Source of the DNA: Planctomycetia bacterium
GTDB lineage: Bacteria > Planctomycetota > Planctomycetia > Gemmatales > HRBIN36
DNA: 64,000 nt
Assembly (NCBI GenBank): GCA_016795155.1
Contig: JAEUIE010000019.1
Location: 124,001 to 188,000, forward strand
Direction: 5' to 3'
Shown: one piece after another, positions 1 through 64,000 of the stretch
Position numbering within the stretch: position 1 is the stretch's first letter
Layout of the letters: each line of letters opens with the position of its first letter
Made by a program: the position numbers and the translations under genes
The notes under the pieces: model-generated
Told to the model about the DNA's origin: nothing
Databases searched by the model: none
Seen by the model: only the letters and a program-made list of their open reading frames with translations

Positions 1-316
1 CTTTCACACCCGTACCAGGCCCGGCAGGCACCATCACCACGCGCGTTGCACCAGCACGGCCGATGACACGGTGCGGGATGGTTTCACCTTTGAGGATGAC
101 TTTTTTCAGGCTGCGTGAGGCATCCTTGACTGCTTTTTCTACAGCAGGCGGCACTTCATTGGCTTTGCCATAACCATAACCCACCTGGCCGCGACGGTCA
201 CCCACCACGACGAGTGCATTAAAGCTGAAACGTCGTCCGCCTTTGACCACCGAGGCACAACGGCGAATCTTGATCACTTTATCTTCCAAGCCACCCTGTT
301 TTGAATCGCTCGACAT
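1..316 (-). CDS. rpsE: 30S ribosomal protein S5 (partial, C-terminus beyond window)
   Basis: S5 lies in the small subunit near the decoding region and takes part in translational fidelity. About 105 N-terminal codons are visible, starting at ATG 316. The reading matches the S5 double-stranded RNA-binding core: EDKVIKIRRCASVVKGG, then FNALVVVGD and GQVGYGYGKA, with basic and Gly-rich residues in the family positions. The 3' end runs off the left edge. It follows rplR by 12 bases, the normal spc-operon order. An overlapping ATG at 320 is in another frame and does not give S5 protein. Confidence 0.95.
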   Translation of the reverse strand, partial: MSSDSKQGGLEDKVIKIRRCASVVKGGRRFSFNALVVVGDRRGQVGYGYGKANEVPPAVEKAVKDASRSLKKVILKGETIPHRVIGRAGATRVVMVPAGPGTGVK

Positions 317-328
317 ACATTGCCCCGG

Positions 329-697
329 TTAGAATTCGAGTCCTGCTTTGCGTGCTGCTTCCGCCAACACCTGGATGCGACCATGATAACGGTAAGGCCC
401 GCGATCAAATGCAATCTTGGTGATGCCGGCTGCCTTGGCTTTCTCCGCAATGCGGGTGCCGATGACTTCAGCAGCCTTCTTGTTGCCGCCGTATTTCAAT
501 CGGCCTTCTTTTTCATTAGTGCTGGCCGCCACCAGCGTTTTGCCTGTCTGGTCATCAATGATCTGCACATAAATATGCTGATGACTGCGATGGACGCTCA
601 ATCGGGGCCGGGCATGAACACCACGTGCACGGAGTGTATTCCGTACATGGTGCTTGCGTCGCACGGCCCGTTTGGCTTTGAGTACTAAACGATCCAT
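329..697 (-). CDS. rplR: 50S ribosomal protein L18
   Basis: L18 binds 5S rRNA and helps attach it to the 23S rRNA. The 122-residue protein has the basic N-terminus (KAKRAVRRKHHVRNTLR) and the family signature RPRLSVHRSHQHIYVQIIDD, then TLVAAST, and ends GLEF as L18 usually does. The frame is open to 733, but the ATG at 697 gives the normal length and N-terminus, so I chose it. It sits between rplF and rpsE, co-transcribed. Confidence 0.95.
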   Translation of the reverse strand: MDRLVLKAKRAVRRKHHVRNTLRARGVHARPRLSVHRSHQHIYVQIIDDQTGKTLVAASTNEKEGRLKYGGNKKAAEVIGTRIAEKAKAAGITKIAFDRGPYRYHGRIQVLAEAARKAGLEF

Positions 698-739
698 TTC
701 ACCAATCCCGCTGAAAATTGTTGCTGGTAGCACTCAGGC

Positions 740-1306
740 TTACGCGCCGGTGCTGCCCATGGTCTTGCCTTCCTTACGTCGGACAACTTCATTTTCGTAA
801 CGAATGCCTTTGCCCTTGTAAGGCTCAGGCTTCCGCATGGCTCGAACTGATGCGGCAAAGTGCCCCACCTTTTGCTTGTCGATGCCGGTGACATTAATGG
901 ATGTCGGATCAGGACAGGTTACTGTAATACCATCGGGAATAGGGACTTCGATGGCATTGGCAAATCCAACAGTCAGAACCAGTTTTTTCTTGTCGAGCCG
1001 GGCCTGGTACCCAATGCCCTCCACTTTCAGTTTCTTTTCGAACCCCTTGGTCACACCCTCAATCAGGTTATTCACCAGTGTGCGAGACAAACCATGCAGC
1101 GATTTCACCATGCGCTCGGTGCTGAGCGTATCAGTACGCTGGGAAAATGTGAGTGACTTGGACTTGTCATCATAAGCAACGCCGATTTCCGGACGTACAT
1201 CCAGAGACAGCTTCCCTTTAGGACCTTCCACATTGACTTTCTGCCCCTGCACGGCAACTTTGACGCCGGTGGGAACAGTGATCGGTTTTCGTCCAATTCG
1301 TGACAT
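740..1306 (-). CDS. rplF: 50S ribosomal protein L6
   Basis: L6 sits near the GTPase-associated centre of the large subunit. The 188-residue protein starts MSRIGRKPI, the near-universal L6 start, and has the two repeated alpha/beta domains, with GVTKGFEKKLKVEGIGYQA in the middle and the C-terminal signature PEPYKGKGIRYENEVVRRKEGK. The last eight residues (MGSTGA end) are a short extension. It follows rpsH in the spc order. Confidence 0.96.
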   Translation of the reverse strand: MSRIGRKPITVPTGVKVAVQGQKVNVEGPKGKLSLDVRPEIGVAYDDKSKSLTFSQRTDTLSTERMVKSLHGLSRTLVNNLIEGVTKGFEKKLKVEGIGYQARLDKKKLVLTVGFANAIEVPIPDGITVTCPDPTSINVTGIDKQKVGHFAASVRAMRKPEPYKGKGIRYENEVVRRKEGKTMGSTGA

Positions 1307-1354
1307 CGATATCGATCCTTACTGCCAGGCAGCAATGCTGCCAGGGTTATTGTC

Positions 1355-1801
1355 TTACCACACTTCACAAATGACTTCGCCACCCAGCTTTTCCTTGCGG
1401 GCCTGGCGATCACTTTTCACACCTTTGTTGGTACTGAGCAACGCAATGCCCAAACCATCCAGCACTGGCTTCAGATCCTTATAGCTGCGGTAGATGCGAC
1501 AGCCAGGTGAACTGATGCGACGAATCTTCTGGATGACTCGTTCGCCCGTTGCGCCATATTTCAGATAGATGCGGATAACGCGTTTTGCCAGCTTGGGATC
1601 GCTGGTCTGCTCGAACTGCTCAACGCCACCTTCGTTTTTCTTGAAGTGGCCTACCTGGTATTCGTAAATGTAGCCTTCCTGCTTCAAGGCTTCAGCCAGA
1701 CCAATTTTCAGTCCATTGGCAGGAATGTCAACTACTGCACGTTCGATGCGGCATGCATTGCGGATACGGGTGCAGAAATCCGCAATCGGATCAGTCATCA
1801 T
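1355..1801 (-). CDS. rpsH: 30S ribosomal protein S8
   Basis: S8 is a primary 16S rRNA-binding protein of the small subunit and, in E. coli, the repressor of the spc operon. The 148-residue protein starts MMTDPIADFCTRIRNA and has the conserved C-terminal RNA-binding segment ALLSTNKGV. It is about 15 residues longer than the usual S8, with the extra length in a central stretch around residues 45-60. It lies between rpsN and rplF. Confidence 0.95.
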   Translation of the reverse strand: MMTDPIADFCTRIRNACRIERAVVDIPANGLKIGLAEALKQEGYIYEYQVGHFKKNEGGVEQFEQTSDPKLAKRVIRIYLKYGATGERVIQKIRRISSPGCRIYRSYKDLKPVLDGLGIALLSTNKGVKSDRQARKEKLGGEVICEVW

Positions 1802-1891
1802 CTCTAGTTTCCTCGCACGCTCCGGGACACGCCCAGTCGTATGCCTGGACTTATGTATCTATCAATTCACACTGAACTGGCAAGACATTTC

Positions 1892-2128
1892 TTACCAACT
1901 TGCCTTTTTCAGGCCTGGAATCAAACCATCGCTGCCGAACTTTCGCAGACAGATACGGCAGCAGCCAAATTTGCGGTAGACGCCTCGTGGTCGTCCGCAC
2001 AGCTTACAGCGTAAGCGAATGCGAATGCGTTCACGGGGAAGAAGTACCTTCTTATCAGGATTTTTCTTCTGTTCTTCGAGCTTCTTCAGTTCTCGTTTGA
2101 ACTTGGCTCGTTTTGCAGTTACTGCCAT
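1892..2128 (-). CDS. rpsN: 30S ribosomal protein S14, zinc-binding type, N-terminally extended
   Basis: S14 is needed late in 30S head assembly. The protein has the zinc-ribbon type core, CKLC then CRIC, around [11 protein letters not shown], and ends IPGLKKASW. This is type Z S14, which is normally about 61 residues; here it is 78 because of a lysine-rich N-terminal extension (residues 1-25). The N-terminal [14 protein letters not shown] resembles the longer zinc-free S14 type, so the protein combines features of both classes. It lies between rplE and rpsH. Confidence 0.94.
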
Positions 2129-2162
2129 GGTTGCCTCGTATTATGCTGGCGCTCTTGTTTCG

Positions 2163-2705
2163 TTAGGTAGTTCGGAAAGGCATGCCAAAGCCTTTCAGCA
2201 GTTCGCGGGCTTCATCATCATTGCGGGCGTTGGTCGTAAACGCAATGTCCATACCCTGGGTGAAGTTCACCTTATCTGCTTCAATTTCCGGGAAGACCAT
2301 CTGCTCGGCAATGCCCAGATTATAGTTGCCCTGCCCATCGAAACTCTTGGGGTTCACACCCCGAAAATCGCGAATTCGCGGCAAGGCTACATTGATTAAT
2401 CGATCAAGGAACTCATACATCTTCCTGCCACGCAGCGTCACCTTGCAGCCGATCGCCAGTCCTTCGCGGAGGCGGAAAGCACTGATAGCTTTCTTAGCCT
2501 TGGTAATGACCGCCTTCTGGCCGGCAATCATGGTTAGTTGTTGCTGGGATACCTCCAGCTTGTTCTTGTCTTCGATTGCCTTGCCCACGCCCATGTTAAT
2601 GGTGATCTTTTCCAAGCGGGGAATGCTCAGCACATTCTTCCGATTGAACTTCTTCTGAAGGTCTGGAAGAATCTCCTTCTTGTATTTGTCATGCAGTCGA
2701 GCCAT
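2163..2705 (-). CDS. rplE: 50S ribosomal protein L5
   Basis: L5 carries 5S rRNA into the large subunit and contacts the P-site tRNA. The 180-residue product starts [16 protein letters not shown] and contains the signatures [46 protein letters not shown] and [20 protein letters not shown], with normal length. It lies between rplX and rpsN. Confidence 0.96.
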
Positions 2706-2764
2706 GGTCGTTCACCCTGTTGTGCAGGCCGGTCGGTGTCGGCTTGCGGAGTGTGTTTGAGATA

Positions 2765-3121
2765 CTAAGCTTTGGCCAGTGCCTTGGCTTTGCGAATGAG
2801 TCCCAGTTCGGCATTGCATTTCTTGCATACGCGGACTTTGGAACCATCCGGCTTGATTTTAGCGCCAACACGCACACCGCCTCGACAATCGGTGCAGTAG
2901 AGCATGATGTTGGACACAGCGATGGGCATATCTTTGGTCAGACGCCCGCCCTGTCGATTACGACGACTGGGTTTTACGTGCTTGATCGCCTGGTTTGCGC
3001 CTTCCACCACAACCTTGTTGGTCTTGGGGATCACACGCAAAACACGCAGCACCTTGGTTGTGCCACGTGTATTGTCGTCGCCGGTGCGGATAACTATCTG
3101 ATCGCCTTTTCGAATATTCAT
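2765..3121 (-). CDS. rplX: 50S ribosomal protein L24
   Basis: L24 starts assembly of the large subunit by binding 23S rRNA. The 118-residue protein begins with the KOW motif (KGDQIVIRTGDDNTRGTTKVL) and contains VVVEGANQAIKHVKPS. A CTDC/CKKC pair near residues 76-100 forms the C-terminal zinc-binding segment seen in many L24 proteins. It follows rplN after 4 bases. Confidence 0.95.
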   Translation of the reverse strand: MNIRKGDQIVIRTGDDNTRGTTKVLRVLRVIPKTNKVVVEGANQAIKHVKPSRRNRQGGRLTKDMPIAVSNIMLYCTDCRGGVRVGAKIKPDGSKVRVCKKCNAELGLIRKAKALAKA

Positions 3122-3125
3122 CGCG

Positions 3126-3494
3126 TTATACCACCTCAGCAGCCAGGCTGATGATTTTCATGAAGTTCTTTTCGCGTAACTCGCGGGCAACTGCACCAAA
3201 AATGCGTGTACCGCGAGGATTCTTTTCCGCATCAATCAGTACGAGTGCGTTTCTGTCGAAGCGAACGTAAGTACCATCATCACGACGATACTGTTTCTTG
3301 CAACGCACTACGACGCCCTTAACCACATCTCCCTGCTTGACTTCACCACCAGGCAGCGCTTTCTTCACGCTGGCCACGATGATGTCACCCAGGCCGGCAT
3401 ATCGGCGACGTGAACCACCCAATACCTTGATGCACATGACTTCTTTGGCACCGGTATTGTCGGCCACGTCGAGGTAGGTCGTGAGTTGTACCAT
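3126..3494 (-). CDS. rplN: 50S ribosomal protein L14
   Basis: L14 lies at the subunit interface and forms bridges with 16S rRNA. The 122-residue protein has the normal length and start ([27 protein letters not shown]) and the motifs [13 protein letters not shown] and [16 protein letters not shown]. It lies between rpsQ and rplX with tight spacing. Confidence 0.97.
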
Positions 3495-3522
3495 GGCACA
3501 TCCATCCTCTCGTGTTCCGGCT

Positions 3523-3789
3523 TTACTGGGCCGGCAATTCAGCGACGTTTGTCGCCTTCTTGGTTATCTTGATCAGGGACCATCGTTTCAGCTTTGAAAG
3601 AGGACGTGATTCCTCGATCTCCACGATGTCTCCCTTGTGTGATTCATTCTTTTCATCATGTACGTAGCAGACGGTTCGTCGTTTTACGTACTTGCTGTAG
3701 CGGGCGTGCTTGACAAGGCGGTTGATTTCGACTCGGCGAGTCTTATTCATCTTGTCACTGGTTACCACACCCATCAATACCTTGCGCAT
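3523..3789 (-). CDS. rpsQ: 30S ribosomal protein S17
   Basis: S17 is an early-assembly 16S rRNA-binding protein with an OB fold. The 88-residue reading starts [28 protein letters not shown] and contains the family signature [18 protein letters not shown]. The length is normal. It follows rpmC by 12 bases. Confidence 0.96.
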
Positions 3790-3801
3790 GTTTTCACCTG
3801 G

Positions 3802-4017
3802 TTAGCTTTGCTTCTGCACGCGTTCGTGTTGAATGGTCTTGATGCGGGCAATCTGACGACGCAACTGTTTCGCTTCAGATGCCGTGTTGGTGCGATCACC
3901 TGACGAGGTGCGAAAACGGAGATCGAAGTGCGACTTGATCGCTTCGTTCAGCGCTTCCTTCAGGTGTGCCTCATCCAGTGCACGCATATCAGCTGATCTA
4001 GGCAGCTTGGCAGCCAT
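3802..4017 (-). CDS. rpmC: 50S ribosomal protein L29
   Basis: L29 lies near the polypeptide exit tunnel, next to L23. The ATG at 4017 gives a 71-residue product beginning MAAKLPRSADMRALDE; the family's helical hairpin follows, with LRFRTSSGD and EAKQLRRQIARIKTIQHER. The frame extends upstream into rplP, but that extension is not L29-like. The short gap (2 bases) to the rplP stop indicates coupled translation. Confidence 0.93.
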   Translation of the reverse strand: MAAKLPRSADMRALDEAHLKEALNEAIKSHFDLRFRTSSGDRTNTASEAKQLRRQIARIKTIQHERVQKQS

Positions 4018-4019
4018 GA

Positions 4020-4445
4020 TTATCCTCCAATGCTCGGTCGTCGTGAAACGAATCGGCATTTGAACGGCAGTTTATAGGCAATGCGAGCCATACAGGCCTT
4101 GGCAGCATCTTCGGGAAGACCGCCAATTTCAAACATCACCATTCCGGGTTTGACAACGGCTGCCCAGTATTCTGGTTCGCCCTTGCCCTTGCCCATACGT
4201 GTTTCAGCAGGAATAGCTGACACACTCTTGTGAGGAAAGACGCGGATATAGAGCCGGCCTTCACCTCGTACATATTGTGCAGCAGTGACTCGGCCCGCTT
4301 CAATGACCTCAGCGCTCAACCAGCCACCTTCGAGAGCCTGTAAACCGAACTCTCCATAGGCGACAAAATTGCCACGTTGAGCATCACCGCGAACCTTGCC
4401 CCGCTGGTTTTTGCGATACTTGACGCGCTTGGGCATCATGGCCAC
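4020..4445 (-). CDS. rplP: 50S ribosomal protein L16
   Basis: L16 organises the peptidyl-transferase centre and A-site region. The core reads [16 protein letters not shown], with [13 protein letters not shown] and [11 protein letters not shown] later. Three candidate starts exist: GTG 4445, ATG 4439 and ATG 4436. A GGAGGA Shine-Dalgarno lies 8 bases before the GTG, which favours 4445. The gene starts inside the end of rpsC, an overlap of about 60 bases, much larger than the usual few bases in this operon. Confidence 0.94.
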
Positions 4446-5082
4446 GGGTGGATTCCTCCAAATAGTCGCCGTTGTTGATCCAAACCTTGATTCCGATATG
4501 TCCCTGCGGGATCAACGCTTCCGCAAAGCCATAATCGATTTTCGAACGAAGAGTAGTCAGTGGCACTCGGCCAACGCCCGACTTCTCCAGACGAGCCATT
4601 TCTGATCCGCCCAGACGGCCGGAAAGTTGGAGCTTGATTCCCAATGCACCAGCTTCCATCGTTGTTTCCATAGCCTTCTTCATCGTGCGGCGGAAACTCT
4701 GGCGTTTTTCCAGTTGCTCGGCAATGTCTTCAGCAACCAACTGGGCTATCGTCTCGGGGTTGTCGAGCTTTTCAATTTTCAGATTGATGCGGCGGCCGGT
4801 CAGCTTTTCCAGATCTGCCTGCAGCTTTTCCACTTCCTGCCCCTTGCGGCCGATGATGCCACCTGGCCGGGAAGTGTAGAGATACACTTTTACTTCGTCG
4901 CGTGTTCGTTCGATCTCGATCTTGGAGATGCCGGAACGTTTGTATTTCTTCTTGATGTAGTTCCGTACCTTGAAGTCTTCCACCAGCAGGTCGGAGTATT
5001 CACCCTTGCCTGCATACCAGCGGCTGCGCCAATCTTCCATGATTCCCAGACGAAAGCCGGTAGGTTTGATCTTCTGTCCCAT
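4384..5082 (-). CDS. rpsC: 30S ribosomal protein S3
   Basis: S3 forms part of the mRNA entry tunnel. The 232-residue product has the N-terminal signature MGQKIKPTGFRLGI, the KH domain (GGIIGRKGQEVEKLQADLEKLTGR) and the C-terminal domain (GRLGGSEMARLEKSGVGRVPL, GHIGIKVWI). The last 20 or so residues ([10 protein letters not shown] end) are translated from DNA that also encodes the start of rplP and do not look like a conserved S3 tail. Its ATG overlaps the rplV stop as TAATG. Confidence 0.95.
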   Translation of the reverse strand: MGQKIKPTGFRLGIMEDWRSRWYAGKGEYSDLLVEDFKVRNYIKKKYKRSGISKIEIERTRDEVKVYLYTSRPGGIIGRKGQEVEKLQADLEKLTGRRINLKIEKLDNPETIAQLVAEDIAEQLEKRQSFRRTMKKAMETTMEAGALGIKLQLSGRLGGSEMARLEKSGVGRVPLTTLRSKIDYGFAEALIPQGHIGIKVWINNGDYLEESTRGHDAQARQVSQKPAGQGSR

Positions 5083-5441
5083 TAGTTCGGCTCCCCTTCA
5101 CCGGGCGTTGATACCGTGACATGGATGTGGGCCAACCGCTTCAGAATGCGATAAGCCATGCCACGGGCACGGGTTTGAATGCGTTTGAACATGGGCCCGC
5201 CATCGACGCGAGCCTCACTGACATAGAGTTCATCCATGTCGCGTTCGTCCTTGAACTCAGCATTGCCCAATGCAGATTTCAACACAGATTCCACTAACCT
5301 GGCACCCCGATTGGGCAGGTACTTCAGCGCTTCCAGTGCTTCATCAGCCTGCTTGCCGCGAATCAGGTTGGCAAACGGTCGGAGTTTGCGTGCCGTGACA
5401 TCCGCGTAATAGTGATGAGCAACGTATTGTCGTGTTGCCAT
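5082..5441 (-). CDS. rplV: 50S ribosomal protein L22
   Basis: L22 lines the peptide exit tunnel. The ATG at 5441 gives 119 residues beginning MATRQYVAHHYYADV, followed by the L22 core VRPFANLIRGKQ-like segment, LVESVLKSALGNAE and PMFKRIQTRARGMAYRILKR, then HIHVTVS. The frame is open upstream to 5468, but that part is in the leader after the tRNA. The stop shares one base with the rpsC start. Confidence 0.95.
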   Translation of the reverse strand: MATRQYVAHHYYADVTARKLRPFANLIRGKQADEALEALKYLPNRGARLVESVLKSALGNAEFKDERDMDELYVSEARVDGGPMFKRIQTRARGMAYRILKRLAHIHVTVSTPGEGEPN

Positions 5442-5480
5442 AATTCTCGTGCCTGTATTCTCTTGCATTTCAAGACCAGA

Positions 5481-5509
5481 GGTCTGCCTCGATCTTTGCC
5501 GGGCAGACC
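5481..5509 (-). other. 8-bp hairpin between initiator tRNA and rplV
   Basis: On the transcribed strand GGTCTGCC is followed 13 bases later by its exact reverse complement GGCAGACC. There is no U-run after it, so it is unlikely to be a simple terminator. It lies 18 bases past the mature 3' end of the tRNA and 40 bases ahead of rplV. A role as a processing or attenuation structure is inferred from position only. Confidence 0.5.
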
Positions 5510-5526
5510 CCGTGAGTTACTTGCAG

Positions 5527-5598
5527 TTCCGGGGGCAGGATTTGAACCTACGACCTCCAGGTTATGAGCCTGGCGAGCTACCACTGCTCCACCCCGGG
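5527..5598 (-). tRNA. Initiator tRNA-fMet (CAT)
   Basis: The 72-base gene folds as a cloverleaf with anticodon CAT in loop CTCATAA. Initiator hallmarks are visible: the C1 x A72 mismatch at the acceptor end, an A11-U24 pair in the D stem, and GG/CC next to the anticodon loop. The third of the usual three G-C pairs (29-41) is A-U here. The T arm is normal (TTCAAAT loop). No CCA is encoded after A73. The gene lies inside the ribosomal operon between rpsS and rplV on the same strand, so it is probably cut from the polycistronic transcript. Confidence 0.93.
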
Positions 5599-5625
5599 TT
5601 AATTCTCAACGTCTCTCAACGTCGT

Positions 5626-5901
5626 TTATTTTGCTGCTTCAGCCTTCTTGGCGCCGCTATGGCCCTTGAAGGTTCGTGTGGGTGCAAATTCACCCAACTT
5701 GTGTCCCACCATATCTTCGGTAATAAAGACCTTTTGAAACATTCGGCCATTATGAACCAGGAAGGTATAGCTTACGAATTCAGGCACTACTGTGCAGTCT
5801 CGTGCCCAGGTTTTGATCGGTTCCTTGTCTTTCCCAGCCTTCTGAACCTTTTCCAGCAGGCGAAGATCGACATACGGGCCTTTCTTCAGTGAACGACTCA
5901 T
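5626..5901 (-). CDS. rpsS: 30S ribosomal protein S19
   Basis: S19 sits in the 30S head, in complex with S13. The 91-residue protein begins [19 protein letters not shown] and carries the S19 signature [21 protein letters not shown] and [11 protein letters not shown]. Normal length. It follows rplB by 24 bases and is the last protein gene before the tRNA. Confidence 0.96.
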
Positions 5902-5925
5902 GTTGTGATCCTATTTCACCTGTTA

Positions 5926-6780
5926 TTATTTCGAAATCGATTGAGCGCCACCAGGACGACGTCGAATAATCGCGCTGTTGGAAGTCTTTCGAGGATTACG
6001 TGTCTTGCCGCCCTTGGCAGATTTCCCAGTAGGCGAACAGGGATGGCGACCACCCTTGGATCGACCTTCACCACCGCCCAGTGGGTGTGCCACGGGATTC
6101 ATGGCTGTACCGCGATTGTGAGGACGACGTCCCAACCATCGCTTGCGACCAGCCTTGCCGAGGGAAATATTCATATGGTCTTTGTTGCCCAGCTCACCAA
6201 TCGTGGCTCGGCATTCCACAGAAACGCGACGCATTTCACCGGAAGGCAGCGTGATCTGTGCCCAACTGCCCTCACGAGCAGTCAGAACGGAAGCGGTACC
6301 TGCGGAGCGAGCGATCTGCCCACCGTGACCGGGAATCATCTCGATGTTATGCACCTGCATACCGAGAGGCACGCGGCGAAGAGGCATACAGTTGCCAACG
6401 CGTGGCTCAGCCTGCTCACCACTTTGAATCTTGTCTCCTGCCTTCAAGCCTTCTGGAGCAAGTATGTAATTCAGAATGCCATCGGTATATTTAACCAGGG
6501 CAATGCGACAACTGCGGTTGGGATCATACTCAATCGCCACCACCTCTGCCCAGGTGTTGTCTTTCTTCCGCTTGAAGTCGATCAACCGATAACGGCGTTT
6601 GTGGCCACCCCCACGGAACCGGCTGGTGGTGTACCCTTGATTATTACGGCCGCCTTTGCGCTTGTACGGGGCAAGTAACGACTTCTCGGGTTTACGGTGC
6701 TTATCCGTCAGCTCAGCAAAATCGCTGACAGTAAACTGTCTGCGACTCTGCGTCACCGGCTTGAATGTCTTGATACCCAT
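5926..6780 (-). CDS. rplB: 50S ribosomal protein L2
   Basis: L2 is required for subunit association and peptidyl-transferase activity. The 284-residue protein starts [16 protein letters not shown], with [30 protein letters not shown] near the N-terminus and the catalytic-region signature [15 protein letters not shown] near the C-terminus, including the conserved His. Length is a little above the usual 275. It lies between rplW and rpsS. Confidence 0.97.
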
Positions 6781-6830
6781 TTCTGCTTATCCTTCAGCAC
6801 TCCAGCTGCATGCCAGAGGTTGTGTTTCAA

Positions 6831-7154
6831 TTAGATAAAGTCGATCTTGTCTTCCGTGTGCAGCTTGACGATGGCTTTCTTCCAGTTGGAAAGCTTCCCT
6901 TCAAGCCCCTTGAAGCGTTTGTGCTTGCCCAGGCAGTTCATGGTACGGACACCTACCACGCGCACTTTGAACAGATGCTCGATGGCATCACGGATCTGAA
7001 GCTTATCTGCCAGTGGATGCACTTCGAAGGTATACGAATTGTAGCGGGTGGACTGGTGTGTGCCCTTTTCGGTAACCAGCGGACGCAGAACGATCTGGTG
7101 CGGTTCGAGTTCAGGACCGTATGCGACAGTGTTAACGTTGGCTCTGGTTGACAT
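6831..7154 (-). CDS. rplW: 50S ribosomal protein L23
   Basis: L23 is the docking site for trigger factor and SRP at the exit tunnel. The 107-residue product has VLRPLVTEKGT (the L23 start motif), YTFEVHPLADKLQIRDAIEHLFKVRVVGVRTMNCLGKHKR, and a standard C-terminus. A 15-20 residue N-terminal leader precedes the core. It follows rplD by 14 bases. Confidence 0.95.
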   Translation of the reverse strand: MSTRANVNTVAYGPELEPHQIVLRPLVTEKGTHQSTRYNSYTFEVHPLADKLQIRDAIEHLFKVRVVGVRTMNCLGKHKRFKGLEGKLSNWKKAIVKLHTEDKIDFI

Positions 7155-7168
7155 GGGCCTGCATCTCC

Positions 7169-7828
7169 CTATTTGGCAGCCTTCTCAACAGCAGGCTTTC
7201 GCAGTGCTTCCAGCGCATCGCGCGTCAGCAGCAGACGTTTCCGCTTGAGGATGGTGTAAGTATTGAAATCAGAAACAGGGTAGAAATCGACACCCTTGAT
7301 ATTGCGTACTGAACGGTATGTCTTGTCATCGGGGCCAGCTACGCCGATCAGCAGCGTCTGGCCGTTCAATTTCAGGTTTTTGAGCACGCCGGCCATGGCC
7401 TTGGTCTTGCCGTCAGCGCTGGCCAGTGAATCAACTATGACTGCCTCGTTGTCCTGGAATTTGCTCAGGACTGCCATCTTGCGTGCCAGTCGAACAGCCT
7501 TCTTCGGCATGTGGAATTCGTAATCGCGTGGCTTGGGGCCTTTGCTAGTTCCGCCACCACGTCGCTTATTGGTTCGCTTGGATCCAACACGGGCATTACC
7601 CGTGCCCTTCTGCCTGAAGAGCTTTTTGGTTGAACCAGCAACTTCACCGCGGCGCAACGTGCTGTGGGTACCTGCACGCTGATTCGCCAGATGCATGACC
7701 ACAACATCGTGAAGCAATTGTTTGTTGACGGAACCACCAAAATCTGCAGGGTCAATCTCCACAGCACCAACGGCCTGGCCCTGGGTGTTCAGCACATCAA
7801 CTTTGAGTTTGGCGAGTTTCTCTGCCAT
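7169..7828 (-). CDS. rplD: 50S ribosomal protein L4
   Basis: L4 lines the exit tunnel and in E. coli represses the S10 operon. The 219-residue product has the tunnel-loop region AGTHSTLRRGEVAGSTKKLFRQKGTGNARVGS and the C-terminal domain with VDSLASADGKTKAMAGVL and YPVSDFNTYTILKRKRLLLTRDALEAL. It directly follows rpsJ: the L3 gene that normally lies between them is absent, and only 100 bases separate the two genes. Confidence 0.96.
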   Translation of the reverse strand: MAEKLAKLKVDVLNTQGQAVGAVEIDPADFGGSVNKQLLHDVVVMHLANQRAGTHSTLRRGEVAGSTKKLFRQKGTGNARVGSKRTNKRRGGGTSKGPKPRDYEFHMPKKAVRLARKMAVLSKFQDNEAVIVDSLASADGKTKAMAGVLKNLKLNGQTLLIGVAGPDDKTYRSVRNIKGVDFYPVSDFNTYTILKRKRLLLTRDALEALRKPAVEKAAK

Positions 7829-7928
7829 GGCCTTATAGCCTTTTCTTATGCCTTGCAGACGAATACAGCCGAGCGATTCCTGACGCTCGGCAGCGTACGT
7901 CTAACGTTCCAATGATTCTCGATAGCGT

Positions 7929-8249
7929 CTAACCGACTGCGGACGCTTTAATTTTAATATCTACGCCCGCTGGCAAACTGAGCTTGTTCAAGGCATCAAT
8001 CGTCTTAGCGGTCGGTTGCATGATATCAATGAGTCGCTTGTGGGTGCGAATCTCAAACTGTTCACGCGATTTCTTGTCAATGTGCGGCGATCGATTGACG
8101 GTGTAACGCTCGATACGCGTAGGAAGGGGAATTGGTCCATGAACGATCGCTTCGGTTCGCTTGGCAGTATCCACGATATCCATCGCAGACTGGTCAAGGA
8201 TCGAGTGATCATATGCTTCCATTCGTATTCTGATGCGCTCTGCAGCCAC
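7929..8249 (-). CDS. rpsJ: 30S ribosomal protein S10
   Basis: S10 belongs to the 30S head and is also the NusE antitermination factor. The 106-residue protein reads [33 protein letters not shown], then [39 protein letters not shown], all S10 signatures. The start codon is GTG at 8249; the next ATG, nine codons in, would cut off the conserved IRIR strand. It is the first gene of the operon. Confidence 0.96.
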
Positions 8250-8338
8250 GTCGATTCTCGCATTCTCTTCTTATACTTACTTTGCCCACAAAGTTGCCTG
8301 CCCACCGATATAATCGGAAGCGCACAGGCGGAAGGTTC

Positions 8339-8366
8339 AGAATAGGGAAGCAAGGTAGACTGTCAA
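8339..8366 (-). promoter_or_regulatory. Predicted sigma-70-type promoter of the S10 operon
   Basis: On the minus strand a perfect TTGACA (8361-8366) is followed after 16 bases by TATTCT (8339-8344). This would start transcription near 8332 and leave a leader of about 80 bases before rpsJ. It is the only strong -35 element in the 217-base gap upstream of the operon. Confidence 0.6.
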
Positions 8367-8466
8367 TAAGTTGATAAAAAAGTTGGTAATAAATCAATTC
8401 AACTGTAGCGCAAATTATTGCTACCATTGATCTTAGGATGATATACAAAACTATTCATTTCATTTC

Positions 8467-9249
8467 TCAACCGCCAAACCATTTCCACATTTTTCGTAAC
8501 ATCCAATCACCCATGTTTGTAGTCTGCAGTCGATTCAAGATAAACAACGTGCGCAGCCAGAGTGGAAAGCAAACATAAGGCTTTTGCCAGACTATTGCCT
8601 TCGCCATGATGCTGGCTGCTACCGGCAACTCGGTAACTCCTGGTTTTGCTGCATTAATGGTGTGAATCACGCCTGTTCTGATCCATCCGGGATTGAGTGT
8701 CGTGCACTTGATGCCATAGGGTTTCAAATCGACTCGCAAGCTGTCCATCATGACTACCACAGCAGACTTACTCGCACAATAACCCGCCATGCCTGGTAAA
8801 CCTCGATAACTGGAGATACTACCAGTTGTTACCAGGTGCCCTGATTTCCTCGCTACCATTCCAGGCAATACTGCTGCAATCGAATTTGCCACGCCAAGGT
8901 AGTTCACTTGAATCTGCTTGTGAATGCTCTCAAGGCTGAATGGATCAACCGGCGTATCCAACCCGATACCTGCATTGGAGATCAACACATCAATCGGCCC
9001 CAGTTTGTTCTGTGCGCTATCAATAGCACGATGGATATCTTCAGCGACGGTGACGTCTGCACTTTCAATAGCTACATCCCCAGCGCCGGCTTTCTTGAGC
9101 TCTTCACTAATGCCACCCCACGGTTGTCCAGGCAAGTCGATCAATCCCAGTTTCGCACCACGCTGTGCAAACTCTTTCGCAAACTGCAAACCCAGACTTC
9201 TGCTGGCGCCTGTGATGACTATCACCTTCCCAGACATTTCACTTTTCAT
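8467..9249 (-). CDS. SDR family NAD(P)-dependent oxidoreductase
   Basis: A classical short-chain dehydrogenase of 260 residues. The Rossmann cofactor motif TGASRSLG is at residues 13-20, the NAG motif at about 92-94, and the catalytic residues Ser144, Tyr157 and Lys161 (YCASK) are in normal spacing. The C-terminus (residues 225-260) is hydrophobic and Trp-rich (LWLRTLFILNRL, WKWFGG), suggesting membrane attachment. The substrate cannot be told from the sequence. It lies upstream of the ribosomal operon in the same direction, divergent from the gene at 9331. Confidence 0.9.
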   Translation of the reverse strand: MKSEMSGKVIVITGASRSLGLQFAKEFAQRGAKLGLIDLPGQPWGGISEELKKAGAGDVAIESADVTVAEDIHRAIDSAQNKLGPIDVLISNAGIGLDTPVDPFSLESIHKQIQVNYLGVANSIAAVLPGMVARKSGHLVTTGSISSYRGLPGMAGYCASKSAVVVMMDSLRVDLKPYGIKCTTLNPGWIRTGVIHTINAAKPGVTELPVAASIMAKAIVWQKPYVCFPLWLRTLFILNRLQTTNMGDWMLRKMWKWFGG

Positions 9250-9330
9250 GTACTTGCCCCTTTCTCATTGTGTTCTGAAATGTGTAAACTAACCTTCGCA
9301 AAATCTCCAGAACAATCTGGCAATATCTCC

Positions 9331-10113
9331 ATGAATAACATTGAACTCTATCAGTCCGTCGCTGACACCTACCATGCACAGGGCAAGTATCAGGAACGCG
9401 ACAGGTTCCTGGTGCTCGCACTTGATGCAGCACACACCAGTGCACAATATAACCTCGCTGAACAGATTCGCGGCAAACTCCTGCAACTAAATCCCAACCA
9501 CTTGATGAAACCCTACCCCGACTGCAGCACCGCGATTCAATCACCCAACTTCTCAACCTACCTGCAACAACTGCGGAAAAACTTCCCACCCGCCGCAACA
9601 GCCAAACTGCTGAACGAGTTGAGTGGACAGACAGTGACTAAACCCAAGCCCACTATGCTGGCTGCGCCCAGTTTTCCCGCTGCTGAACCCATAGAGGATC
9701 AACTTTCTCCCACTTGGTCAAACATCAATATCGAATCAAAAGCCAAGACAATCGACTTATCCATGCAACGCCCCACTGAACTGGTCGAACCCATCTTTCA
9801 AGAACTATCTTCGGCTTCGAAGCCCATGCACGATCCACTCGCTCATGTTCCCGTATCCCCCCAACCGCCGATTCCGTTTCAAAAAGAACGTCCGATCAGC
9901 AAGCCGCCGACATCCGTTCAGGGGCAAAAGCCGGTCATCGTACCAGTTCCTCAGAGCTACAGCCGCCTGGTTCGCGAGGAAAATATCTCTGGGGTCTGGA
10001 TCGGAAACTTGTTGTTTGTGCTGCTGTTCCTTGCCAGCATTGCAACCCTGGCTTATGTCTTTGTCCTGCCGTTTTATCCTGAAGTCGAGAAAATGCTGAA
10101 AGCTGCGATGTAA
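9331..10113 (+). CDS. Hypothetical protein with helical N-terminal repeat region and C-terminal membrane anchor
   Basis: Not recognised as a named family. The ATG at 9331 gives 260 residues; ATG 9280 in the same frame would add 17. Residues 1-60 (LYQSVADTYHAQGKYQERDRFL) look like a tetratricopeptide-type helical pair. Residues 110-215 are Pro- and Ser-rich and probably disordered. One transmembrane helix (IGNLLFVLLFLASIATLAYVFVLPF) lies near the C-terminus, so it is a tail-anchored cytoplasmic protein. It is divergent from the SDR gene and ends base-to-base with rlmN. Confidence 0.75.
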   Translation: MNNIELYQSVADTYHAQGKYQERDRFLVLALDAAHTSAQYNLAEQIRGKLLQLNPNHLMKPYPDCSTAIQSPNFSTYLQQLRKNFPPAATAKLLNELSGQTVTKPKPTMLAAPSFPAAEPIEDQLSPTWSNINIESKAKTIDLSMQRPTELVEPIFQELSSASKPMHDPLAHVPVSPQPPIPFQKERPISKPPTSVQGQKPVIVPVPQSYSRLVREENISGVWIGNLLFVLLFLASIATLAYVFVLPFYPEVEKMLKAAM

Positions 10114-11163
10114 CTAACTTTTAGTATTTACCACCCCCGCTAGCATGCCACACGCTGCATGCACATCGGCTCCGCCACTGTACCGTCGCACCACAGGCTG
10201 CCCCAGAAATTCATCCAGATCGTCACGAAACTGGGACAACTCTTCCGCACTGGGTGGACTGAATTGACCTGATGCATCATTCACATCAATGATATCCAGC
10301 CGTATCGGCAAATCTTTGACCAGGTTGGCAATCTGTTGTGCATCTTCTTTGCCCGTATTGATGCCACGGAGCATCGTCCAGGCCAACGTGGCACGGTCTC
10401 CCCTGCTCTTCTGATATTCCTGCACTGCTGCCATCAACTCATCCAGTGGGAACGAGCCCTCCACCGGAAATAACTGCTTGCGCTTCTCAGAATTAGCAGC
10501 AGTCAACGAAACAATCAGCCGATATGGATGCCCTTCTGCAGTGAACCGTTTGATCATGGGCACAATGCCAACCGTCGAAATCGTAATGGCCTTGGCGGCA
10601 ATGGCCAGGCCCACCGGCTCACACATGATAGCTGCAGCCTGGATTACCCGCTCATAATTGAGGAACGGTTCACCCATTCCCATGAATACCACGCCGCCGA
10701 TGGGGTGTTCCGACTCTGCCTTGATCCGCATCACCTGGTCAACGATTTCCCAGGTCTGCAAGTTGCGTTTGAATCCCATCCGGCCTGTTGCGCAGAATAC
10801 GCAACCCATGGCACAACCAACTTGAGAACTGACACAGATGATGTACTTCTCATTGCCTGGCCGGTGCAGCAGCGGAATGCGAACCGCTTCAAAAGGCTGA
10901 TCATCTTCGCCGTGAAAGAGGTACTTGGTAAAGCCATCGGTGGGCGAAGTGCGCCGGTCTACAATCTTCAATACTGGAATATGGGTTGCATCCCTCACCT
11001 GTTTGAGCAACTTGTTCGAAACCTGGTCAAGTCTTTCCGGCACTTGGCCATTTTGTCTGACAACCGCTGCCTGCAACCGACGGGCGAGTGTAATATCGAC
11101 ACCAAGATGCTTCAACTCTTCATGTAATCCGAAGGCTGTATGTTGCTTGAATGATATGGTCAT
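10114..11163 (-). CDS. rlmN: Radical SAM 23S rRNA (adenine-C2)-methyltransferase, RlmN family
   Basis: RlmN methylates C2 of A2503 in 23S rRNA and A37 in some tRNAs, by a ping-pong mechanism using a methylated Cys. The 349-residue product has the radical-SAM cluster motif C117-x3-C121-x2-C124, the motif GVVFMGMGEPFLNYE, and the conserved C-terminal Cys338 (HAACGMLAG). The sequence around the cluster, CAMGCVFCATG, also resembles Cfr, a C8-methylating relative, so the exact specificity is not fixed by sequence alone. Housekeeping context favours RlmN. Confidence 0.9.
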   Translation of the reverse strand: MTISFKQHTAFGLHEELKHLGVDITLARRLQAAVVRQNGQVPERLDQVSNKLLKQVRDATHIPVLKIVDRRTSPTDGFTKYLFHGEDDQPFEAVRIPLLHRPGNEKYIICVSSQVGCAMGCVFCATGRMGFKRNLQTWEIVDQVMRIKAESEHPIGGVVFMGMGEPFLNYERVIQAAAIMCEPVGLAIAAKAITISTVGIVPMIKRFTAEGHPYRLIVSLTAANSEKRKQLFPVEGSFPLDELMAAVQEYQKSRGDRATLAWTMLRGINTGKEDAQQIANLVKDLPIRLDIIDVNDASGQFSPPSAEELSQFRDDLDEFLGQPVVRRYSGGADVHAACGMLAGVVNTKS

Positions 11164-11198
11164 GAATCAAATCGTTCTGTGAATCGTATCGGATTACG

Positions 11199-11540
11199 CT
11201 ACTCAGCCGGCTCAATCACTGCTGACATGGAACCTTTCGAATTCTTCGAAAGCGGATCAGCACCATAGGCATGAATCTGTTCCTGCTTCAACTCTGCGCG
11301 TTCTTTGGTCGTGGTATCAACAATTGCTCTGCCTCGGGAATCTACTTCCTGCGCCATCTGGAATGCCTTGGGCACTGGATGGCCGAACAATTCACCCAGC
11401 ATACGGATGACATATTCATAAGTGTGATCATCATCATTCAGCAGTATCACATGGTAAGGTGGCATGTGATACACCTTATCCTTGGATTGCTGCCTAGGCT
11501 TGGCTTTGCGGGTTTTTACTTGCGTCGTCTCAATGCTCAT
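11199..11540 (-). CDS. clpS: ATP-dependent Clp protease adaptor ClpS
   Basis: ClpS delivers N-end-rule substrates to ClpAP/ClpCP. The 113-residue product from ATG 11540 has the core PPYHVILLNDDDHTYEYVIRMLGELFGH, in which the Asn-Asp pair forms the N-degron pocket, followed by VDSRGRAIVDTTTKERAELKQEQIHAYGAD. Residues 1-24 are a basic flexible tail of the kind that enters the Clp pore. Upstream codons to 11615 overlap the end of the phosphatase gene and are not conserved-looking. Confidence 0.93.
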   Translation of the reverse strand: MSIETTQVKTRKAKPRQQSKDKVYHMPPYHVILLNDDDHTYEYVIRMLGELFGHPVPKAFQMAQEVDSRGRAIVDTTTKERAELKQEQIHAYGADPLSKNSKGSMSAVIEPAE

Positions 11541-11595
11541 GCTGCAAAAAATCCTCTCTGAACGTCTGCTATTATTACATCGAACACTGGAAATC

Positions 11596-13230
11596 TCAAC
11601 TATTCCTGCTGACACAAACCAAGGTCAAGTCATCAAACTGTTCAGGTGCAGTTGCAAATTCGTCCACCGCACGCAGAACATGTTGCCCTAAAAGTGGCGC
11701 CTCTTTGGCGCCATTCTTCATGGCAGCCATCAACCTCTCACGGCCGAAAGATTCCTTGTTGCTGTTGTTTGCATCTGTTATGCCATCCGTGCACAAGAGC
11801 AGGCATTCCCCCGGATTCAGTGGAACCTCAACGGCGGAATAAGCAAAATCTTCCACTACCCCCAAAGGCAAGCCATTCATTTCGTTAGCTGCATATTCCT
11901 CAATGGTTCCATCGGCTTTGCGCAAGAGTGGCGGCACTTGCCCGGCATTCACCAGCGTTACAGTGCCTCGCGATGGATCAAGGATGCACAGCAAAAATGC
12001 AACAAATCGATCCGAAATACCTGCCTGATGGAATAGATAGTTCAGCTTATGTACAGCCTGTGATGCATTGGTTTCCGAGAGCACTGCCAGGTTGACATCA
12101 CCGCTCACCCGCGCCATCAACAGCGCTGCAGGAACTCCCTTACCTGCAATATCGCCTACTGAAAGTGCCAGGCGGTTATCTACTAAAGGAAGAAACCCAT
12201 AGAAATCACCGCCCACTTCGCGGGCTGCTTTATAGTGAGCAAAGAACTGATAACCCTCCAGCACAGGCAAACGATTAGGCAGAAAGCACTTCTGCACTTC
12301 CACTGCGAGTTCAATCTCACGCTGCATTTTCTGCCGCAGATTCAGATTCTCATGCAGCTTGACATTATCAAGTGCCACCGCAGCCTGGTTGGCTACCGCA
12401 ATAAGCAACTGCAGATCTTCCTGGTTGAACTTCCTGACACGATCCTGCGTATCGACCTGTAACACGCCAAAGACTTCGCCATCAGAGGAAACCAGTGGCG
12501 CTGCCATGATGGAACGAATCTTGAAATCAGAGATGCTCGCTGCCAGTTGAAACTGTTCATTCTGTGCAGCATCTTCAATCAACAGCGCTTCGGCATTATC
12601 CATACATTTTCTGAGGATGGTCTTGCTGAAGCGTGCCGTCGATTCATCTTTCTCACGTCGTGTCTTCAAAGCCTTGGGAACAAATTGACCATTACTGTCC
12701 TGCACTATGAAAAATCCACGATCAGCCTGGCGAAAGACCTGAAACAGACCATCCAGAATTTTGGGCAGCAGCGGCCCGATTTCAACCGCGCGTGCCAGGC
12801 TGTTGGATACCTCCAGCAGCACGCGCAATCGTTCTGCCGGCTGAGATGCCAGCACATTGACTGAGCCTGCTCCTGCCTGCACCGAGGAAACTACCGTTCC
12901 TGAATCCTCACTGATGCTGGATGATGGAAGCGATGTTTCGTCCACATACTCGCAGAAGAAATCACAAATCTTGACCTTGTCGCCAGGCGTTAACGCTACA
13001 GGCTTGTCTGCCTCCACCTTCTTGTCGTTCAGAACGGTAAGGTTTCTGCTCTTCAGATCCTCAATGTAATAGGCATTGTTGCGCCAGATGATCTTTGCAT
13101 GTTCCCTGCTAACCGCACTGACGTTAAAGACGATGTCGCATTCCGGATTGCGACCAATAACATTGGTCCCCTTTTTCAGCTCAAACCGTTTCCCAGACAG
13201 GGGGCCACGTACCACAACAAGAAAGGGCAT
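11596..13230 (-). CDS. FHA-GAF-PP2C (SpoIIE/RsbU-type) serine phosphatase
   Basis: A cytoplasmic signalling protein of 544 residues with three domains. An FHA domain (1-95; GRNPECDIV then SREHAKI) binds phosphothreonine. A GAF domain (about 133-295; ends AVANQAAVALDNVKLHENL) is a sensor. A PP2C-type phosphatase follows (about 320-544), with metal-binding motifs GGDFYGF (340-346), GDIAGKGVPAALLMA (359-373) and CTDGITDAN. Such proteins usually control anti-sigma-factor antagonists or Ser/Thr-kinase signalling. It is divergent from the ECF sigma gene, a suggestive but unproved link. Confidence 0.92.
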   Translation of the reverse strand: MPFLVVVRGPLSGKRFELKKGTNVIGRNPECDIVFNVSAVSREHAKIIWRNNAYYIEDLKSRNLTVLNDKKVEADKPVALTPGDKVKICDFFCEYVDETSLPSSSISEDSGTVVSSVQAGAGSVNVLASQPAERLRVLLEVSNSLARAVEIGPLLPKILDGLFQVFRQADRGFFIVQDSNGQFVPKALKTRREKDESTARFSKTILRKCMDNAEALLIEDAAQNEQFQLAASISDFKIRSIMAAPLVSSDGEVFGVLQVDTQDRVRKFNQEDLQLLIAVANQAAVALDNVKLHENLNLRQKMQREIELAVEVQKCFLPNRLPVLEGYQFFAHYKAAREVGGDFYGFLPLVDNRLALSVGDIAGKGVPAALLMARVSGDVNLAVLSETNASQAVHKLNYLFHQAGISDRFVAFLLCILDPSRGTVTLVNAGQVPPLLRKADGTIEEYAANEMNGLPLGVVEDFAYSAVEVPLNPGECLLLCTDGITDANNSNKESFGRERLMAAMKNGAKEAPLLGQHVLRAVDEFATAPEQFDDLTLVCVSRNS

Positions 13231-13371
13231 AGTAGATCGCCGGAGGACTTCTGTTCCAGAAAGTTATCTGAATATGGAGAATTTTAAGACGAATAAATGA
13301 AGGACTCAAGCATTTAGTCTAAATTATACTAGGGTTGAAACTTATTTCCCCATACGAGGGAATAGAAGGTG

Positions 13372-14037
13372 ATGCAGGTGAGCGTATCTCGTTACGGCTG
13401 GACATCGATTCCTCGTGCCGTTCCCCCAAAGGATTCCCTGGAGGATTCCGTGGAACAGGTGATCGAGCAGGCTGGCTCATTGAATCAGGAACGGATGCTT
13501 GCCAAAGCCTGCCAGGCTCACGATCCCATGGCCATGAAGAATCTGGTGGAGCGGTTCGAAGCCGATGTCTATCGGGTCTGTTGCCGTTTGCTGTCTGATC
13601 CGCATGAAGCGGAAGACCTTGCCCAGGAATCCTTCATCCGTGTGTTCCGAAGTCTCCATACGTGGGATCAGGAACGCCCGCTGAAACCCTGGATACTCAG
13701 CATTGCCATTAATCGTTGCCGAACGGCATTGGCAAAGCGAGCACGACGGCCACACTTAAGCCCGATTCTCGATACCAACCCCTGCCGCGAAAAACCTGCG
13801 GAACGCACCAGCGATCTTCAGCAGGAAATTAACGCCGCTGTTGATTCTCTTCGTGTGGAATACAAGGAGGTATTCATTCTCTTCCACCAGGAAGAGCTGC
13901 CTTATGAAACCATTGGTTCCATCATGCAGAAACCGGTAGGCACCATTAAAACCTGGCTTCACCGTGCCCGACAATCTGTGGTACAGATTCTTCAGGAACG
14001 GGGAGTAGTTCACACCGGGAGGGAAGGCCTCCAATGA
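13372..14037 (+). CDS. ECF-type RNA polymerase sigma factor
   Basis: An extracytoplasmic-function sigma factor of 221 residues. Region 2 reads DPHEAEDLAQESFIRVFRSLHTWDQERPLKPWILSIAINRCRTALAKR, and region 4 reads LRVEYKEVFILFHQEELPYETIGSIMQKPVGTIKTWLHRAR. GTG 13369, ATG 13372 and GTG 13378 are all possible starts; AGAAGG at 13364 suits the last one, and GAGGG at 13356 suits the ATG. A TGAAAC motif at 13335 is like an ECF -35 box and may mean autoregulation, but no convincing -10 follows at normal spacing. Translation is coupled to the next gene by an ATGA overlap. Confidence 0.92.
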   Translation: MQVSVSRYGWTSIPRAVPPKDSLEDSVEQVIEQAGSLNQERMLAKACQAHDPMAMKNLVERFEADVYRVCCRLLSDPHEAEDLAQESFIRVFRSLHTWDQERPLKPWILSIAINRCRTALAKRARRPHLSPILDTNPCREKPAERTSDLQQEINAAVDSLRVEYKEVFILFHQEELPYETIGSIMQKPVGTIKTWLHRARQSVVQILQERGVVHTGREGLQ

Positions 14038-14675
14038 AAGACATGACTTGTCAGCAGATACAGCATGAACTGCAGGAACTGCTTGATGCACGTTTCGAGG
14101 GTAACCTACCTCTGGAACTGCACCATCATGTGGAACACTGCCAAGCGTGCCAACCGTGGCAGGCACTGTTCAGCGCAACTGCTACCATCATACCCAATGT
14201 GCCTGACCACTTCACACAATCTGTTCTGAACCGCTACCGCCGCGAACAGAACCGCACACGCTGGCTCAGGAATTCGTCGTATCTTGCCTGTGCCGCTGCC
14301 GTCGCCATTGCACTTTTCACCTGGTACATGCAACACCCAGGCCAGATACCTCAGCCAGGCGACCAGCAGCAGGCACAACTCCCACTGAATCCGAATCAAT
14401 TCTTAGCCACTGTGAAACAGGAATTCAATTCGTTCACGGAACGATCCTGGAATTTGCCTAACCCTTCCTTTGAGATTCCTGCTACTTTCACCAGTTGGGA
14501 GTTCCCCGAACTGGATAACCCACTGGAGATCGGTTACCCCACTCTGCGGAACTTCAGCCAGACGATTCAGTATGCTATCGAACCCTTCGAAGAACCAACC
14601 CGCCACGCCATCTCCAGGGTAAAAGCAGTGATCGATGCCCCCGAAGTCAAGAAGTGGGTCAACCGGTTTATTTAG
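14034..14675 (+). CDS. Membrane-bound zinc-finger anti-sigma factor
   Basis: The 213-residue product begins with a ZAS-type anti-sigma domain: a conserved early Cys (MTCQQIQHELQELLDARF) and a zinc site His-x3-Cys-x2-Cys at residues 33-41 (HVEHCQAC). A single membrane helix (SYLACAAAVAIALFTWYM) lies at about 82-99, followed by about 110 extracytoplasmic residues without a recognised domain. It overlaps the sigma gene by four bases (ATGA), the normal arrangement for a sigma/anti-sigma pair. It presumably holds the sigma factor until a periplasmic signal arrives. Confidence 0.88.
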   Translation: MKDMTCQQIQHELQELLDARFEGNLPLELHHHVEHCQACQPWQALFSATATIIPNVPDHFTQSVLNRYRREQNRTRWLRNSSYLACAAAVAIALFTWYMQHPGQIPQPGDQQQAQLPLNPNQFLATVKQEFNSFTERSWNLPNPSFEIPATFTSWEFPELDNPLEIGYPTLRNFSQTIQYAIEPFEEPTRHAISRVKAVIDAPEVKKWVNRFI

Positions 14676-14699
14676 AACTGTAACTCTGTCTAATGGTTG

Positions 14700-14743
14700 G
14701 CACAGACATTCTTGTCTGTGCGCATAGGCAGGAATGCCTGTGC
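14700..14743. repeat. Double hairpin repeat between convergent genes
   Basis: Two adjacent near-perfect inverted repeats. The first (14700-14721) has a 9-bp stem GCACAGACA with loop TTCT. The second (14722-14743) has a 9-bp stem GCATAGGCA with one T-G wobble and loop GGAA. The two hairpins are variants of one another. They fill the gap between the anti-sigma gene and hutH, which converge, so they may serve as a two-way terminator or be a mobile REP-type repeat. A partial similar hairpin occurs at 35194-35210. Confidence 0.7.
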
Positions 14744-14774
14744 CACTGCCACAATTCTCTAAAAAGTCCTGGCA

Positions 14775-16307
14775 TCACACTCCCAGCATCGATTCCCCCA
14801 CAAACGCCGAAAACGCACCCTGCTGCACCAGTTCAGTAGTCACCTGAATATCAGGCGCAAAATAGCGGTCGTGATCATAGAACGGTGCATGACGTCGTAC
14901 CAGTTGCCTGGCCTCTTCCAACTTCGCTGAAGTGTGAAACGGCTTACGGAAATCCAACCCCTGCACCGCAGCCAATAATTCGATGGCCACAATACTTGCC
15001 GCGTTTTCAGCCATCTCCTGCAAACGGCGTGCTGCAAACGTCGCCATCGAAACATGATCTTCCTGGTTGGCAGATGTCGGTATGCTGTCCACCGATGCCG
15101 GGTGTGCCAGCGTCTTGTTCTCACTGACCAAAGCCGCAGCGGTTACCTGGGCAATCATGAACCCCGAATTCACTCCACCATTTTCCACAAGGAACGGCGG
15201 CAAACCCGAAAGATTCTTGTCAATCAGCAATGCCGTTCGCCTTTCCGACAGCGACCCGATCTCCGCTAGAGCTATTGCCAGATTGTCCGCCACCATGGCA
15301 ACCGGTTCTGCATGGAAGTTGCCGCCCGAAATAATCTCATCGGTCTCTGCAAAGATCAGCGGATTGTCCGAAACGCCATTGGCTTCCAGGCAAAGCAGCT
15401 TCGCTGCATGCTGCATCTGATCCAGACACGCCCCCATCACCTGAGGCTGACAACGCAGTGAATAGGGATCCTGCACCTTGCTGCAATTCTCGTGCGACTT
15501 CTCAATCTCGCTATGCCCCAAAAGCTCCCGATACTTCGCAGCGACCTGCTGTTGTGCAGGCAAACCACGCACTTCATGAATGCGTTCATCAAACGGCTTG
15601 CGACTTCCCTGCGCCGCCTCCACCGAAAGTACCCCTGCAACAAGCGCTGCATCAAACACTGCTTCGCAGGCAAAAAGTCCCTGCAGTGCCAGTGCTGTAG
15701 ACACCTGCGTACCATTAAGCAGCGCCAGCCCTTCTTTGGGAGCAAGCACGAACGGTTCTAACCCCGCCTGCTGCATCGCCTGCCTGCCGGTGATGGTCTT
15801 CCCTTGGTAACTGGCCGCCCCCTCGCCAATGAGCACTGCCGCCATATGTGCGAGCGGCGCCAGATCGCCCGATGCACCCACCGAACCCTTGGCCGGTATC
15901 ACCGGATAGACCTGCTTGTTGAAAAGCCTGATCAGTGCATCGATCACTTGCCGACGTACACCAGAATATCCTCGCGCCAGGCTGTTGATCTTCAGTGCCA
16001 GAATGAGCCGCACCGTGGCATCATCCAGCGGCTTACCTACCCCCGCCGCGTGCGACAACACAATGCTTCGCTGCAGTAGTTCAAGCTCATCAGGCTGAAT
16101 CCGCGTGTTGGCCAGCAACCCAAAACCGGTGTTGACACCGTAAACCGTGCGGCCTTCGATCAAAACACGTTTGACACAATCTGCCGCTATATCAATGGCA
16201 GCAAAACTCTCCGGTGACAATTCCAGTTGAAGAGAACTGTCTTTCGCCAGCCTTCGCCAATCTGCCAGCGAAACCCGTCCTGGTTTCATCGTGTAATTCT
16301 TCATCAT
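14775..16307 (-). CDS. hutH: Histidine ammonia-lyase
   Basis: HutH removes ammonia from L-histidine to give urocanate, the first step of histidine breakdown. The 510-residue product has the MIO cofactor triad Ala145-Ser146-Gly147 in [12 protein letters not shown], the N-terminal motif VYGVNTGFG with the active-site Tyr, and QEDHVSMA near the C-terminus. The upstream frame runs into hutU; ATG 16307 lies 1 base past the hutU stop (TAACATG), so I chose it. It is the last gene of the hut operon. Confidence 0.97.
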
Positions 16308-16308
16308 G

Positions 16309-17976
16309 TTACCCCAGCATTGGCAAATCGAGATGCTGTTCCCGAGCAGTTTGCCTTGCAATATCGTAGCCCGCATCAGCATGTCGCATCACACCCGTCG
16401 CAGGATCATTCCACAGCACCCGCTTGATGCGCGCCGCCGCTGCATCAGTCCCATCACAAAGAATCACTACCCCGGCATGCTGACTGAACCCCATGCCCAC
16501 CCCGCCGCCATGATGCAGCGAAACCCAGGTGGCGCCCGATGCGGTATTCAGCAAGGCATTGAGCAAAGGCCAATCGGAAACCGCATCCGAACCGTCCATC
16601 ATGCTCTCCGTTTCCCGATTCGGGCTGGCCACCGAGCCGGAATCGAGATGATCTCTGCCAATAACGATCGGATCTTCGACCTCGCCCCGTGCCACCATTT
16701 CATTGAACGCCAGCCCCAGCCGGGCCCGATCTTTCAAACCCACCCAACAGATGCGGGCAGGCAATCCCTGAAACTGAATCCGCTCCCGCGCCATATCCAG
16801 CCAGCGATGCAGCGATGCATGATCAGGCAACAACTCCTTCACCTTCTGATCCGTCCGGTAAATATCTTCCGGCTTGCCCGAAAGCGCCACCCATCGAAAC
16901 GGTCCAATGCCTTCACAGAACAACGGGCGAATGTAAGCCGGGACAAACCCAGGAAAATCAAATGCGTTCTTTACACCGGTCTCAAAAGCCATCTGCCTGA
17001 TATTGTTGCCGTAATCGAGCGTCGCAGCACCCGATTTCTGCAGCTCCAACATGGCCCTCACCTGCACCGCCATAGACGCCTTGGCTGCTTCAACAACAGC
17101 TTGCGGCTCACTTTGTCTTCGCAACTTCCATTGCTCCAGCGTCCAACCCTGAGGCAAATAGCCATTGAGTGGATCGTGTGCACTGGTTTGATCCGTCACC
17201 ACATCCGGCTTGAATGCATGTTTCGATATTTCGGTAAAGACATCCGCTGCATTGCCCAACAACCCAATCGAGACAGGTTTCTTCTCTGCAAATGATTTCT
17301 TGAGCAGTTGAATCCCATGTTCCAACGATGACGCTTTGACATCGAGGTACCTGGTTCGCAATCGAAAGTCGATGCGGGTTTCATCACACTCAACGGCCAG
17401 CAGCGAGAACCCTGCCATCACGCCTGCCAGTGGTTGAGCGCCACCCATGCCCCCCAGTCCACCGGTCAGAATCCATTTCCCAGTAGCGTTGCCGCCAAAG
17501 TGCTTTTGAGCAACAGCGACAAAAGTTTCATAGGTGCCTTGCACAATTCCCTGCGTGCCGATGTAAATCCAACTGCCCGCTGTCATCTGGCCATACATCA
17601 TCAAGCCGAGCTTATCGAGCGAATTGAAATGCTCCCAGTTAGCCCAGTGAGGCACCAGATTGGAATTGGCCAGCAGAACACGCGGTGCATCGGCATGCGT
17701 CTTGAAAACACCCACCGGTTTGCCCGATTGAATCAGCAGGGTTTCATCAGCTTCCAGTCGCTTCAGCACTTCCACAATCTTGTCGAAGCATTCCCAGTTG
17801 CGTGCCGCCCGCCCAATGCCGCCATACACGACCAGTTCTGCGGGCCGCTCCGCCACTTCCGCATCGAGATTGTTCATCAGCATCCGCATCGCAGCTTCAG
17901 CCTGCCAGTTCTTGCAGCTGATCTGTTTGCCTCGTGGTGCACGAATCACCCTGCTGGCGTCGTTACGGTTTTGCAT
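16309..17976 (-). CDS. hutU: Urocanate hydratase
   Basis: HutU hydrates urocanate to imidazolonepropionate with tightly bound NAD+. The ATG at 17976 gives 555 residues, the family length. Signatures include [72 protein letters not shown] and the NAD-site Gly-rich [13 protein letters not shown]. The C-terminal [17 protein letters not shown] matches the family. The start overlaps the 3' end of hutG by 14 bases. Confidence 0.97.
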
Positions 17977-18934
17977 GGAAATGTCCCGGAAGAGGTCTTG
18001 TCCAATGATGCAGCAGATGCCAGACAATGCGGGCAGCCACGCGGGCGCTTTGCTGCGATGGATCCAGTGGCGGACTGAGTTCAACCATGTCTGCAATAGC
18101 CAGCTTCCCTGATTCGGCAACCGTCTGAATCAGTTCGAGCAGCACAATCAGCGGCATGCCCAGGCTGGCCGGAGCGCTCACTCCCGGCATCAAATCAACA
18201 GGCAGAACATCCAGATCAATGCTGAGGTAGACCAGATCGAGCGGCTCCAGGAAAATCCGCAGTTGTTCCAGATGAGTATCGAGCGGCAACGTATTCAGTT
18301 GAATATCGGTCAGCCAGGTCGCACCCAGGCTGCGTGCCCGATCAAAGAGGGCAGTGGTATTGGAAGGCTCTGCTATGCCCAGGCAGAAATAGTTGAAAGG
18401 CAACTTCTCCGCTTCGCACCATTGGGCAATCTGGGAGAACGGCGTTCCTGAGTGTGCGGTTGCATTCTGCCTGAGGTCAAAGTGTGCATCACAATTGATG
18501 ATGCCAAATTTTTTTCCTTTGGTGTAATCTTTGAGGCCCTGGAATGTTCCCCAGGCGGTTTCATGCCCGCCCCCCAGTACAGTTACCTTCTGCACAAACG
18601 CCAACAAGTATTCGATGCGTTCCGCCAGTTGCTGTTGCCCTTCCTCCATCTTCGGCCCATCGCAGACAACATCACCACCATCGTAGAGCGGCTCATCATT
18701 GTGCCAGGCGAGATTAGCCAGCGCCCGCCGCAAGGCTTGCGGAGCTTCCGCAGCACCAGCCCGGCCCTGATTGCGTTTGACCCCTTCATCACACGCAAAC
18801 CCCAACAGCACATGGCCAGGCGAATTCTTCGCCGTCCAACTCGTAATGACCTGATGCCAGCGACGCGCCTGCTGACCTTCAGCGGCAGTATCATCGCGAC
18901 CGGCCCACACGCTCATTTCAGGATTGGCTGGCAT
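17963..18934 (-). CDS. hutG: Formimidoylglutamase
   Basis: HutG hydrolyses N-formimidoyl-L-glutamate to glutamate and formamide, the final step of the four-enzyme route. It is an arginase-fold enzyme of 323 residues. The two-manganese site is intact: GGGHE (His124), CDAHFD (Asp149, His151, Asp153) and SIDLDVL further on. ATG 18934 is preferred because it gives [15 protein letters not shown], a normal N-terminus; it overlaps hutI by 17 bases. No hutF or folate-linked formimidoyl transferase is visible, so the formamide route is used. Confidence 0.95.
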
Positions 18935-20159
18935 CGAGTTGCCCCCGGAACATGCGATGTACGAGTGGATTGACTCCCAGTGAACATACGATTTCCGCTG
19001 GATGGTCAATATTCCAGATCAGCAAATCAGCCACTTTTCCCACTGCAATGGTACCGCAGTGGCCTGACCGCCCCAGTGCCCGCGCTGCATGCCGTGTCGT
19101 TCCCATGAGAGCCTCTTCAGGCGTCAATCCGAAGAGTACGCATGCCATGTTCATCGCCAATCGCAGCGAACAGAAGGGCGACGTCCCCGGATTCATATCG
19201 GTCGCCACCGCCATCGGCACACCCGCTTGCTGCAACAGCTTCACCGGCGGCATCGTCTTCTCACGCATGAAATAATAGGCCCCTGGCAACAGCACCGCAA
19301 CGCCGCCGCACCGTGCCAGGGCATTGACTCCATTCTGATCCAGGTATTCGAGATGATCCGCAGACCAGGGCTGATGATGAGCAAGAGTTACCGTGCCCTG
19401 CGATGGGCTTAACTGTTCCACATGCCCCTTCACCGCCAGCCCATGCTGACGGGCTGCTGACCAGATGCAGTCACACTGCTCCACAGTAAATGCAATAGTC
19501 TCGCAAAAGACATCGACCGCTTCTGCCAGTTGTTGCTCTTTGGCATGTGGAATCATTTCGCGGATAATCAAATCCACATACTCATCCGCCCTGCCCTTGT
19601 ACTCCGGAGGCACCGCATGTGCCGCTAAAAGCGTGGGAGAAATTTCTATCGAGTAAAGTTGCCCCAGCCGCTTCGCCACCCGTAGCATTTTGAATTCTTC
19701 TTCGGTGGACAAGCCGTAACCCGATTTGATTTCCAGGCATGTGACCCCTTCGCGGATGAGTGCCTTAACCCGCTCGCACGAAACCTCCAGCAACTGATCT
19801 TCTGACAATGCCCGCGTGGCCCGCACGCTGTTAAGGATGCCTCCACCCTGCCTGGCAATCTCCGTGTAAGGCACACCGCACAACCGCTTCTCCCATTCGT
19901 GTACGCGCGTTCCGCCAAATACCACATGCGAATGGCAATCAATCAACCCGGGAGTAACCCACCGCCCTTGTGCATCAATGACGTGGGCATCTGGTGGCAC
20001 CTTCAATTCAGCCATAGGCACCAGTGCGGAAATCTTCCCACCTGAGATCACCACAGCATGATCCCGCAACGTCCCATACGCCCCAGGCACCGATGTATCC
20101 ATCGTAGCCAGTTGGGCATGAATAATAACGGTATCAGTTACCTTGTTAAGAGTATTCAA
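18918..20159 (-). CDS. hutI: Imidazolonepropionase
   Basis: HutI opens the imidazolone ring to N-formimidoyl-glutamate. The 413-residue amidohydrolase has the metal motif His76-x-His78 (DCHSHVVFGGTR), KSGYGLSTEEEFKML, and AVATDMNPGTSP in the C-terminal part. The reading starts with TTG at 20159; the first ATG, 19 codons in, would remove the first strand of the fold. It heads the operon hutI-hutG-hutU-hutH, whose genes overlap or touch. Confidence 0.95.
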   Translation of the reverse strand: MNTLNKVTDTVIIHAQLATMDTSVPGAYGTLRDHAVVISGGKISALVPMAELKVPPDAHVIDAQGRWVTPGLIDCHSHVVFGGTRVHEWEKRLCGVPYTEIARQGGGILNSVRATRALSEDQLLEVSCERVKALIREGVTCLEIKSGYGLSTEEEFKMLRVAKRLGQLYSIEISPTLLAAHAVPPEYKGRADEYVDLIIREMIPHAKEQQLAEAVDVFCETIAFTVEQCDCIWSAARQHGLAVKGHVEQLSPSQGTVTLAHHQPWSADHLEYLDQNGVNALARCGGVAVLLPGAYYFMREKTMPPVKLLQQAGVPMAVATDMNPGTSPFCSLRLAMNMACVLFGLTPEEALMGTTRHAARALGRSGHCGTIAVGKVADLLIWNIDHPAEIVCSLGVNPLVHRMFRGQLDASQS

Positions 20160-20191
20160 AGCGGCTCTACCATCGTGCGATCATCAGCATT

Positions 20192-20530
20192 CTATTGTGA
20201 TATGTCTGAATCGTTACCAGACTTCAGACGACGGATATCGCTCAAGATATTATCCAATAGATTATCGTATTTTGCTTTATTACGACAGCTGTGATTGCAT
20301 TCATACGGTTCAAATGACACTCGCATGGTATTGTTATGCAACGAACGGGTATTGAAGACTACGAGAATGTAAGCAAATTCTTCTGCAGATAATTCAAGTA
20401 CAACGCATCCGTCTTGGACGCCATCAGTTGAGCCCTTCTTCAAATCACCATACTTAGAAAGAGTATTCTCTAATTCGCTACTCATTGAGCCGTCGATCTG
20501 AACAGTAAATGGCTTCCTGTATAACCTCAT
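20192..20530 (-). CDS. Hypothetical protein
   Basis: A 112-residue open frame from ATG 20530 with no recognised domain. It is soluble, has no signal peptide, and has a mixed alpha/beta pattern (VVLELSAEEFAYILVVFNT) with a Lys/Asp-rich C-terminal helix. An isolated Cys pair (ECNHSC) is at about residue 83. It lies between the secreted gene at 20570 and hutI, on the same strand. AT-richer than its neighbours, it may be acquired DNA. Confidence 0.5.
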   Translation of the reverse strand: MRLYRKPFTVQIDGSMSSELENTLSKYGDLKKGSTDGVQDGCVVLELSAEEFAYILVVFNTRSLHNNTMRVSFEPYECNHSCRNKAKYDNLLDNILSDIRRLKSGNDSDISQ

Positions 20531-20569
20531 TACAATAACACCCGACACACTTTGAGTAGTTTCACCTTC

Positions 20570-21427
20570 TCACCGCTTCCCCTGCTCCGGAAAATCCCCT
20601 TCATACCGTTTCAGCAGCGCAGCAACATCATTCTTCACCAGGTAGATTTTGCTCCGTACCGTTTTGCGTTCGCCTGGCTTTAAGCCGCCGATGCGAAAAT
20701 CGGAATGTAGGCAGCGGGCTACGCCTTGAAACAGTTCTTGATAAGGCTCAGATGCCATCGCAAAAATCAGCTTTTCATCTGCACTGAAGCAACCAATCAG
20801 GCCATTGCTGGTCGTCAGGCTGGAAAGTGGCCGGGGGTTCACATCAGCAGCCGGTACATGAGCAGGCTTCCAGACCTGCCCCGGGACATAACGTGCCTTT
20901 TTCGCCCACTCGCGGGTGGGCATGCGGCTCAGTTTGCCATCGAGAAAGATAAAACACTTCGGAAGATAGTCTTCCAGGTTCCCCTCCAGCTTATTGCTGA
21001 AGCCGGTAAAAGTTCCCAGCCTCACGCAAGGCTGGGCCCAGTGTGCCTCGGAAGTCTTCTCACTCGGGTTGTGCAGTTCCAGTTGAAAATCAACTTCATC
21101 CTGCCTGGCTTCAATACGATGATTGACTACCACGCCATCCTGCAGCTCATCCCTGATTTCGATCCGCTTGCCATCCGCGCTGCGGGAAACGAGTTCACTG
21201 CGATGGCCGATCACCGTATGCTTGCCCCAATCAGCATCGGTTGAACCAGCTCGGCAATATGCTTCCAGATAGTTGATGCGAATCGCCCCGCCTGGCAGAT
21301 GGCTGCCCTCAATAATCAGCCAGTTGGCTTCACGCCTGAGTGTCAGCGCAGGTTCATCAGCAATGGCGTGTTGGGCAAATAGACACATGAATACCAGTGC
21401 ACAAACTAAACAGTTGGTTATTCGCAT
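20570..21427 (-). CDS. Secreted hypothetical protein
   Basis: A 285-residue protein with a clear signal peptide (MRITNCLVCALVFMCLFAQHAIA, then DEP). The mature part is rich in beta strands and aromatic residues and reads like a carbohydrate-binding or lectin-type fold (SEAHWAQPCVRLGTFTGFSNKL), but I do not recognise a named family. Segments near residues 185-200 (VWKPAHVPAADVNPRPLSSLTTSNGLIGCFSADEKL) are typical of planctomycete exported proteins of unknown function. GAGGG lies 8 bases before the ATG. Confidence 0.75.
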   Translation of the reverse strand: MRITNCLVCALVFMCLFAQHAIADEPALTLRREANWLIIEGSHLPGGAIRINYLEAYCRAGSTDADWGKHTVIGHRSELVSRSADGKRIEIRDELQDGVVVNHRIEARQDEVDFQLELHNPSEKTSEAHWAQPCVRLGTFTGFSNKLEGNLEDYLPKCFIFLDGKLSRMPTREWAKKARYVPGQVWKPAHVPAADVNPRPLSSLTTSNGLIGCFSADEKLIFAMASEPYQELFQGVARCLHSDFRIGGLKPGERKTVRSKIYLVKNDVAALLKRYEGDFPEQGKR

Positions 21428-21472
21428 AAATCAAACCCTCGTAGGGTGCTGTCGCCGCGCTGGATCATCCCG

Positions 21473-21865
21473 TCATGAGCTTTCGTGCGAATCAAAGCAA
21501 GACGCATCATATGCCTTGCATAACTCTACTACTCCAGCGTCAAACCAAACATCCTCATGTCCAGGCGCAATTTGAAACCTCCATCCTACGGGCAACATCA
21601 AATACGGAATTGCACCTGGACACCAATTCTCAAGATGTTCGACATGAAGCGGACTAAAAAATGTTGGGTCGTTAGACTCTTCTCCAGCCCAAATATACCA
21701 TCCACAGGTATCACCTTCTTCCCTTAGATGGACACCGTTAATTGGCAAAACACCCTCACGAACATTTTCAGAAATTCCCAATTTCAAATTTGAGGGACAA
21801 GGCATTGGCGTCACGCCGAAGCGCGTACAAACTTGAATCTGCTCTTTGAGATACTTTTGGTTCAT
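21473..21865 (-). CDS. Imm33-like immunity protein
   Basis: A 130-residue cytoplasmic protein resembling the Imm33-like family of polymorphic-toxin immunity proteins. The family-like block is INGVHLREEGDTCGWYIWAGEESNDPTFFSPLHVEHLENW, then YLMLPVGWRFQIAPGHEDVWFD. No toxin gene is next to it, so it is an orphan, as is common for such genes carried in arrays. Just upstream is the tail of a second copy (see 21866). The family assignment is from memory of motif order and was not searched. Confidence 0.7.
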   Translation of the reverse strand: MNQKYLKEQIQVCTRFGVTPMPCPSNLKLGISENVREGVLPINGVHLREEGDTCGWYIWAGEESNDPTFFSPLHVEHLENWCPGAIPYLMLPVGWRFQIAPGHEDVWFDAGVVELCKAYDASCFDSHESS

Positions 21866-21935
21866 GCTACCACCCGAATATGTTTTTCATGCGTTTCAGA
21901 GAGCCAAAAGCAAGACGCACCATAAGCCGCGCGGT
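21866..21935 (-). pseudogene. C-terminal remnant of an Imm33-like paralog
   Basis: The minus-strand frame that ends at 21862 reads AAYGASCFWLSETHEKH, closely matching the tail of the neighbouring gene (KAYDASCFDSHE). Upstream of this the similarity stops. I read it as the last 20-25 codons of a deleted tandem copy. Confidence 0.5.
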
Positions 21936-22017
21936 CTCTGGTGCGTCTCGCTCTGATTCGCAAACGCCTGTCAACTGATGCTCTATCGCTCCACTGCACC
22001 CTACCATACTCCACCGT

Positions 22018-22063
22018 GCCCCCCACCCCCAACCCCTCTCCAACCAGGGGAGAGGGGAGAAGA
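22018..22063 (-). repeat. CT-rich hairpin repeat after the DUF1552 gene
   Basis: On the transcribed strand it reads TCTTCTCCCCTCTCC, a short loop, GGAGAGGGG, then a G-rich tail. The 9-bp stem is at 22033-22041 and 22049-22057. The same element, in the same orientation relative to the upstream gene, follows the gene ending at 28854. It begins 5 bases beyond the DUF1552 stop, so it could act as a terminator or mRNA 3' end. Confidence 0.7.
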
Positions 22064-22067
22064 CCCA

Positions 22068-23381
22068 TTAAATCTCCGCCAGCCGTTCCTTGGAATCGCC
22101 GAAGCTCTCCAACTTCACGCCTGCTTTCTCCATCAACGACAGATACAGGCTGCACATCTTGCGGTTCGGCTTGCCCAGGTAATCGAGAATGCGACCCGTC
22201 TTGATCTGGCCGCCGCCTTTACCCAGCACCACCACCGGCAACTGGTCATTATTATGGTGGCCCGACATCATGCTCGAGCAGAACATCAGCATGCTGTTAT
22301 CAAGCAGCGTGCGTTCGCCTTCCTGCACCGCATCCAGCTTGCTGGCAATGTACGTCAGTTGCGAGGTGAAGAACTGGTTTACCCTGAGCCAGTCGGCACT
22401 GTCGGTATGCGACAGCAGATGATGGATCATGTAATCGACCTTCAGATGTGGAAACCGCAGCGAAGAATGATCGTTGTTGAGCTTCAGTGTTGTAACGCGG
22501 GTTGTATCAGTCCTGAATGCCAGCACCAGGATATCGCACATCAGCCGCATGTGCTGATCGACGTCCTGCGGAATGCCATCCGGCGGGCGAGGCATATCGG
22601 GCTTGGCCAGCGTTGGCCGCCAGCCTTGCAGACGGCCTGCTTTACCTGCTGATTCAATGCGCTGCTCCACATCGCGAACCGAAGCCAGGTATTCATCGAG
22701 CCGACGACGATCCGACTGGCTCACCGAATTACGCAAGCCGCGGGTATCTTCGATAACCGCATCGAGCACGCTCTTGTCGGCTTTGCCCACTTCATCGCGG
22801 AACAGTCGATCAAACGCGAGCGCCGGGTACAGTTCCAGTGGCGTTGGCGTGGTCGCGGAACTCCACGAAATGTGCGAACTATAGACCATCGAATAATTCT
22901 TGTGGATGGCAGCGATCGGCGGCTCGGTGCCCAGCACCAGGCTTGGCACCTTGGTCTGCCCGCGTGTTCGCTCCGCCAGCAGCTGATCGCAACTGATGCC
23001 TGATTTGATTTCTCCACCTGGCGCCAGATGCGCCCCGGTGAGCAGATTCCCGGTCTGGCAACTGTGAATACCGCCGATCAGAGCCTGTTCGTTAAACAGC
23101 CCACGCAGGAATAGCATCTTTTCACGATGAGGCAGAAGCGGCTCCAGCACTTTGCCGAACTCCATGTTCTTGCCTTCACCCTTGGCCCACCATTCGCGCG
23201 AGTGAAAGCCGTTGCCTGCAAACAGGCAGGCAAACCGGACCGGCGGCAGACTCGCAGGAACATGGCTGGGCTTGTCATCACCCCAGACCGCCCGCGATTC
23301 GAGCCAGGGCAGTGCCATCGAAACGCCAACGCCCCGCAGAAACGCACGCCGCGACAAAGGCTGAGTAACAGGTAACGTCAC
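22068..23381 (-). CDS. DUF1552 domain-containing, Tat-exported protein
   Basis: A 437-residue protein that covers the whole DUF1552 family. The N-terminus has a twin-arginine motif (SRRAFLRGVGVSMALPWLE). Family landmarks are FACLFAGNGFHSREWWAKGEG, ALIGGIHSCQTGNLLTGA and STMMSGHHNN-type MMSGHHNNDQLPVVVLG. The start is GTG 23381 with an AAAGGAG ribosome site 6 bases before it. It follows the DUF1592 gene by 11 bases. These two families occur together across planctomycetes; the biochemical role is unknown, and polysaccharide breakdown at the cell surface has been proposed. Confidence 0.93.
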   Translation of the reverse strand: MTLPVTQPLSRRAFLRGVGVSMALPWLESRAVWGDDKPSHVPASLPPVRFACLFAGNGFHSREWWAKGEGKNMEFGKVLEPLLPHREKMLFLRGLFNEQALIGGIHSCQTGNLLTGAHLAPGGEIKSGISCDQLLAERTRGQTKVPSLVLGTEPPIAAIHKNYSMVYSSHISWSSATTPTPLELYPALAFDRLFRDEVGKADKSVLDAVIEDTRGLRNSVSQSDRRRLDEYLASVRDVEQRIESAGKAGRLQGWRPTLAKPDMPRPPDGIPQDVDQHMRLMCDILVLAFRTDTTRVTTLKLNNDHSSLRFPHLKVDYMIHHLLSHTDSADWLRVNQFFTSQLTYIASKLDAVQEGERTLLDNSMLMFCSSMMSGHHNNDQLPVVVLGKGGGQIKTGRILDYLGKPNRKMCSLYLSLMEKAGVKLESFGDSKERLAEI

Positions 23382-23392
23382 GACAAACTCCT

Positions 23393-26300
23393 TTAATGTT
23401 CCGAAGTTTCACTGCCCCGTACCATCCGAAACTGGGGGCTTAATACCAGAACCTTGAGCGCTGCAGAGATGCGACCATCGTTCTGGTGCAAGGCTGCCAC
23501 CATCTTGTCGAGCAGCGCAGTATCCGAAAGCGAAATCGATCTTCCTAGAGCATACCCTGCCAACCGCTTACAGAACAGCCGCACGATGCTTTCTTTTTTT
23601 CTGGTCAGTAGATACTTTCGCAGACCATCGAGATCATCAAAGCTGGTTCCATCCTTGATGACTGCGTTGGCATCAACCGGCAAGCCACCCAAGTCTTTCT
23701 CCCGCCGCCTGCCAATGGGATCATACTTCTCCAGGGCAAAGCCAAAAGGATCGATCCGCTGATGGCACGAAGCACACTCTGCAACACTGGTATGTTTCTG
23801 CACCAGTTGCTTCATGGTCAGCTTGTCGGTGCCTTCTTCTTCGGGGAGCTTGGGAACATTGGGTGGAGGCTTGGGTAGCTTCTCGCCTAAGAGTGTTTCC
23901 ACCACCCAATTGCCTCGCAGAATAGGGCTGGTGCGCGACGCACCCGATTGGCTGGCCTGCACACTCGCCAGGCCCAATAACCCACCACGGCCATATTGCT
24001 TTATCTGTGTAACCAGTCTCCACTGTTCGCCCTTAACGCCCGGTATGCCGTAATGGCGGGCCAACAGTTCATTGAGATAAGTTGCATCGCTGTCGAGCAG
24101 GCTGGCAACCGATCGGTCTTTCTGGAACAGATCTTTAAAGAACAAGATGGATTCTTCGTACATGGCTTGCCGCAGTGCTGCATCAAACATCGGGAATAGT
24201 TTTTCGTTCTTTTCGTTGTGTTCATCAAACCCGCGAACGTGAATCCACTGCGTGCCGAACTCGATGGCCAGCATACGCAACCTCTCGTCCTGCAGCATCC
24301 GCTCGAGTTGTTTGAGCAACACTTTTTCATTCTGAAGTTCGCCCCTTGCTGCCAGATTTCGCAGTTCTTCATCAGGTGACGACGACCAGAGGAAATAACT
24401 CAACCGGCTGGCCAGTTCCCAGTCATTGACCAGTGCAGGCTCCTTGCCCGTCGGCGATTGCTCGACGCGGAACAAAAACGCAGGGGAAACAAATATTCTC
24501 GTGATCAGGCCCTGAAACGCTTCTTCGTGTGAAACGCCTTTGGCCCGTAAATCGCGGTAGAGTTTCGTTAACTCACTCTGTTCCGATGGACTGAGCGGGC
24601 GACGAAATGCCCTGGCAGCAAATGGCAGCACTGCTTCCAGTTGTCTTGCCTCAGCCGTCTCTTCAATCTGCCTGGCTGCATCTGCCCGTTCCTTGAACTT
24701 CGGCAACTGTGCTTTGAAATACTCGAGCATGCCCGGAGCGCCATCCTGCGAAACATAGCCAATAAACTGAGGCAGATAATCGAACTCCGCTTTCGCCTGC
24801 CTGCTGACAAACTGGTGTTCCTTCCACCATGCATCCACCTGGCGAACCTGCTCCTCGCTCAGGATCAGCCGGTTGAGCGGTTCATCTTCACGATGAAACA
24901 TCTTGATGGAAACCACTTCATCATTGGGAATGACATTGGGGTAGCAGAGATAAAGGGGGAACAGTTGACGAAATTCATTCATGCCTTGAAGCAGTTGCTT
25001 GACTCCCTGGCCCTCTTTGTCCGCAATCAGAGTTGATTTGCCATCCCAGATTTTCTCCATGCCGGGTGTATTCATCGGCAACTGCATCTGAACGACCCGC
25101 TGGCTGTCAGGCTTTTCCAGCTTGCCTTCCATAATCAGTTCCCTGCCCTGGAGCAAAGCTGCAGGTAGACGTATCACGGTCACCGTGTTGGCATCCACTG
25201 CCAGATCGCCATTATGAACGTGCGTTGCAGGCAGGCCGAAACGATTCGCATTCGCCGGTTTCTTCCCGAGCTTCACCGGTGCTACACCTTGGAACAATGG
25301 GCCATCGAGCGCTACCAGATTATCGTAGAGCAGGCTGTTCGGATCCTTGTCCTTCGCCACGCGTGGGCCGGAAAGCATTGCTTGAATTTTTGTTCCTAGT
25401 TCCTTCAGTTCAGGCTGTTGAGTCGGCTTGCCCAAGGCTGTCCGCCACCGATCGAGCAGCGAACCTGCTGGAATCATTGCCGCCACGCTTGCTATTACCT
25501 GTCGTGCCGGCCCATAGACGAAACTCCAGGTATCCCGATTGCCATGCCGGTCAGCATGAGGGTTTCCATCCAGCACGGACGAGTTGATATCGCCTGCCAG
25601 ATTCCATTCACGACCACCCGGCTTGTCTTCCTGAATCGTCAATGCAATATCAGTCAGGTCGCAACCATGATCACCGTTGCGTGCATCAATTCCGAGTATC
25701 ACCTGATCACCGCTATTGAGCGTCAGGGATTTGCCGTCCGCCTTGGCTGAACCACCAACACCAATGGCCCCTTCCGCAAACATGACAGCACGTTCACCGT
25801 TGCGATGCTCCAGCCACCAAGCCACGCCATTGCCACAAGCTGGATGTGCCGACGCAACGCGTGTCGAGATTTTCACCTTGCCCGCCAACGGGCTTTTCCA
25901 CACCACTGCTACGCATTCCTGCGGCATGGGATGTACGACAACGCCGTGCGGAGCCGCACGCCCGGGTATGTGTTCTTCGGTATCGGAAGAATTAGATGCC
26001 AGTATGGGAAGTTCGGCACCCTTCTTTTTCCATCCATTCACCCACGCCTTGTTGCCAACTCGTTCCAGCTTCTCTTCGAGTGGCTGAAACGCAACCAGTG
26101 GAACCACTCGGCCCAGACTGCCAGAATCAACCGCCAGCACTTCGAGCCAACGCTGCAGAAATGGCGCATCAATACCGTGGCTGCTTGCCAGGATTTCTAC
26201 TTTGCTGCTCGGCACTCGCACCTTCTCTGCAACAGCTTCCAGATACTTCGCAGTGTTGTGAAATACACTCGCATAATCCACTTCATACTCGTCCCGAAAT

Positions 26301-27571
26301 GAATCATAGTCGGCCAGCAGCAAAGGCGGCTTGCCCAGTGCTTCCAGCCTAGGCTTCTGCCAGATCACCCTGGCGACATCTGTAACAGGCAGTAGATCCT
26401 GCGTAGACAGATAAAGCACCGCCTCGTTTTGCCCAGGCACCGGTTTGTAGCTCATCCGCAATGGCGTCGATTCTGCAATCGCTGGAACAAAGGGCAATTG
26501 ACGAGTCAGGCATTCTGCAAAACCGGCTGGTGTCGACTGGATGTAGTTCGCCACGTTGTTCGTTTTCCACAGCACTGTCTGACAGCGTGTAATCTCGTTG
26601 GACAATGCCGGCACATCGGCTTCCGTCGCCACTGCCCATTTCTTTCTGATGGGATCAAGCACCGGCGAAGGCGTGGTACTGCTTAATGCATTCCAGAGAA
26701 TGTCCAGGTATTTCGCATGTAATTTCTCAGTAGTAGCAACTTCTTGGAACGTGCGTTTTCCCTTCTGAATGGCCTCACGATGTCGTACCGTTGCGATTAG
26801 ATATGGCTGCCAGAGGAGCTTGCCGTCCGCCGGTGCAACGCTGGCATAAAACTTCTGGAGTCGCCTGGTCCCCTCATCAGTCCAGTCACGCCGAGTCTTG
26901 GCGAGTGAAAATCGGAACCCATCCGGCAACAGCACCACATGCGATGCCAGTTCCTTGGCTGCATTCAGATACTTGGCAAGCAAAGCTGGTGAAATATCAG
27001 TCAGCGCTTCTGCTGCATTGGTAAAACCTTCGCCGGCAGCACCATCGGGTGGGAACTCGCGGGTGGGACGCAAATCCACACCCGTCAAATCCCGAATGGT
27101 ATTGTCATATTCGGCATTGCTCAGTCTTCGCAATGGAACATGCCCCGGATCGCCCGATCGCGACTTCGCTTCATGATCCAGATATTCCTTCACCCACGAG
27201 AGCAGTTGCTTTTTCTCAGCTTCGGTGAGTTGTGGCTTTTTCGCAGGAGGCATCTCACCCGTTTCAATCTGTTCAATCAAGTTCTGCCAGGGTTTCAAAT
27301 CCTTGCGGATATGTTCCAGCCCAGCAAAGCGTTCCAGATCGAGGCTACCTTTCTTCGATTCCGTGGAATGACACGTCAGACAGTATTTCTGCAGCAGCGG
27401 CTTCACCGTCTTCTGATACTGCTGTTCGAAATCCCTGGTCTCGGGTCGCGCAGGCTCCTGGGCTTCGAGCAACCCGAACCAGCCAGAGGTAGATGTCAAC
27501 AGAAGGAGTGTGGTAATAACCAATACCACGGCCAGGACAAGCCGACTTGAAACGCTGTTTTTCGCTCGCAA
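23393..27571 (-). CDS. Giant cytochrome-type protein (DUF1587/DUF1592/DUF1588/DUF1585)
   Basis: A 1392-residue secreted protein of the planctomycete-specific multidomain type. A signal anchor (LVLAVVLVITTLLLLTS) is at about 12-28. A cytochrome-c-like domain with the haem motif CLTCH is near residue 62-66. DUF1587 follows (RLSNAEYDNTIRDLTGVDL), then a carbohydrate-binding-like middle, DUF1595/DUF1592 (AARAFRRPLSPSEQSEL, FLFRVEQ, LASRLSYFLWSSSPDEEL), DUF1588 (CASCHQRIDPFGFALEKYDPIGRRR) and DUF1585 at the C-terminus. The start is TTG with GGAAG 7 bases upstream. It forms an operon with the DUF1552 gene. Confidence 0.94.
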   Translation of the reverse strand: MRAKNSVSSRLVLAVVLVITTLLLLTSTSGWFGLLEAQEPARPETRDFEQQYQKTVKPLLQKYCLTCHSTESKKGSLDLERFAGLEHIRKDLKPWQNLIEQIETGEMPPAKKPQLTEAEKKQLLSWVKEYLDHEAKSRSGDPGHVPLRRLSNAEYDNTIRDLTGVDLRPTREFPPDGAAGEGFTNAAEALTDISPALLAKYLNAAKELASHVVLLPDGFRFSLAKTRRDWTDEGTRRLQKFYASVAPADGKLLWQPYLIATVRHREAIQKGKRTFQEVATTEKLHAKYLDILWNALSSTTPSPVLDPIRKKWAVATEADVPALSNEITRCQTVLWKTNNVANYIQSTPAGFAECLTRQLPFVPAIAESTPLRMSYKPVPGQNEAVLYLSTQDLLPVTDVARVIWQKPRLEALGKPPLLLADYDSFRDEYEVDYASVFHNTAKYLEAVAEKVRVPSSKVEILASSHGIDAPFLQRWLEVLAVDSGSLGRVVPLVAFQPLEEKLERVGNKAWVNGWKKKGAELPILASNSSDTEEHIPGRAAPHGVVVHPMPQECVAVVWKSPLAGKVKISTRVASAHPACGNGVAWWLEHRNGERAVMFAEGAIGVGGSAKADGKSLTLNSGDQVILGIDARNGDHGCDLTDIALTIQEDKPGGREWNLAGDINSSVLDGNPHADRHGNRDTWSFVYGPARQVIASVAAMIPAGSLLDRWRTALGKPTQQPELKELGTKIQAMLSGPRVAKDKDPNSLLYDNLVALDGPLFQGVAPVKLGKKPANANRFGLPATHVHNGDLAVDANTVTVIRLPAALLQGRELIMEGKLEKPDSQRVVQMQLPMNTPGMEKIWDGKSTLIADKEGQGVKQLLQGMNEFRQLFPLYLCYPNVIPNDEVVSIKMFHREDEPLNRLILSEEQVRQVDAWWKEHQFVSRQAKAEFDYLPQFIGYVSQDGAPGMLEYFKAQLPKFKERADAARQIEETAEARQLEAVLPFAARAFRRPLSPSEQSELTKLYRDLRAKGVSHEEAFQGLITRIFVSPAFLFRVEQSPTGKEPALVNDWELASRLSYFLWSSSPDEELRNLAARGELQNEKVLLKQLERMLQDERLRMLAIEFGTQWIHVRGFDEHNEKNEKLFPMFDAALRQAMYEESILFFKDLFQKDRSVASLLDSDATYLNELLARHYGIPGVKGEQWRLVTQIKQYGRGGLLGLASVQASQSGASRTSPILRGNWVVETLLGEKLPKPPPNVPKLPEEEGTDKLTMKQLVQKHTSVAECASCHQRIDPFGFALEKYDPIGRRREKDLGGLPVDANAVIKDGTSFDDLDGLRKYLLTRKKESIVRLFCKRLAGYALGRSISLSDTALLDKMVAALHQNDGRISAALKVLVLSPQFRMVRGSETSEH

Positions 27572-27675
27572 GGATAGACTTCCGCAATGGAGGGGGATAC
27601 AGGCAGATCAGTATCGTAACAGTTTCGCCTGAATTGTCTATAAGATACCGTCATCAGAATGAAGAACTTTAGAGG

Positions 27676-28854
27676 ATGACAAACATGAATCATGCTGCAA
27701 TTCTTGTCATGTTGCTTGCAGGGCTGCCCACTGTTCAAACGAATCAGACTAATCAGAAAAACAACCAGCCGTTCATCAACGTAAACTTAACGCCAGGCGA
27801 ACCAGGCTCTCCAGACGCCCCTCGCTATTCCCCGGCAGGCAGACAACTCAAGCTCGCTGCAAAACCTCATCCGGAATTACCCGGCAAGGACCATCTCGAA
27901 GCACGATTACCACTAGGCACCGATGCTAAGAATGCTGGCGCGTTGCTCGTCGTTGCCCGTAGCCAGCCTGGCAAACCTTACGACCTTCTTTACGTGGAAA
28001 ATCAGCAGACAAAACGTCTCAACTCCATGCCCATCACCATCAAGCCGAATGTCAATCGAAACAAGCATTGGTCTTCGTTCAATGCTGTCGTGCAGGTAAA
28101 CCATGCCCGTGCGGGCACTCCACCTGCTTACACCAGTTATCCCCTTGCACTGTGGATCGTCGTCGATCAGGAATCTGATCAGCCTGATATTATCCGCATC
28201 TCCCGTCGTGGCTTTCTCACGGGCGAAGTGGTTTTGCAGAACCTCAAGTGGCAGGTCGTTCTCAGCGACAGCAACAACGATGGAATCCTGGGCAAAGCCG
28301 ACTGGTGGGAACTCCGCCGACCAGGCAACAATGGCGGGATGGATGCCTCGCGCACCGTGGGAGATTATTGCTGGGCCGACGGCAAAGCCTGGCGAATTGA
28401 ATTGCAGGGAACCGATGGACGATTTGCCCGCCTGATCCATTTCGACCCAGGCATCACCCAGGCCGAAGATGCCAACAAGCGTGACCGGCTTCGCGAAGAC
28501 CGCCAGGCTGCCCGCGCCGCCCGGCCTGTCGAATTTCATAAGGATATCGAAACCGCGTTGCAAAAGGCCAAGCAGAGCAAGCAGCCTTACTTCATCAAGT
28601 TCGAGACCGACTGGTGCATGCCCTGCAAGCAGATGGATCAACTGGTCTTCACCGCCAAAGATGTTGCCGACGCTGCCCAGGGCATTGCCTGCGTCAAAGC
28701 CGATGGCGATGTCCGTAAAGACCTGACTGCAAGACATCAGGTGAAGGCCTATCCAACAGGCATTCTGTTTGGAGCAGATGGCAAAGAACTCGCCCGCTAC
28801 GTCGGCTACCAAGGCGTCAAAGATATGACCGCATTTTTCAAAAAGGTGGAGTAA
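27676..28854 (+). CDS. Secreted protein with C-terminal thioredoxin-like domain
   Basis: A 392-residue protein. The N-terminus is hydrophobic (MNHAAILVMLLAGLPTVQT) and probably a signal peptide. Residues about 40-270 form a domain of unknown function with acidic loops (SDSNNDGILGKADWWE resembles an EF-hand loop). The last 120 residues form a thioredoxin fold with the redox pair Cys314 and Cys317 in TDWCMPCKQMD and a cis-Pro region (VKAYPTGILF). It probably reduces or forms disulfides outside the cytoplasm. It is transcribed divergently from the giant cytochrome gene. Confidence 0.85.
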   Translation: MTNMNHAAILVMLLAGLPTVQTNQTNQKNNQPFINVNLTPGEPGSPDAPRYSPAGRQLKLAAKPHPELPGKDHLEARLPLGTDAKNAGALLVVARSQPGKPYDLLYVENQQTKRLNSMPITIKPNVNRNKHWSSFNAVVQVNHARAGTPPAYTSYPLALWIVVDQESDQPDIIRISRRGFLTGEVVLQNLKWQVVLSDSNNDGILGKADWWELRRPGNNGGMDASRTVGDYCWADGKAWRIELQGTDGRFARLIHFDPGITQAEDANKRDRLREDRQAARAARPVEFHKDIETALQKAKQSKQPYFIKFETDWCMPCKQMDQLVFTAKDVADAAQGIACVKADGDVRKDLTARHQVKAYPTGILFGADGKELARYVGYQGVKDMTAFFKKVE

Positions 28855-28885
28855 TCCAGCGAATATCTAACAGAACAACGCCTCG

Positions 28886-28933
28886 TCTTCTCCCCTCTCC
28901 CTCTCGGGGAGAGGGGCCGGGGGTGAGGGGTTC
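28886..28933 (+). repeat. CT-rich hairpin repeat after the thioredoxin-like gene
   Basis: Second copy of the element at 22018. It reads TCTTCTCCCCTCTCC, a short loop, GGGGAGAGGGG, then GGGGGTGAGGGG, with a 9-bp stem (28892-28900 and 28908-28916). It begins 31 bases after the stop at 28854. Confidence 0.7.
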
Positions 28934-28974
28934 TTACTTCAAGCGCTAATCAACAACGAAAGCAACACTCTCAA

Positions 28975-29610
28975 ATGCTCCTCGATCACGACCGCTTCAT
29001 GCTGCAGGAACAGGTTCGGCTCATCCGCACCGTCGATGCTTACGACATCTTCGACCCCGTCACCGGACAGATGATCGGCCACGCTGTGGAAACGCCCAAC
29101 ACCGCCATCGCCTGGCTGCGGCTCATCATCACCAAGAACTGGATGCCCACCTCGGTCACCGTTACCGATATGAATGGCCAGGTCATATTCACTCTGCACC
29201 GGGGCGGCTTTCTTTTCAAATCACGCATTGATGTCCGCGATGGCGAAGGCAACCCGATTGGCCACTTTGTCAGCCGCTTCTGGACACTCGTCGGCAAGCT
29301 CGATGTCTACGACCATCATGGCAACGTATGGGCAACGGTCGGCGGCGGCAGACGCTGGTTCTTCGACTATCATTTCACCACGCCCGATGGCACCGAGATT
29401 GGCCACGTCTCCAAACAGTGGCGAGGCGCCCTCGACATCATGAAAGACCTCTTCACCAGCGCCGACACCTTCCTGGTGGAAACCAACCCCGAATTCGCCA
29501 GCCACGCCCCCGCCAAAATGCTCATCCTCGGCGCCGCCCTCGCCATCGATATGGTCTTCAAAGAACAACACGGCAACGACAACATCGTCAGTTCGTTGAT
29601 GGATGTGTAG
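28975..29610 (+). CDS. Phospholipid scramblase-like / LURP-one-related protein
   Basis: A 211-residue soluble protein of the tubby-like scramblase superfamily. It opens with DRFMLQEQVRLIRTVDAYDIFDPVTGQMIGHA, the usual start of bacterial scramblase-related proteins, and continues with alternating beta strands (VTVTDMNGQVIFTLHRGGFLFKSRIDVRDGEGNPIG) of a 12-stranded barrel. The C-terminal helix (APAKMLILGAALAIDMVFKE) fills the barrel in this family. No calcium site was noted. Lipid or ligand binding is inferred from the fold, the function is unknown. Confidence 0.82.
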   Translation: MLLDHDRFMLQEQVRLIRTVDAYDIFDPVTGQMIGHAVETPNTAIAWLRLIITKNWMPTSVTVTDMNGQVIFTLHRGGFLFKSRIDVRDGEGNPIGHFVSRFWTLVGKLDVYDHHGNVWATVGGGRRWFFDYHFTTPDGTEIGHVSKQWRGALDIMKDLFTSADTFLVETNPEFASHAPAKMLILGAALAIDMVFKEQHGNDNIVSSLMDV

Positions 29611-29628
29611 AGAAATCGGTTCCTGAAT

Positions 29629-30003
29629 CTACTCAATCTCGTTCACATTTTCTCTCAAAAATATCTTTGCTTCTGAAGCGGCCTGAAGAAGTGCATCATA
29701 AACTACAACTTCATCCGGAATTGGAATTTTTTCCCGCAACGATGCACACCAATTCCAGTTAAATCTTTCGAGTGGTTCAACCGTTCCTATCAATTCTTGC
29801 AGTTGCTGCTTCGGAGTTGAAATTAACACTTCTATCCGTTCTACATCATCGTCAATCGACCAGTACATCGCGAGAGGAAGAAGGTGACGAAATGATTCAG
29901 GTACAGTAGAAGGTTCGAACTGGACACCGTCAATATCAGCGTATCGTGAAGTCACTGATCGAGGAGAATGATCAGCTGAATCGATAGGTTCATCGGTGCT
30001 CAT
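29629..30003 (-). CDS. Hypothetical protein
   Basis: A 124-residue acidic soluble protein with no recognised domain. Its N-terminal 20 residues are polar and probably disordered; the rest (VERIEVLISTPKQQLQELIGTVEPLERFNWNW) has alternating helices. Its ATG lies 2 bases after the TGA of the membrane gene at 30006, so the two are translated in tandem. Confidence 0.6.
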   Translation of the reverse strand: MSTDEPIDSADHSPRSVTSRYADIDGVQFEPSTVPESFRHLLPLAMYWSIDDDVERIEVLISTPKQQLQELIGTVEPLERFNWNWCASLREKIPIPDEVVVYDALLQAASEAKIFLRENVNEIE

Positions 30004-30005
30004 GA

Positions 30006-30599
30006 TCAATACCAGTCATTCGAGGCATGAAACCAATACCAATCATTGCCAAGTCCATACAGACCATAGCGTGCGGCTCCAAACGGCGTTCCCTTCTGGT
30101 TAGGCTTATAGACAAAACCATACGACATGGTATCCGGGCCAATCCCATCGGGGCCCCAGTGAACACGAAAGTAAACACCGCCTCGAGCATCAGCTGCGTA
30201 TTCATCAACATGATAAATACCCAATCGTTGATTCAACTTCGTACCCTGATACTTTGATATTTTTGCTTCGGGAAACAACTGCTCAAAGGATGACCGGGAT
30301 AGCGCAAATGCGGTTCGTCTGGGGATGTAATACTTCAGCAGTATATAGGTGCTGAAGATGATTACCAAAAGAACCGCCACCCGTTTCCATCCGATGCGTA
30401 TCGTGCGGAACTTGCCCTGCCAAGCCCATGCAATCAGGGTGCCCAGGACAATCACAGCGATGAACGGTGCAGTAAGGAATGCTGGTATCATCGCATACAT
30501 GATTGCATCGGTAAGCACACCCGGATAAATGCTGAGAATAATCGCAGTCACAGATGCTATCACCACCAGCACAAACATAGGATAAAGGGTGATCTTCAT
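30006..30599 (-). CDS. Membrane protein of unknown function
   Basis: A 197-residue protein with three transmembrane helices in the first half (YPMFVLVVIASVTAIILSIYP, AFLTAPFIAVIVLGTLIAWAW, VAVLLVIIFSTYILLKYY). The C-terminal half is soluble with Gly/Tyr/Trp-rich strands (GIYHVDEYAADARGGVYFRVHWGPDGIGPDTMSYGFVY). No family is recognised. ATG 30599 is preferred to the upstream GTG because it starts directly at the first helix. It is co-directional and nearly overlapping with the gene at 29629. Confidence 0.65.
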   Translation of the reverse strand: MKITLYPMFVLVVIASVTAIILSIYPGVLTDAIMYAMIPAFLTAPFIAVIVLGTLIAWAWQGKFRTIRIGWKRVAVLLVIIFSTYILLKYYIPRRTAFALSRSSFEQLFPEAKISKYQGTKLNQRLGIYHVDEYAADARGGVYFRVHWGPDGIGPDTMSYGFVYKPNQKGTPFGAARYGLYGLGNDWYWFHASNDWY

Positions 30600-30727
30600 A
30601 ATGACCACATGAGACACAGTGAGGAAGCCCCACCAACGGTTGCAATCGCACGCTGGGTCGAGCTTGAAACAGCGAGAGCACTATTGCTTCGCGGTTTTAT
30701 CGCTCGACCCATCCTACAAGCTAATTC

Positions 30728-33700
30728 CTACTTTCTCCCCTTCAAATGCTCCTCCATCTTGAGGTGGGGCACGCCGTTTTGCCACCAGTCGGGGGCGGGT
30801 TTGCCTTGCAGGTAGTGATCGAAGAACTCACGCATGCGGACTGCGTAATCCTTCTGGTTTTCCTGCTTGGCCAGGCCGTGGTTTTCACCCTTGTATTGCA
30901 GCATCACCACAGGCTTCTGCAACCGTCGCAGGGTGTTGTAGTATTCAATGCCCTGGGTGAAATCGACCGCGCCGTCTTTATCGTTGTGCAGCAGCAGCAA
31001 AGGCGTCTCGACATTCTTGGCAAAGAAGACCGGGCTGTTGCGGATGTACGCATCCTGCTCATCCCAGTAACCTGCCGTGAATCGCCCCTGGCTGCTTTCA
31101 AAAATAGGCTGATTGGCCGATCCGCTGTTCCAGTAAACGCTGCTGTACATGCTGATGAGGTCCGTCAGCGGAGCGCCGGCAATGGCACAGGCAAACCGCT
31201 TGGTCTGCGTGATGCCGAATGCCGTCTGATAACCACCCCACGAGTGGCCATGCAAACCAACCTTCTTGCCATCGACCACGCCGGTGGCGATCGCTGCATC
31301 GAGCGCAGGCAGGATGCACTCCACCGATGACTTGCCCGGATCGTTAATGCGATAGGTAATATCAGGCATCAGCACCGCATAGCCGTTGGTAGTGTAAATC
31401 GATTTGTTGAACCCACCACGATATCCTGGCGGCGTATACTGATGCGTACCCTGCGTCAGCTTCTCGTAAATGTAGATGACCGTGGGGTACTGTTTGCCCG
31501 GTTCATAATTGGCAGGCAGGTAGAGCGTGCCCTGCAGCTTGGCGCCCTTGGTGCCGGTGTAATCTACAATCTTGTAGCCTGAACACCAGAAATAGTCTTT
31601 CTGCTGGGGGTTGCTATCCGTAACTTTCTTGCTTTCCTTGAAACTGGCATCGGTCAGGAAATATTCCGGGCTGTCGATGGCTGTCTGCCTGGTGTAAGCA
31701 AACACATCGGCATTGCGTGCCTTGAACGGTGTGCCGTAGTTGCAATCGTTCCACAGCAGCGTTTTCACACCCTCGGTGCCCGGATCGATCCGGCCCACGC
31801 CACTCTTTTTGGTCCACTCGCCATACATGGTGACATACAGTGGCTTGGTGAAATCATAACCAGGCTTAGGCTCAGCTTCATACTGAGTGATACCCTGATA
31901 GCGAATCTGATCCGACCGGCCATTGCCCGTCAGGTTCCTGCCACCCTTGCCTTCAACACTGACCGCCCACAGGTCCCAGCCATCAGAAAGAATGACCGTC
32001 TTGCCATCGCGTGACCAGCCGAGCGGGAAGCGTGGTGGCTTATCAACATTGTGATCGTCTTCATCATTGACGAACGAAGTATTCTTGATGGCAGCAGTCA
32101 GGTTGACTGTTTTTCCCGTTACCAGGTCGCAGGCGAAGAAATGACCATCATCATAATAAAGGAAGTGGCTTCCCGTCGGCGAACTGTTGAAGCTGTTGCG
32201 ACTCTTCGTGACGATTTTCTTCCTGTCTCCGGTCTGCGTGTCAACAGAGTAAATATCAGCGTATCGCCTGCCATCCAGGTTGCCCATGTAGTCATAGGCT
32301 CGAGTGTCTCTACCGATGCCATAACGGTTCTTCGGGGATACGGTGACATTTTTCAGAGCCTCATCAGCCAGTCGAATGAACTTCTTGTCTTTGATGCGAT
32401 AGGTAGCCAGGAACGTGTGCTGCTTGTCACTCGCCGACTGAACCTGCTGCATAGGCTGCAGGCGTTCATCCTTCCAGTGCCAGATGACCAGATCAGGCTT
32501 GGCAGGAGTCGTCGCTGTTGCAGTTGGCCGTGCAGAACTGCTTGCCACGGCTCCTTCTTTGCGTGGTTCTTCCCGTTTCTCCGAAGCACGTGACCCACCG
32601 CCAGAACCACCGCCAGGCCTGGTTTCTTCCTTCTTCTTCCGCTCTGCAATGCCAAAGATGAAGGCATCTAAGCCTTCATTCCAATTGGCCGGGCGATTGG
32701 TGCTGATAGCCATCTCTGCAGGGAAACTCTTATCCCCCTTGGGATCAAAAACCACTTTCTCCGGCTTGGGTCCGAGCTTGGAGAAGCCGAGAATGCTGAT
32801 CCACTTGGTTTCATACCCTGCATCGTCTACCGATTTCGTAACGGTGAACGCGGTACGGTCTTCATTCCAGTTGATCTGTCGATAAACCGCTTTGCCGTTT
32901 TCAATTGGGTAAAGAGCACCGGTTTTCAGGTCATGCAACTGAACACCATTGCCAGACTGCCCAGCTGCGTCAATCGTGGTAACAAGCCAGTTGCCTGCCT
33001 TGTCGAAGGAGTAGTCTGCCACATTGCCGAACACGAGTTCAGTGCCTGCGGCAAGGTTACGAACCACTAGATCGGTGCCGCTGTGAGATGGCGCGGGGGT
33101 AGTTGGCGCTGCTGCTGGTGCAGTGGGAACTGGCCCGCGGGATCCGCGTGGCCCACGACTGGGCTCCTCATCCGCACTTCCCGTACCCGATTTCCGATAA
33201 GCAATATGACACGCTGTCTCACCTGCGAACTCGCAGGAGCTGACGTTTTCCAGCTCGGTCTTCTCCATCGTCTTGGTGTTGATGAGATACAGTTTGGAAA
33301 CAGGCTTGGGCTGACCGGGCATGCCACCTGTCTTGACGTAGGGAAGAACCGAGAAAGCCAGCCAGTTGGAATCGAAGGAAAACTGCAGTTGTCCGCTGCC
33401 ACCACCAGCTGGATACTTCGTTTCCTTGCCATCCGCTACCGAACGTAGAATGACTTCACCATCACCCTCAGCAGGTGTAACGCGATGAGCAAACCATTTG
33501 CCATCGTTGGAGAGCACCGCTGTCCGGATGGATCGCCATTTGTCAGCATCCTCGAGGCTTAACTTCTTCTTGGCTGACTTCTCTGCCGCCGGTTCCTTTT
33601 TCAGGTCAACCAGCTTCTTCTGTAGGTCAGCTATTTTCTTTTCAAGCTCATCTATCTCTTTTTTGTCATCGGCCCAGGCGGGCAGACTCAACCCTAATAC

Positions 33701-33748
33701 ACTCAGGCTGCCCAGCAGCATGAGGCTGAAGCCAAATCGACGTAACAC
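30728..33748 (-). CDS. Secreted S9 family (prolyl oligopeptidase-type) peptidase
   Basis: A large exported serine peptidase. GTG 33748 has a GGGGAG site about 7 bases before it and gives a signal peptide (LRRFGFSLMLLGSLSVLGLSLPAWA). Residues about 30-50 are a Lys/Glu coiled coil (EIDELEKKIADLQKKLVDLKKE). A long beta-propeller region follows, with a Pro/Ala-Ser linker near residues 205-225 and another at 375-420. The alpha/beta-hydrolase domain closes the protein, with nucleophile GHSWGGYQ, Asp in HNDKDGAVDF and His in GENHGLA. It is predicted to cleave short peptides in the periplasm. Confidence 0.9.
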   Translation of the reverse strand: MLRRFGFSLMLLGSLSVLGLSLPAWADDKKEIDELEKKIADLQKKLVDLKKEPAAEKSAKKKLSLEDADKWRSIRTAVLSNDGKWFAHRVTPAEGDGEVILRSVADGKETKYPAGGGSGQLQFSFDSNWLAFSVLPYVKTGGMPGQPKPVSKLYLINTKTMEKTELENVSSCEFAGETACHIAYRKSGTGSADEEPSRGPRGSRGPVPTAPAAAPTTPAPSHSGTDLVVRNLAAGTELVFGNVADYSFDKAGNWLVTTIDAAGQSGNGVQLHDLKTGALYPIENGKAVYRQINWNEDRTAFTVTKSVDDAGYETKWISILGFSKLGPKPEKVVFDPKGDKSFPAEMAISTNRPANWNEGLDAFIFGIAERKKKEETRPGGGSGGGSRASEKREEPRKEGAVASSSARPTATATTPAKPDLVIWHWKDERLQPMQQVQSASDKQHTFLATYRIKDKKFIRLADEALKNVTVSPKNRYGIGRDTRAYDYMGNLDGRRYADIYSVDTQTGDRKKIVTKSRNSFNSSPTGSHFLYYDDGHFFACDLVTGKTVNLTAAIKNTSFVNDEDDHNVDKPPRFPLGWSRDGKTVILSDGWDLWAVSVEGKGGRNLTGNGRSDQIRYQGITQYEAEPKPGYDFTKPLYVTMYGEWTKKSGVGRIDPGTEGVKTLLWNDCNYGTPFKARNADVFAYTRQTAIDSPEYFLTDASFKESKKVTDSNPQQKDYFWCSGYKIVDYTGTKGAKLQGTLYLPANYEPGKQYPTVIYIYEKLTQGTHQYTPPGYRGGFNKSIYTTNGYAVLMPDITYRINDPGKSSVECILPALDAAIATGVVDGKKVGLHGHSWGGYQTAFGITQTKRFACAIAGAPLTDLISMYSSVYWNSGSANQPIFESSQGRFTAGYWDEQDAYIRNSPVFFAKNVETPLLLLHNDKDGAVDFTQGIEYYNTLRRLQKPVVMLQYKGENHGLAKQENQKDYAVRMREFFDHYLQGKPAPDWWQNGVPHLKMEEHLKGRK

Positions 33749-34006
33749 GATCACTCTCCCCTGGTGAACCAGCATCACAGGATGAACAGAAAACGGAAGC
33801 TGCTACTGTAACAAATTCACATCGCAATACATGATGGAAATGTGATAATTGCCATTTTCTTTGCAGTTTCGGGTGTGGACTTGATGCTGCTGACGGTCAG
33901 TCGACATTGGGAATGGTAACTGAAAGTTGGATTAGCAAACGTTGGCCTGCATGGGTTGCGAGATTTGTTTGAGATTGACGACGTTGAGCGATTTTCCAAT
34001 ATGACA

Positions 34007-35071
34007 TTAACTAATGTGGTTTTGTTTCCGTGGATAAGGGAAATGTCTCTTAAGTTCATTTAGAGGCTTTTCTAATAAAAACCATGACAGACTTGCAACA
34101 ACAATAGAAACACCAGTAACGATCAAAAACAATGACCAACTCTTCTCTGGCAACTCAATGCCGAAGTATTCAGCATAGTTGGGAATAAACCACTGCCAGA
34201 CGTAAACTCCATAGCTGTTAGTCCCGATGTAAGCCAATGGCCTCCAAGAAAGAAATCTTACCAACGCTGATTCGTTACTGCTGGCGATCGAAATGTAAAC
34301 AAACGCTACTGACAGGCATCCTGAAGCAATGTCTGTCAAAACGTACTTCGCAATTCGATCATCTGGCCGAAAGTAAAAGTAAGCAAGAATCAGCGAGCCA
34401 CTTGCCCCTAACAGTATTGCGTATCGTTTTTCAAATCGCGGGTAAGACTGTTGAATCAGCGCCAACATTGCTCCCATGCCGAGAGTATCAAGGCAACTTG
34501 GCATCAGGAAACGGCTCATCATTGTATAGAAAATGTTGTACGCAAAATAGCGGAATATCGGAGCAGTGATAATTGCGACAGCAATAGTCCAGGGAAGTAA
34601 CTTTCGTGGCGTGAGCAACACGATGAACGGCCAAATGAGGTAGAACTGTTCCTCGACTGCAAGTGACCAAAAATGCCCGCCAACTTCAGGTGTTACCTTT
34701 TCGATCACCATTTTGACATTTGACAGGTACGCGGCGTGCCACCATGCCGACTCCCATATACCTGGTAGATTCACAATGACAGCAATTAGTAGCGCAAGGT
34801 AATAAAGCGGAAAGATTCTCAAAAATCGGCGGATGTAGAATGTGATGATTACTTTTGAAAACTGAGTTTCTGCCGCCTTATGCGTTCCGAGTAGTATTCC
34901 GGTTATCAAGTAACCCGAAAGAACGAAAAACAATCTGACTCCAAATGCTCCAATATCAAACGGCAGAAAATGAGGCGTCGTGTGAGTTACGATCACAAAT
35001 ATGACCGCGAATGCCCTAAGACCGTCTAACTGTGATATGTGGTTCTGGATGGTGTTTGCGTTATTTCCCAT
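34007..35071 (-). CDS. Acyltransferase 3 family membrane protein
   Basis: An OafA/YrhL-type acyltransferase of about 354 residues with some ten membrane helices. Family motifs are LDGLRAFAVIFVIVTH (conserved Arg and His), GVRLFFVLSGYLITGILL, FYIRRFLRIFPLYY and FWSLAVEEQFYLIWP. Such enzymes add acyl groups to surface glycans or lipids. The end, YGVYVWQWFIPNYAEYFG and LEKPLNELK, is typical. The exact start is uncertain: ATGs at 35071, 35083 and 35098 are possible. AT-richer than neighbours. Confidence 0.88.
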   Translation of the reverse strand: MGNNANTIQNHISQLDGLRAFAVIFVIVTHTTPHFLPFDIGAFGVRLFFVLSGYLITGILLGTHKAAETQFSKVIITFYIRRFLRIFPLYYLALLIAVIVNLPGIWESAWWHAAYLSNVKMVIEKVTPEVGGHFWSLAVEEQFYLIWPFIVLLTPRKLLPWTIAVAIITAPIFRYFAYNIFYTMMSRFLMPSCLDTLGMGAMLALIQQSYPRFEKRYAILLGASGSLILAYFYFRPDDRIAKYVLTDIASGCLSVAFVYISIASSNESALVRFLSWRPLAYIGTNSYGVYVWQWFIPNYAEYFGIELPEKSWSLFLIVTGVSIVVASLSWFLLEKPLNELKRHFPYPRKQNHIS

Positions 35072-35235
35072 TGTTAAGAACATATCTCGTAAAATCATGC
35101 ATCTCAACTTAATTATCCAGTGTGACCACACTCCCAGCGGGGTGAGAGGGATTGTATTTCTTTGCTCTTTAGTTCACCTTAAACAGTGGTATCGACAGAG
35201 ATGTCTGTGCTATAACCCATGTTTGGAGAAATATA

Positions 35236-36675
35236 CTACGCCGACAATATCGCCTCAATCACCTTCCCATTCGTCAAGCTCTGAGGCCGCTGCAACCGGT
35301 CCATGATTAGCGTTTCCGGATCAATGCCCAGACAATGATAAATGGTGGCCACCAGATCAGCAGGTGAAGTCGGGTTACTGGCCGGGGCTGCTGCAAACTT
35401 ATCACTGGAACCATGCACGATGCCACCCTGAATACCACCCCCCGCTAATACGCTTGAAAACACCTGCGACCAGTGATCGCGGCCATCGCGGCCTGCACCC
35501 GCGCCACCCACTACTGACTGACCCACCCTGGGTGTGCGGCCCATCTCACCCGTCCACACCACCAGCACATCATCCAGCATGCCCCGCTGTTCCAGATCAT
35601 CAAGCAACGCGGAAAATGCCTGATCGGTAACGGGACACAGCCTCGTCTTGAGGTCAATGAAGTTGCGACTGTGCGTATCCCAGTAAACAGAAACATTGGT
35701 GATACCATCGTTCTGCCAGAAGACGGTCACCAGCGGCACCCCCGCCTCCACCAGCCGCCGGGCCTGCAGCACCGCTTGCCCGTGGATGTTCATGCCATAC
35801 CGTTCTCGCAGCTTCGGGTCTTCCTTACTGAGGTCAAACGCCGCCGTCACTTCAGGCCGCGTCAGGATGGAGAGTGCATTCTCGTAATGCCTCGACATGG
35901 AACTGAGTTGCTGATCCTGCTCCAGTTCCCGCACCTGATGGTCAATCTGCTGCAGCAGCGATCGCCGGCGTTCAAACCGTTCCGGAGGAATATCGGCTCG
36001 CAGATTGAAATCTGCAACCTTGTAGTTCGGACTGCTCGCATCGCTGTCAATCCGCATCGGCTGATAAACCGGCCCCAGCCAACCTGCCCCCTGCCCGTGC
36101 GATTCCTCCACAAACCGCGGTGCACCCTCGCCAGCTACTTTCGGCATCATCGACACAAACGCAGGCAAAGGCTTCTTCCCCTTACCCATCCGGCTCAACA
36201 CAGAGCCAATATTGGGCCAGTCTTCGTGCAGTGTTGCGCCTTGTTTAGGAAGCGGATAACCTGTCAGCAACTCATGGGTAGCGGTGGTGTGATTGACATC
36301 GCCATGTGTCATGGAACGAATAACCGCCAGCTTGTCCATCCGCTGGGCTAATCTCGGAAGATGCTCACAGATTTGAATGCCGGGCACCGAAGTTCGTATG
36401 GGCTTGAACTCCCCGCGATACTCAGCTGGGGCCATTGGCTTGGGATCCCATGTATCCTGCTGAGCCGGCCCGCCCCACATGAATAATAAGATGCAGGCCT
36501 TCGCTGGCTTCCTCGGCAAACGAACTTTGATGTTGGAACTGATACTTGCCTGCCGTGCCTGTACTAATTGGGGCAAACCCAACCCCATCAGACTCAGCGA
36601 GCCTGCACGCAGGAATTCTCTTCTGCCCATCGGAGCAGTGCGAAAGAAACCCTGGCAGGCTTGCGGATGGATCAT
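35236..36675 (-). CDS. DUF1501 domain-containing, Tat-exported protein
   Basis: A 479-residue member of the DUF1501 family, a sulfatase-like alkaline-phosphatase-superfamily group abundant in planctomycetes. The twin-arginine motif GRREFLRAGSLSLMGLGLP is at 17-35. Family features are ACILLFMWGGPAQQDTWDPKPMAPAEYRG, HGDVNHTTATHELLTGYP, VVWTGEMGRTPRVG and the His of DGRDHWSQVFSSVLAGGG. It is usually paired with a DUF1549/DUF1553 cytochrome protein; no such partner lies next to it here, so it is solitary. Confidence 0.92.
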   Translation of the reverse strand: MIHPQACQGFFRTAPMGRREFLRAGSLSLMGLGLPQLVQARQASISSNIKVRLPRKPAKACILLFMWGGPAQQDTWDPKPMAPAEYRGEFKPIRTSVPGIQICEHLPRLAQRMDKLAVIRSMTHGDVNHTTATHELLTGYPLPKQGATLHEDWPNIGSVLSRMGKGKKPLPAFVSMMPKVAGEGAPRFVEESHGQGAGWLGPVYQPMRIDSDASSPNYKVADFNLRADIPPERFERRRSLLQQIDHQVRELEQDQQLSSMSRHYENALSILTRPEVTAAFDLSKEDPKLRERYGMNIHGQAVLQARRLVEAGVPLVTVFWQNDGITNVSVYWDTHSRNFIDLKTRLCPVTDQAFSALLDDLEQRGMLDDVLVVWTGEMGRTPRVGQSVVGGAGAGRDGRDHWSQVFSSVLAGGGIQGGIVHGSSDKFAAAPASNPTSPADLVATIYHCLGIDPETLIMDRLQRPQSLTNGKVIEAILSA

Positions 36676-36917
36676 GAACTTCTTTCAGGCAGGTTGACCA
36701 GCGGACTTTCAGTATGCCACATCAACTATCACTTGAAAAGAGGATTGCCTGGCAAATGATCTGATGTGCAATTCGTAGATACAATCTATTTTGCGTATAC
36801 CCATCACATTGCCTGTAACCTGAATGTTGAGCAGACACTTACTCACGATTTTCTGACATTGATTCTGACATGTGATAAACGGGTATCAGAAACCCCTGTT
36901 TTCTACGCAGATTTGAA

Positions 36918-36999
36918 TGCACGAGGAGGGATTTGAACCCACACGCCTTGCGGCACTGGATCCTAAGTCCAGCGCGTCTGCCAGTTCCGCCACTCGTGC
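36918..36999 (-). tRNA. tRNA-Leu (TAG)
   Basis: An 82-base class II tRNA. The acceptor stem GCACGAG pairs with CTCGTGC, the anticodon loop is CTTAGGA (anticodon TAG, reading CUA), and the long variable arm is TGCCGCAAGGCGT. The T loop is TTCAAAT. No CCA is encoded after the discriminator A. A small island of broken genes lies on its 5' side. Confidence 0.94.
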
Positions 37000-37087
37000 T
37001 TTTGTCCATTCTAGCTTATTTATAGGCCATTTCTGCATTTTTCTTCGTCTTCACCATTTAGCTGCAATGTGAATAATATGGGACATG

Positions 37088-37108
37088 TTGCCCCCACTTT
37101 GCCCCCAC
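37088..37108 (+). repeat. Tandem 10-base repeat, one base apart
   Basis: TTGCCCCCAC occurs at 37088-37097 and again at 37099-37108, an 11-base period. This would place both copies on the same helix face, as in a binding site, but no other evidence supports a function. Confidence 0.4.
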
Positions 37109-37170
37109 CAAGCAGGCGTCTAATTGCTTAGACAGAGTCATCGTACTGTGTTTGGACACTTTTGACTATC

Positions 37171-37470
37171 GATTGTTGCAGGCTCATGAAGCCGGCCCAG
37201 CGGTAGGCGCTGCTCTCTGATTGGAAGAATTTGGATCAGGAAGACCAGCAGTCGCTGAAGGAACTCTTCCGGGTGATTCGCCGCCTCCACAAAGCCTATC
37301 TCTTGAAGGAACAGTTCGTGCAACTGTGGGACTACTATCGACCGGAGTGGGCCAGGAAGTTCTTGCGAAGTGTAAGGCCTCGCTACGCTGGCAACGCTTG
37401 CCTGAGTTCGAGAAGTTCGCGGCCATGATGCAGAAGCACTGGATAGGCATCATCCCCTATGCTCATAAGC
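37171..37470 (+). pseudogene. Degenerate ISL3-type transposase (C-terminal part)
   Basis: Joined frames read QR-stop-ALLSDWKNLDQEDQQSL, KELFRVIRRLHKAYLLKEQF, VQLWDYYRPEWARKFL, then after a frame change near 37365 CKASLRWQRLPEFEKFAAMMQKHWIGI. The order of Leu, Trp and Arg residues resembles the C-terminal half of ISL3-family DDE transposases. At least one in-frame stop (TAG 37204) and one frameshift make it inactive. No terminal repeats were found. The family call is by eye. Confidence 0.6.
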
Positions 37471-37714
37471 AGCTTCCGTTCAAAAGAATATCCCTGGAAT
37501 GTATTTAGCAGCATTTGACTGGCTTAAATTGCATTGCCCAAGCTTGGATCTGTAAAACTCAGCCTCGCGATTGCCCTGCTTACTTCAAGAATTACGAATC
37601 TAGCGATAAGGTCGTTATTAAGCACCAAGAGAATTCGCAAGAATCGTGATTTCTATAGACCCCCATTTTTGACGAGCAATACTAATTCAACAATGTGATA
37701 TAGGTTGATAATCC

Positions 37715-38563
37715 ATGGATCTCAGCAAAGGTGGTCGCAAAATCAATTCTATTGAGAACTGGTTTGAGATAGCACCTCCGAAAGGTAGAGAGCGTCACTG
37801 GCAAGATGGACGAAGTGCTAAAGAGTGTGCTAAGGCATGGCTTGAAACAGGCCGTCCCGCATTGCCTGTCGAATTACGGGATCTATTTGATAGCAATGAG
37901 CATACGCAGGGTTTTGATCCACTTGAAGTAGAACCAGAAGCCCAAATCAAGTTTGACAAAAGGTCCGGAGAGCCATGTAATGCCGATCTAGCGATTCTTG
38001 GTTCTATTAGGCTTTCGCATATTGGATGTACTATCGAAGCCAAAGTGAATGAACATTTTGGAAAGCTACTGCCAGATGAACTTTGCTCTAGCTTGGAACG
38101 TTGGCGCAAATCCAATCGTAGCCGAAAGCTTAACCGGATCAAGGATCTTGTACAGTCAATTCTCCCTGCTCATTCTAGTTCACTTCCGTTACTAACTGAG
38201 ATCCGATACCAGCTACTGACAGCTGTTGCGGGTACGCTTGCTTGGGCAAATTGGCTTCATTGCTGTCAAGCAGTACTTGTGATTCACGAGTTTCGAACTT
38301 TGCAATCTACACCTAATCGGATTGCTGCAAATGCAGCAGATCTCAATAATTTTGTACGCCGTCTTACTAATAACCTGGTTAGTTCAGTACCAGACGGAGA
38401 AATGTTAGGTCCATTTCAAGTTCCTGGTACTCCACTCTTTAACAATCCGCCCCCATTGTTCATTGGCAAAGCTGTCCGGCACTTAGCATCTGCTGATGAC
38501 ATCAATTCAGCATCAGTCGCAATACCTGCACATGACTGCACGCGATCGATGATGTTAGACTGA
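37715..38563 (+). CDS. DUF6946-like protein with PD-(D/E)XK-type nuclease motif
   Basis: A 282-residue soluble protein. The opening GRKINSIENWFEIAPPKGRERHWQDGRSAKECAKAWLE and the later IRYQLLTAVAGTLAWAN and AVLVIHEFRTL match my recollection of the DUF6946 family. A possible nuclease core is present: Asp in NADLAILG followed about 18 residues on by the Glu-x-Lys of TIEAKVNEHFG, the pattern of PD-(D/E)XK enzymes. It stands alone between a transposase remnant and gene fragments, next to a tRNA gene. Low GC and position suggest transfer. A DNA-cleaving defence role is a guess. Confidence 0.65.
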   Translation: MDLSKGGRKINSIENWFEIAPPKGRERHWQDGRSAKECAKAWLETGRPALPVELRDLFDSNEHTQGFDPLEVEPEAQIKFDKRSGEPCNADLAILGSIRLSHIGCTIEAKVNEHFGKLLPDELCSSLERWRKSNRSRKLNRIKDLVQSILPAHSSSLPLLTEIRYQLLTAVAGTLAWANWLHCCQAVLVIHEFRTLQSTPNRIAANAADLNNFVRRLTNNLVSSVPDGEMLGPFQVPGTPLFNNPPPLFIGKAVRHLASADDINSASVAIPAHDCTRSMMLD

Positions 38564-38640
38564 AATTGCGACGAGTACAATAACGTCTGAGCGCCAACGA
38601 GTTCGGCGAATCGTCAACTCATATCCTTCCCGGACTGTAA

Positions 38641-39134
38641 TATCTAAGTCACCAAGACTTAGGCCATTACACGGAAAAGGAAGTTCGTGAAGCCGCTGCA
38701 TCGCTTAGAACGGAAATTGCCACGGCAAAGTTTGTCAGCAAGAAGTCAGACACAATTGAGTGGGAAAATGGCAAAGCGAAAGACAGGATAAGGTATGAAG
38801 TCAATGCACCGATCTATCTGGGCTTAACTGCTTGTTACCGCATTGCGCTTTTTGGCGCTGCTAATAATCAGCGGGAATGGTTAGGGGCTTTGATGGGCGG
38901 TGCTATTGGCTAATTCTTTTCCCAGATGGTGATGGGATTGCTGCCCGCCAAGGTTCTCAATTGGATGTTACCGAGAACGCAGAAACCATGAACCGAATCC
39001 TCCCCGTCACTGCCATCCCTGCCAAGTTCATCAAAACCATCGAGGAAGCCCAAGGCGAATTGCACCAGCGGGGCTGGAGTATAGGCCACACCGCTATTGG
39101 TAGCGTGCATATAGTTCCTTGCCAAAATCAATAA
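38641..39134 (+). pseudogene. Two gene fragments of unknown origin
   Basis: A 90-codon stretch with no start codon (38641-38913) reads KEVREAAASLRTEIATAKF, then IEWENGKAKDRIRYEVNAP and WLGALMGGAIG before a stop. In another frame a second stretch (to 39134) continues FPDGDGIAARQGSQLDV and ends VPCQNQ. Codon use looks protein-like in both, so a single frameshifted gene or two remnants is likely. No family is recognised. The bases between 38564 and 38640 hold nothing visible. Confidence 0.45.
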
Positions 39135-41320
39135 CGCTCATTTAGTAGTCGCAGACCGTTGAAAATAACCAGCAATGAAGCACCTGTATCTGCTGCAATG
39201 GCTGACCAGAGGGAAGCATGACCGGCAAATGTAAGTACGACAAAGGCTGCTTTCACTGCCAATGAAAAAATAATGTTCTGTTTAATGATCTGTAAAGTTC
39301 TTCGCGAGTGGCGGATGAGCCAGGGTAGGCTCGCAAGATCGTCGCTCATTAAAGCAATATCGGCAGTTTCAATGGCTGCATCACTGCCGATGCCTCCCAT
39401 AGCGATTCCAACGGTCGCACGTGCCAATGACGGTGCATCATTGATTCCATCACCCACCATGGCGACTTGCCCCCATTCCGACACAAGCCGCTCGATGACC
39501 TTCACTTTTTCGTCGGGTAGCAATTCACTCTTAACTTCATCAAGTGCAAGATCAGAAGCAATACGTTCTGCAGTGGCACGATTGTCACCTGACAACATGA
39601 TAAGGCGCTGAATGCCGAGTTTCTTCAGTTCAGCTAGAGCCAGTGGCGTCGTAGTTCTAATTCGGTCGGCCAGGACAATAAACCCACAAACATGTCGATC
39701 ATTACCAATCACGACCACGGAACGACCTTCCTGAGTCATGGCCTCTATCTTCTGATGAACCTCGGTAGTCTCTTGCTTCCGCTCTTCAAGCAATCGGTGA
39801 GATCCTATCCAGTAGGCTTTCCCCTGAACCAAGCCAGTAGCACCCTTGCCTGGGATGGCTTGCACATTCTCAGCGGGTTGTACCGTATGGCCTTCTTTTC
39901 GAGCATGAGCAATAATCGCTAGGGCCAGTGGATGAGTGCTATGCGCTTCCAGGCTAGCAGCCCGTTCGAGTAGGTCCTGTTCGCTATGCGTATCGAAAGG
40001 GACGACACCGACGACCTGTGGCGTTCCTTCGGTAATCGTGCCGGTTTTATCAAGTGCGATAGCTTTGAGTCGGGCGGGGGCTTCGACAAACTGGCCGCCT
40101 TTGATCAACACGCCGTGACGAGTGGCACCTGCTAGGGCGGCAACAATACTCACCGGTGTGGAAATGACGAGGGCACAAGGGCAGGCAATCACCAAGAGAA
40201 CGAGTGCTCGATACAACCAGGCGACCCAGGTGCCTCCGAACAATAGCGGACCTGCGATAAGAAAAAGGATGGCCAGCCCAAGCACGGCAGGTGTGTAGTA
40301 ACGAGCGAACGATTCCACCCATTGTTCAGACGGCGCCCGTTGTGATTGAGCATCCCCCACGAGACGAATGATGTGAGCAAGGGTCGTGTCACTAGCTGGT
40401 TTCGTGCTTTCAACAATCAATGTTCCTGAACCATTGACCGTGCCTGCGTAGACCAAACCGCCGACGGACTTGGCCACAGGTGTACTCTCTCCCGTAAGCG
40501 GAGCTTGATTGATTTCGCTATCCCCTTGCCGAACGACGCCATCCAACGCAACTCGTTGCCCTGGTCTAACCAGGAAGCGGCTTCCGACCGAGACCTCTTC
40601 GGGACTGACGGTGGATTCTTTTCCGTCAGCTCCAACAACTGTGACATTGGGAGCAGATAAGTCGAGCAAACGAGCCACTGCTTGGCGTGCTCTTCCGATA
40701 CTCCAAGACTCTATCGCAAGGGAAAGGGTAAACAGAAAGGCTACGGTCGTTGCTTCAAACCATTCACCGATTGAGATGGCGCCGGCTACTGCAATCACCA
40801 TCAATAGATTCATATCAGGACGAAGACGACGAAGTGCCAGCCAAGCTTTCGGCAAGAAACTCCAAACTCCGGCCAAAATCGAAACTGCATAGGCAATCTG
40901 CGCCGCTATGGGAACCTTGTGAACAGCCTCACTTCCCTCCTGGGTGAAAACAGCGCGCAGTCCATCTCCCAGAAAGATGTGGAGCAATAGTCCGAACAAT
41001 CCCAATGCCCCCGATGTGATAGTGAGGACGATCAGGCGTTGACGATGGTGATCTTGTTTGTCCGTACCCTTGTTAAGCACGTCAGTGGAAATGACCTGAG
41101 CCTTCATGCCCGCCCGTACAACCGCAGCGAGTATTTCCTTCGAGCTGATATCTTCGTCAACACTCAGTACTACGCTCATTCGTTGGTTCAATAAATCAAA
41201 GCTGAGACGCTCAGCTCCCCCTACTATAGGCCCAACCTCTGTTTTCAGGAGTGTAATCTCTTCGGCACAATCCATTCCATGGATTTGAAATAGAAGCAGT
41301 TTTTTGCTCGGCGTAGTCAT
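39128..41320 (-). CDS. Heavy-metal-translocating P1B-type ATPase (Zn/Cd/Pb type)
   Basis: A 730-residue inner-membrane pump that exports divalent metal at the cost of ATP. From ATG 41320: an N-terminal HMA-like domain (residues 10-75) with GMDCAEE, which has a single Cys in place of CxxC and an acidic pair, a form seen in Zn/Cd pumps; about eight membrane helices; the ion-binding CPC at 380-382; the phosphorylated Asp424 in DKTGT; LTGEST in the A domain; HP motif (THPLALAI) and GDGINDAPSLA. It ends the seven-gene metal operon that begins at 49175. Confidence 0.95.
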   Translation of the reverse strand: MTTPSKKLLLFQIHGMDCAEEITLLKTEVGPIVGGAERLSFDLLNQRMSVVLSVDEDISSKEILAAVVRAGMKAQVISTDVLNKGTDKQDHHRQRLIVLTITSGALGLFGLLLHIFLGDGLRAVFTQEGSEAVHKVPIAAQIAYAVSILAGVWSFLPKAWLALRRLRPDMNLLMVIAVAGAISIGEWFEATTVAFLFTLSLAIESWSIGRARQAVARLLDLSAPNVTVVGADGKESTVSPEEVSVGSRFLVRPGQRVALDGVVRQGDSEINQAPLTGESTPVAKSVGGLVYAGTVNGSGTLIVESTKPASDTTLAHIIRLVGDAQSQRAPSEQWVESFARYYTPAVLGLAILFLIAGPLLFGGTWVAWLYRALVLLVIACPCALVISTPVSIVAALAGATRHGVLIKGGQFVEAPARLKAIALDKTGTITEGTPQVVGVVPFDTHSEQDLLERAASLEAHSTHPLALAIIAHARKEGHTVQPAENVQAIPGKGATGLVQGKAYWIGSHRLLEERKQETTEVHQKIEAMTQEGRSVVVIGNDRHVCGFIVLADRIRTTTPLALAELKKLGIQRLIMLSGDNRATAERIASDLALDEVKSELLPDEKVKVIERLVSEWGQVAMVGDGINDAPSLARATVGIAMGGIGSDAAIETADIALMSDDLASLPWLIRHSRRTLQIIKQNIIFSLAVKAAFVVLTFAGHASLWSAIAADTGASLLVIFNGLRLLNERY

Positions 41321-41443
41321 GTTGTAAATCACTGTTGTTCGATTGTCTGGGTCAAGCTTGCGACTGAGTACATCAAGCCAATCATCAAGCATTCCGATAA
41401 CGGTGGGCGATGAGAACGTCTCATCGCCCACCATATAGCTTGA

Positions 41444-41776
41444 TTACTTGGCAGGCTTAGTTGCGAAAGACCCGTCAGGCCCTTCCAACTTGGTGGGTGT
41501 TTTTCCTGCGTTCTCAACGGCTTCCCATAAACTCTTGGGCGAGACTGTGGATTGAGCTTTAGGAGTGATCTTGATGGTCTTGGCTTCAAGATCGGTTTCA
41601 GCCTTTGAGACACCTGCAACCTTCGACATCGCCGTGGCGAGCTTTTTAGCACAGCCGCCACAGTGCATGTCGGAAACAGAAATAGTTGTCTGCTTGGCAT
41701 CCGATGCCTGAATAGCATTGGACGCAAAACAGATCAGGGCACATAGTGCCAGGGTCAAACTAGTGAACCGAATCAT
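41444..41776 (-). CDS. Periplasmic heavy-metal-associated (HMA) domain protein
   Basis: A 110-residue exported metal-binding protein. ATG 41776 has AGGAG upstream and gives a signal peptide (MIRFTSLTLALCALICFASNAIQA). The mature part is one ferredoxin-like HMA domain with the metal site DMHCGGC near residues 34-39 and an ending rich in Lys. It probably binds copper or zinc in the periplasm and passes it to the RND adaptor or keeps it from harm. It lies between the lipoprotein gene and the ATPase gene. Confidence 0.88.
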   Translation of the reverse strand: MIRFTSLTLALCALICFASNAIQASDAKQTTISVSDMHCGGCAKKLATAMSKVAGVSKAETDLEAKTIKITPKAQSTVSPKSLWEAVENAGKTPTKLEGPDGSFATKPAK

Positions 41777-41848
41777 CGACAGACTCCTTCCTAAGAGAGT
41801 GTGCCCAAATCCCTTCGGGCACGTTCGTTCCAACTCGCATAAAGAGCA

Positions 41849-42256
41849 CTAGCCCTTCTTGGTTTCTTTGCTTTCCTCTTTCTTCCCTTCCTCTTCGATC
41901 GGAGGCGGTTCTTTGCCGTACTTGGCCCGGTACTTCGCTGCGAATGTCTCCTTGAGCTTTGGATCGCAGATAAAGCACTGCGACTTTGCTCGATCGTGCT
42001 TGTCGCACCAATCACCTTTCTTTTTTGCCTCGGCGGCAACCTTGGCACTGCACATGGAACACTCTTCTTCAGGTATTCCATGCTCATCACACCACCAACC
42101 GCCGTGCTTATGCTCGGCTTTGGCTACTTCAGTGGATTTTCCATCTGAAGATTTGCCCCCTGATGTTGGCTTCTTGTCAGCAGTGGCGTTATTGCTGCAA
42201 CCAACAAAGAAAGCAAATGATAGGACGCACAGTCCTAGCACTAACAGTCGTTTCAT
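41849..42256 (-). CDS. Metal-binding lipoprotein with two W-C-x-[EK]-H motifs
   Basis: A 135-residue lipoprotein: signal peptide with lipobox ending at Cys20 (FFVGC). After a Ser/Gly/Lys linker come two copies of a Cys/His motif: W55-C56-D-E-H59 to C66-S-M-C69, and W83-C84-D-K-H87 to C94-F-I-C97. Spacing is identical in both. The same motif is in the RND adaptor at 45503. The C-terminus is Lys/Glu-rich. The motif looks like a small zinc- or copper-binding module; the function is inferred. ATG 42256 has GGAG upstream. Confidence 0.8.
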   Translation of the reverse strand: MKRLLVLGLCVLSFAFFVGCSNNATADKKPTSGGKSSDGKSTEVAKAEHKHGGWWCDEHGIPEEECSMCSAKVAAEAKKKGDWCDKHDRAKSQCFICDPKLKETFAAKYRAKYGKEPPPIEEEGKKEESKETKKG

Positions 42257-42320
42257 CACGGACTCCCCATGTAAGAACCAAAGAAACCATGTCGAAACCA
42301 TTTCGACATGAGAATCAGAG

Positions 42321-45300
42321 TCATAACGCACTCGCCGTTACTTCATTCGGATCACGACGTCCAAAAGAAAAGACCATGTAAAGAACTCGCAAAACAAAGA
42401 GTGACATGACCATGGCACTTATCACGCCTCCTACTACGACCGTAGCAAGAGGACGCTGCACCTCGGCACCTACTCCCGTGCTGAACGCCATCGGAAGAAA
42501 CCCCAGGCTTGCAACCAAAGATGTCATGAGCACCGGCCTCAAACGCACCAGTGCAGCTTGCTGAACCGCTTCTTCAAGTCCAAGCCCCTTTTCACGCAAA
42601 TGTCGGATGTATGAGACGAGAATCATATCATCTAGGACTGCAACGCCAGAGAGTGCCACAAACCCAACAGCTGCTGAGACGGAGAATGGCATGTCTCGTA
42701 ACCACAAAGCGATGATTCCCCCAACCCAGGCAAACGGTACACCGGTGAAGACTCGCAGCGCATCGACCACCGAGTGATAAGTGAAATAGAGCAGCATGAA
42801 GATCAGAGCCAACGCAAGCGGTACGACAATCAGAAGGCGTTTCTTCGCACTGATGAGATGCTCGTACTGGCCACCGAACTCGACATGGTACCGGCTGGAT
42901 GGCATTGTGACTTGCTCACGAATCTTTCGCTGAGCTTCTTCGACATAACTTCCTAAATCCCTTCCACGCACATTGACCGTGACCGTGATTCTTCTTTGTC
43001 CCCACTCCCTCGTTATGGTCGATGGCCCCTCAACGACTTCAATCTTTGCGAGCTTCGATAGTGGAATGCTCTCGCCACTGGAAGCCGTAATGAGCATTGA
43101 ACCAATCTTCTCGGGCGATGAGCGGTGCTTCTCTGGAAGCCTGACGACCAGAGGAAAGCGATACTGTCCCTCTACTACCTCGCCCAGAGACTTGCTTCCC
43201 AGAGATTCAATCAGATCGAGTACGGCTTGCGCGGGTATACCGTAACGAGCCAGTTCTTCTCTTTTGACCTTCACTTGCAAAACAGGCTGCCCGGTTACTT
43301 GCTCAGTGCTGACATCTGAACTTCCTTCAATTGTGTTAAGCGTTTTGGCTATCTCCTGGGCCTTCTTCACTAATAGGTTGAAGTCATCACCAAACAGTTT
43401 GACGCCTACATCGGATCGAACGCCCGATATCATCTCATTGATGCGGAGTTCGATGGGCTGCGAGTAAGACAGCTTTTGTCCGGGGATATCGCGGAGGCTT
43501 TTTTCCAACAATGCCCGGAATTCCTCCTGGGTCTTTGCCTTCTTCCATTTCTCTCGTGGCCAAAGTGTGATGAAGAGATCGGTCAGTTCGACGCCCATTG
43601 GGTCTGTCGCCACTTCTGCCGAGCCGACACGACTCCAAACATGCCGAACTTCGTCGGGGAAAGTAGAGAGAATAGTCTTTTCCAACTGGGTGTTGGCAGC
43701 GATAGAGTCTTCTAGATTGGTGCCGGCAAGTCTTACAACGCCAATGGCAATCGAGCCTTCTGATAGCCTGGGAACGAACTCAGCACCCAGATTCGGTGCA
43801 ATAATGCCAAACGCAAAAACCAGGAGGGTTGCTGCCACTACGAGCACGATGAATTTGTGCTTCATCGAAAAGGCAAGGACGGGTTTGTACAGGGCGAGTG
43901 CTATTCTCATCACTAGCGGTTCACGTTCTTCTACTTTCTTGGGCAGGAAAAAGCTTGCAAGAACAGGCATTAGTGTCAGTGAAAGAATCATCGAGCCTAT
44001 GAGTGCAAAGATGACTGTCAGTGCCATAGGCCGAAAGAACTTTCCTTCAATCCCTTCAAGCGTCAGGATCGGCAGATAGACGATCATAATGATGAGTTCG
44101 CCGAACATTGTCGGTTTTCGCACTTCGACTGCAGCGTCTCTGATAACTTCCAGCTTTGTGCGTTTCTTTAGATCGCCATGAGCAATATGCCTCACGCAGT
44201 TCTCAATCATCACGACAGAACTATCCACCACCATGCCGAAATCGATGGCTCCCAAGCTCAAAAGGCTAGCAGAGATCCCGAAGCGCAACATGCCTGAAAA
44301 TGCAAAGAGCATCGAGAGTGGAATGGCTAGTGCCACGATGAAAGCTGCACGAAGGTTGCCGAGAAACAAAAAGAGAATTGCTACGACGAACAAACCGCCT
44401 TCAAAGAGGTTGTTGCGTACCGTGTCTATGACGACTTCAATGAGCTCCGTTCGATCATAAACTGGCGTGACTTGGATATTCGGGGGGAGATTCAACCTGA
44501 TTTCCTGAAGCGTTTCTTTCATTTCCCTTGTAACCTTGTGGCTGTTCTCTCCCATGAGAAGAAACCCAAGGCCCATGACCACTTCACCTTTCCCATTGGC
44601 TGTTACAGCACCGCGACGAATCTCATGTCCAATAACCACCTGGGATACGTCACCCACACGAACCGACACGCCGTCTTTGGCCGTCACCACAATATTGTTG
44701 ATCTCATCAATGGATATCGTGCGACCCAATCCGTGAATCAGCAGCATGCCGCTGGTCTGGCTAAGGCTTCCTCCGCCGACATTCTTGTTGTTTTTCTCAA
44801 CCGCGCCGACCACTTCATCAAATGTGAGCTTGAACTTGACGAGCTTATCGGGATCGATCCGTACTTGATATTGCTTTTCAAAGCCACCCCAGGAGTTGAT
44901 TTCTGCTGCACCCTTGACGGTCTTCATCTTGGGCTTGATGATCCAGTCGTGGATGGTGCGGAGTTCGGATGGGTCAGTTGTTTTTCCGGTCACGATGTAA
45001 TGGTAGATTTCACCTAGTCCGGTCGATACCGGCCCCATTTTGGATCGTGCAACTCCAACGGGTAACTCAACCGTTGTCAGTCTCTCATTGATGACGGTAC
45101 GGGCAAAGTAGATGTCAGTGCCATCGGCAAACGTAACGACGACTTGCGAAAGGCCAAATTTCGAGATGGAGCGCAATCCTTCCAGATGAGGCAACCCGCT
45201 AAGCACTTGTTCGATGGGGAAAGTAATCTGCTGTTCGATTTCCTCCGGCGCAAGCGAAGGGGCGATGGTGTTGATTTGAACCTGAACTGGAGTCGTGTCG

Positions 45301-45419
45301 GGAAAAGCATCGATATCGAGCATCGTCATCGAATAGACGCCAAAGCCCGCCATGGCCAATGCAGCCAACAAGACGATGAACCTATTCTTCAGTGAGAAGT
45401 CAATAATCCAGTTGAGCAC
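42321..45419 (-). CDS. RND heavy-metal efflux permease (CzcA type)
   Basis: A 1032-residue inner-membrane proton/metal antiporter of the HME-RND group. GTG 45419 is preferred over GTG 45440 because AAGGA lies 7 bases before it and the protein then starts VLNWIIDFSLKNRF, as CzcA homologues do. Features are DIDAFPDTTPVQVQINT after the first helix, QVLSGLPHLEGLRSISKFGLS, GAIDFGMVVDSSVVMIEN in helix 4 (proton path), and the matching C-terminal half. The motif set is that of Zn/Co/Cd/Ni transporters. It follows its adaptor. Confidence 0.93.
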   Translation of the reverse strand: MLNWIIDFSLKNRFIVLLAALAMAGFGVYSMTMLDIDAFPDTTPVQVQINTIAPSLAPEEIEQQITFPIEQVLSGLPHLEGLRSISKFGLSQVVVTFADGTDIYFARTVINERLTTVELPVGVARSKMGPVSTGLGEIYHYIVTGKTTDPSELRTIHDWIIKPKMKTVKGAAEINSWGGFEKQYQVRIDPDKLVKFKLTFDEVVGAVEKNNKNVGGGSLSQTSGMLLIHGLGRTISIDEINNIVVTAKDGVSVRVGDVSQVVIGHEIRRGAVTANGKGEVVMGLGFLLMGENSHKVTREMKETLQEIRLNLPPNIQVTPVYDRTELIEVVIDTVRNNLFEGGLFVVAILFLFLGNLRAAFIVALAIPLSMLFAFSGMLRFGISASLLSLGAIDFGMVVDSSVVMIENCVRHIAHGDLKKRTKLEVIRDAAVEVRKPTMFGELIIMIVYLPILTLEGIEGKFFRPMALTVIFALIGSMILSLTLMPVLASFFLPKKVEEREPLVMRIALALYKPVLAFSMKHKFIVLVVAATLLVFAFGIIAPNLGAEFVPRLSEGSIAIGVVRLAGTNLEDSIAANTQLEKTILSTFPDEVRHVWSRVGSAEVATDPMGVELTDLFITLWPREKWKKAKTQEEFRALLEKSLRDIPGQKLSYSQPIELRINEMISGVRSDVGVKLFGDDFNLLVKKAQEIAKTLNTIEGSSDVSTEQVTGQPVLQVKVKREELARYGIPAQAVLDLIESLGSKSLGEVVEGQYRFPLVVRLPEKHRSSPEKIGSMLITASSGESIPLSKLAKIEVVEGPSTITREWGQRRITVTVNVRGRDLGSYVEEAQRKIREQVTMPSSRYHVEFGGQYEHLISAKKRLLIVVPLALALIFMLLYFTYHSVVDALRVFTGVPFAWVGGIIALWLRDMPFSVSAAVGFVALSGVAVLDDMILVSYIRHLREKGLGLEEAVQQAALVRLRPVLMTSLVASLGFLPMAFSTGVGAEVQRPLATVVVGGVISAMVMSLFVLRVLYMVFSFGRRDPNEVTASAL

Positions 45420-45502
45420 GATTCCATCCTTCGAGGACACTGTTTCAGACTTTGATCAAGCGGCGGTAGGCCCGAACCGGGCCGTTAGTGTTTGTGGCAG
45501 GC

Positions 45503-47137
45503 TCACCCTTCGCCCAAATTGCCTTTGAGGAGTTCCCCTCGCAGAACGGCACTTCCTTTGGATGCCACGATCTCATCGGCAAGCACCCCGGCCAGGAGTT
45601 CGGTGTGCGTTTCATCCTTTGCCCCAGGTCTCACCTTGCGCACGTGGAAGTACTTGGGGCCATCCTTCTTGAAGTAGTTCTTGTCACGGACGAAAACGAT
45701 GTGACAATCTCCTTCCCACTGCAACGCCTCGTTAGGAACAGTTATCGCATTCTTCTCTTCACGCAGGATGATCTTTCCGCTTCCAAAGGCACTGGCACGT
45801 AGAGTTCCGTTTGCGTTTCCGAGTTCGGCTCGAACCATTACAGTGCGTGTCTTCTCATCGACGGTCGTGCTGATCCAGGAAATGTGTCCTTCTGTTTCTT
45901 CCGGATGGTCACCAATCTTAAAAAGAACCTTCTGGCCGAGCTTCACGTAACGCATGTCGTCTTGTCGCACATTGAGTGTTAGCCACATTCGGCTGGTATC
46001 TGCGATCACAAAGAGAGGCTTTGAGATATCGACGACTTCACCAGCAACAACTTCCCGAGTCACCACGACTCCGTCAAATGGTGCACGGATTGGAATGAGA
46101 TTACCGCTGGTCGCTTGATGGCTCATCTGTTCAATCAGGCTTTGTGGCAGTCCCAAGAATTGAACTGCTTTTGCCTGATCACGGGGAGATAATTTTTCCA
46201 TGCCGTCCGGTACAGGTAAGCCCAGGTTCACCAACGCCTGTTGAGCACTGAGCAGTTTCGTCTCTGCCTCGCGGTGGGCTGCCTTGGCTTCAATCTGCTG
46301 AGTGGTGCCTTCCTTGTAGATGCCCTGCTTGATCAGGTTTTCAACGTTTTCAAGCATCCTCGCTTTCTGTTCCAATCCTGACAATGACTGAAGATACTCA
46401 GCCTTGGCTTTGCCGACATCTGCCGCATCAATCAGCGCAAGGATGTCTCCCTTCTTTACACTTTCGCCGACTTTCTTTGGAACCCACCACGCGGTACCGG
46501 GGACTCGACTCGACAATCTCGCAACATAATTGTGGTCAAACCCAATCTCACCGTTTGCGGTCTTATACTCCATCATGGATCGCTCACCCACGACATCGAC
46601 TTCAACACCCGACTTGGCAAATGCCTCTTCGCTTGCAAACTGAATGCGTCGATCATGCAGATTGCATTTAGAGTTGTTGAATGGTCGTTCCCACATCGAC
46701 AATGCAGCTTGCGTGTCATACTTGGGAAGTTTGGGCTGCCCTTGGGTTTGTGCCAGTTCAGGATGGTGGATGACGCATTCGGCAATGCCATGCTCACGAC
46801 ACCAGCCATAAGACTTGGGGCGAGGCGCCAGCTCCTTATTACACTCGATGCACTGGGTTTCAGTCACACTGTGTTCTGAACACCAGTCGTCTTTCGTCTC
46901 CTGCGATTTTCCCGTGAGTTCAGAGAACTTGGGAAGACTCCAGCCAGTGGAGTGTCCCCACCAGGCAAGCCCCCCAAGCGCGGCCAGCACGATCACGTTC
47001 GGAATGGCATGAATCAGCCAGCCCACAAAGCTTGCCATCATGGATCGACGTTTGGGCTGTTGCGATGTCTGCTGCATTCCGTTTGTGGAAGCATGCGTTA
47101 CCGGTTCATGTGTCCGTTCAAAAAGAGCTTCGGTCAT
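45503..47137 (-). CDS. RND efflux periplasmic adaptor with N-terminal Cys/His metal motifs
   Basis: A 544-residue membrane-fusion protein (CzcB/CusB type). A transmembrane helix (IPNVIVLAALGGLAWWGH) is at 45-62. Two Cys/His motifs follow: W85-C86-S-E-H89 to C96-I-E-C99, and W112-C113-R-E-H116 to C121-x2-H124. The rest is a normal adaptor: barrel-sandwich strands (SSRVPGTAWWVPKKVGESVKKGDILALIDAADVGKA), an alpha hairpin, IRAPFDGVVVTREVVAGEVV and the beta-barrel domain. GAGGTG lies 8 bases before the ATG. It links the permease to the TolC-like protein. Confidence 0.92.
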   Translation of the reverse strand: MTEALFERTHEPVTHASTNGMQQTSQQPKRRSMMASFVGWLIHAIPNVIVLAALGGLAWWGHSTGWSLPKFSELTGKSQETKDDWCSEHSVTETQCIECNKELAPRPKSYGWCREHGIAECVIHHPELAQTQGQPKLPKYDTQAALSMWERPFNNSKCNLHDRRIQFASEEAFAKSGVEVDVVGERSMMEYKTANGEIGFDHNYVARLSSRVPGTAWWVPKKVGESVKKGDILALIDAADVGKAKAEYLQSLSGLEQKARMLENVENLIKQGIYKEGTTQQIEAKAAHREAETKLLSAQQALVNLGLPVPDGMEKLSPRDQAKAVQFLGLPQSLIEQMSHQATSGNLIPIRAPFDGVVVTREVVAGEVVDISKPLFVIADTSRMWLTLNVRQDDMRYVKLGQKVLFKIGDHPEETEGHISWISTTVDEKTRTVMVRAELGNANGTLRASAFGSGKIILREEKNAITVPNEALQWEGDCHIVFVRDKNYFKKDGPKYFHVRKVRPGAKDETHTELLAGVLADEIVASKGSAVLRGELLKGNLGEG

Positions 47138-47263
47138 GTCGAAGCACCTCTCTCAGAGTAAGTTTGCTTGATGGATCACTACACCATCAGGAATTGCTGA
47201 CGAGTGCAGAATAGATGCACATACCCATGATCATGGGTAAAGAAATTGAGGATGTGGACGGTA

Positions 47264-47728
47264 CTAACAGCGTATAACCACGGAAGATAGAATCGTGGCT
47301 AGGCTATCTACTCGATGTGGCCGCTGTTCAAAGGCTTGATGTTGTTTTGCCAGCGACAGTGCGTTCGAACTCAATTCAAAGGAAACCGGAAATAGCACCA
47401 AGCTTGATTCAAGAAGTCTTTGTTGTTGATCCTTATCAATTGTCACGTTGGCTTGTGTAACTACGAGTGTGTAATCCGTGCAAAGTTTGCAGGTTCGTTC
47501 AACGGTCGGGATGGAGTGATCATTGGCAGGGGATTCGTCTGAGCAAGCATCCTCTTCGCTACATCCACACGAACATCGAGCTTTCTCAGTAACCTTGCAG
47601 GAGCCTCCCACAGTCCACTGCAATCGTTGCGTGCCATTCTTGCGAACGCACATAGTGAGCGCACCTTGCCCCAAGGTGCAAATCAGCACCTGAAGCAAAG
47701 CAAGCACACAGCAAAGCACGATTTTCAT
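47264..47728 (-). CDS. Small Cys-rich exported protein
   Basis: A 154-residue protein with a signal peptide (MKIVLCCVLALLQVLICTLGQGALT) and a Cys-rich mature part: CVRK, GSCKVTEKARCSCGCSEEDACSD and RTCKLCTDY. It ends VVIRC. No known family. It sits between the TolC-like gene and the adaptor of the metal operon, so a metal-binding role is likely. The similar-size gene at 49274 has the same layout (signal, Cys cluster, hydrophobic end with a final Cys). Confidence 0.65.
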   Translation of the reverse strand: MKIVLCCVLALLQVLICTLGQGALTMCVRKNGTQRLQWTVGGSCKVTEKARCSCGCSEEDACSDESPANDHSIPTVERTCKLCTDYTLVVTQANVTIDKDQQQRLLESSLVLFPVSFELSSNALSLAKQHQAFEQRPHRVDSLATILSSVVIRC

Positions 47729-47765
47729 GACGTTGTGGTTCTCTTTCCTCTAACAGATTGTAACC

Positions 47766-49175
47766 TCAAGGCAGTAAAATACAAGGCGCACCGCCTTCTC
47801 CGGAAACAGCAACGGGTGATGATTCCGTTTGCAGAATGCCCTCAATTTCGCTCTTGGCCTTCCAAACTTCGCCTTGCATTTCGACTAATTCGAGTCGAAC
47901 TTGGGAAAGTAATCGAAGTGCATCAAGAACATCCATGTATCGGGCGACCTTGCGGTCTAGAACGTTTCCTTCACGCACCAGTTTCAATGATTCCTCGGCA
48001 TCTTTGACCGCTTTCTCCAGTATTTCTGACTGTCTCTTGGCATTTTCAAAGCGTCGATAAGACTCGGCTAATCGTTCAGCAAGGCGAGATTCAATTTGCC
48101 GAAGTTCCGCATCGGTTCGAGCCACTTCTGCCATGGCCGACATGATGTTACCTTGATTGCGATTGAAGAGTGGCAGATTCACCCCTGCTTCAACGAAAAG
48201 CATCACGTTCCTATCAGGAAAGTCGTAAACAGGTCGGGCCTGTAACTGCAGATTTGGCGTGACCTGGGCCTCTGCCAATCGTACATGTTCCCGCGCCTGG
48301 CTGGTCAATGATTGTGCTTCTTGGATTTCCGAAGACCTGGTCAATGCTGTTTCAAGAACTTTTGTCCATTCATAGGCCGTCGGGCAAGCTTCGAGTTTAC
48401 CACTGACTGAAGTGATAGCCTGCTTGGGAACACCGACGATAGCTGCGAGTTTCTTTTTGTTGCCTTCAATCCTTTGCTCAGCAGCAACTCGTTTGCCCTG
48501 ACTTAACGTCAATTCTACTTGAGCTTTCTTGACGTCGAAGGAAAGAACACTCCCATCCTGCTGTAACTTGTCGGCCTTCTCCAGGCCCTCCTTGGCTAGT
48601 TGCTCGATCTCTTTGCTTACGACAAGTTCTCTCTCTGCTGAGAGTAAATCGTAATAGGCAACACGAACTCTTGTAGAGACCTCGTACCATTTCGTCACTG
48701 CCTGCCAATCCGCGGCCGTGACACCGTGTGCTGCTGCCGCTTGTGCAATCTGCAGTTTACCAGCAGTAACAATTTCCTGATTGACGTAAGGGCCCTGCTG
48801 CCCACCACCGGATTTATTCAAGCTCAATTCTTCCGTGCGCCAGCCCACGGTAGGATTGGGATAAAGACCGGACTGAACCAATTGGCCACGTGCTGACTCT
48901 GCCTTAGCCTTGGATGATGCGAGTTCTGGATTGGCTGCCAACGTCTTATCTAGAAGCTGTTGTAAGGTCCAAGGGCCAATGTGCTGCTCGGTTGATTCTT
49001 GATGAGATGTTTGCAGGAGCACAGGTAACGTCGATGACGAATTAGCTACAGTATTAGGGTTCGGGTTGGATAATAAGCGAGTGTTTTGCGATGGTGGATC
49101 TATGCGACCACTTTGGCATCCCACTATAAATGCCCCTGCTGAAAACAGGCTAAAGCGTAGTAGGTTGGTGCTCAT
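47766..49175 (-). CDS. TolC-family outer-membrane efflux lipoprotein (CzcC type)
   Basis: A 469-residue outer-membrane channel subunit. ATG 49175 gives a lipoprotein signal ending at Cys20 (FSAGAFIVGC). Two OEP repeats follow, with LQQLLDKTLAANPELASSKAKAESARGQLVQSGLYPNPTVGW at the start of the first and REHVRLAEAQVTPNLQLQARPVYDF at the second; long coiled-coil helices are evident (ERELVVSKEIEQLAKEGLEKADKLQQDG). It is the third part of the RND tripartite pump, and the first gene of the operon running to 39128. Confidence 0.9.
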   Translation of the reverse strand: MSTNLLRFSLFSAGAFIVGCQSGRIDPPSQNTRLLSNPNPNTVANSSSTLPVLLQTSHQESTEQHIGPWTLQQLLDKTLAANPELASSKAKAESARGQLVQSGLYPNPTVGWRTEELSLNKSGGGQQGPYVNQEIVTAGKLQIAQAAAAHGVTAADWQAVTKWYEVSTRVRVAYYDLLSAERELVVSKEIEQLAKEGLEKADKLQQDGSVLSFDVKKAQVELTLSQGKRVAAEQRIEGNKKKLAAIVGVPKQAITSVSGKLEACPTAYEWTKVLETALTRSSEIQEAQSLTSQAREHVRLAEAQVTPNLQLQARPVYDFPDRNVMLFVEAGVNLPLFNRNQGNIMSAMAEVARTDAELRQIESRLAERLAESYRRFENAKRQSEILEKAVKDAEESLKLVREGNVLDRKVARYMDVLDALRLLSQVRLELVEMQGEVWKAKSEIEGILQTESSPVAVSGEGGAPCILLP

Positions 49176-49273
49176 ATCTAGACCGCCGATTGTGCCGGAA
49201 TGCTGGGAGCTACTATGTTGGAATAAGGCGATACTGCCCACTCAGGGACAACGCCAAGTGACAAGTATTTGAA

Positions 49274-49690
49274 TTAGCAGCGGGCAATCGATATGAGACA
49301 CAAGAGATTTGAGGCACACATTCTCGGGAAGCCGACAGGCTCATGGCCCGCCAGCTTTGCCAAATAAGCCTCTACCTGAAAGTGGAAGCTGATTACATGC
49401 TGAATGTTGAACGATTGGCTGACTTGGCCTGCAAGACACTTCAAGATCGATTGAACAATAGCGTAGTGTTGCCCATGCCATTTCTCACAAGGGCATTCTT
49501 GTTTATCATCCGAAGGAATGTCTTCATTTTGCTTGCAATGGTTTTTGCAACAACAGCGTTTCTGCGCTAATTCACTCTTGGTGCTCGAAGTCTTTGTGGT
49601 TGCTTGAGTAATGAACGTGGAAAGGCAACAAGCTCTGGGGCCCAGAATGAGAATGACTATCGAGAGTATGGCTGGCAATGAGCGAAGCAT
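49274..49690 (-). CDS. Small Cys-rich exported protein
   Basis: A 138-residue protein from ATG 49690 with a signal peptide (SLPAILSIVILILGPRA) and a cluster of cysteines (KRCCCKNHCKQ, ECPCEKWH). It ends LISIARC. No family recognised. The layout resembles the gene at 47264 on the other side of the TolC-like gene, suggesting an old duplication or shared role in metal handling. A longer start at 49729 is possible but lacks a ribosome site. Confidence 0.6.
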   Translation of the reverse strand: MLRSLPAILSIVILILGPRACCLSTFITQATTKTSSTKSELAQKRCCCKNHCKQNEDIPSDDKQECPCEKWHGQHYAIVQSILKCLAGQVSQSFNIQHVISFHFQVEAYLAKLAGHEPVGFPRMCASNLLCLISIARC

Positions 49691-49864
49691 GGTTGCCTGC
49701 GAACGCCGAGATAGAACTACACTGCTCATTTATCGGCATTAACTTCGCAGTACCATCAGGGAAACGCGAGTAATCGATCCAACTTACCTAGCTTAAGCCA
49801 GTTCCTCTTGGTCACTTTTGATCAATCGAATTGCATTGCAGTTAGGTGTCTTGATCCCAGTTCC

Positions 49865-50092
49865 CTATTTTTTCTTGCAGCAATCATCAGTACATGGCAG
49901 ATCCGTTCTCGCTGGTGGGGTGACGATCTGCACAACGGGCACTTCAAATGCCTGTCGATGAGCTTCGATTCGTTGCTGACTTTGGAGTGATGTGCGGGTT
50001 GCTTTTTGTTGATTAGCAGGCTTGCTATCGAGAGCAATGAATCCAACGAATGCAGATACCAGGGAGATGCCAACATAGAGTACAGGACGCAT
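49865..50092 (-). CDS. Small exported or membrane-anchored protein ending in a Cys motif
   Basis: A 75-residue protein. AAGGA lies 5 bases before ATG 50092, which supports this start. Residues 1-17 form a hydrophobic anchor (RPVLYVGISLVSAFVGFIAL), a polar Gln-rich middle follows, and the C-terminus is LPCTDDCCKKK, a likely metal-binding tail. It is the third small Cys-containing secreted gene in this cluster and is easily missed because of its size. Confidence 0.55.
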   Translation of the reverse strand: MRPVLYVGISLVSAFVGFIALDSKPANQQKATRTSLQSQQRIEAHRQAFEVPVVQIVTPPARTDLPCTDDCCKKK

Positions 50093-50240
50093 TTGAATCC
50101 TTGCCTTTAACAACCAATACGACATTCAAACTGATTACCAGTTGGTGCAAGTTCAAACAAGGTCAACTGAGTTGAAGAGTACTATCCACGACCGATTCCC
50201 TGGATCGTAATTTAAGTGCATCGCGGTATTTTACATCGTG

Positions 50241-51053
50241 TTATAGTTGAACTGTCACGCACATAAAGGTAGCTGGGATACAAGTGCCTCGGCCTGTGTC
50301 AGTGTTCTGAACCCGTGCCAACTCAAGGAGCTGTTGAGAAAGTTCTTCCTCTTTTCCTTGCTTCTGTGCTGCTTCAAAGGCATTCATCGTTGGGCCATAA
50401 TAATGCCTGAATTGGCCAATGAACTCAGTGGGGTTCTTGTTTGCAGAGATGAAGTAGAATGTATGTTTCTGCAATGAGATTCTCTCACTGGGTATCCCTG
50501 TTTGGCCAAATCTCAAAAAGATGTCCTCCTCCACTCCCCATCTCATCGGGCTGATAAATCCTTCTGGGGGTGGAGGAGTAAATGTGGAACTGATTTTTAG
50601 AACCTGAGAGACAAATGTCGGATCGTTTGGTATCCAGTTACCCATCACAATTCGACCACCTGGTCTTGTGACACGTACCATCTCCTTGGCTACATCAAAC
50701 GGCTTAGGCGCGAACATGGCACCAAAAACACTGAGTGTCAGATCAAAAGAGTGATCGCAAACACCTTGCAAATCGCATGCATCCCCCTCTCGAAAGACGA
50801 TTCCTTCGATCCCTTCTTCCGCAACTCTGCTGTTTCCGGCATCAACCAGATTCCTGGCGATGTCGATTCCGACGACCTTAGCACCATGACGTGCTAAGGG
50901 TATTGCCGTGGTGCCATCTCCACATCCCAGGTCAAGAACATGCATGCCGGTTGAGATGCCAAGTGATTCGACAAGAGTTTCTCCAGACTTCCGCATGAAG
51001 GCTGCAATTCTGGTAAAGTCGCCTTTTTCCCATAGCGCCTTGTTCGCGTTCAT
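50241..51053 (-). CDS. Class I SAM-dependent methyltransferase
   Basis: A 270-residue cytosolic methyltransferase. SAM-binding motif I is VLDLGCGDGTTAIPLA (about residues 40-55), the acidic residue of motif II is VVGIDIA, and motif IV is SFDLTLSVFGAMFAP. It belongs to the UbiE/type-11 group; the substrate is unknown. It starts within the stop of the AhpD-like gene (ATGA overlap), so the two proteins are made together. It should be co-expressed only if the upstream TGA is read through or tolerated. Confidence 0.88.
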   Translation of the reverse strand: MNANKALWEKGDFTRIAAFMRKSGETLVESLGISTGMHVLDLGCGDGTTAIPLARHGAKVVGIDIARNLVDAGNSRVAEEGIEGIVFREGDACDLQGVCDHSFDLTLSVFGAMFAPKPFDVAKEMVRVTRPGGRIVMGNWIPNDPTFVSQVLKISSTFTPPPPEGFISPMRWGVEEDIFLRFGQTGIPSERISLQKHTFYFISANKNPTEFIGQFRHYYGPTMNAFEAAQKQGKEEELSQQLLELARVQNTDTGRGTCIPATFMCVTVQL

Positions 51054-51601
51054 CTTGCCATCCTCATAGTAGGTTCAGGATCGACCCCGAGTCCATCGAG
51101 TACACGATTGATAAAGTTGAAGTAGCCAATGCAATGCACCGCATCCACCAGTTCGACATCGGATAAGCCAAGTTGCCTCAGGCTTTCCAAATCATTGCGT
51201 CCTGTTTCAGTGGGATTTTTCGTCAGCTTAACTGCATAATCAAGGATGGCTCGTTCCCGGTCAGTAAGATCAGCTTTACGATAGTCCGACTGCATCGTTT
51301 GGCGTTCTTCATCGCTGGCGACCACCGACCGGAGGTCGTTTTCATGCGATTCCATTCAGTAGAAACAGCCATTAACTTGTGACACCACAGTTGCAATGAA
51401 AACCCGCTCTCGCTTGGTGATCCCAGTGGATGCATCCATAATCTGGCAGTAGAGGTCAAAGCCATGGTTCATCGTGTCGGGACGTAGTGACTGTAGCTGA
51501 GCAATGTTGGGAACTTTGCCAGAGCGTTTTCGTACCTTGCCGTAAACCTCAGCTAGTTTTCCGGAGGCTTCTGTCTCAGGTACCGTTTGCACCCATGCCA
51601 T
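51050..51601 (-). CDS. AhpD-like peroxidase-related protein, predicted selenoprotein (TGA = Sec at codon 82)
   Basis: A 184-codon frame interrupted by one TGA at 51356-51358. Both sides belong to the carboxymuconolactone decarboxylase/AhpD-like fold: ITKRERVFIATVVSQVNGCFY, then TGA, then MESHENDL. AhpD proteins have Cys-x2-Cys-x3-His here, so TGA replaces the second, reactive Cys (Cys79-x2-Sec82-x3-His86). A fdhF-like hairpin follows (see 51319). The C-terminal half (TDRERAILDYAVKLTKNPTETG, then LSDVELVDAVHCIGYFNFINR) is intact. Read normally, translation would stop after 81 residues and restart at the ATG just after TGA. Probable function is peroxide reduction. It lies downstream of a LysR gene and overlaps the methyltransferase gene. 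Confidence 0.8.
51311..51350 (-). promoter_or_regulatory. Predicted bacterial SECIS element of the AhpD-like gene
   Basis: Bases 51319-51338 form CGACC-T-CC, loop GGTC, GG-T-GGTCG: a 5-bp stem, a U-U mismatch, two G-C pairs and a GGUC loop. The E. coli fdhF SECIS has the same arrangement (stem, unpaired U, short stem, GGUC loop). The loop begins 25 bases after the TGA. An outer 5-bp stem (ATCGC with GCGAT) spans 51311-51350. It lies in the coding sequence, as bacterial SECIS elements do. Confidence 0.7.
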
Positions 51602-51705
51602 GTTCTCATCCTTGCAGTGCGAGCTAAATTAACTTGATGTCTGCAAGGTAGATGAAAAAAGGGGGAAGCGTTACGGATGTTGCCTAATACTAACGAGGCC
51701 ACGCA

Positions 51706-52635
51706 TTAGCTGGGCTTATGGGAATTCTGTGAATCAAGAAAGTAAAGGAACAACCTGGCAGGAGTAGTGACCACACCTCGATCATCGGTGATAACATAAA
51801 TATTTCTGTCGCATTGCAGGTCAGCGAAGGAAACACTCTTGATCCGACCTGCATCCAGATCCTCCTGGATGGCACATTGAGACAGTACCGCCAGACCCAT
51901 CTTACGGAGCACAGCTTTTTTGATGGCTTCGTTGCTGCCCAATTCCAGAACGATATGGAAATCACTCAGTGAACGATTGATTCTTTCGAGAGCAGTTTCA
52001 AAACAGTGCCTCAAGCCTGATCCCGTTTCTCTCAGGATGAGCGGATACTGAGTCAATTCCTTGGAAGTCACCTTCTTCTTACGCGACAGCACGTGCCCCG
52101 GCGGAACAGCCAGTAGCATTCTGTCGCTAGCCAGGAAACGAAACTTCAGATGAGGATTCTCAATCAATCGACCCACCAGGCCAATGTGTGCTTTTCCCGT
52201 TCCAATCAGTTCAAAGACGTTGTTGCTATCACTCACGGAAACTCGCACACGAATCTGGGGATACTGCTTGACGAAAACATCCAGTATGCCAGGCAACAGA
52301 TGCTCACCCGGAACTGAACTGGCTGCGATAATCAGTTCTCCTGCAGGTATCGACTTCTTACCGGTAATTTCTCCTTCGGCATCTCCGTACAACTGCATGA
52401 TTTTCTGAGCATACTCATACAGTGTTCGCCCGGATGGCGTGAGTTCTAGCCGACCACCGCGACGAGTGAAGAGTTGGGTCTTCAAAGACCGTTCCAGTTC
52501 CTGGATACGCTGACTTACAGCTGACTGGGTTAATCGAAGTGACTTAGCAGCTGCTGTGAAACTGCATGTCTCTGCCGCCAGGGCGAAGGTGGCTAAGTGT
52601 GGAAGTGCATGCTTATCGTGACTCTGAGCCATCAT
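51706..52635 (-). CDS. LysR-family transcriptional regulator
   Basis: A 309-residue DNA-binding regulator. The N-terminal winged helix-turn-helix is at about 10-70 (LATFALAAETCSFTAAAKSLRLTQSAVSQRIQELERSLKTQLFTRRGGRLELT), followed by a linker helix and a periplasmic-binding-protein-like effector domain (GELIIAASSVPGEHLLPGILDVF). The effector domain resembles the CysB/CbbR group that senses small anions or metabolites. The start may also be GTG 52638 or ATG 52632. It is co-directional with the AhpD-like gene 104 bases downstream and probably regulates it. Confidence 0.92.
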   Translation of the reverse strand: MMAQSHDKHALPHLATFALAAETCSFTAAAKSLRLTQSAVSQRIQELERSLKTQLFTRRGGRLELTPSGRTLYEYAQKIMQLYGDAEGEITGKKSIPAGELIIAASSVPGEHLLPGILDVFVKQYPQIRVRVSVSDSNNVFELIGTGKAHIGLVGRLIENPHLKFRFLASDRMLLAVPPGHVLSRKKKVTSKELTQYPLILRETGSGLRHCFETALERINRSLSDFHIVLELGSNEAIKKAVLRKMGLAVLSQCAIQEDLDAGRIKSVSFADLQCDRNIYVITDDRGVVTTPARLFLYFLDSQNSHKPS

Positions 52636-52669
52636 CACTCTAATTCTTGTTGTCCAGTGGGGAAATCGC

Positions 52670-53389
52670 TTACTCGGTGGGTAACAGCAACACAGCCTTG
52701 CTGCTGAACTGGATCGATTCTACATGGCCCGACTGCTTGCCGTCACTGGTGATCATGTGCATGTGAACATTGCTGTCGTGGTGAGTGAATACGCCTTGAT
52801 GACTATCTGAATAGAAGCCAAGGAGCTTGATACTGGTGTTTTCAAGTTTGAACGACACTTTGACAGCCTCATGGCTGGCAGGAGTATGTGGTCTATCGTC
52901 CGTCTTATTGACGATGTGAAAGGCTAACTTTCGGGGTGCATCCTTGATCAGGAATGGAAACGGTCGATTGACGTTAATGCCTTGTTCTGAAGCCGTTTTT
53001 TCCAGCCACTTCTCAAGCTTTTCTCCATTGGTGACATCGGCTGGAATGGGCACTTCCTTCCATTTCGCCACAAAAGCATAAACGAGAAAACAGGCTTTAT
53101 TCTGATAGCTGTCTGATGTAACAACCTTGTTTGATTCGATTCGCGAAATGGATGGGATACTATCCCAGATCGTTACTTCGCCACGCAAACCTTCCAGTGG
53201 TCCCAGGGCATAGAGATGCTTTTTCGTGGCGAGTGATGACAGATCAATCGAAGCTGCGAGATTACCTTCTCGCATGACCTTCCGCATTTCGCCAATGTGA
53301 TGAACTGCCACTACAGTTTTGTTCTTATCTTCAGCAAAATAGGGACATAAGATAAGAGAAGCAATCACAAGTAATGTAGCGTGCGTCAT
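52670..53389 (-). CDS. Exported acetolactate decarboxylase-like protein
   Basis: A 239-residue protein with signal peptide (THATLLVIASLILCPYFA) and a BudA-like domain: HIGEMRKVMREGNLAASIDLSSLATKKHLYALGPLEGLRGEVTIWD. The metal-binding histidines of the family are present in HDSNVHMHMI and SGHVE. Classical BudA is cytoplasmic and makes acetoin; export is unusual, so the substrate may differ. ATG 53389 was chosen over upstream ATG because residues before it are not protein-like. Confidence 0.8.
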   Translation of the reverse strand: MTHATLLVIASLILCPYFAEDKNKTVVAVHHIGEMRKVMREGNLAASIDLSSLATKKHLYALGPLEGLRGEVTIWDSIPSISRIESNKVVTSDSYQNKACFLVYAFVAKWKEVPIPADVTNGEKLEKWLEKTASEQGINVNRPFPFLIKDAPRKLAFHIVNKTDDRPHTPASHEAVKVSFKLENTSIKLLGFYSDSHQGVFTHHDSNVHMHMITSDGKQSGHVESIQFSSKAVLLLPTE

Positions 53390-53529
53390 TCCGTTGAACC
53401 TCACAAGTGGTCTGAGAACAGCCGATTTATCATTGATGATGAAAGTATAGCAGCATCTGCAAACCTTGGGAGAGCTTTGGAAGGCCACTGCAGTAGTTGA
53501 CGCTCTGACACAGTGACGGAAATCCACGC

Positions 53530-53916
53530 TCAATGACTGGGAAACTCGGGCATCTCCGTGACGAAGATCTCCATGCGATTGATAATTCCATTCTTGATTT
53601 GAAATAGATCGTAGCCACGCATGGGGCCAGGCATGACTGAGGCTGTACATGTCCATTCAGCGCGGATTGTTTGGCCTTGAAGATCCACTCGGTCAAGCAA
53701 TATCTTCATATCTGGCGCCTGGTTAACCCACATAGGCACAAGACTGGCCTTGATTGCAGCCTTGCCTTCATGTGTTTGCATTTGTCCGGTGAATGGTTCA
53801 ACTAACACTCCATCTTCAGCAAACAAGTTGAGCAGTTCCTTCTCTGCGGTGGGGCCGGTTTGCATAAATCGGAAGACATTCTCAATGACCTGTCGATCTT
53901 TCGTAGAAACGGACAT
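53530..53916 (-). CDS. SnoaL/NTF2-like domain protein
   Basis: A 128-residue protein of the NTF2-like fold: N-terminal helices (STKDRQVIENVFRFMQTGPTAEKELLNLFAEDGVLVEPF), then strands ending GYDLFQIKNGIINRMEIFV. Members act as small-ligand enzymes or are of unknown function; no catalytic pair is obvious here. AAAGGA lies 8 bases before the ATG. It is divergent from the LuxR-type gene with only 48 bases between them, suggesting shared control. Confidence 0.82.
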   Translation of the reverse strand: MSVSTKDRQVIENVFRFMQTGPTAEKELLNLFAEDGVLVEPFTGQMQTHEGKAAIKASLVPMWVNQAPDMKILLDRVDLQGQTIRAEWTCTASVMPGPMRGYDLFQIKNGIINRMEIFVTEMPEFPSH

Positions 53917-53964
53917 GATCTGGTTCCTTTCTATTGGTAGACTGGGTGTGAATGGGAGTGGTTA

Positions 53965-54378
53965 ATGCCTGGTTTTATTCCAGCCTTGGATAACGAATCG
54001 TTGACAGCGCTACGTCGTCTGGTTCAGTCCATGCACCAAGAGAACGGCAAAGCCATGCCGTTGACCGACTTGATTGAATTGAGCAAGCAAGTCAAGACCG
54101 ACAATGGCATCACCATTGATTTCCGTGCTTCTGAATCGCTAGGCAGCCCTATGGTTGTCGTTCAAGTTCCTCAACAGTGTGGCGACACTCCCTTCTTCAG
54201 GGAGCTATCGAAACGAGAGCAAGACGTGGCAAGCCTGATTGCCAGAGGCCTGAGCAATAAGCAGATTGCCAAAAAGTTGCACATCGCGCTTCCCACAGTG
54301 AAGGATCATGTACATCGGATTCTGGTGAAAGCGGAGTTGCCCAATCGTACTGCAATCGCGGTAGCTATGCGTTCTTAA
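53965..54378 (+). CDS. LuxR-type helix-turn-helix regulator
   Basis: A 137-residue protein. The C-terminal 65 residues are a LuxR DNA-binding domain: LSKREQDVASLIARGLSNKQIAKKLHIALPTVKDHVHRILVKAELPNRTAIA. The N-terminal part (residues 1-70) is not a receiver and has no recognised ligand domain. It is divergent from the NTF2-like gene and may control it. Confidence 0.88.
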   Translation: MPGFIPALDNESLTALRRLVQSMHQENGKAMPLTDLIELSKQVKTDNGITIDFRASESLGSPMVVVQVPQQCGDTPFFRELSKREQDVASLIARGLSNKQIAKKLHIALPTVKDHVHRILVKAELPNRTAIAVAMRS

Positions 54379-54388
54379 GTTCACGTTA

Positions 54389-54820
54389 TCATTTGAGCAG
54401 GCTGACAAACGCCTGTCTCAAGGCTTTTTGTTTGGCAGGGGTGAGTACGCCAGGCTCGACGATGCTGATCATAGTCTTTCCAAGTACATGCTCATCAGCA
54501 GCCAAGCGAAGCAACTTTTCAAGATCTCTTAAGCGATCTTTACCCATCTGTTTACCGAGCGTAGTACAGGCCAGTTCGATTCGGTCTTTCTTACCAGCAA
54601 ATTGTGGTGCGAGAAAACAGATGCTGATTTCTTTGCCGTCAACAGCACCACGAAGGCTTACTCCACCTGCGCCCCATTTGAGCGATCCGCCTGACTTCAC
54701 CCAGGATGCAATCATCTCCCGGAAATAGGGAGCGCTCTCTGACTCGCATTCAGCATAGAACTGATTCTCTTCCATTGTGCCAACTCGGCATTTGGCTTTC
54801 TCGTCATAGTAGGAGGGCAT
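54389..54820 (-). CDS. Hypothetical protein
   Basis: A 143-residue soluble protein. Features are an alpha/beta pattern (YAECESESAPYFREMIASWVKSGGSLKWGAGGVSLRG), a hydrophobic strand pair (ISICFLAPQFAGKKDRIELACTTL) and a basic C-terminal helical part. No family is recognised. It is convergent with the LuxR-type gene and co-directional with the exported gene at 54863. Confidence 0.6.
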   Translation of the reverse strand: MPSYYDEKAKCRVGTMEENQFYAECESESAPYFREMIASWVKSGGSLKWGAGGVSLRGAVDGKEISICFLAPQFAGKKDRIELACTTLGKQMGKDRLRDLEKLLRLAADEHVLGKTMISIVEPGVLTPAKQKALRQAFVSLLK

Positions 54821-54862
54821 GCTTAGAGTCCTGAGTGTGGGATCTGTATCATTGAAGGAAGA

Positions 54863-55453
54863 CTATTTGATTCGAGTTAATTTCGTTTGAGAGTAGACCT
54901 GAAACTCCTTGCCAGGCTCTGCAATCTCGAAAGTTTCCTCGAACTCATCAGCGCTCTTTAGTTTGTAGCATTCACGGGCGCGATAACCCTTCGGGATATT
55001 CTCGATTGCTTCGGAGACAAAAACCAGTTCCTTACCGTCATCCGAGACACGGTCCAGAACGTATTGGTTAACGAAACCCTCGATGTGAAATTGCCGAAGT
55101 ACGAGTTTTTTACGCCCAGAATCGTAACTGAACATACCCCAATCTTCATGTTTTTCTCCCTTGGGGTTTTTCTCTTGGGCTGGATACACAGAACTGTTTC
55201 TAGCATTCAGGTACTTATCCTTTAGCACAAACTCATAGGATCGTTCGACCGAAGATTTGCCTGGCTGACCGTTCCCTTCACCACGCCAACGGCCCTCCAA
55301 AATACGAAGTTTGGCGAACCTATCGGTCTTCACAGTTGACGAAGGTGGTTCGCCTTGCTTTGAACCGGCATTTTGTGCTTGCGACGGTAGGCAAAAGATC
55401 AATGTTGTACTCACGGCAGTAGTAAGGAACAAAAGTAACGTAATACCCTTCAT
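54863..55453 (-). CDS. Exported lipocalin/nitrobindin-like beta-barrel protein
   Basis: A 196-residue exported protein with a signal peptide (MKGITLLLFLTTAVSTTLIFCLPSQA). The mature part reads LRILEGRWRGEGNGQPGKSSVERSYEFVLKDKYLNARNSSVY, then EDWGMFSYDSGRKKLVLRQFHIEGFVNQY, the strand order of the THAP4/nitrobindin-like calycin group. No haem-binding His is confirmed. It is divergent from the thioredoxin-like selenoprotein gene, sharing a 294-base upstream region. Confidence 0.75.
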   Translation of the reverse strand: MKGITLLLFLTTAVSTTLIFCLPSQAQNAGSKQGEPPSSTVKTDRFAKLRILEGRWRGEGNGQPGKSSVERSYEFVLKDKYLNARNSSVYPAQEKNPKGEKHEDWGMFSYDSGRKKLVLRQFHIEGFVNQYVLDRVSDDGKELVFVSEAIENIPKGYRARECYKLKSADEFEETFEIAEPGKEFQVYSQTKLTRIK

Positions 55454-55747
55454 GCCGGTTGCCTCTCATTGTGGATTCAGTGTCTTGTCCGAAGCTCAAG
55501 GATATCACGCTACCACATCGTGTCATTCCATCTTTAGATGGTATTTCAGCAAGGTCTAGACTCGATCATTCAGAACTTGTGAGGCTGGAAGTCACCAACG
55601 TATTGTGTATTTCAAGGGGTAGTCGCGTGTTTCTTAGTTCTACGAGTTACTTTTTTCGAGTTACTTTGTTAAATGATTACATGAGGTTTGCAATCAGGGT
55701 GTCGATTGTAAACTCTTGGTCTCTTACTCATTCCATCGGAGAGAAGC

Positions 55748-56308
55748 ATGAAGACGCGACGCAGTTTCATCTGCGGATCGCTGGCAGGCATGATGGTCTG
55801 TGCGACTGTCGTGATGGCTGGTGATTTGAAGTCCGGCCCGCAGCCGGGTAAAGGGGTCACTCCATTTGATCCCCTGAATATCTACAACGCCGATAGCCCC
55901 AGCAGGAACGGCAAGGAGAGTTGCTTTATCTGACAGCTCGGCAGCAAACCAGTCGCTTTGGTCTTCGCACGCGATACCGACGACGCCTTGGCCAGTTTGG
56001 TCAAGAAACTTGATGCCGAAGTTGCCAGAATCGGGAAAGCCAAAGTATCAGCAGTCATCATCTTCCTGGCCGACGGCGATGATATGAAAAACAAGATCGA
56101 GCAGTTTAAGAAGGATCATAACGTCAAACATGTCAGCCTTGCTCTTGACGGACCCAAAGGTCCTGAAGACTACAAGATCGCAAAAGAAGCTGCGGTGACG
56201 GCAATCCTCTACAAGGGCAAAAAGGTCAAATCGAATCACGCATTCGAAAAGTTTGCTGCGAAGGACGTCGAGACAGTTGTCAAAGACTTGTCAGAGATGA
56301 GCAAATAA
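55748..56308 (+). CDS. Tat-exported thioredoxin-like protein, predicted selenoprotein (TGA = Sec at codon 62)
   Basis: A 187-codon frame with one TGA at 55931-55933. The start has a Tat-type signal (KTRRSFICGSLAGMMVCATVVMAG) and a GGAGAG ribosome site. The motif is Cys59-F-I-TGA62-QLGSKPVALVFARD; planctomycete relatives normally have C-x2-C followed by KPVVLVFAR-like text here, so TGA replaces the second Cys. The frame continues unbroken through VSAVIIFLADGDDMKNKIEQF to LSEMSK. A hairpin follows the TGA (55944). Its function is probably redox exchange in the periplasm. A standard annotation would give a 61-residue stub and a separate hypothetical gene starting at TTG 55958. Confidence 0.78.
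55944..55968 (+). promoter_or_regulatory. Predicted SECIS of the thioredoxin-like gene
   Basis: Hairpin with stem ACCA/TGGT (55948-55951 and 55959-55962), extended by AA/TT and GC/GC pairs across two single-base bulges. The loop is GTCGCTT, starting with G and 18 bases after the TGA, in the usual range for bacterial SECIS elements. It is weaker than the one at 51319. Confidence 0.5.
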
Positions 56309-56349
56309 CCTACTGCTGGCGTATCGTCAAAGTATTTATGACACCCATT

Positions 56350-56381
56350 CACCGCCTGGCGATCCGCTCAGGCGGTGTTTT
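56350..56381 (+). terminator. Rho-independent terminator of the thioredoxin-like gene
   Basis: A perfect 9-bp stem CACCGCCTG/CAGGCGGTG with a 10-base loop, followed directly by TTTT and a T-rich stretch. It lies 42 bases after the stop at 56308. It supports the whole frame up to 56308, across the internal TGA, being one transcription unit. Confidence 0.85.
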
Positions 56382-56424
56382 GCGTTTGTAGACTAAACCT
56401 GATTGCCGCGCACCCCGTGCCTGG

Positions 56425-57081
56425 TCAACAGTGTGCTTCGACCATCAAGCCCCAAAGTGCGAGGTGACGCGATGAAAGAGGAAACTTCCGAAAGGTGATA
56501 GTTGAAAAGCCTGCCTGGATTAGGAAATCTCGTACTTCTGGTTCTGTGTAAAGGTTTGATCGCCACCATCGACCAATCAACCAATACATGAGCCAATTGT
56601 TACGTGTGATGAATAACAACAGACTCCCATCTTGGTTCAAAAGCCTTCGTAGTCCACTGAGGGCCTGAACAATATTCCCTGGCGGAAGGTATTCCAGCAT
56701 TGATGCTGTGACAATCAGGTCGTAGTTCGTCCAAGAACTCGGAAGAGTGTTCAGATCGAGCACGTTCGCCTGGATCAGTTCGATGCCTTCGATCCCCTGA
56801 TTGAGCAGCGACGTACGAAACCGCTCAAGCATTGCAGGAGTAAGGTCGAAACCGTGGATGGTTTCCAAACTGAATCCACGTGCTAAAAGGGCCTTACGCA
56901 ACGCAAGTGTTACGACCCCGCTACCACACCCGGCATCGAGGACCTTCATTCCGGGCCGAAGCAGCGGAGACTGCAGAAAACAAGCAAGAAGTCCGTGCGG
57001 GTAGCGAACCAGCCGTACAAATCGATCATAGGTTCGCCCTCTCTTTGTGTAGAGCTGAACTAAGTCATCTGTTGATATCAT
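56425..57081 (-). CDS. Class I SAM-dependent methyltransferase
   Basis: A 218-residue methyltransferase with motif I VLDAGCGSGVVTLALR (about 47-62), the acidic motif II (GFDLTPAMLERF) and NYDLIVTASMLEYLPP. The substrate is unknown. The C-terminal segment (SNLYTEPEVRDFLIQAGFSTITFRKF) is the usual seventh-strand region. It follows the RND permease gene of the second metal cluster by 62 bases on the same strand and may be part of that transcript. Confidence 0.85.
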   Translation of the reverse strand: MISTDDLVQLYTKRGRTYDRFVRLVRYPHGLLACFLQSPLLRPGMKVLDAGCGSGVVTLALRKALLARGFSLETIHGFDLTPAMLERFRTSLLNQGIEGIELIQANVLDLNTLPSSWTNYDLIVTASMLEYLPPGNIVQALSGLRRLLNQDGSLLLFITRNNWLMYWLIGRWWRSNLYTEPEVRDFLIQAGFSTITFRKFPLSSRHLALWGLMVEAHC

Positions 57082-57143
57082 GTTCGTATTATTATCTCAC
57101 ACCCTTCGGCAAACTGGTCAAAGTGTGCCTTTGTTATCCGGAG

Positions 57144-60100
57144 CTACTTGCTGTTCAATGCACGCTTCACTTCCCATTCTTTGACCAGGCAGTAAAGACA
57201 AGGAGCGATGAACAGCGTGATCAGATTGACCGCCATGCCGCCGATACTGGGAATGGCCATTGGTTGCATGACGTCAGACCCACGTCCATGTGTCATAAAG
57301 ATTGGTAAGAGCCCGATAAAAGTCGTGGCCGTTGACATGAGAATTGGGCGAATACGTTGAATGGCAGCATCGAGTACATATTCGCGCACCTCTTGACGGG
57401 ATCGCGGAGTAACTTTCCCAAATGCTCGCTCCAGATAATCGAGCATCACAATACTGCTGTCGTCAATAACACCGAAGAGGGCGATGAAGCCGACCCAGAC
57501 GGCAACGCTCATGTTGGCTCCCCAAAGATAAACCATGATGAAAGCTCCAGCAGCAGAGGTGAGCATGCCAAAGTAGACAACGAAGCCGAGCCACCATTTA
57601 CCAAGGCCAACATAAATCATGACCACCATAGTGATGAGCACGAGTGGTACAAGCCATGAGAGACGGGCCATGGCACGTTGCTGATTCTCGAACTGCCCCG
57701 ACCATTTCCAGTAGTATCCCGGAGGTACGACAAGCGTCGCCTCCTGGTGCCGTCCGGCGGCAACAAGCTCGTCACTTTTCCGTTTTTCTTCCTGCAACAG
57801 CTTTTCTGCGTCTTCAACGACGCTTACCTCATCACGATCACGTGTGTTCATCGTGACATAGCCTACAAGAAGTCCCCCTTCGCTCTTGAGTTCCAGGGGC
57901 CCAACTGTGTAACGAATCTTGGCGACCTGGGTAATAGGGATATGTGCCCCGGTAGATGTGGGCACGAGTACTCGTTCAAGTTCTTTGAAGTTGTCTCGGA
58001 GTTCACGTAAATAGCGTACGCGGATCGGGTAACGTTCCCGACCTTCAACGGATGTCGTCAAATTCTCACCGCCGATGGCGATCTCGATGATGTCTTGAAC
58101 ATCGCGAATTTTAACACCGTAGCGAGCTATGGCCAAGCGGTCGATTTCATACTCGATGTACGGCTTGCCAAGGATTCGGTCGGCAACAATGTCAGTGGCA
58201 CCTGGAACCTTGCGGAGAAGCTGCTCGATTTGCAGTCCAATGCGTTCAATTTCTTTAACGTCGGCACCGAAGATTTTCACGCCCATCATGGCCCGGAAAC
58301 CGGTTTGTAGCATGATGATGCGCGTTTGTATGGGTTGCAGCCACGTTGGGAGCACCCCAGGGATGTTGGTCTTGGATTGAAGCTCCTGCAGGATTTCCTG
58401 TTTAGTGATGCGACGCTGCCCGCCTTTGCCGTCTGAGACCATCCGCCAATCGTCTTCTGGCTTCAGGATAATCACCGTTTCAATCATGCCGATAGGGGCA
58501 GGATCAAGTGCAGTCTCAGCACGGCCGAGTTTCCCGACGACACTTTGCACTTCAGGAACGGTACGAATGGCGGCGTCTTGCCTGGAAACAACATCAAGTG
58601 ATTGTGGTAACGACGCCGAAGGAAGCATGGAGGGCATAAATAGGAATGAGCCTTCGTCGAGAGGCGGCATGAACTCTCTGCCCAGGCCAGGGAAGGTCTT
58701 ACTGAGATTGAGCCAAACGCTGTTGTTGGTGATATCGACACCGATCTTGCGTAACCCGAACTCAAGCGGATAAGCCATACGAGCGAAACCAAGCCAGCAA
58801 GTCAGACCTAGCAGTGAAATGAAAAGAGGGATAACAAGGAATAGGAACTTATTGTTAAGCACCCACCGCAGTGTTGGTCGAAAGACTGCATTAACACCTC
58901 GGGCAACAAGATTCTGTTCGAGTGGGATAAGTCGTTCTCGGCCCATGCGGTATACGGCGGCAGCAATCATAATCCCGATGCCAAAGGAAGTCGGCCAGCC
59001 GCTCCAGCGACCGCTGATGCCGAATCCCCATAGCAGGACTTCATGCATGGCAAACGTCGCCGCGATACCAACAGCAACGCCAACGAGTAGTGACTTAAGC
59101 CTTGACCAGGTCCCTGACCTGACAAGGTAATAGCTCAGCACAGGAACAAGCGTGATAGCCAGAATGACGGAAGCAGAAATAGCAAGTGTCTTGGTGTAAG
59201 CCAAGGGCTTGAAGAGTTTGCCTTCCTGATCGGCTAAGGCAAAAATCGGAATGAAGGAAATGATGGTATTAGTCACGGAGGTTAAGATAGCGCTACCCAC
59301 TTCGCTGGCAGCTTCGGCAACGACCTCTTTGTGCGGCCTGTTAGGCTCTGTGGAACAGCGGCGGTAGATATTCTCGGTCATGATAATGCCCATGTCAGCG
59401 ACATCACCGATGGCAATGGCTACGCCAGCCAGCGACATGATGTTGCTATCGACGCCGAGGTAGTACATAACGATAAAGCTCATCGCCACCGAGAGCGGAA
59501 GAGTAGGAACGATGGCAAGCGAACTACGCAGGTGCAGCAGAAAAATGATGACGACGCAAGCAACAGCAATAGCCTCTTCCGTCAATGCTTCTCTTAAGGT
59601 GTCGATAGTCTCCAGCACGATGTCAGTACGGTCATAAAAGGAGACAAGGCTGACGGGAGCCTGTTTGCCACTCGCCAATGTGATTTTCAGCCCTGGTTCA
59701 ATCTCCTTGATTTTGGCTTTCACCCGCTCTAGGACATGCAGCGGGTTTTCACCATAGCGCATGATGACGACACCACCCACAGCTTCCCGGCCGCCCTTGT
59801 CGAGTGCGCCACGACGGAAATCGGGCCCAAGCTGAACCGTGGCAACATTCTTGATGAAGATCGGTGTGCCGCCTTCCTGGCGGATGACGATATTTTCCAC
59901 ATCCTGAATACTCTTAACAAAGCCAACACCACGGATGAAGAACTCATAATTGTTGTTTTCGAGAACCTTGGCTCCGACATCAATGTTACTGCGACGGACG
60001 GCTTCATAGATTTCCGGCAACATCACCCGCTGAGCACGCATCTTGTCCGGATGAACATCAATTTGATACTGCTTGACGTATCCACCGACCGAAGCCACTT

Positions 60101-60620
60101 CCGAAACACCATCCACGGATTGGAGTTGGTAGCGAACGTACCAGTCCTGCAACGAACGAAGCTGTCCCAGATCAGCTCCATCTGCTTCCAGCGTATACCA
60201 ATAGACTTGTCCCAGAGCCGTGGCATCGGGGCCAAGTACCGGAACAACACCCTGCGGCATCTTGCCCATTGCGACACTCAAACGTTCCATGACGCGAGAG
60301 CGTGCCCAGTAGTAGTCAGCTTCGTCCTTAAAAATGACGAAGACCATCGAGAAGCCAAACGCAGAGGCTGATCGAATGGACTTAACTAGCGGCGTTCCTT
60401 GAAGGCTCGTAGTAAGGGGGTAGGTCACCTGATCTTCGACGTCCTGCGGCGAGCGCCCTGGCCAGTCAGCAAAGACGATCACCTGTTTCTCACCGATGTC
60501 AGGAATAGCATCGACAGGGGTATTCTTGAGGCAGTAATACCCACCCACGAGTATGGCGATTGCGGCCAGCAACACCAGGAAGCGGTTGTTCAGGCACCAG
60601 TTAATAATGAATGCAATCAT
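57144..60620 (-). CDS. RND heavy-metal efflux permease (CusA type)
   Basis: A 1158-residue inner-membrane permease of the Cu/Ag-type HME-RND group. The signature PVDAIPDIGEKQVIVFADWPGRSPQDVEDQVTYPL is at the N-terminus, followed by SIRSASAFGFSMVFVIFKDEADYYWARSRVMERL. GREFMPPLDEGSFLFMPSM resembles the methionine-containing cleft of CusA. It is about 110 residues longer than CusA, with extra hydrophobic segments in the middle (LKSLLVGVAVGIAATFAMHEVLLWGF). It starts 22 bases after its adaptor gene; no TolC partner is in the window. Confidence 0.93.
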   Translation of the reverse strand: MIAFIINWCLNNRFLVLLAAIAILVGGYYCLKNTPVDAIPDIGEKQVIVFADWPGRSPQDVEDQVTYPLTTSLQGTPLVKSIRSASAFGFSMVFVIFKDEADYYWARSRVMERLSVAMGKMPQGVVPVLGPDATALGQVYWYTLEADGADLGQLRSLQDWYVRYQLQSVDGVSEVASVGGYVKQYQIDVHPDKMRAQRVMLPEIYEAVRRSNIDVGAKVLENNNYEFFIRGVGFVKSIQDVENIVIRQEGGTPIFIKNVATVQLGPDFRRGALDKGGREAVGGVVIMRYGENPLHVLERVKAKIKEIEPGLKITLASGKQAPVSLVSFYDRTDIVLETIDTLREALTEEAIAVACVVIIFLLHLRSSLAIVPTLPLSVAMSFIVMYYLGVDSNIMSLAGVAIAIGDVADMGIIMTENIYRRCSTEPNRPHKEVVAEAASEVGSAILTSVTNTIISFIPIFALADQEGKLFKPLAYTKTLAISASVILAITLVPVLSYYLVRSGTWSRLKSLLVGVAVGIAATFAMHEVLLWGFGISGRWSGWPTSFGIGIMIAAAVYRMGRERLIPLEQNLVARGVNAVFRPTLRWVLNNKFLFLVIPLFISLLGLTCWLGFARMAYPLEFGLRKIGVDITNNSVWLNLSKTFPGLGREFMPPLDEGSFLFMPSMLPSASLPQSLDVVSRQDAAIRTVPEVQSVVGKLGRAETALDPAPIGMIETVIILKPEDDWRMVSDGKGGQRRITKQEILQELQSKTNIPGVLPTWLQPIQTRIIMLQTGFRAMMGVKIFGADVKEIERIGLQIEQLLRKVPGATDIVADRILGKPYIEYEIDRLAIARYGVKIRDVQDIIEIAIGGENLTTSVEGRERYPIRVRYLRELRDNFKELERVLVPTSTGAHIPITQVAKIRYTVGPLELKSEGGLLVGYVTMNTRDRDEVSVVEDAEKLLQEEKRKSDELVAAGRHQEATLVVPPGYYWKWSGQFENQQRAMARLSWLVPLVLITMVVMIYVGLGKWWLGFVVYFGMLTSAAGAFIMVYLWGANMSVAVWVGFIALFGVIDDSSIVMLDYLERAFGKVTPRSRQEVREYVLDAAIQRIRPILMSTATTFIGLLPIFMTHGRGSDVMQPMAIPSIGGMAVNLITLFIAPCLYCLVKEWEVKRALNSK

Positions 60621-60641
60621 GGCTGAACTACTCCTGGTGGA

Positions 60642-62219
60642 TTAATGGCCTTCGTGACCTTTGGGAGCTGTTGGCTTGGCTGGGGTTGGCGCACCACCAC
60701 CATGTCCGGAGTGTAAGTTTGCAGCCGACTGGCCTTGTGGATATAGCAGGCTGGGCATGCCAGCGATTTGTTGCTGGCTATCGAGCAAGAAACCGCCGCG
60801 AACGACAACGCGATCGCCAGCTTTCAGTCCGCTCAAGACTGGATAATACTCAACGACTTTGTTTGCATCATTCTTCCCTTCTGTCTTGGGGCCGATGATC
60901 ACTTCAACAAGTTCATAAGCTCCGTCCTTTTTCAATCGATAGACAATGCGTCGTACACCCGTATCGAGAACTGCTGTCACTGGGATAGCCAGCACTTTTC
61001 CTTGGGGAGCTTGGGGACTCACGCTGACAGGTGGTGTAGCTTTGGCAATATCGTGTCCTGCATGTTCGTCATGAACAGTTTCGCCTGATTTCGTGGGAGC
61101 TTGCTTTACGTCTGGTTTTAATGTCGATGGCTTTGCATCAGGGATTCGCTCCAATGGCATCTGACAAATGGTACATTTGCCTGGCTTATCTTGAATGACT
61201 TCCGGGTGCATCGGGCAAACGTGCTTTCCTTCGAGCCCGGTCGCTTCGGGGCTTCCATCCGAACGGAGTCGCACGTTGATGATCGCCGAGGCGTACATGG
61301 CTGGCTTCAGACGCCGGTCGGGATTCTTGAGATTCACACGGACTTTGACCGTGCGGCTTTTATCATCAAGAAACGGATCAATAAAAGTCACCGTGCCCTG
61401 GAAGGCTTCGTTGGGATAAGCTTCCAGCGATACTTCTACTGATTGGCCATATCGTACCCAAGACAGGTCTGATTCGTAGACATCGATGTAAAGCCAGATC
61501 GGATCAAGATCAGCAATGCGATAGAGAGGATCGCCTTCCTTGACGTACTGACCGACGCGAACGCTCTTTTCCACTACGGTGCCGCCGATGGGCGAGTACA
61601 GCGTCAGATGGGTTTGGATCTTGCGGCTCTTTTCAATCGATTCAATCTGCTCGGGAAGAATACCCAGAAGACGTAACTTGGCTCGTGAAGCTTCGAGAGT
61701 GGTTTCAAAATAAGTACGGTCACCCTGAGCTTTCTGAACCGCATCGATCATGCGTATGAGTTCACCCTGGGCAACAAAGAGTTCCGGGCTGTAGATGTCA
61801 ACAAGATGATCTCCTTGTTTGACCTGGATGCCGGTGAAATCAGCATAAAGCTTTTCAACGCGACCCGCAATACGGGCAGTAATGTAGGCGATGCGTGGTT
61901 CGTTGTAATCGAGTTTGCCAACCGTACGAATGACCTTGGCGAGTTCTCGGAAAGAAATAGCTTCCGTTTCAAGTCCAATTCGCTCCTGATAGACCGATGC
62001 CTCAGCTTGTTGCTCTTTCACAGGAATCAGTTTCATTCCGCATATTGGGCAATCGCCTGGTTTGGGCGAGCGGATTTGAGGATGCATCGAACAAGTCCAA
62101 TCACCTTGCTCGGTGGCTAGTACAGATTTTTGCGGCCAGTAACGGTACGCCAGGTAAACGGCACCTGCGAGGAGGCTCAAGACAACAATGCTGCGAAGCC
62201 AAGGCGCGAAGCGGTTCAT
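60642..62219 (-). CDS. RND efflux adaptor with two heavy-metal-binding domains (CusB type)
   Basis: A 525-residue periplasmic adaptor. One membrane helix is at 8-27. A heavy-metal-binding domain follows (W41-T-CSMHPQIRSPKPGDCPICGMKLIP) and a second lies around residue 340-370 (HVCPMHPEVIQDKPGKCTICQMPLERIP). The rest is the CusB-like adaptor fold (AGRVEKLYADFTGIQVKQGDHL, then YSPIGGTVVEKSVRVGQYVKEGDPLYRIADLDPIWLYIDVYESDL). The C-terminus is His-rich (HSGHGGG, HEGH). Its ATG overlaps the ATPase stop (ATGA), so translation is coupled. Confidence 0.93.
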   Translation of the reverse strand: MNRFAPWLRSIVVLSLLAGAVYLAYRYWPQKSVLATEQGDWTCSMHPQIRSPKPGDCPICGMKLIPVKEQQAEASVYQERIGLETEAISFRELAKVIRTVGKLDYNEPRIAYITARIAGRVEKLYADFTGIQVKQGDHLVDIYSPELFVAQGELIRMIDAVQKAQGDRTYFETTLEASRAKLRLLGILPEQIESIEKSRKIQTHLTLYSPIGGTVVEKSVRVGQYVKEGDPLYRIADLDPIWLYIDVYESDLSWVRYGQSVEVSLEAYPNEAFQGTVTFIDPFLDDKSRTVKVRVNLKNPDRRLKPAMYASAIINVRLRSDGSPEATGLEGKHVCPMHPEVIQDKPGKCTICQMPLERIPDAKPSTLKPDVKQAPTKSGETVHDEHAGHDIAKATPPVSVSPQAPQGKVLAIPVTAVLDTGVRRIVYRLKKDGAYELVEVIIGPKTEGKNDANKVVEYYPVLSGLKAGDRVVVRGGFLLDSQQQIAGMPSLLYPQGQSAANLHSGHGGGAPTPAKPTAPKGHEGH

Positions 62220-64000
62220 ACGTCACCTCCTGCGGAAAGCGTGGTACGGCTCAACCATCTCTGCCGAACTAGTTTGCTGATCTCAATAGCAGTAACAGGG
62301 AACAAAGCGAGAATGGCAATGGACGCCCATTCCCAAATGGGGTGCGACGTAACGTCGAAGACAAGATGCGTGAATGGGAGTGTAATGATGCTCAGTTGCA
62401 GTAGCGCTGATACCGCAATCGCACCAAAGAGATAGGGGTTACTGGAGATTCCCAGTTGCCAGAATGTTCGTATTTGGCTGCGGGCAGCCAGGGCACGAAA
62501 GAGTTCCCCATAGACCGCAACGCAAAACGCTACAGTGCGAGCATGAGCTAAGGCTTCGTCTGACTTGGGGTTTTGCAAATATACAATGCCAAACGCCGCT
62601 AGAACTACTCCTCCAACTAACAGGCCTTGAAATAATAGCTGTCTTCCTAACGCCCATGAAAGCATTGACTGACCTGGAGGCCTGGGTTTTCTTTGCATGA
62701 TGCCAGCTTCCGGCGGTTCCATGGTGAGGGCCAGCGCGGGTACACCATCACTGATAAGGTTGAGCCATAGCAAATGGATTGGTAATAGTGGCGTTGGCCA
62801 TCCTAACAGACTCGCGACGAGCATCAGGAGAATCTCGCCACAATTACAGGAAAGCAGGTAGATCAGCACCTTTTGAATGTTGTCAAAGATGCAACGCCCT
62901 TCTTCAACTGCATTCACGATCGAAGCAAAATTGTCATCGGTCAGCACCATTGCCGATGCTTCCTTGGTGACGTCAGTTCCACTCACACCCATGGCGATGC
63001 CGATGTCGGCAGCCTTGATGGCCGGCGCGTCATTGACACCGTCACCAGTCATGGCAACGACTTGGCCACGGCTCTGCCAGGCTTTGACGATACGCAGTTT
63101 GTGCTCTGCAGTGACGCGAGCATAGACGGCGATCATTTCGACTTCTGTTGCAAGGCGCTCGTCGGACATCACGCTGAGGTCTTGGCCCGTGACGACTCGA
63201 TCATTAGGTTCAGCGATGTTGAGTTCCACGGCAATCGCTAGTGCTGTTGCAGGATGATCACCGGTAATCATGACCGGGCGTATTCCTGCTTCGTGACAGC
63301 GCTGAACTGCCAGTTTGGCCTCCTCGCGGGGCGGATCAATCATGCCGACCAGCCCGACGAAGATCAGGTCATGCTCGTCTGCTAGAGCATTCGCTGGTGA
63401 TGATACCTCTCGATAGGCTAATGCGAGCACGCGTAGGGCACGACCAGCCATTGCCGCGTTGGCATCCAACACCTCACGTCGCCTCACTTCTGAGAGTGGC
63501 TGTGCTCCCTCCGAGTACCGTTCGCTGACGCATTTCCCGAGAATCACCTCAGGGGCACCCTTGGTATACATGAGAAGACGACCGCCAGGTTCCCGAACCA
63601 CGACGGACATCGCCTTACGTTCAGAATCGAAGGGTATTTCGTAAAGTACCTGGGCGGAAGATGACGTGATCTCGATCCCCGCTTTCATCGCCGCTACTAT
63701 CAATGCTCCTTCAGTCGGATCGCCGACAACTTGCCATGCACCTGCACCTTTATCAAGTGGCTTGAGTCTGGCATTGTTACAGCGTGCACCAATCGTTAAG
63801 GCTAGCTGGAGCGATGGAGAATCTAAGGGCTTGATTGCCTTTGAATCATCGGTCTCCAATCCAAAAGGGAAGAATCGACCTGATGGAGCGAACCCGGAAC
63901 CACTTACTGCAAAATGCTCGCTTGAGACGAGTATTTCACGGACTGTCATTTCATTACAGGTCAGGGTTCCGGTTTTGTCAGAACAGATGACGGTGACGGA
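62216..64000 (-). CDS. Cation-transporting P-type ATPase (partial, PacL/P2-like)
   Basis: The C-terminal 594 residues of a P-type pump; the N-terminal part lies beyond the right edge. Visible parts are the phosphorylation motif DKTGTLT at the edge, the nucleotide-binding domain (GDPTEGALIVAAM), MVTGDHPATALAIA, GDGVNDAPAIKAADIGIAMG, and six C-terminal membrane helices. The layout with TEGALI and the long C-terminal membrane part is that of P2-type calcium/cation pumps, not the P1B metal pumps. It heads the operon with the adaptor and RND permease. Confidence 0.9.
   Translation of the reverse strand, partial: SVTVICSDKTGTLTCNEMTVREILVSSEHFAVSGSGFAPSGRFFPFGLETDDSKAIKPLDSPSLQLALTIGARCNNARLKPLDKGAGAWQVVGDPTEGALIVAAMKAGIEITSSSAQVLYEIPFDSERKAMSVVVREPGGRLLMYTKGAPEVILGKCVSERYSEGAQPLSEVRRREVLDANAAMAGRALRVLALAYREVSSPANALADEHDLIFVGLVGMIDPPREEAKLAVQRCHEAGIRPVMITGDHPATALAIAVELNIAEPNDRVVTGQDLSVMSDERLATEVEMIAVYARVTAEHKLRIVKAWQSRGQVVAMTGDGVNDAPAIKAADIGIAMGVSGTDVTKEASAMVLTDDNFASIVNAVEEGRCIFDNIQKVLIYLLSCNCGEILLMLVASLLGWPTPLLPIHLLWLNLISDGVPALALTMEPPEAGIMQRKPRPPGQSMLSWALGRQLLFQGLLVGGVVLAAFGIVYLQNPKSDEALAHARTVAFCVAVYGELFRALAARSQIRTFWQLGISSNPYLFGAIAVSALLQLSIITLPFTHLVFDVTSHPIWEWASIAILALFPVTAIEISKLVRQRWLSRTTLSAGGDV

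Follow-up and report, generated by a model that had tools for sequence, protein, structure and literature searches.

A gene in the window, the whole stretch of 64,000 nucleotides analyzed here, is crossed by a TGA codon, which raises the question whether this codon ends translation or is read as selenocysteine (Sec), and what kind of protein would then be made. Reading frame analysis revealed one frame on the forward strand from the ATG at 55748 to the TAA at 56306-56308 with a single in-frame TGA at 55931-55933, as the sequence-only reading had reported. The TGA lies in the context C-F-I-TGA-Q-L-G; read as Sec, it yields a product of 186 residues with the motif C59-F-I-U62, Cys59 being encoded at 55922-55924. 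The sequence GGAGAG at 55738-55743 may serve as a ribosome-binding site. A terminator-like hairpin followed by a T run was found at 56350-56377, although not directly after the stop codon as described earlier but about 42 bp away from it. Without read-through at 55931, the locus would encode a 61-residue leader peptide or a 116-residue downstream ORF starting with TTG.

Relatives of the TGA-read protein were present in all 101 nearest planctomycete genomes, and the family profile matched 59 of 392 genomes sampled across the phylum. Named records belong mostly to Gemmataceae and other Planctomycetota; a few are titled as other groups and may be mislabelled bins. Scans of genome-contig and viral-contig collections with the window protein as a single sequence returned no relatives, but an alignment used as query found them. 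In 146 aligned loci the codon at the TGA column was TGA (66), TGC (73), TGT (5), CGC (1), or AGC (1). Hence, 144 of the 146 loci carry TGA, TGC, or TGT, with Cys as the only common alternative to Sec, and the first Cys of CxxU is retained in every locus; conservation of this column goes far beyond chance. Homologues that never have Cys at this position had been named as an argument against Sec, but 78 of the 146 loci do have it. The two exceptions with Arg (CGC) or Ser (AGC) at the column, L114 and L020 (second site), keep the first Cys. Reading of the TGA as another amino acid, e.g. Trp, by a changed code or natural suppression would equally leave the frame open, which is all that speaks for it; TGG, however, was not found at the column in any of the 146 loci, and the genome contains tRNA-Sec, SelA, SelB, and SelD. 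Trp decoding was therefore rejected, and decoding as any amino acid other than Sec appears extremely improbable.

A check of the Sec machinery, proposed together with the Sec reading, identified all four components in the host genome above curated cut-offs: tRNA-Sec (C5:90415-90508, 70.7 bits), SelB (C59:93113-94993), SelA (C59:95183-96541), and SelD (C12:77743-78672, locus L127). The selD gene has an in-frame TGA of its own in SCAGUAGK; thus, the selenophosphate synthetase is itself a selenoprotein too. The TGA form of the family occurs in 46 of the 101 near genomes, and SelB was detected above cut-off in 41 of these, as counted from the listed genomes. The five TGA-form genomes with no SelB above cut-off are drafts of 59-92% completeness, among which two have SelA and two have tRNA-Sec above cut-off.

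The window's genome harbors four family members, two with Sec (the window gene and a paralogue on contig C5, 62% identical) and two with Cys (CIVC on C44, CYVC on C42). An error at 55931-55933 had been considered possible; it is practically excluded because the paralogue on the other contig and dozens of other assemblies share TGA at the same codon. Furthermore, dN/dS after the TGA was 0.04-0.29 in 11 close pairs, showing that the codons past the TGA are under purifying selection; the window/paralogue pair was saturated at synonymous sites. A true stop, be it in a pseudogene, by sequencing error, or between two separate short proteins, could be argued from the downstream ORF with its TTG start and from the weak hairpin of the window gene described below. 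It is contradicted by a codon that is always TGA or Cys in the paralogue and dozens of genomes, by the selection past the TGA, and by the full Sec machinery. The pseudogene was rejected, and a true stop in general is very improbable.

In an alignment of 53 members, S29, G30, F40, C59, C/U62, G65, V69, F73, R75, L84, G138, P139, A148, T151, and Y155 were invariant. A maximum-likelihood tree of 144 members gave seven changes between Sec and Cys by the simplest count, and well-supported branches force at least five. Sec is carried by deep branches from many planctomycete families, which suggests, the root being uncertain, that the ancestor had Sec and that Cys replaced it repeatedly. One Sec member (L073, CLYU, genome G046) with a strong hairpin (-24.2 kcal/mol) is nested among CLYC proteins and possibly represents a gain of Sec from Cys.

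Insertion of Sec would be guided by a SECIS element. A hairpin 18 nt downstream of the TGA with a G-first loop had been proposed from the sequence and was confirmed: it extends from +21 to +53 (first base of TGA = 0), i.e. from 55952 to 55984, with a bulged U (T at 55962) and, in the consensus register of the family, the 6-nt loop GCACGC at 55967-55972. Published criteria for bacterial SECIS elements are an apical loop 16-37 nt from the TGA, a G at one of the first two loop positions, and an MFE of -7.5 or lower (PMC13188914). The window hairpin has its loop at 33 nt, G as the first loop base in the consensus register, and an MFE of -10.6. It forms eight of ten consensus pairs; its folding energy is unremarkable as compared to synonymous recodings (z about -0.4 to -0.5). 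At the family level, 48 TGA members formed on average 8.9 of 10 consensus pairs as compared to 5.7 of 10 in 51 Cys members (Mann-Whitney p about 2e-14; p-values ignore relatedness). Plain shuffles separated the two groups only modestly; instead, each gene was recoded synonymously according to its own codon use, and mean energy z was then -1.87 for TGA and -0.27 for Cys members. Repeating the analysis on loci from the phylum-wide search gave -2.42 for 15 TGA and -0.66 for 26 Cys members (p about 5e-4). The hairpin is thus kept in TGA but not in Cys members beyond the constraint of the protein sequence; this selection is seen at the family level, whereas the hairpin of the window gene alone is weak by energy. 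The RNAalifold consensus comprised the upper stem only, and double-sided covariation was thin because most stem bases are fixed by the protein. Searches against Rfam found nothing. The Sec/Cys column, the Sec machinery, and the selection on the hairpin in TGA members together support the reading of the gene as a selenoprotein gene.

The structure of the window protein was predicted with a pLDDT of 90.5 and is thioredoxin-like. The best solved structural matches were ResA and TlpA/DsbE-type proteins (E values down to 1.5e-8; TM scores by target length up to 0.80); peroxiredoxins were also among the matches. According to the order of predicted elements, CxxU is located within a loop and a short helix (60-64) ahead of the strand 69-74. 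In this model the pair therefore precedes the central strand, unlike the CxxC of thioredoxin, whose place is taken by R75-D-T-D-D with an invariant R75 and without Cys; V-T is found at the place of the cis-Pro. The earlier placement of the TGA at the second Cys of a thioredoxin-type pair hence holds for the Sec/Cys column and the predicted fold, but not for the location of the pair.

The window protein resembles the thiol-disulfide oxidoreductases ResA, TlpA, and DsbE in being probably exported and in its predicted fold. It differs from them in that their CxxC follows the central strand, in lacking the Pro before the equivalent of the fourth strand, and in having no Pfam or NCBIfam redoxin match above cut-off. 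With AhpD-like and SelW-like CxxU selenoproteins the family shares a CxxU motif ending in Sec, the existence of Cys homologues, and a bacterial SECIS element; in contrast to these, to which it has no sequence match above cut-off, the window protein has a predicted thioredoxin fold and a signal peptide. In bacterial TlpA/Prx-like selenoproteins with UGC or UxxC motifs, the pair is located at the usual thioredoxin site. These proteins are likewise thioredoxin-fold selenoproteins whose pair begins with Sec (PMC13188914, Table 1 motifs).

The hydrophobic N-terminus, read by eye, suggests a signal peptide encoded at 55748-55822 and ending approximately after residue 25, and its type is conserved in the homologues, the N-termini of which look like ordinary Sec signal peptides. 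Export by the Tat pathway with folding before transport had been proposed earlier, and the MKTRRSFI of the window protein does fit the twin-arginine motif. However, the paralogue encoded in this genome has a plain Sec-type signal without this motif, as do almost all homologues: a twin-arginine pair was present in 4 of 62 N-termini, with a convincing fit only in the window protein. Folding before export is therefore not a feature of the family, and Tat export was rejected as a family trait; for the window protein itself it appears unlikely. The signal peptide as such is supported.

Taken together, it is very probable that the gene encodes an exported CxxU selenoprotein of thioredoxin fold from a planctomycete-wide family, that UGA 55931 is decoded as Sec, and that the protein acts as a selenol/thiol oxidoreductase. 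We infer Sec insertion, export, chemistry, and substrate of the window protein as follows. SelB and tRNA-Sec would decode UGA 55931 with the hairpin at 55952-55984 as guide. Once the protein is exported and its signal peptide removed, the thioredoxin-fold domain would function as oxidoreductase outside the cytoplasm, where Sec62 may attack an oxidized substrate, which could be a disulfide, a sulfenic acid, or a peroxide, and Cys59 may resolve the intermediate via a selenenyl-sulfide; both the attack by Sec62 first and the substrate are suggested by analogy only. A selenoprotein that is not a classical disulfide oxidoreductase, but e.g. a peroxidase or a carrier of metal or selenium that uses CxxU, is possible but rather doubtful. 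The location of CxxU away from the thioredoxin site, with no Cys at the normal place, and the peroxiredoxins among the structural matches would fit such a function, but the closest solved structures are thiol-disulfide oxidoreductases, and CxxC/CxxU motifs in thioredoxin folds are mostly redox motifs (PMC13188914).

Clustering of neighboring genes revealed no operon conserved throughout the family, only lineage-specific neighbors. On C5, the start of the Sec paralogue is 117 bp past the tRNA-Sec gene, with both on the same strand, and behind the paralogue lies a gene for an exported TlpA-like protein that has an in-frame TGA of its own (HWUGPC). This gene (positions 6330-7481 of locus L039 from contig C5, TGA in WUGPC at 7137), located just past the Sec paralogue, is a further selenoprotein candidate; a profile comparison of the family with this TlpA-like protein showed no sequence relation. 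In one relative, selB is preceded by a Cys homologue at a distance of about 215 bp. Five genomes, all from one genus, have a LysR-type regulator of the selenium-metabolism subfamily NF040786 (LysR_Se) beside the Sec form. According to a published description, LysR_Se is restricted to organisms that contain SelD, nearly all of which decode Sec, and occurs adjacent to sel genes (PMC5322559). The window contains a LysR_Se gene at 51706-52638 on the reverse strand (257.7 bits, cut-off 250), 3.1 kb from the Sec gene, and a possible role of its product is regulation of the gene at 55748-56308. Beside it lies an AhpD-like peroxidase-related gene (51050-51601, reverse strand) with an in-frame TGA in CFYU at 51358-51356, which belongs to a known selenoprotein family (TIGR01926, 146 bits, cut-off 81.8) and is presumably the other CxxU gene of the sequence-only reading. 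Additionally, 11 loci, including L060 (1376-1795, reverse strand), have the gene of an unnamed protein (MSLDEIKKEF...) downstream of the Sec form and in the same orientation; this protein matches no Pfam or NCBIfam model. Two long ORFs at 57144-62219 on the reverse strand resemble, by eye, an RND pump for heavy-metal efflux together with its periplasmic adaptor; motifs of CSMHP/CPMHP type recur in them.

The window protein matched no Pfam or NCBIfam model above curated cut-off, and family members gave only weak, scattered matches. The 2026 catalogue of 119 prokaryotic selenoprotein families (PMC13188914), many entries of which cite models of the scanned NCBIfam, contains no family that matches in name or domain, and neither it nor a 2022 review mentions planctomycetes. 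The family is apparently undescribed, with an earlier mention possible in the supplementary candidate lists for two planctomycetes in PMC4807772.

There is about an even chance that all of the following applies: the family is undescribed; it probably contained Sec in an early ancestor within the planctomycetes and later changed several times between Sec and Cys; its CxxU occupies a novel site in the thioredoxin fold; and it acts outside the cytoplasm, at least partly under the control of LysR_Se, and perhaps alongside a further exported selenoprotein (UGPC, TlpA-like) whose gene lies beside that of the paralogue. With this finding, the bacterial selenoproteins gain a widespread family, from a phylum absent from two recent catalogues, and ordinary annotation would split such genes at the TGA. 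The moved redox motif calls for a mechanism. Sec and Cys versions coexist within genomes, with two of each in the present one, sometimes beside selenium regulators or Sec machinery; therefore, the question why lineages keep or drop selenocysteine becomes directly testable.
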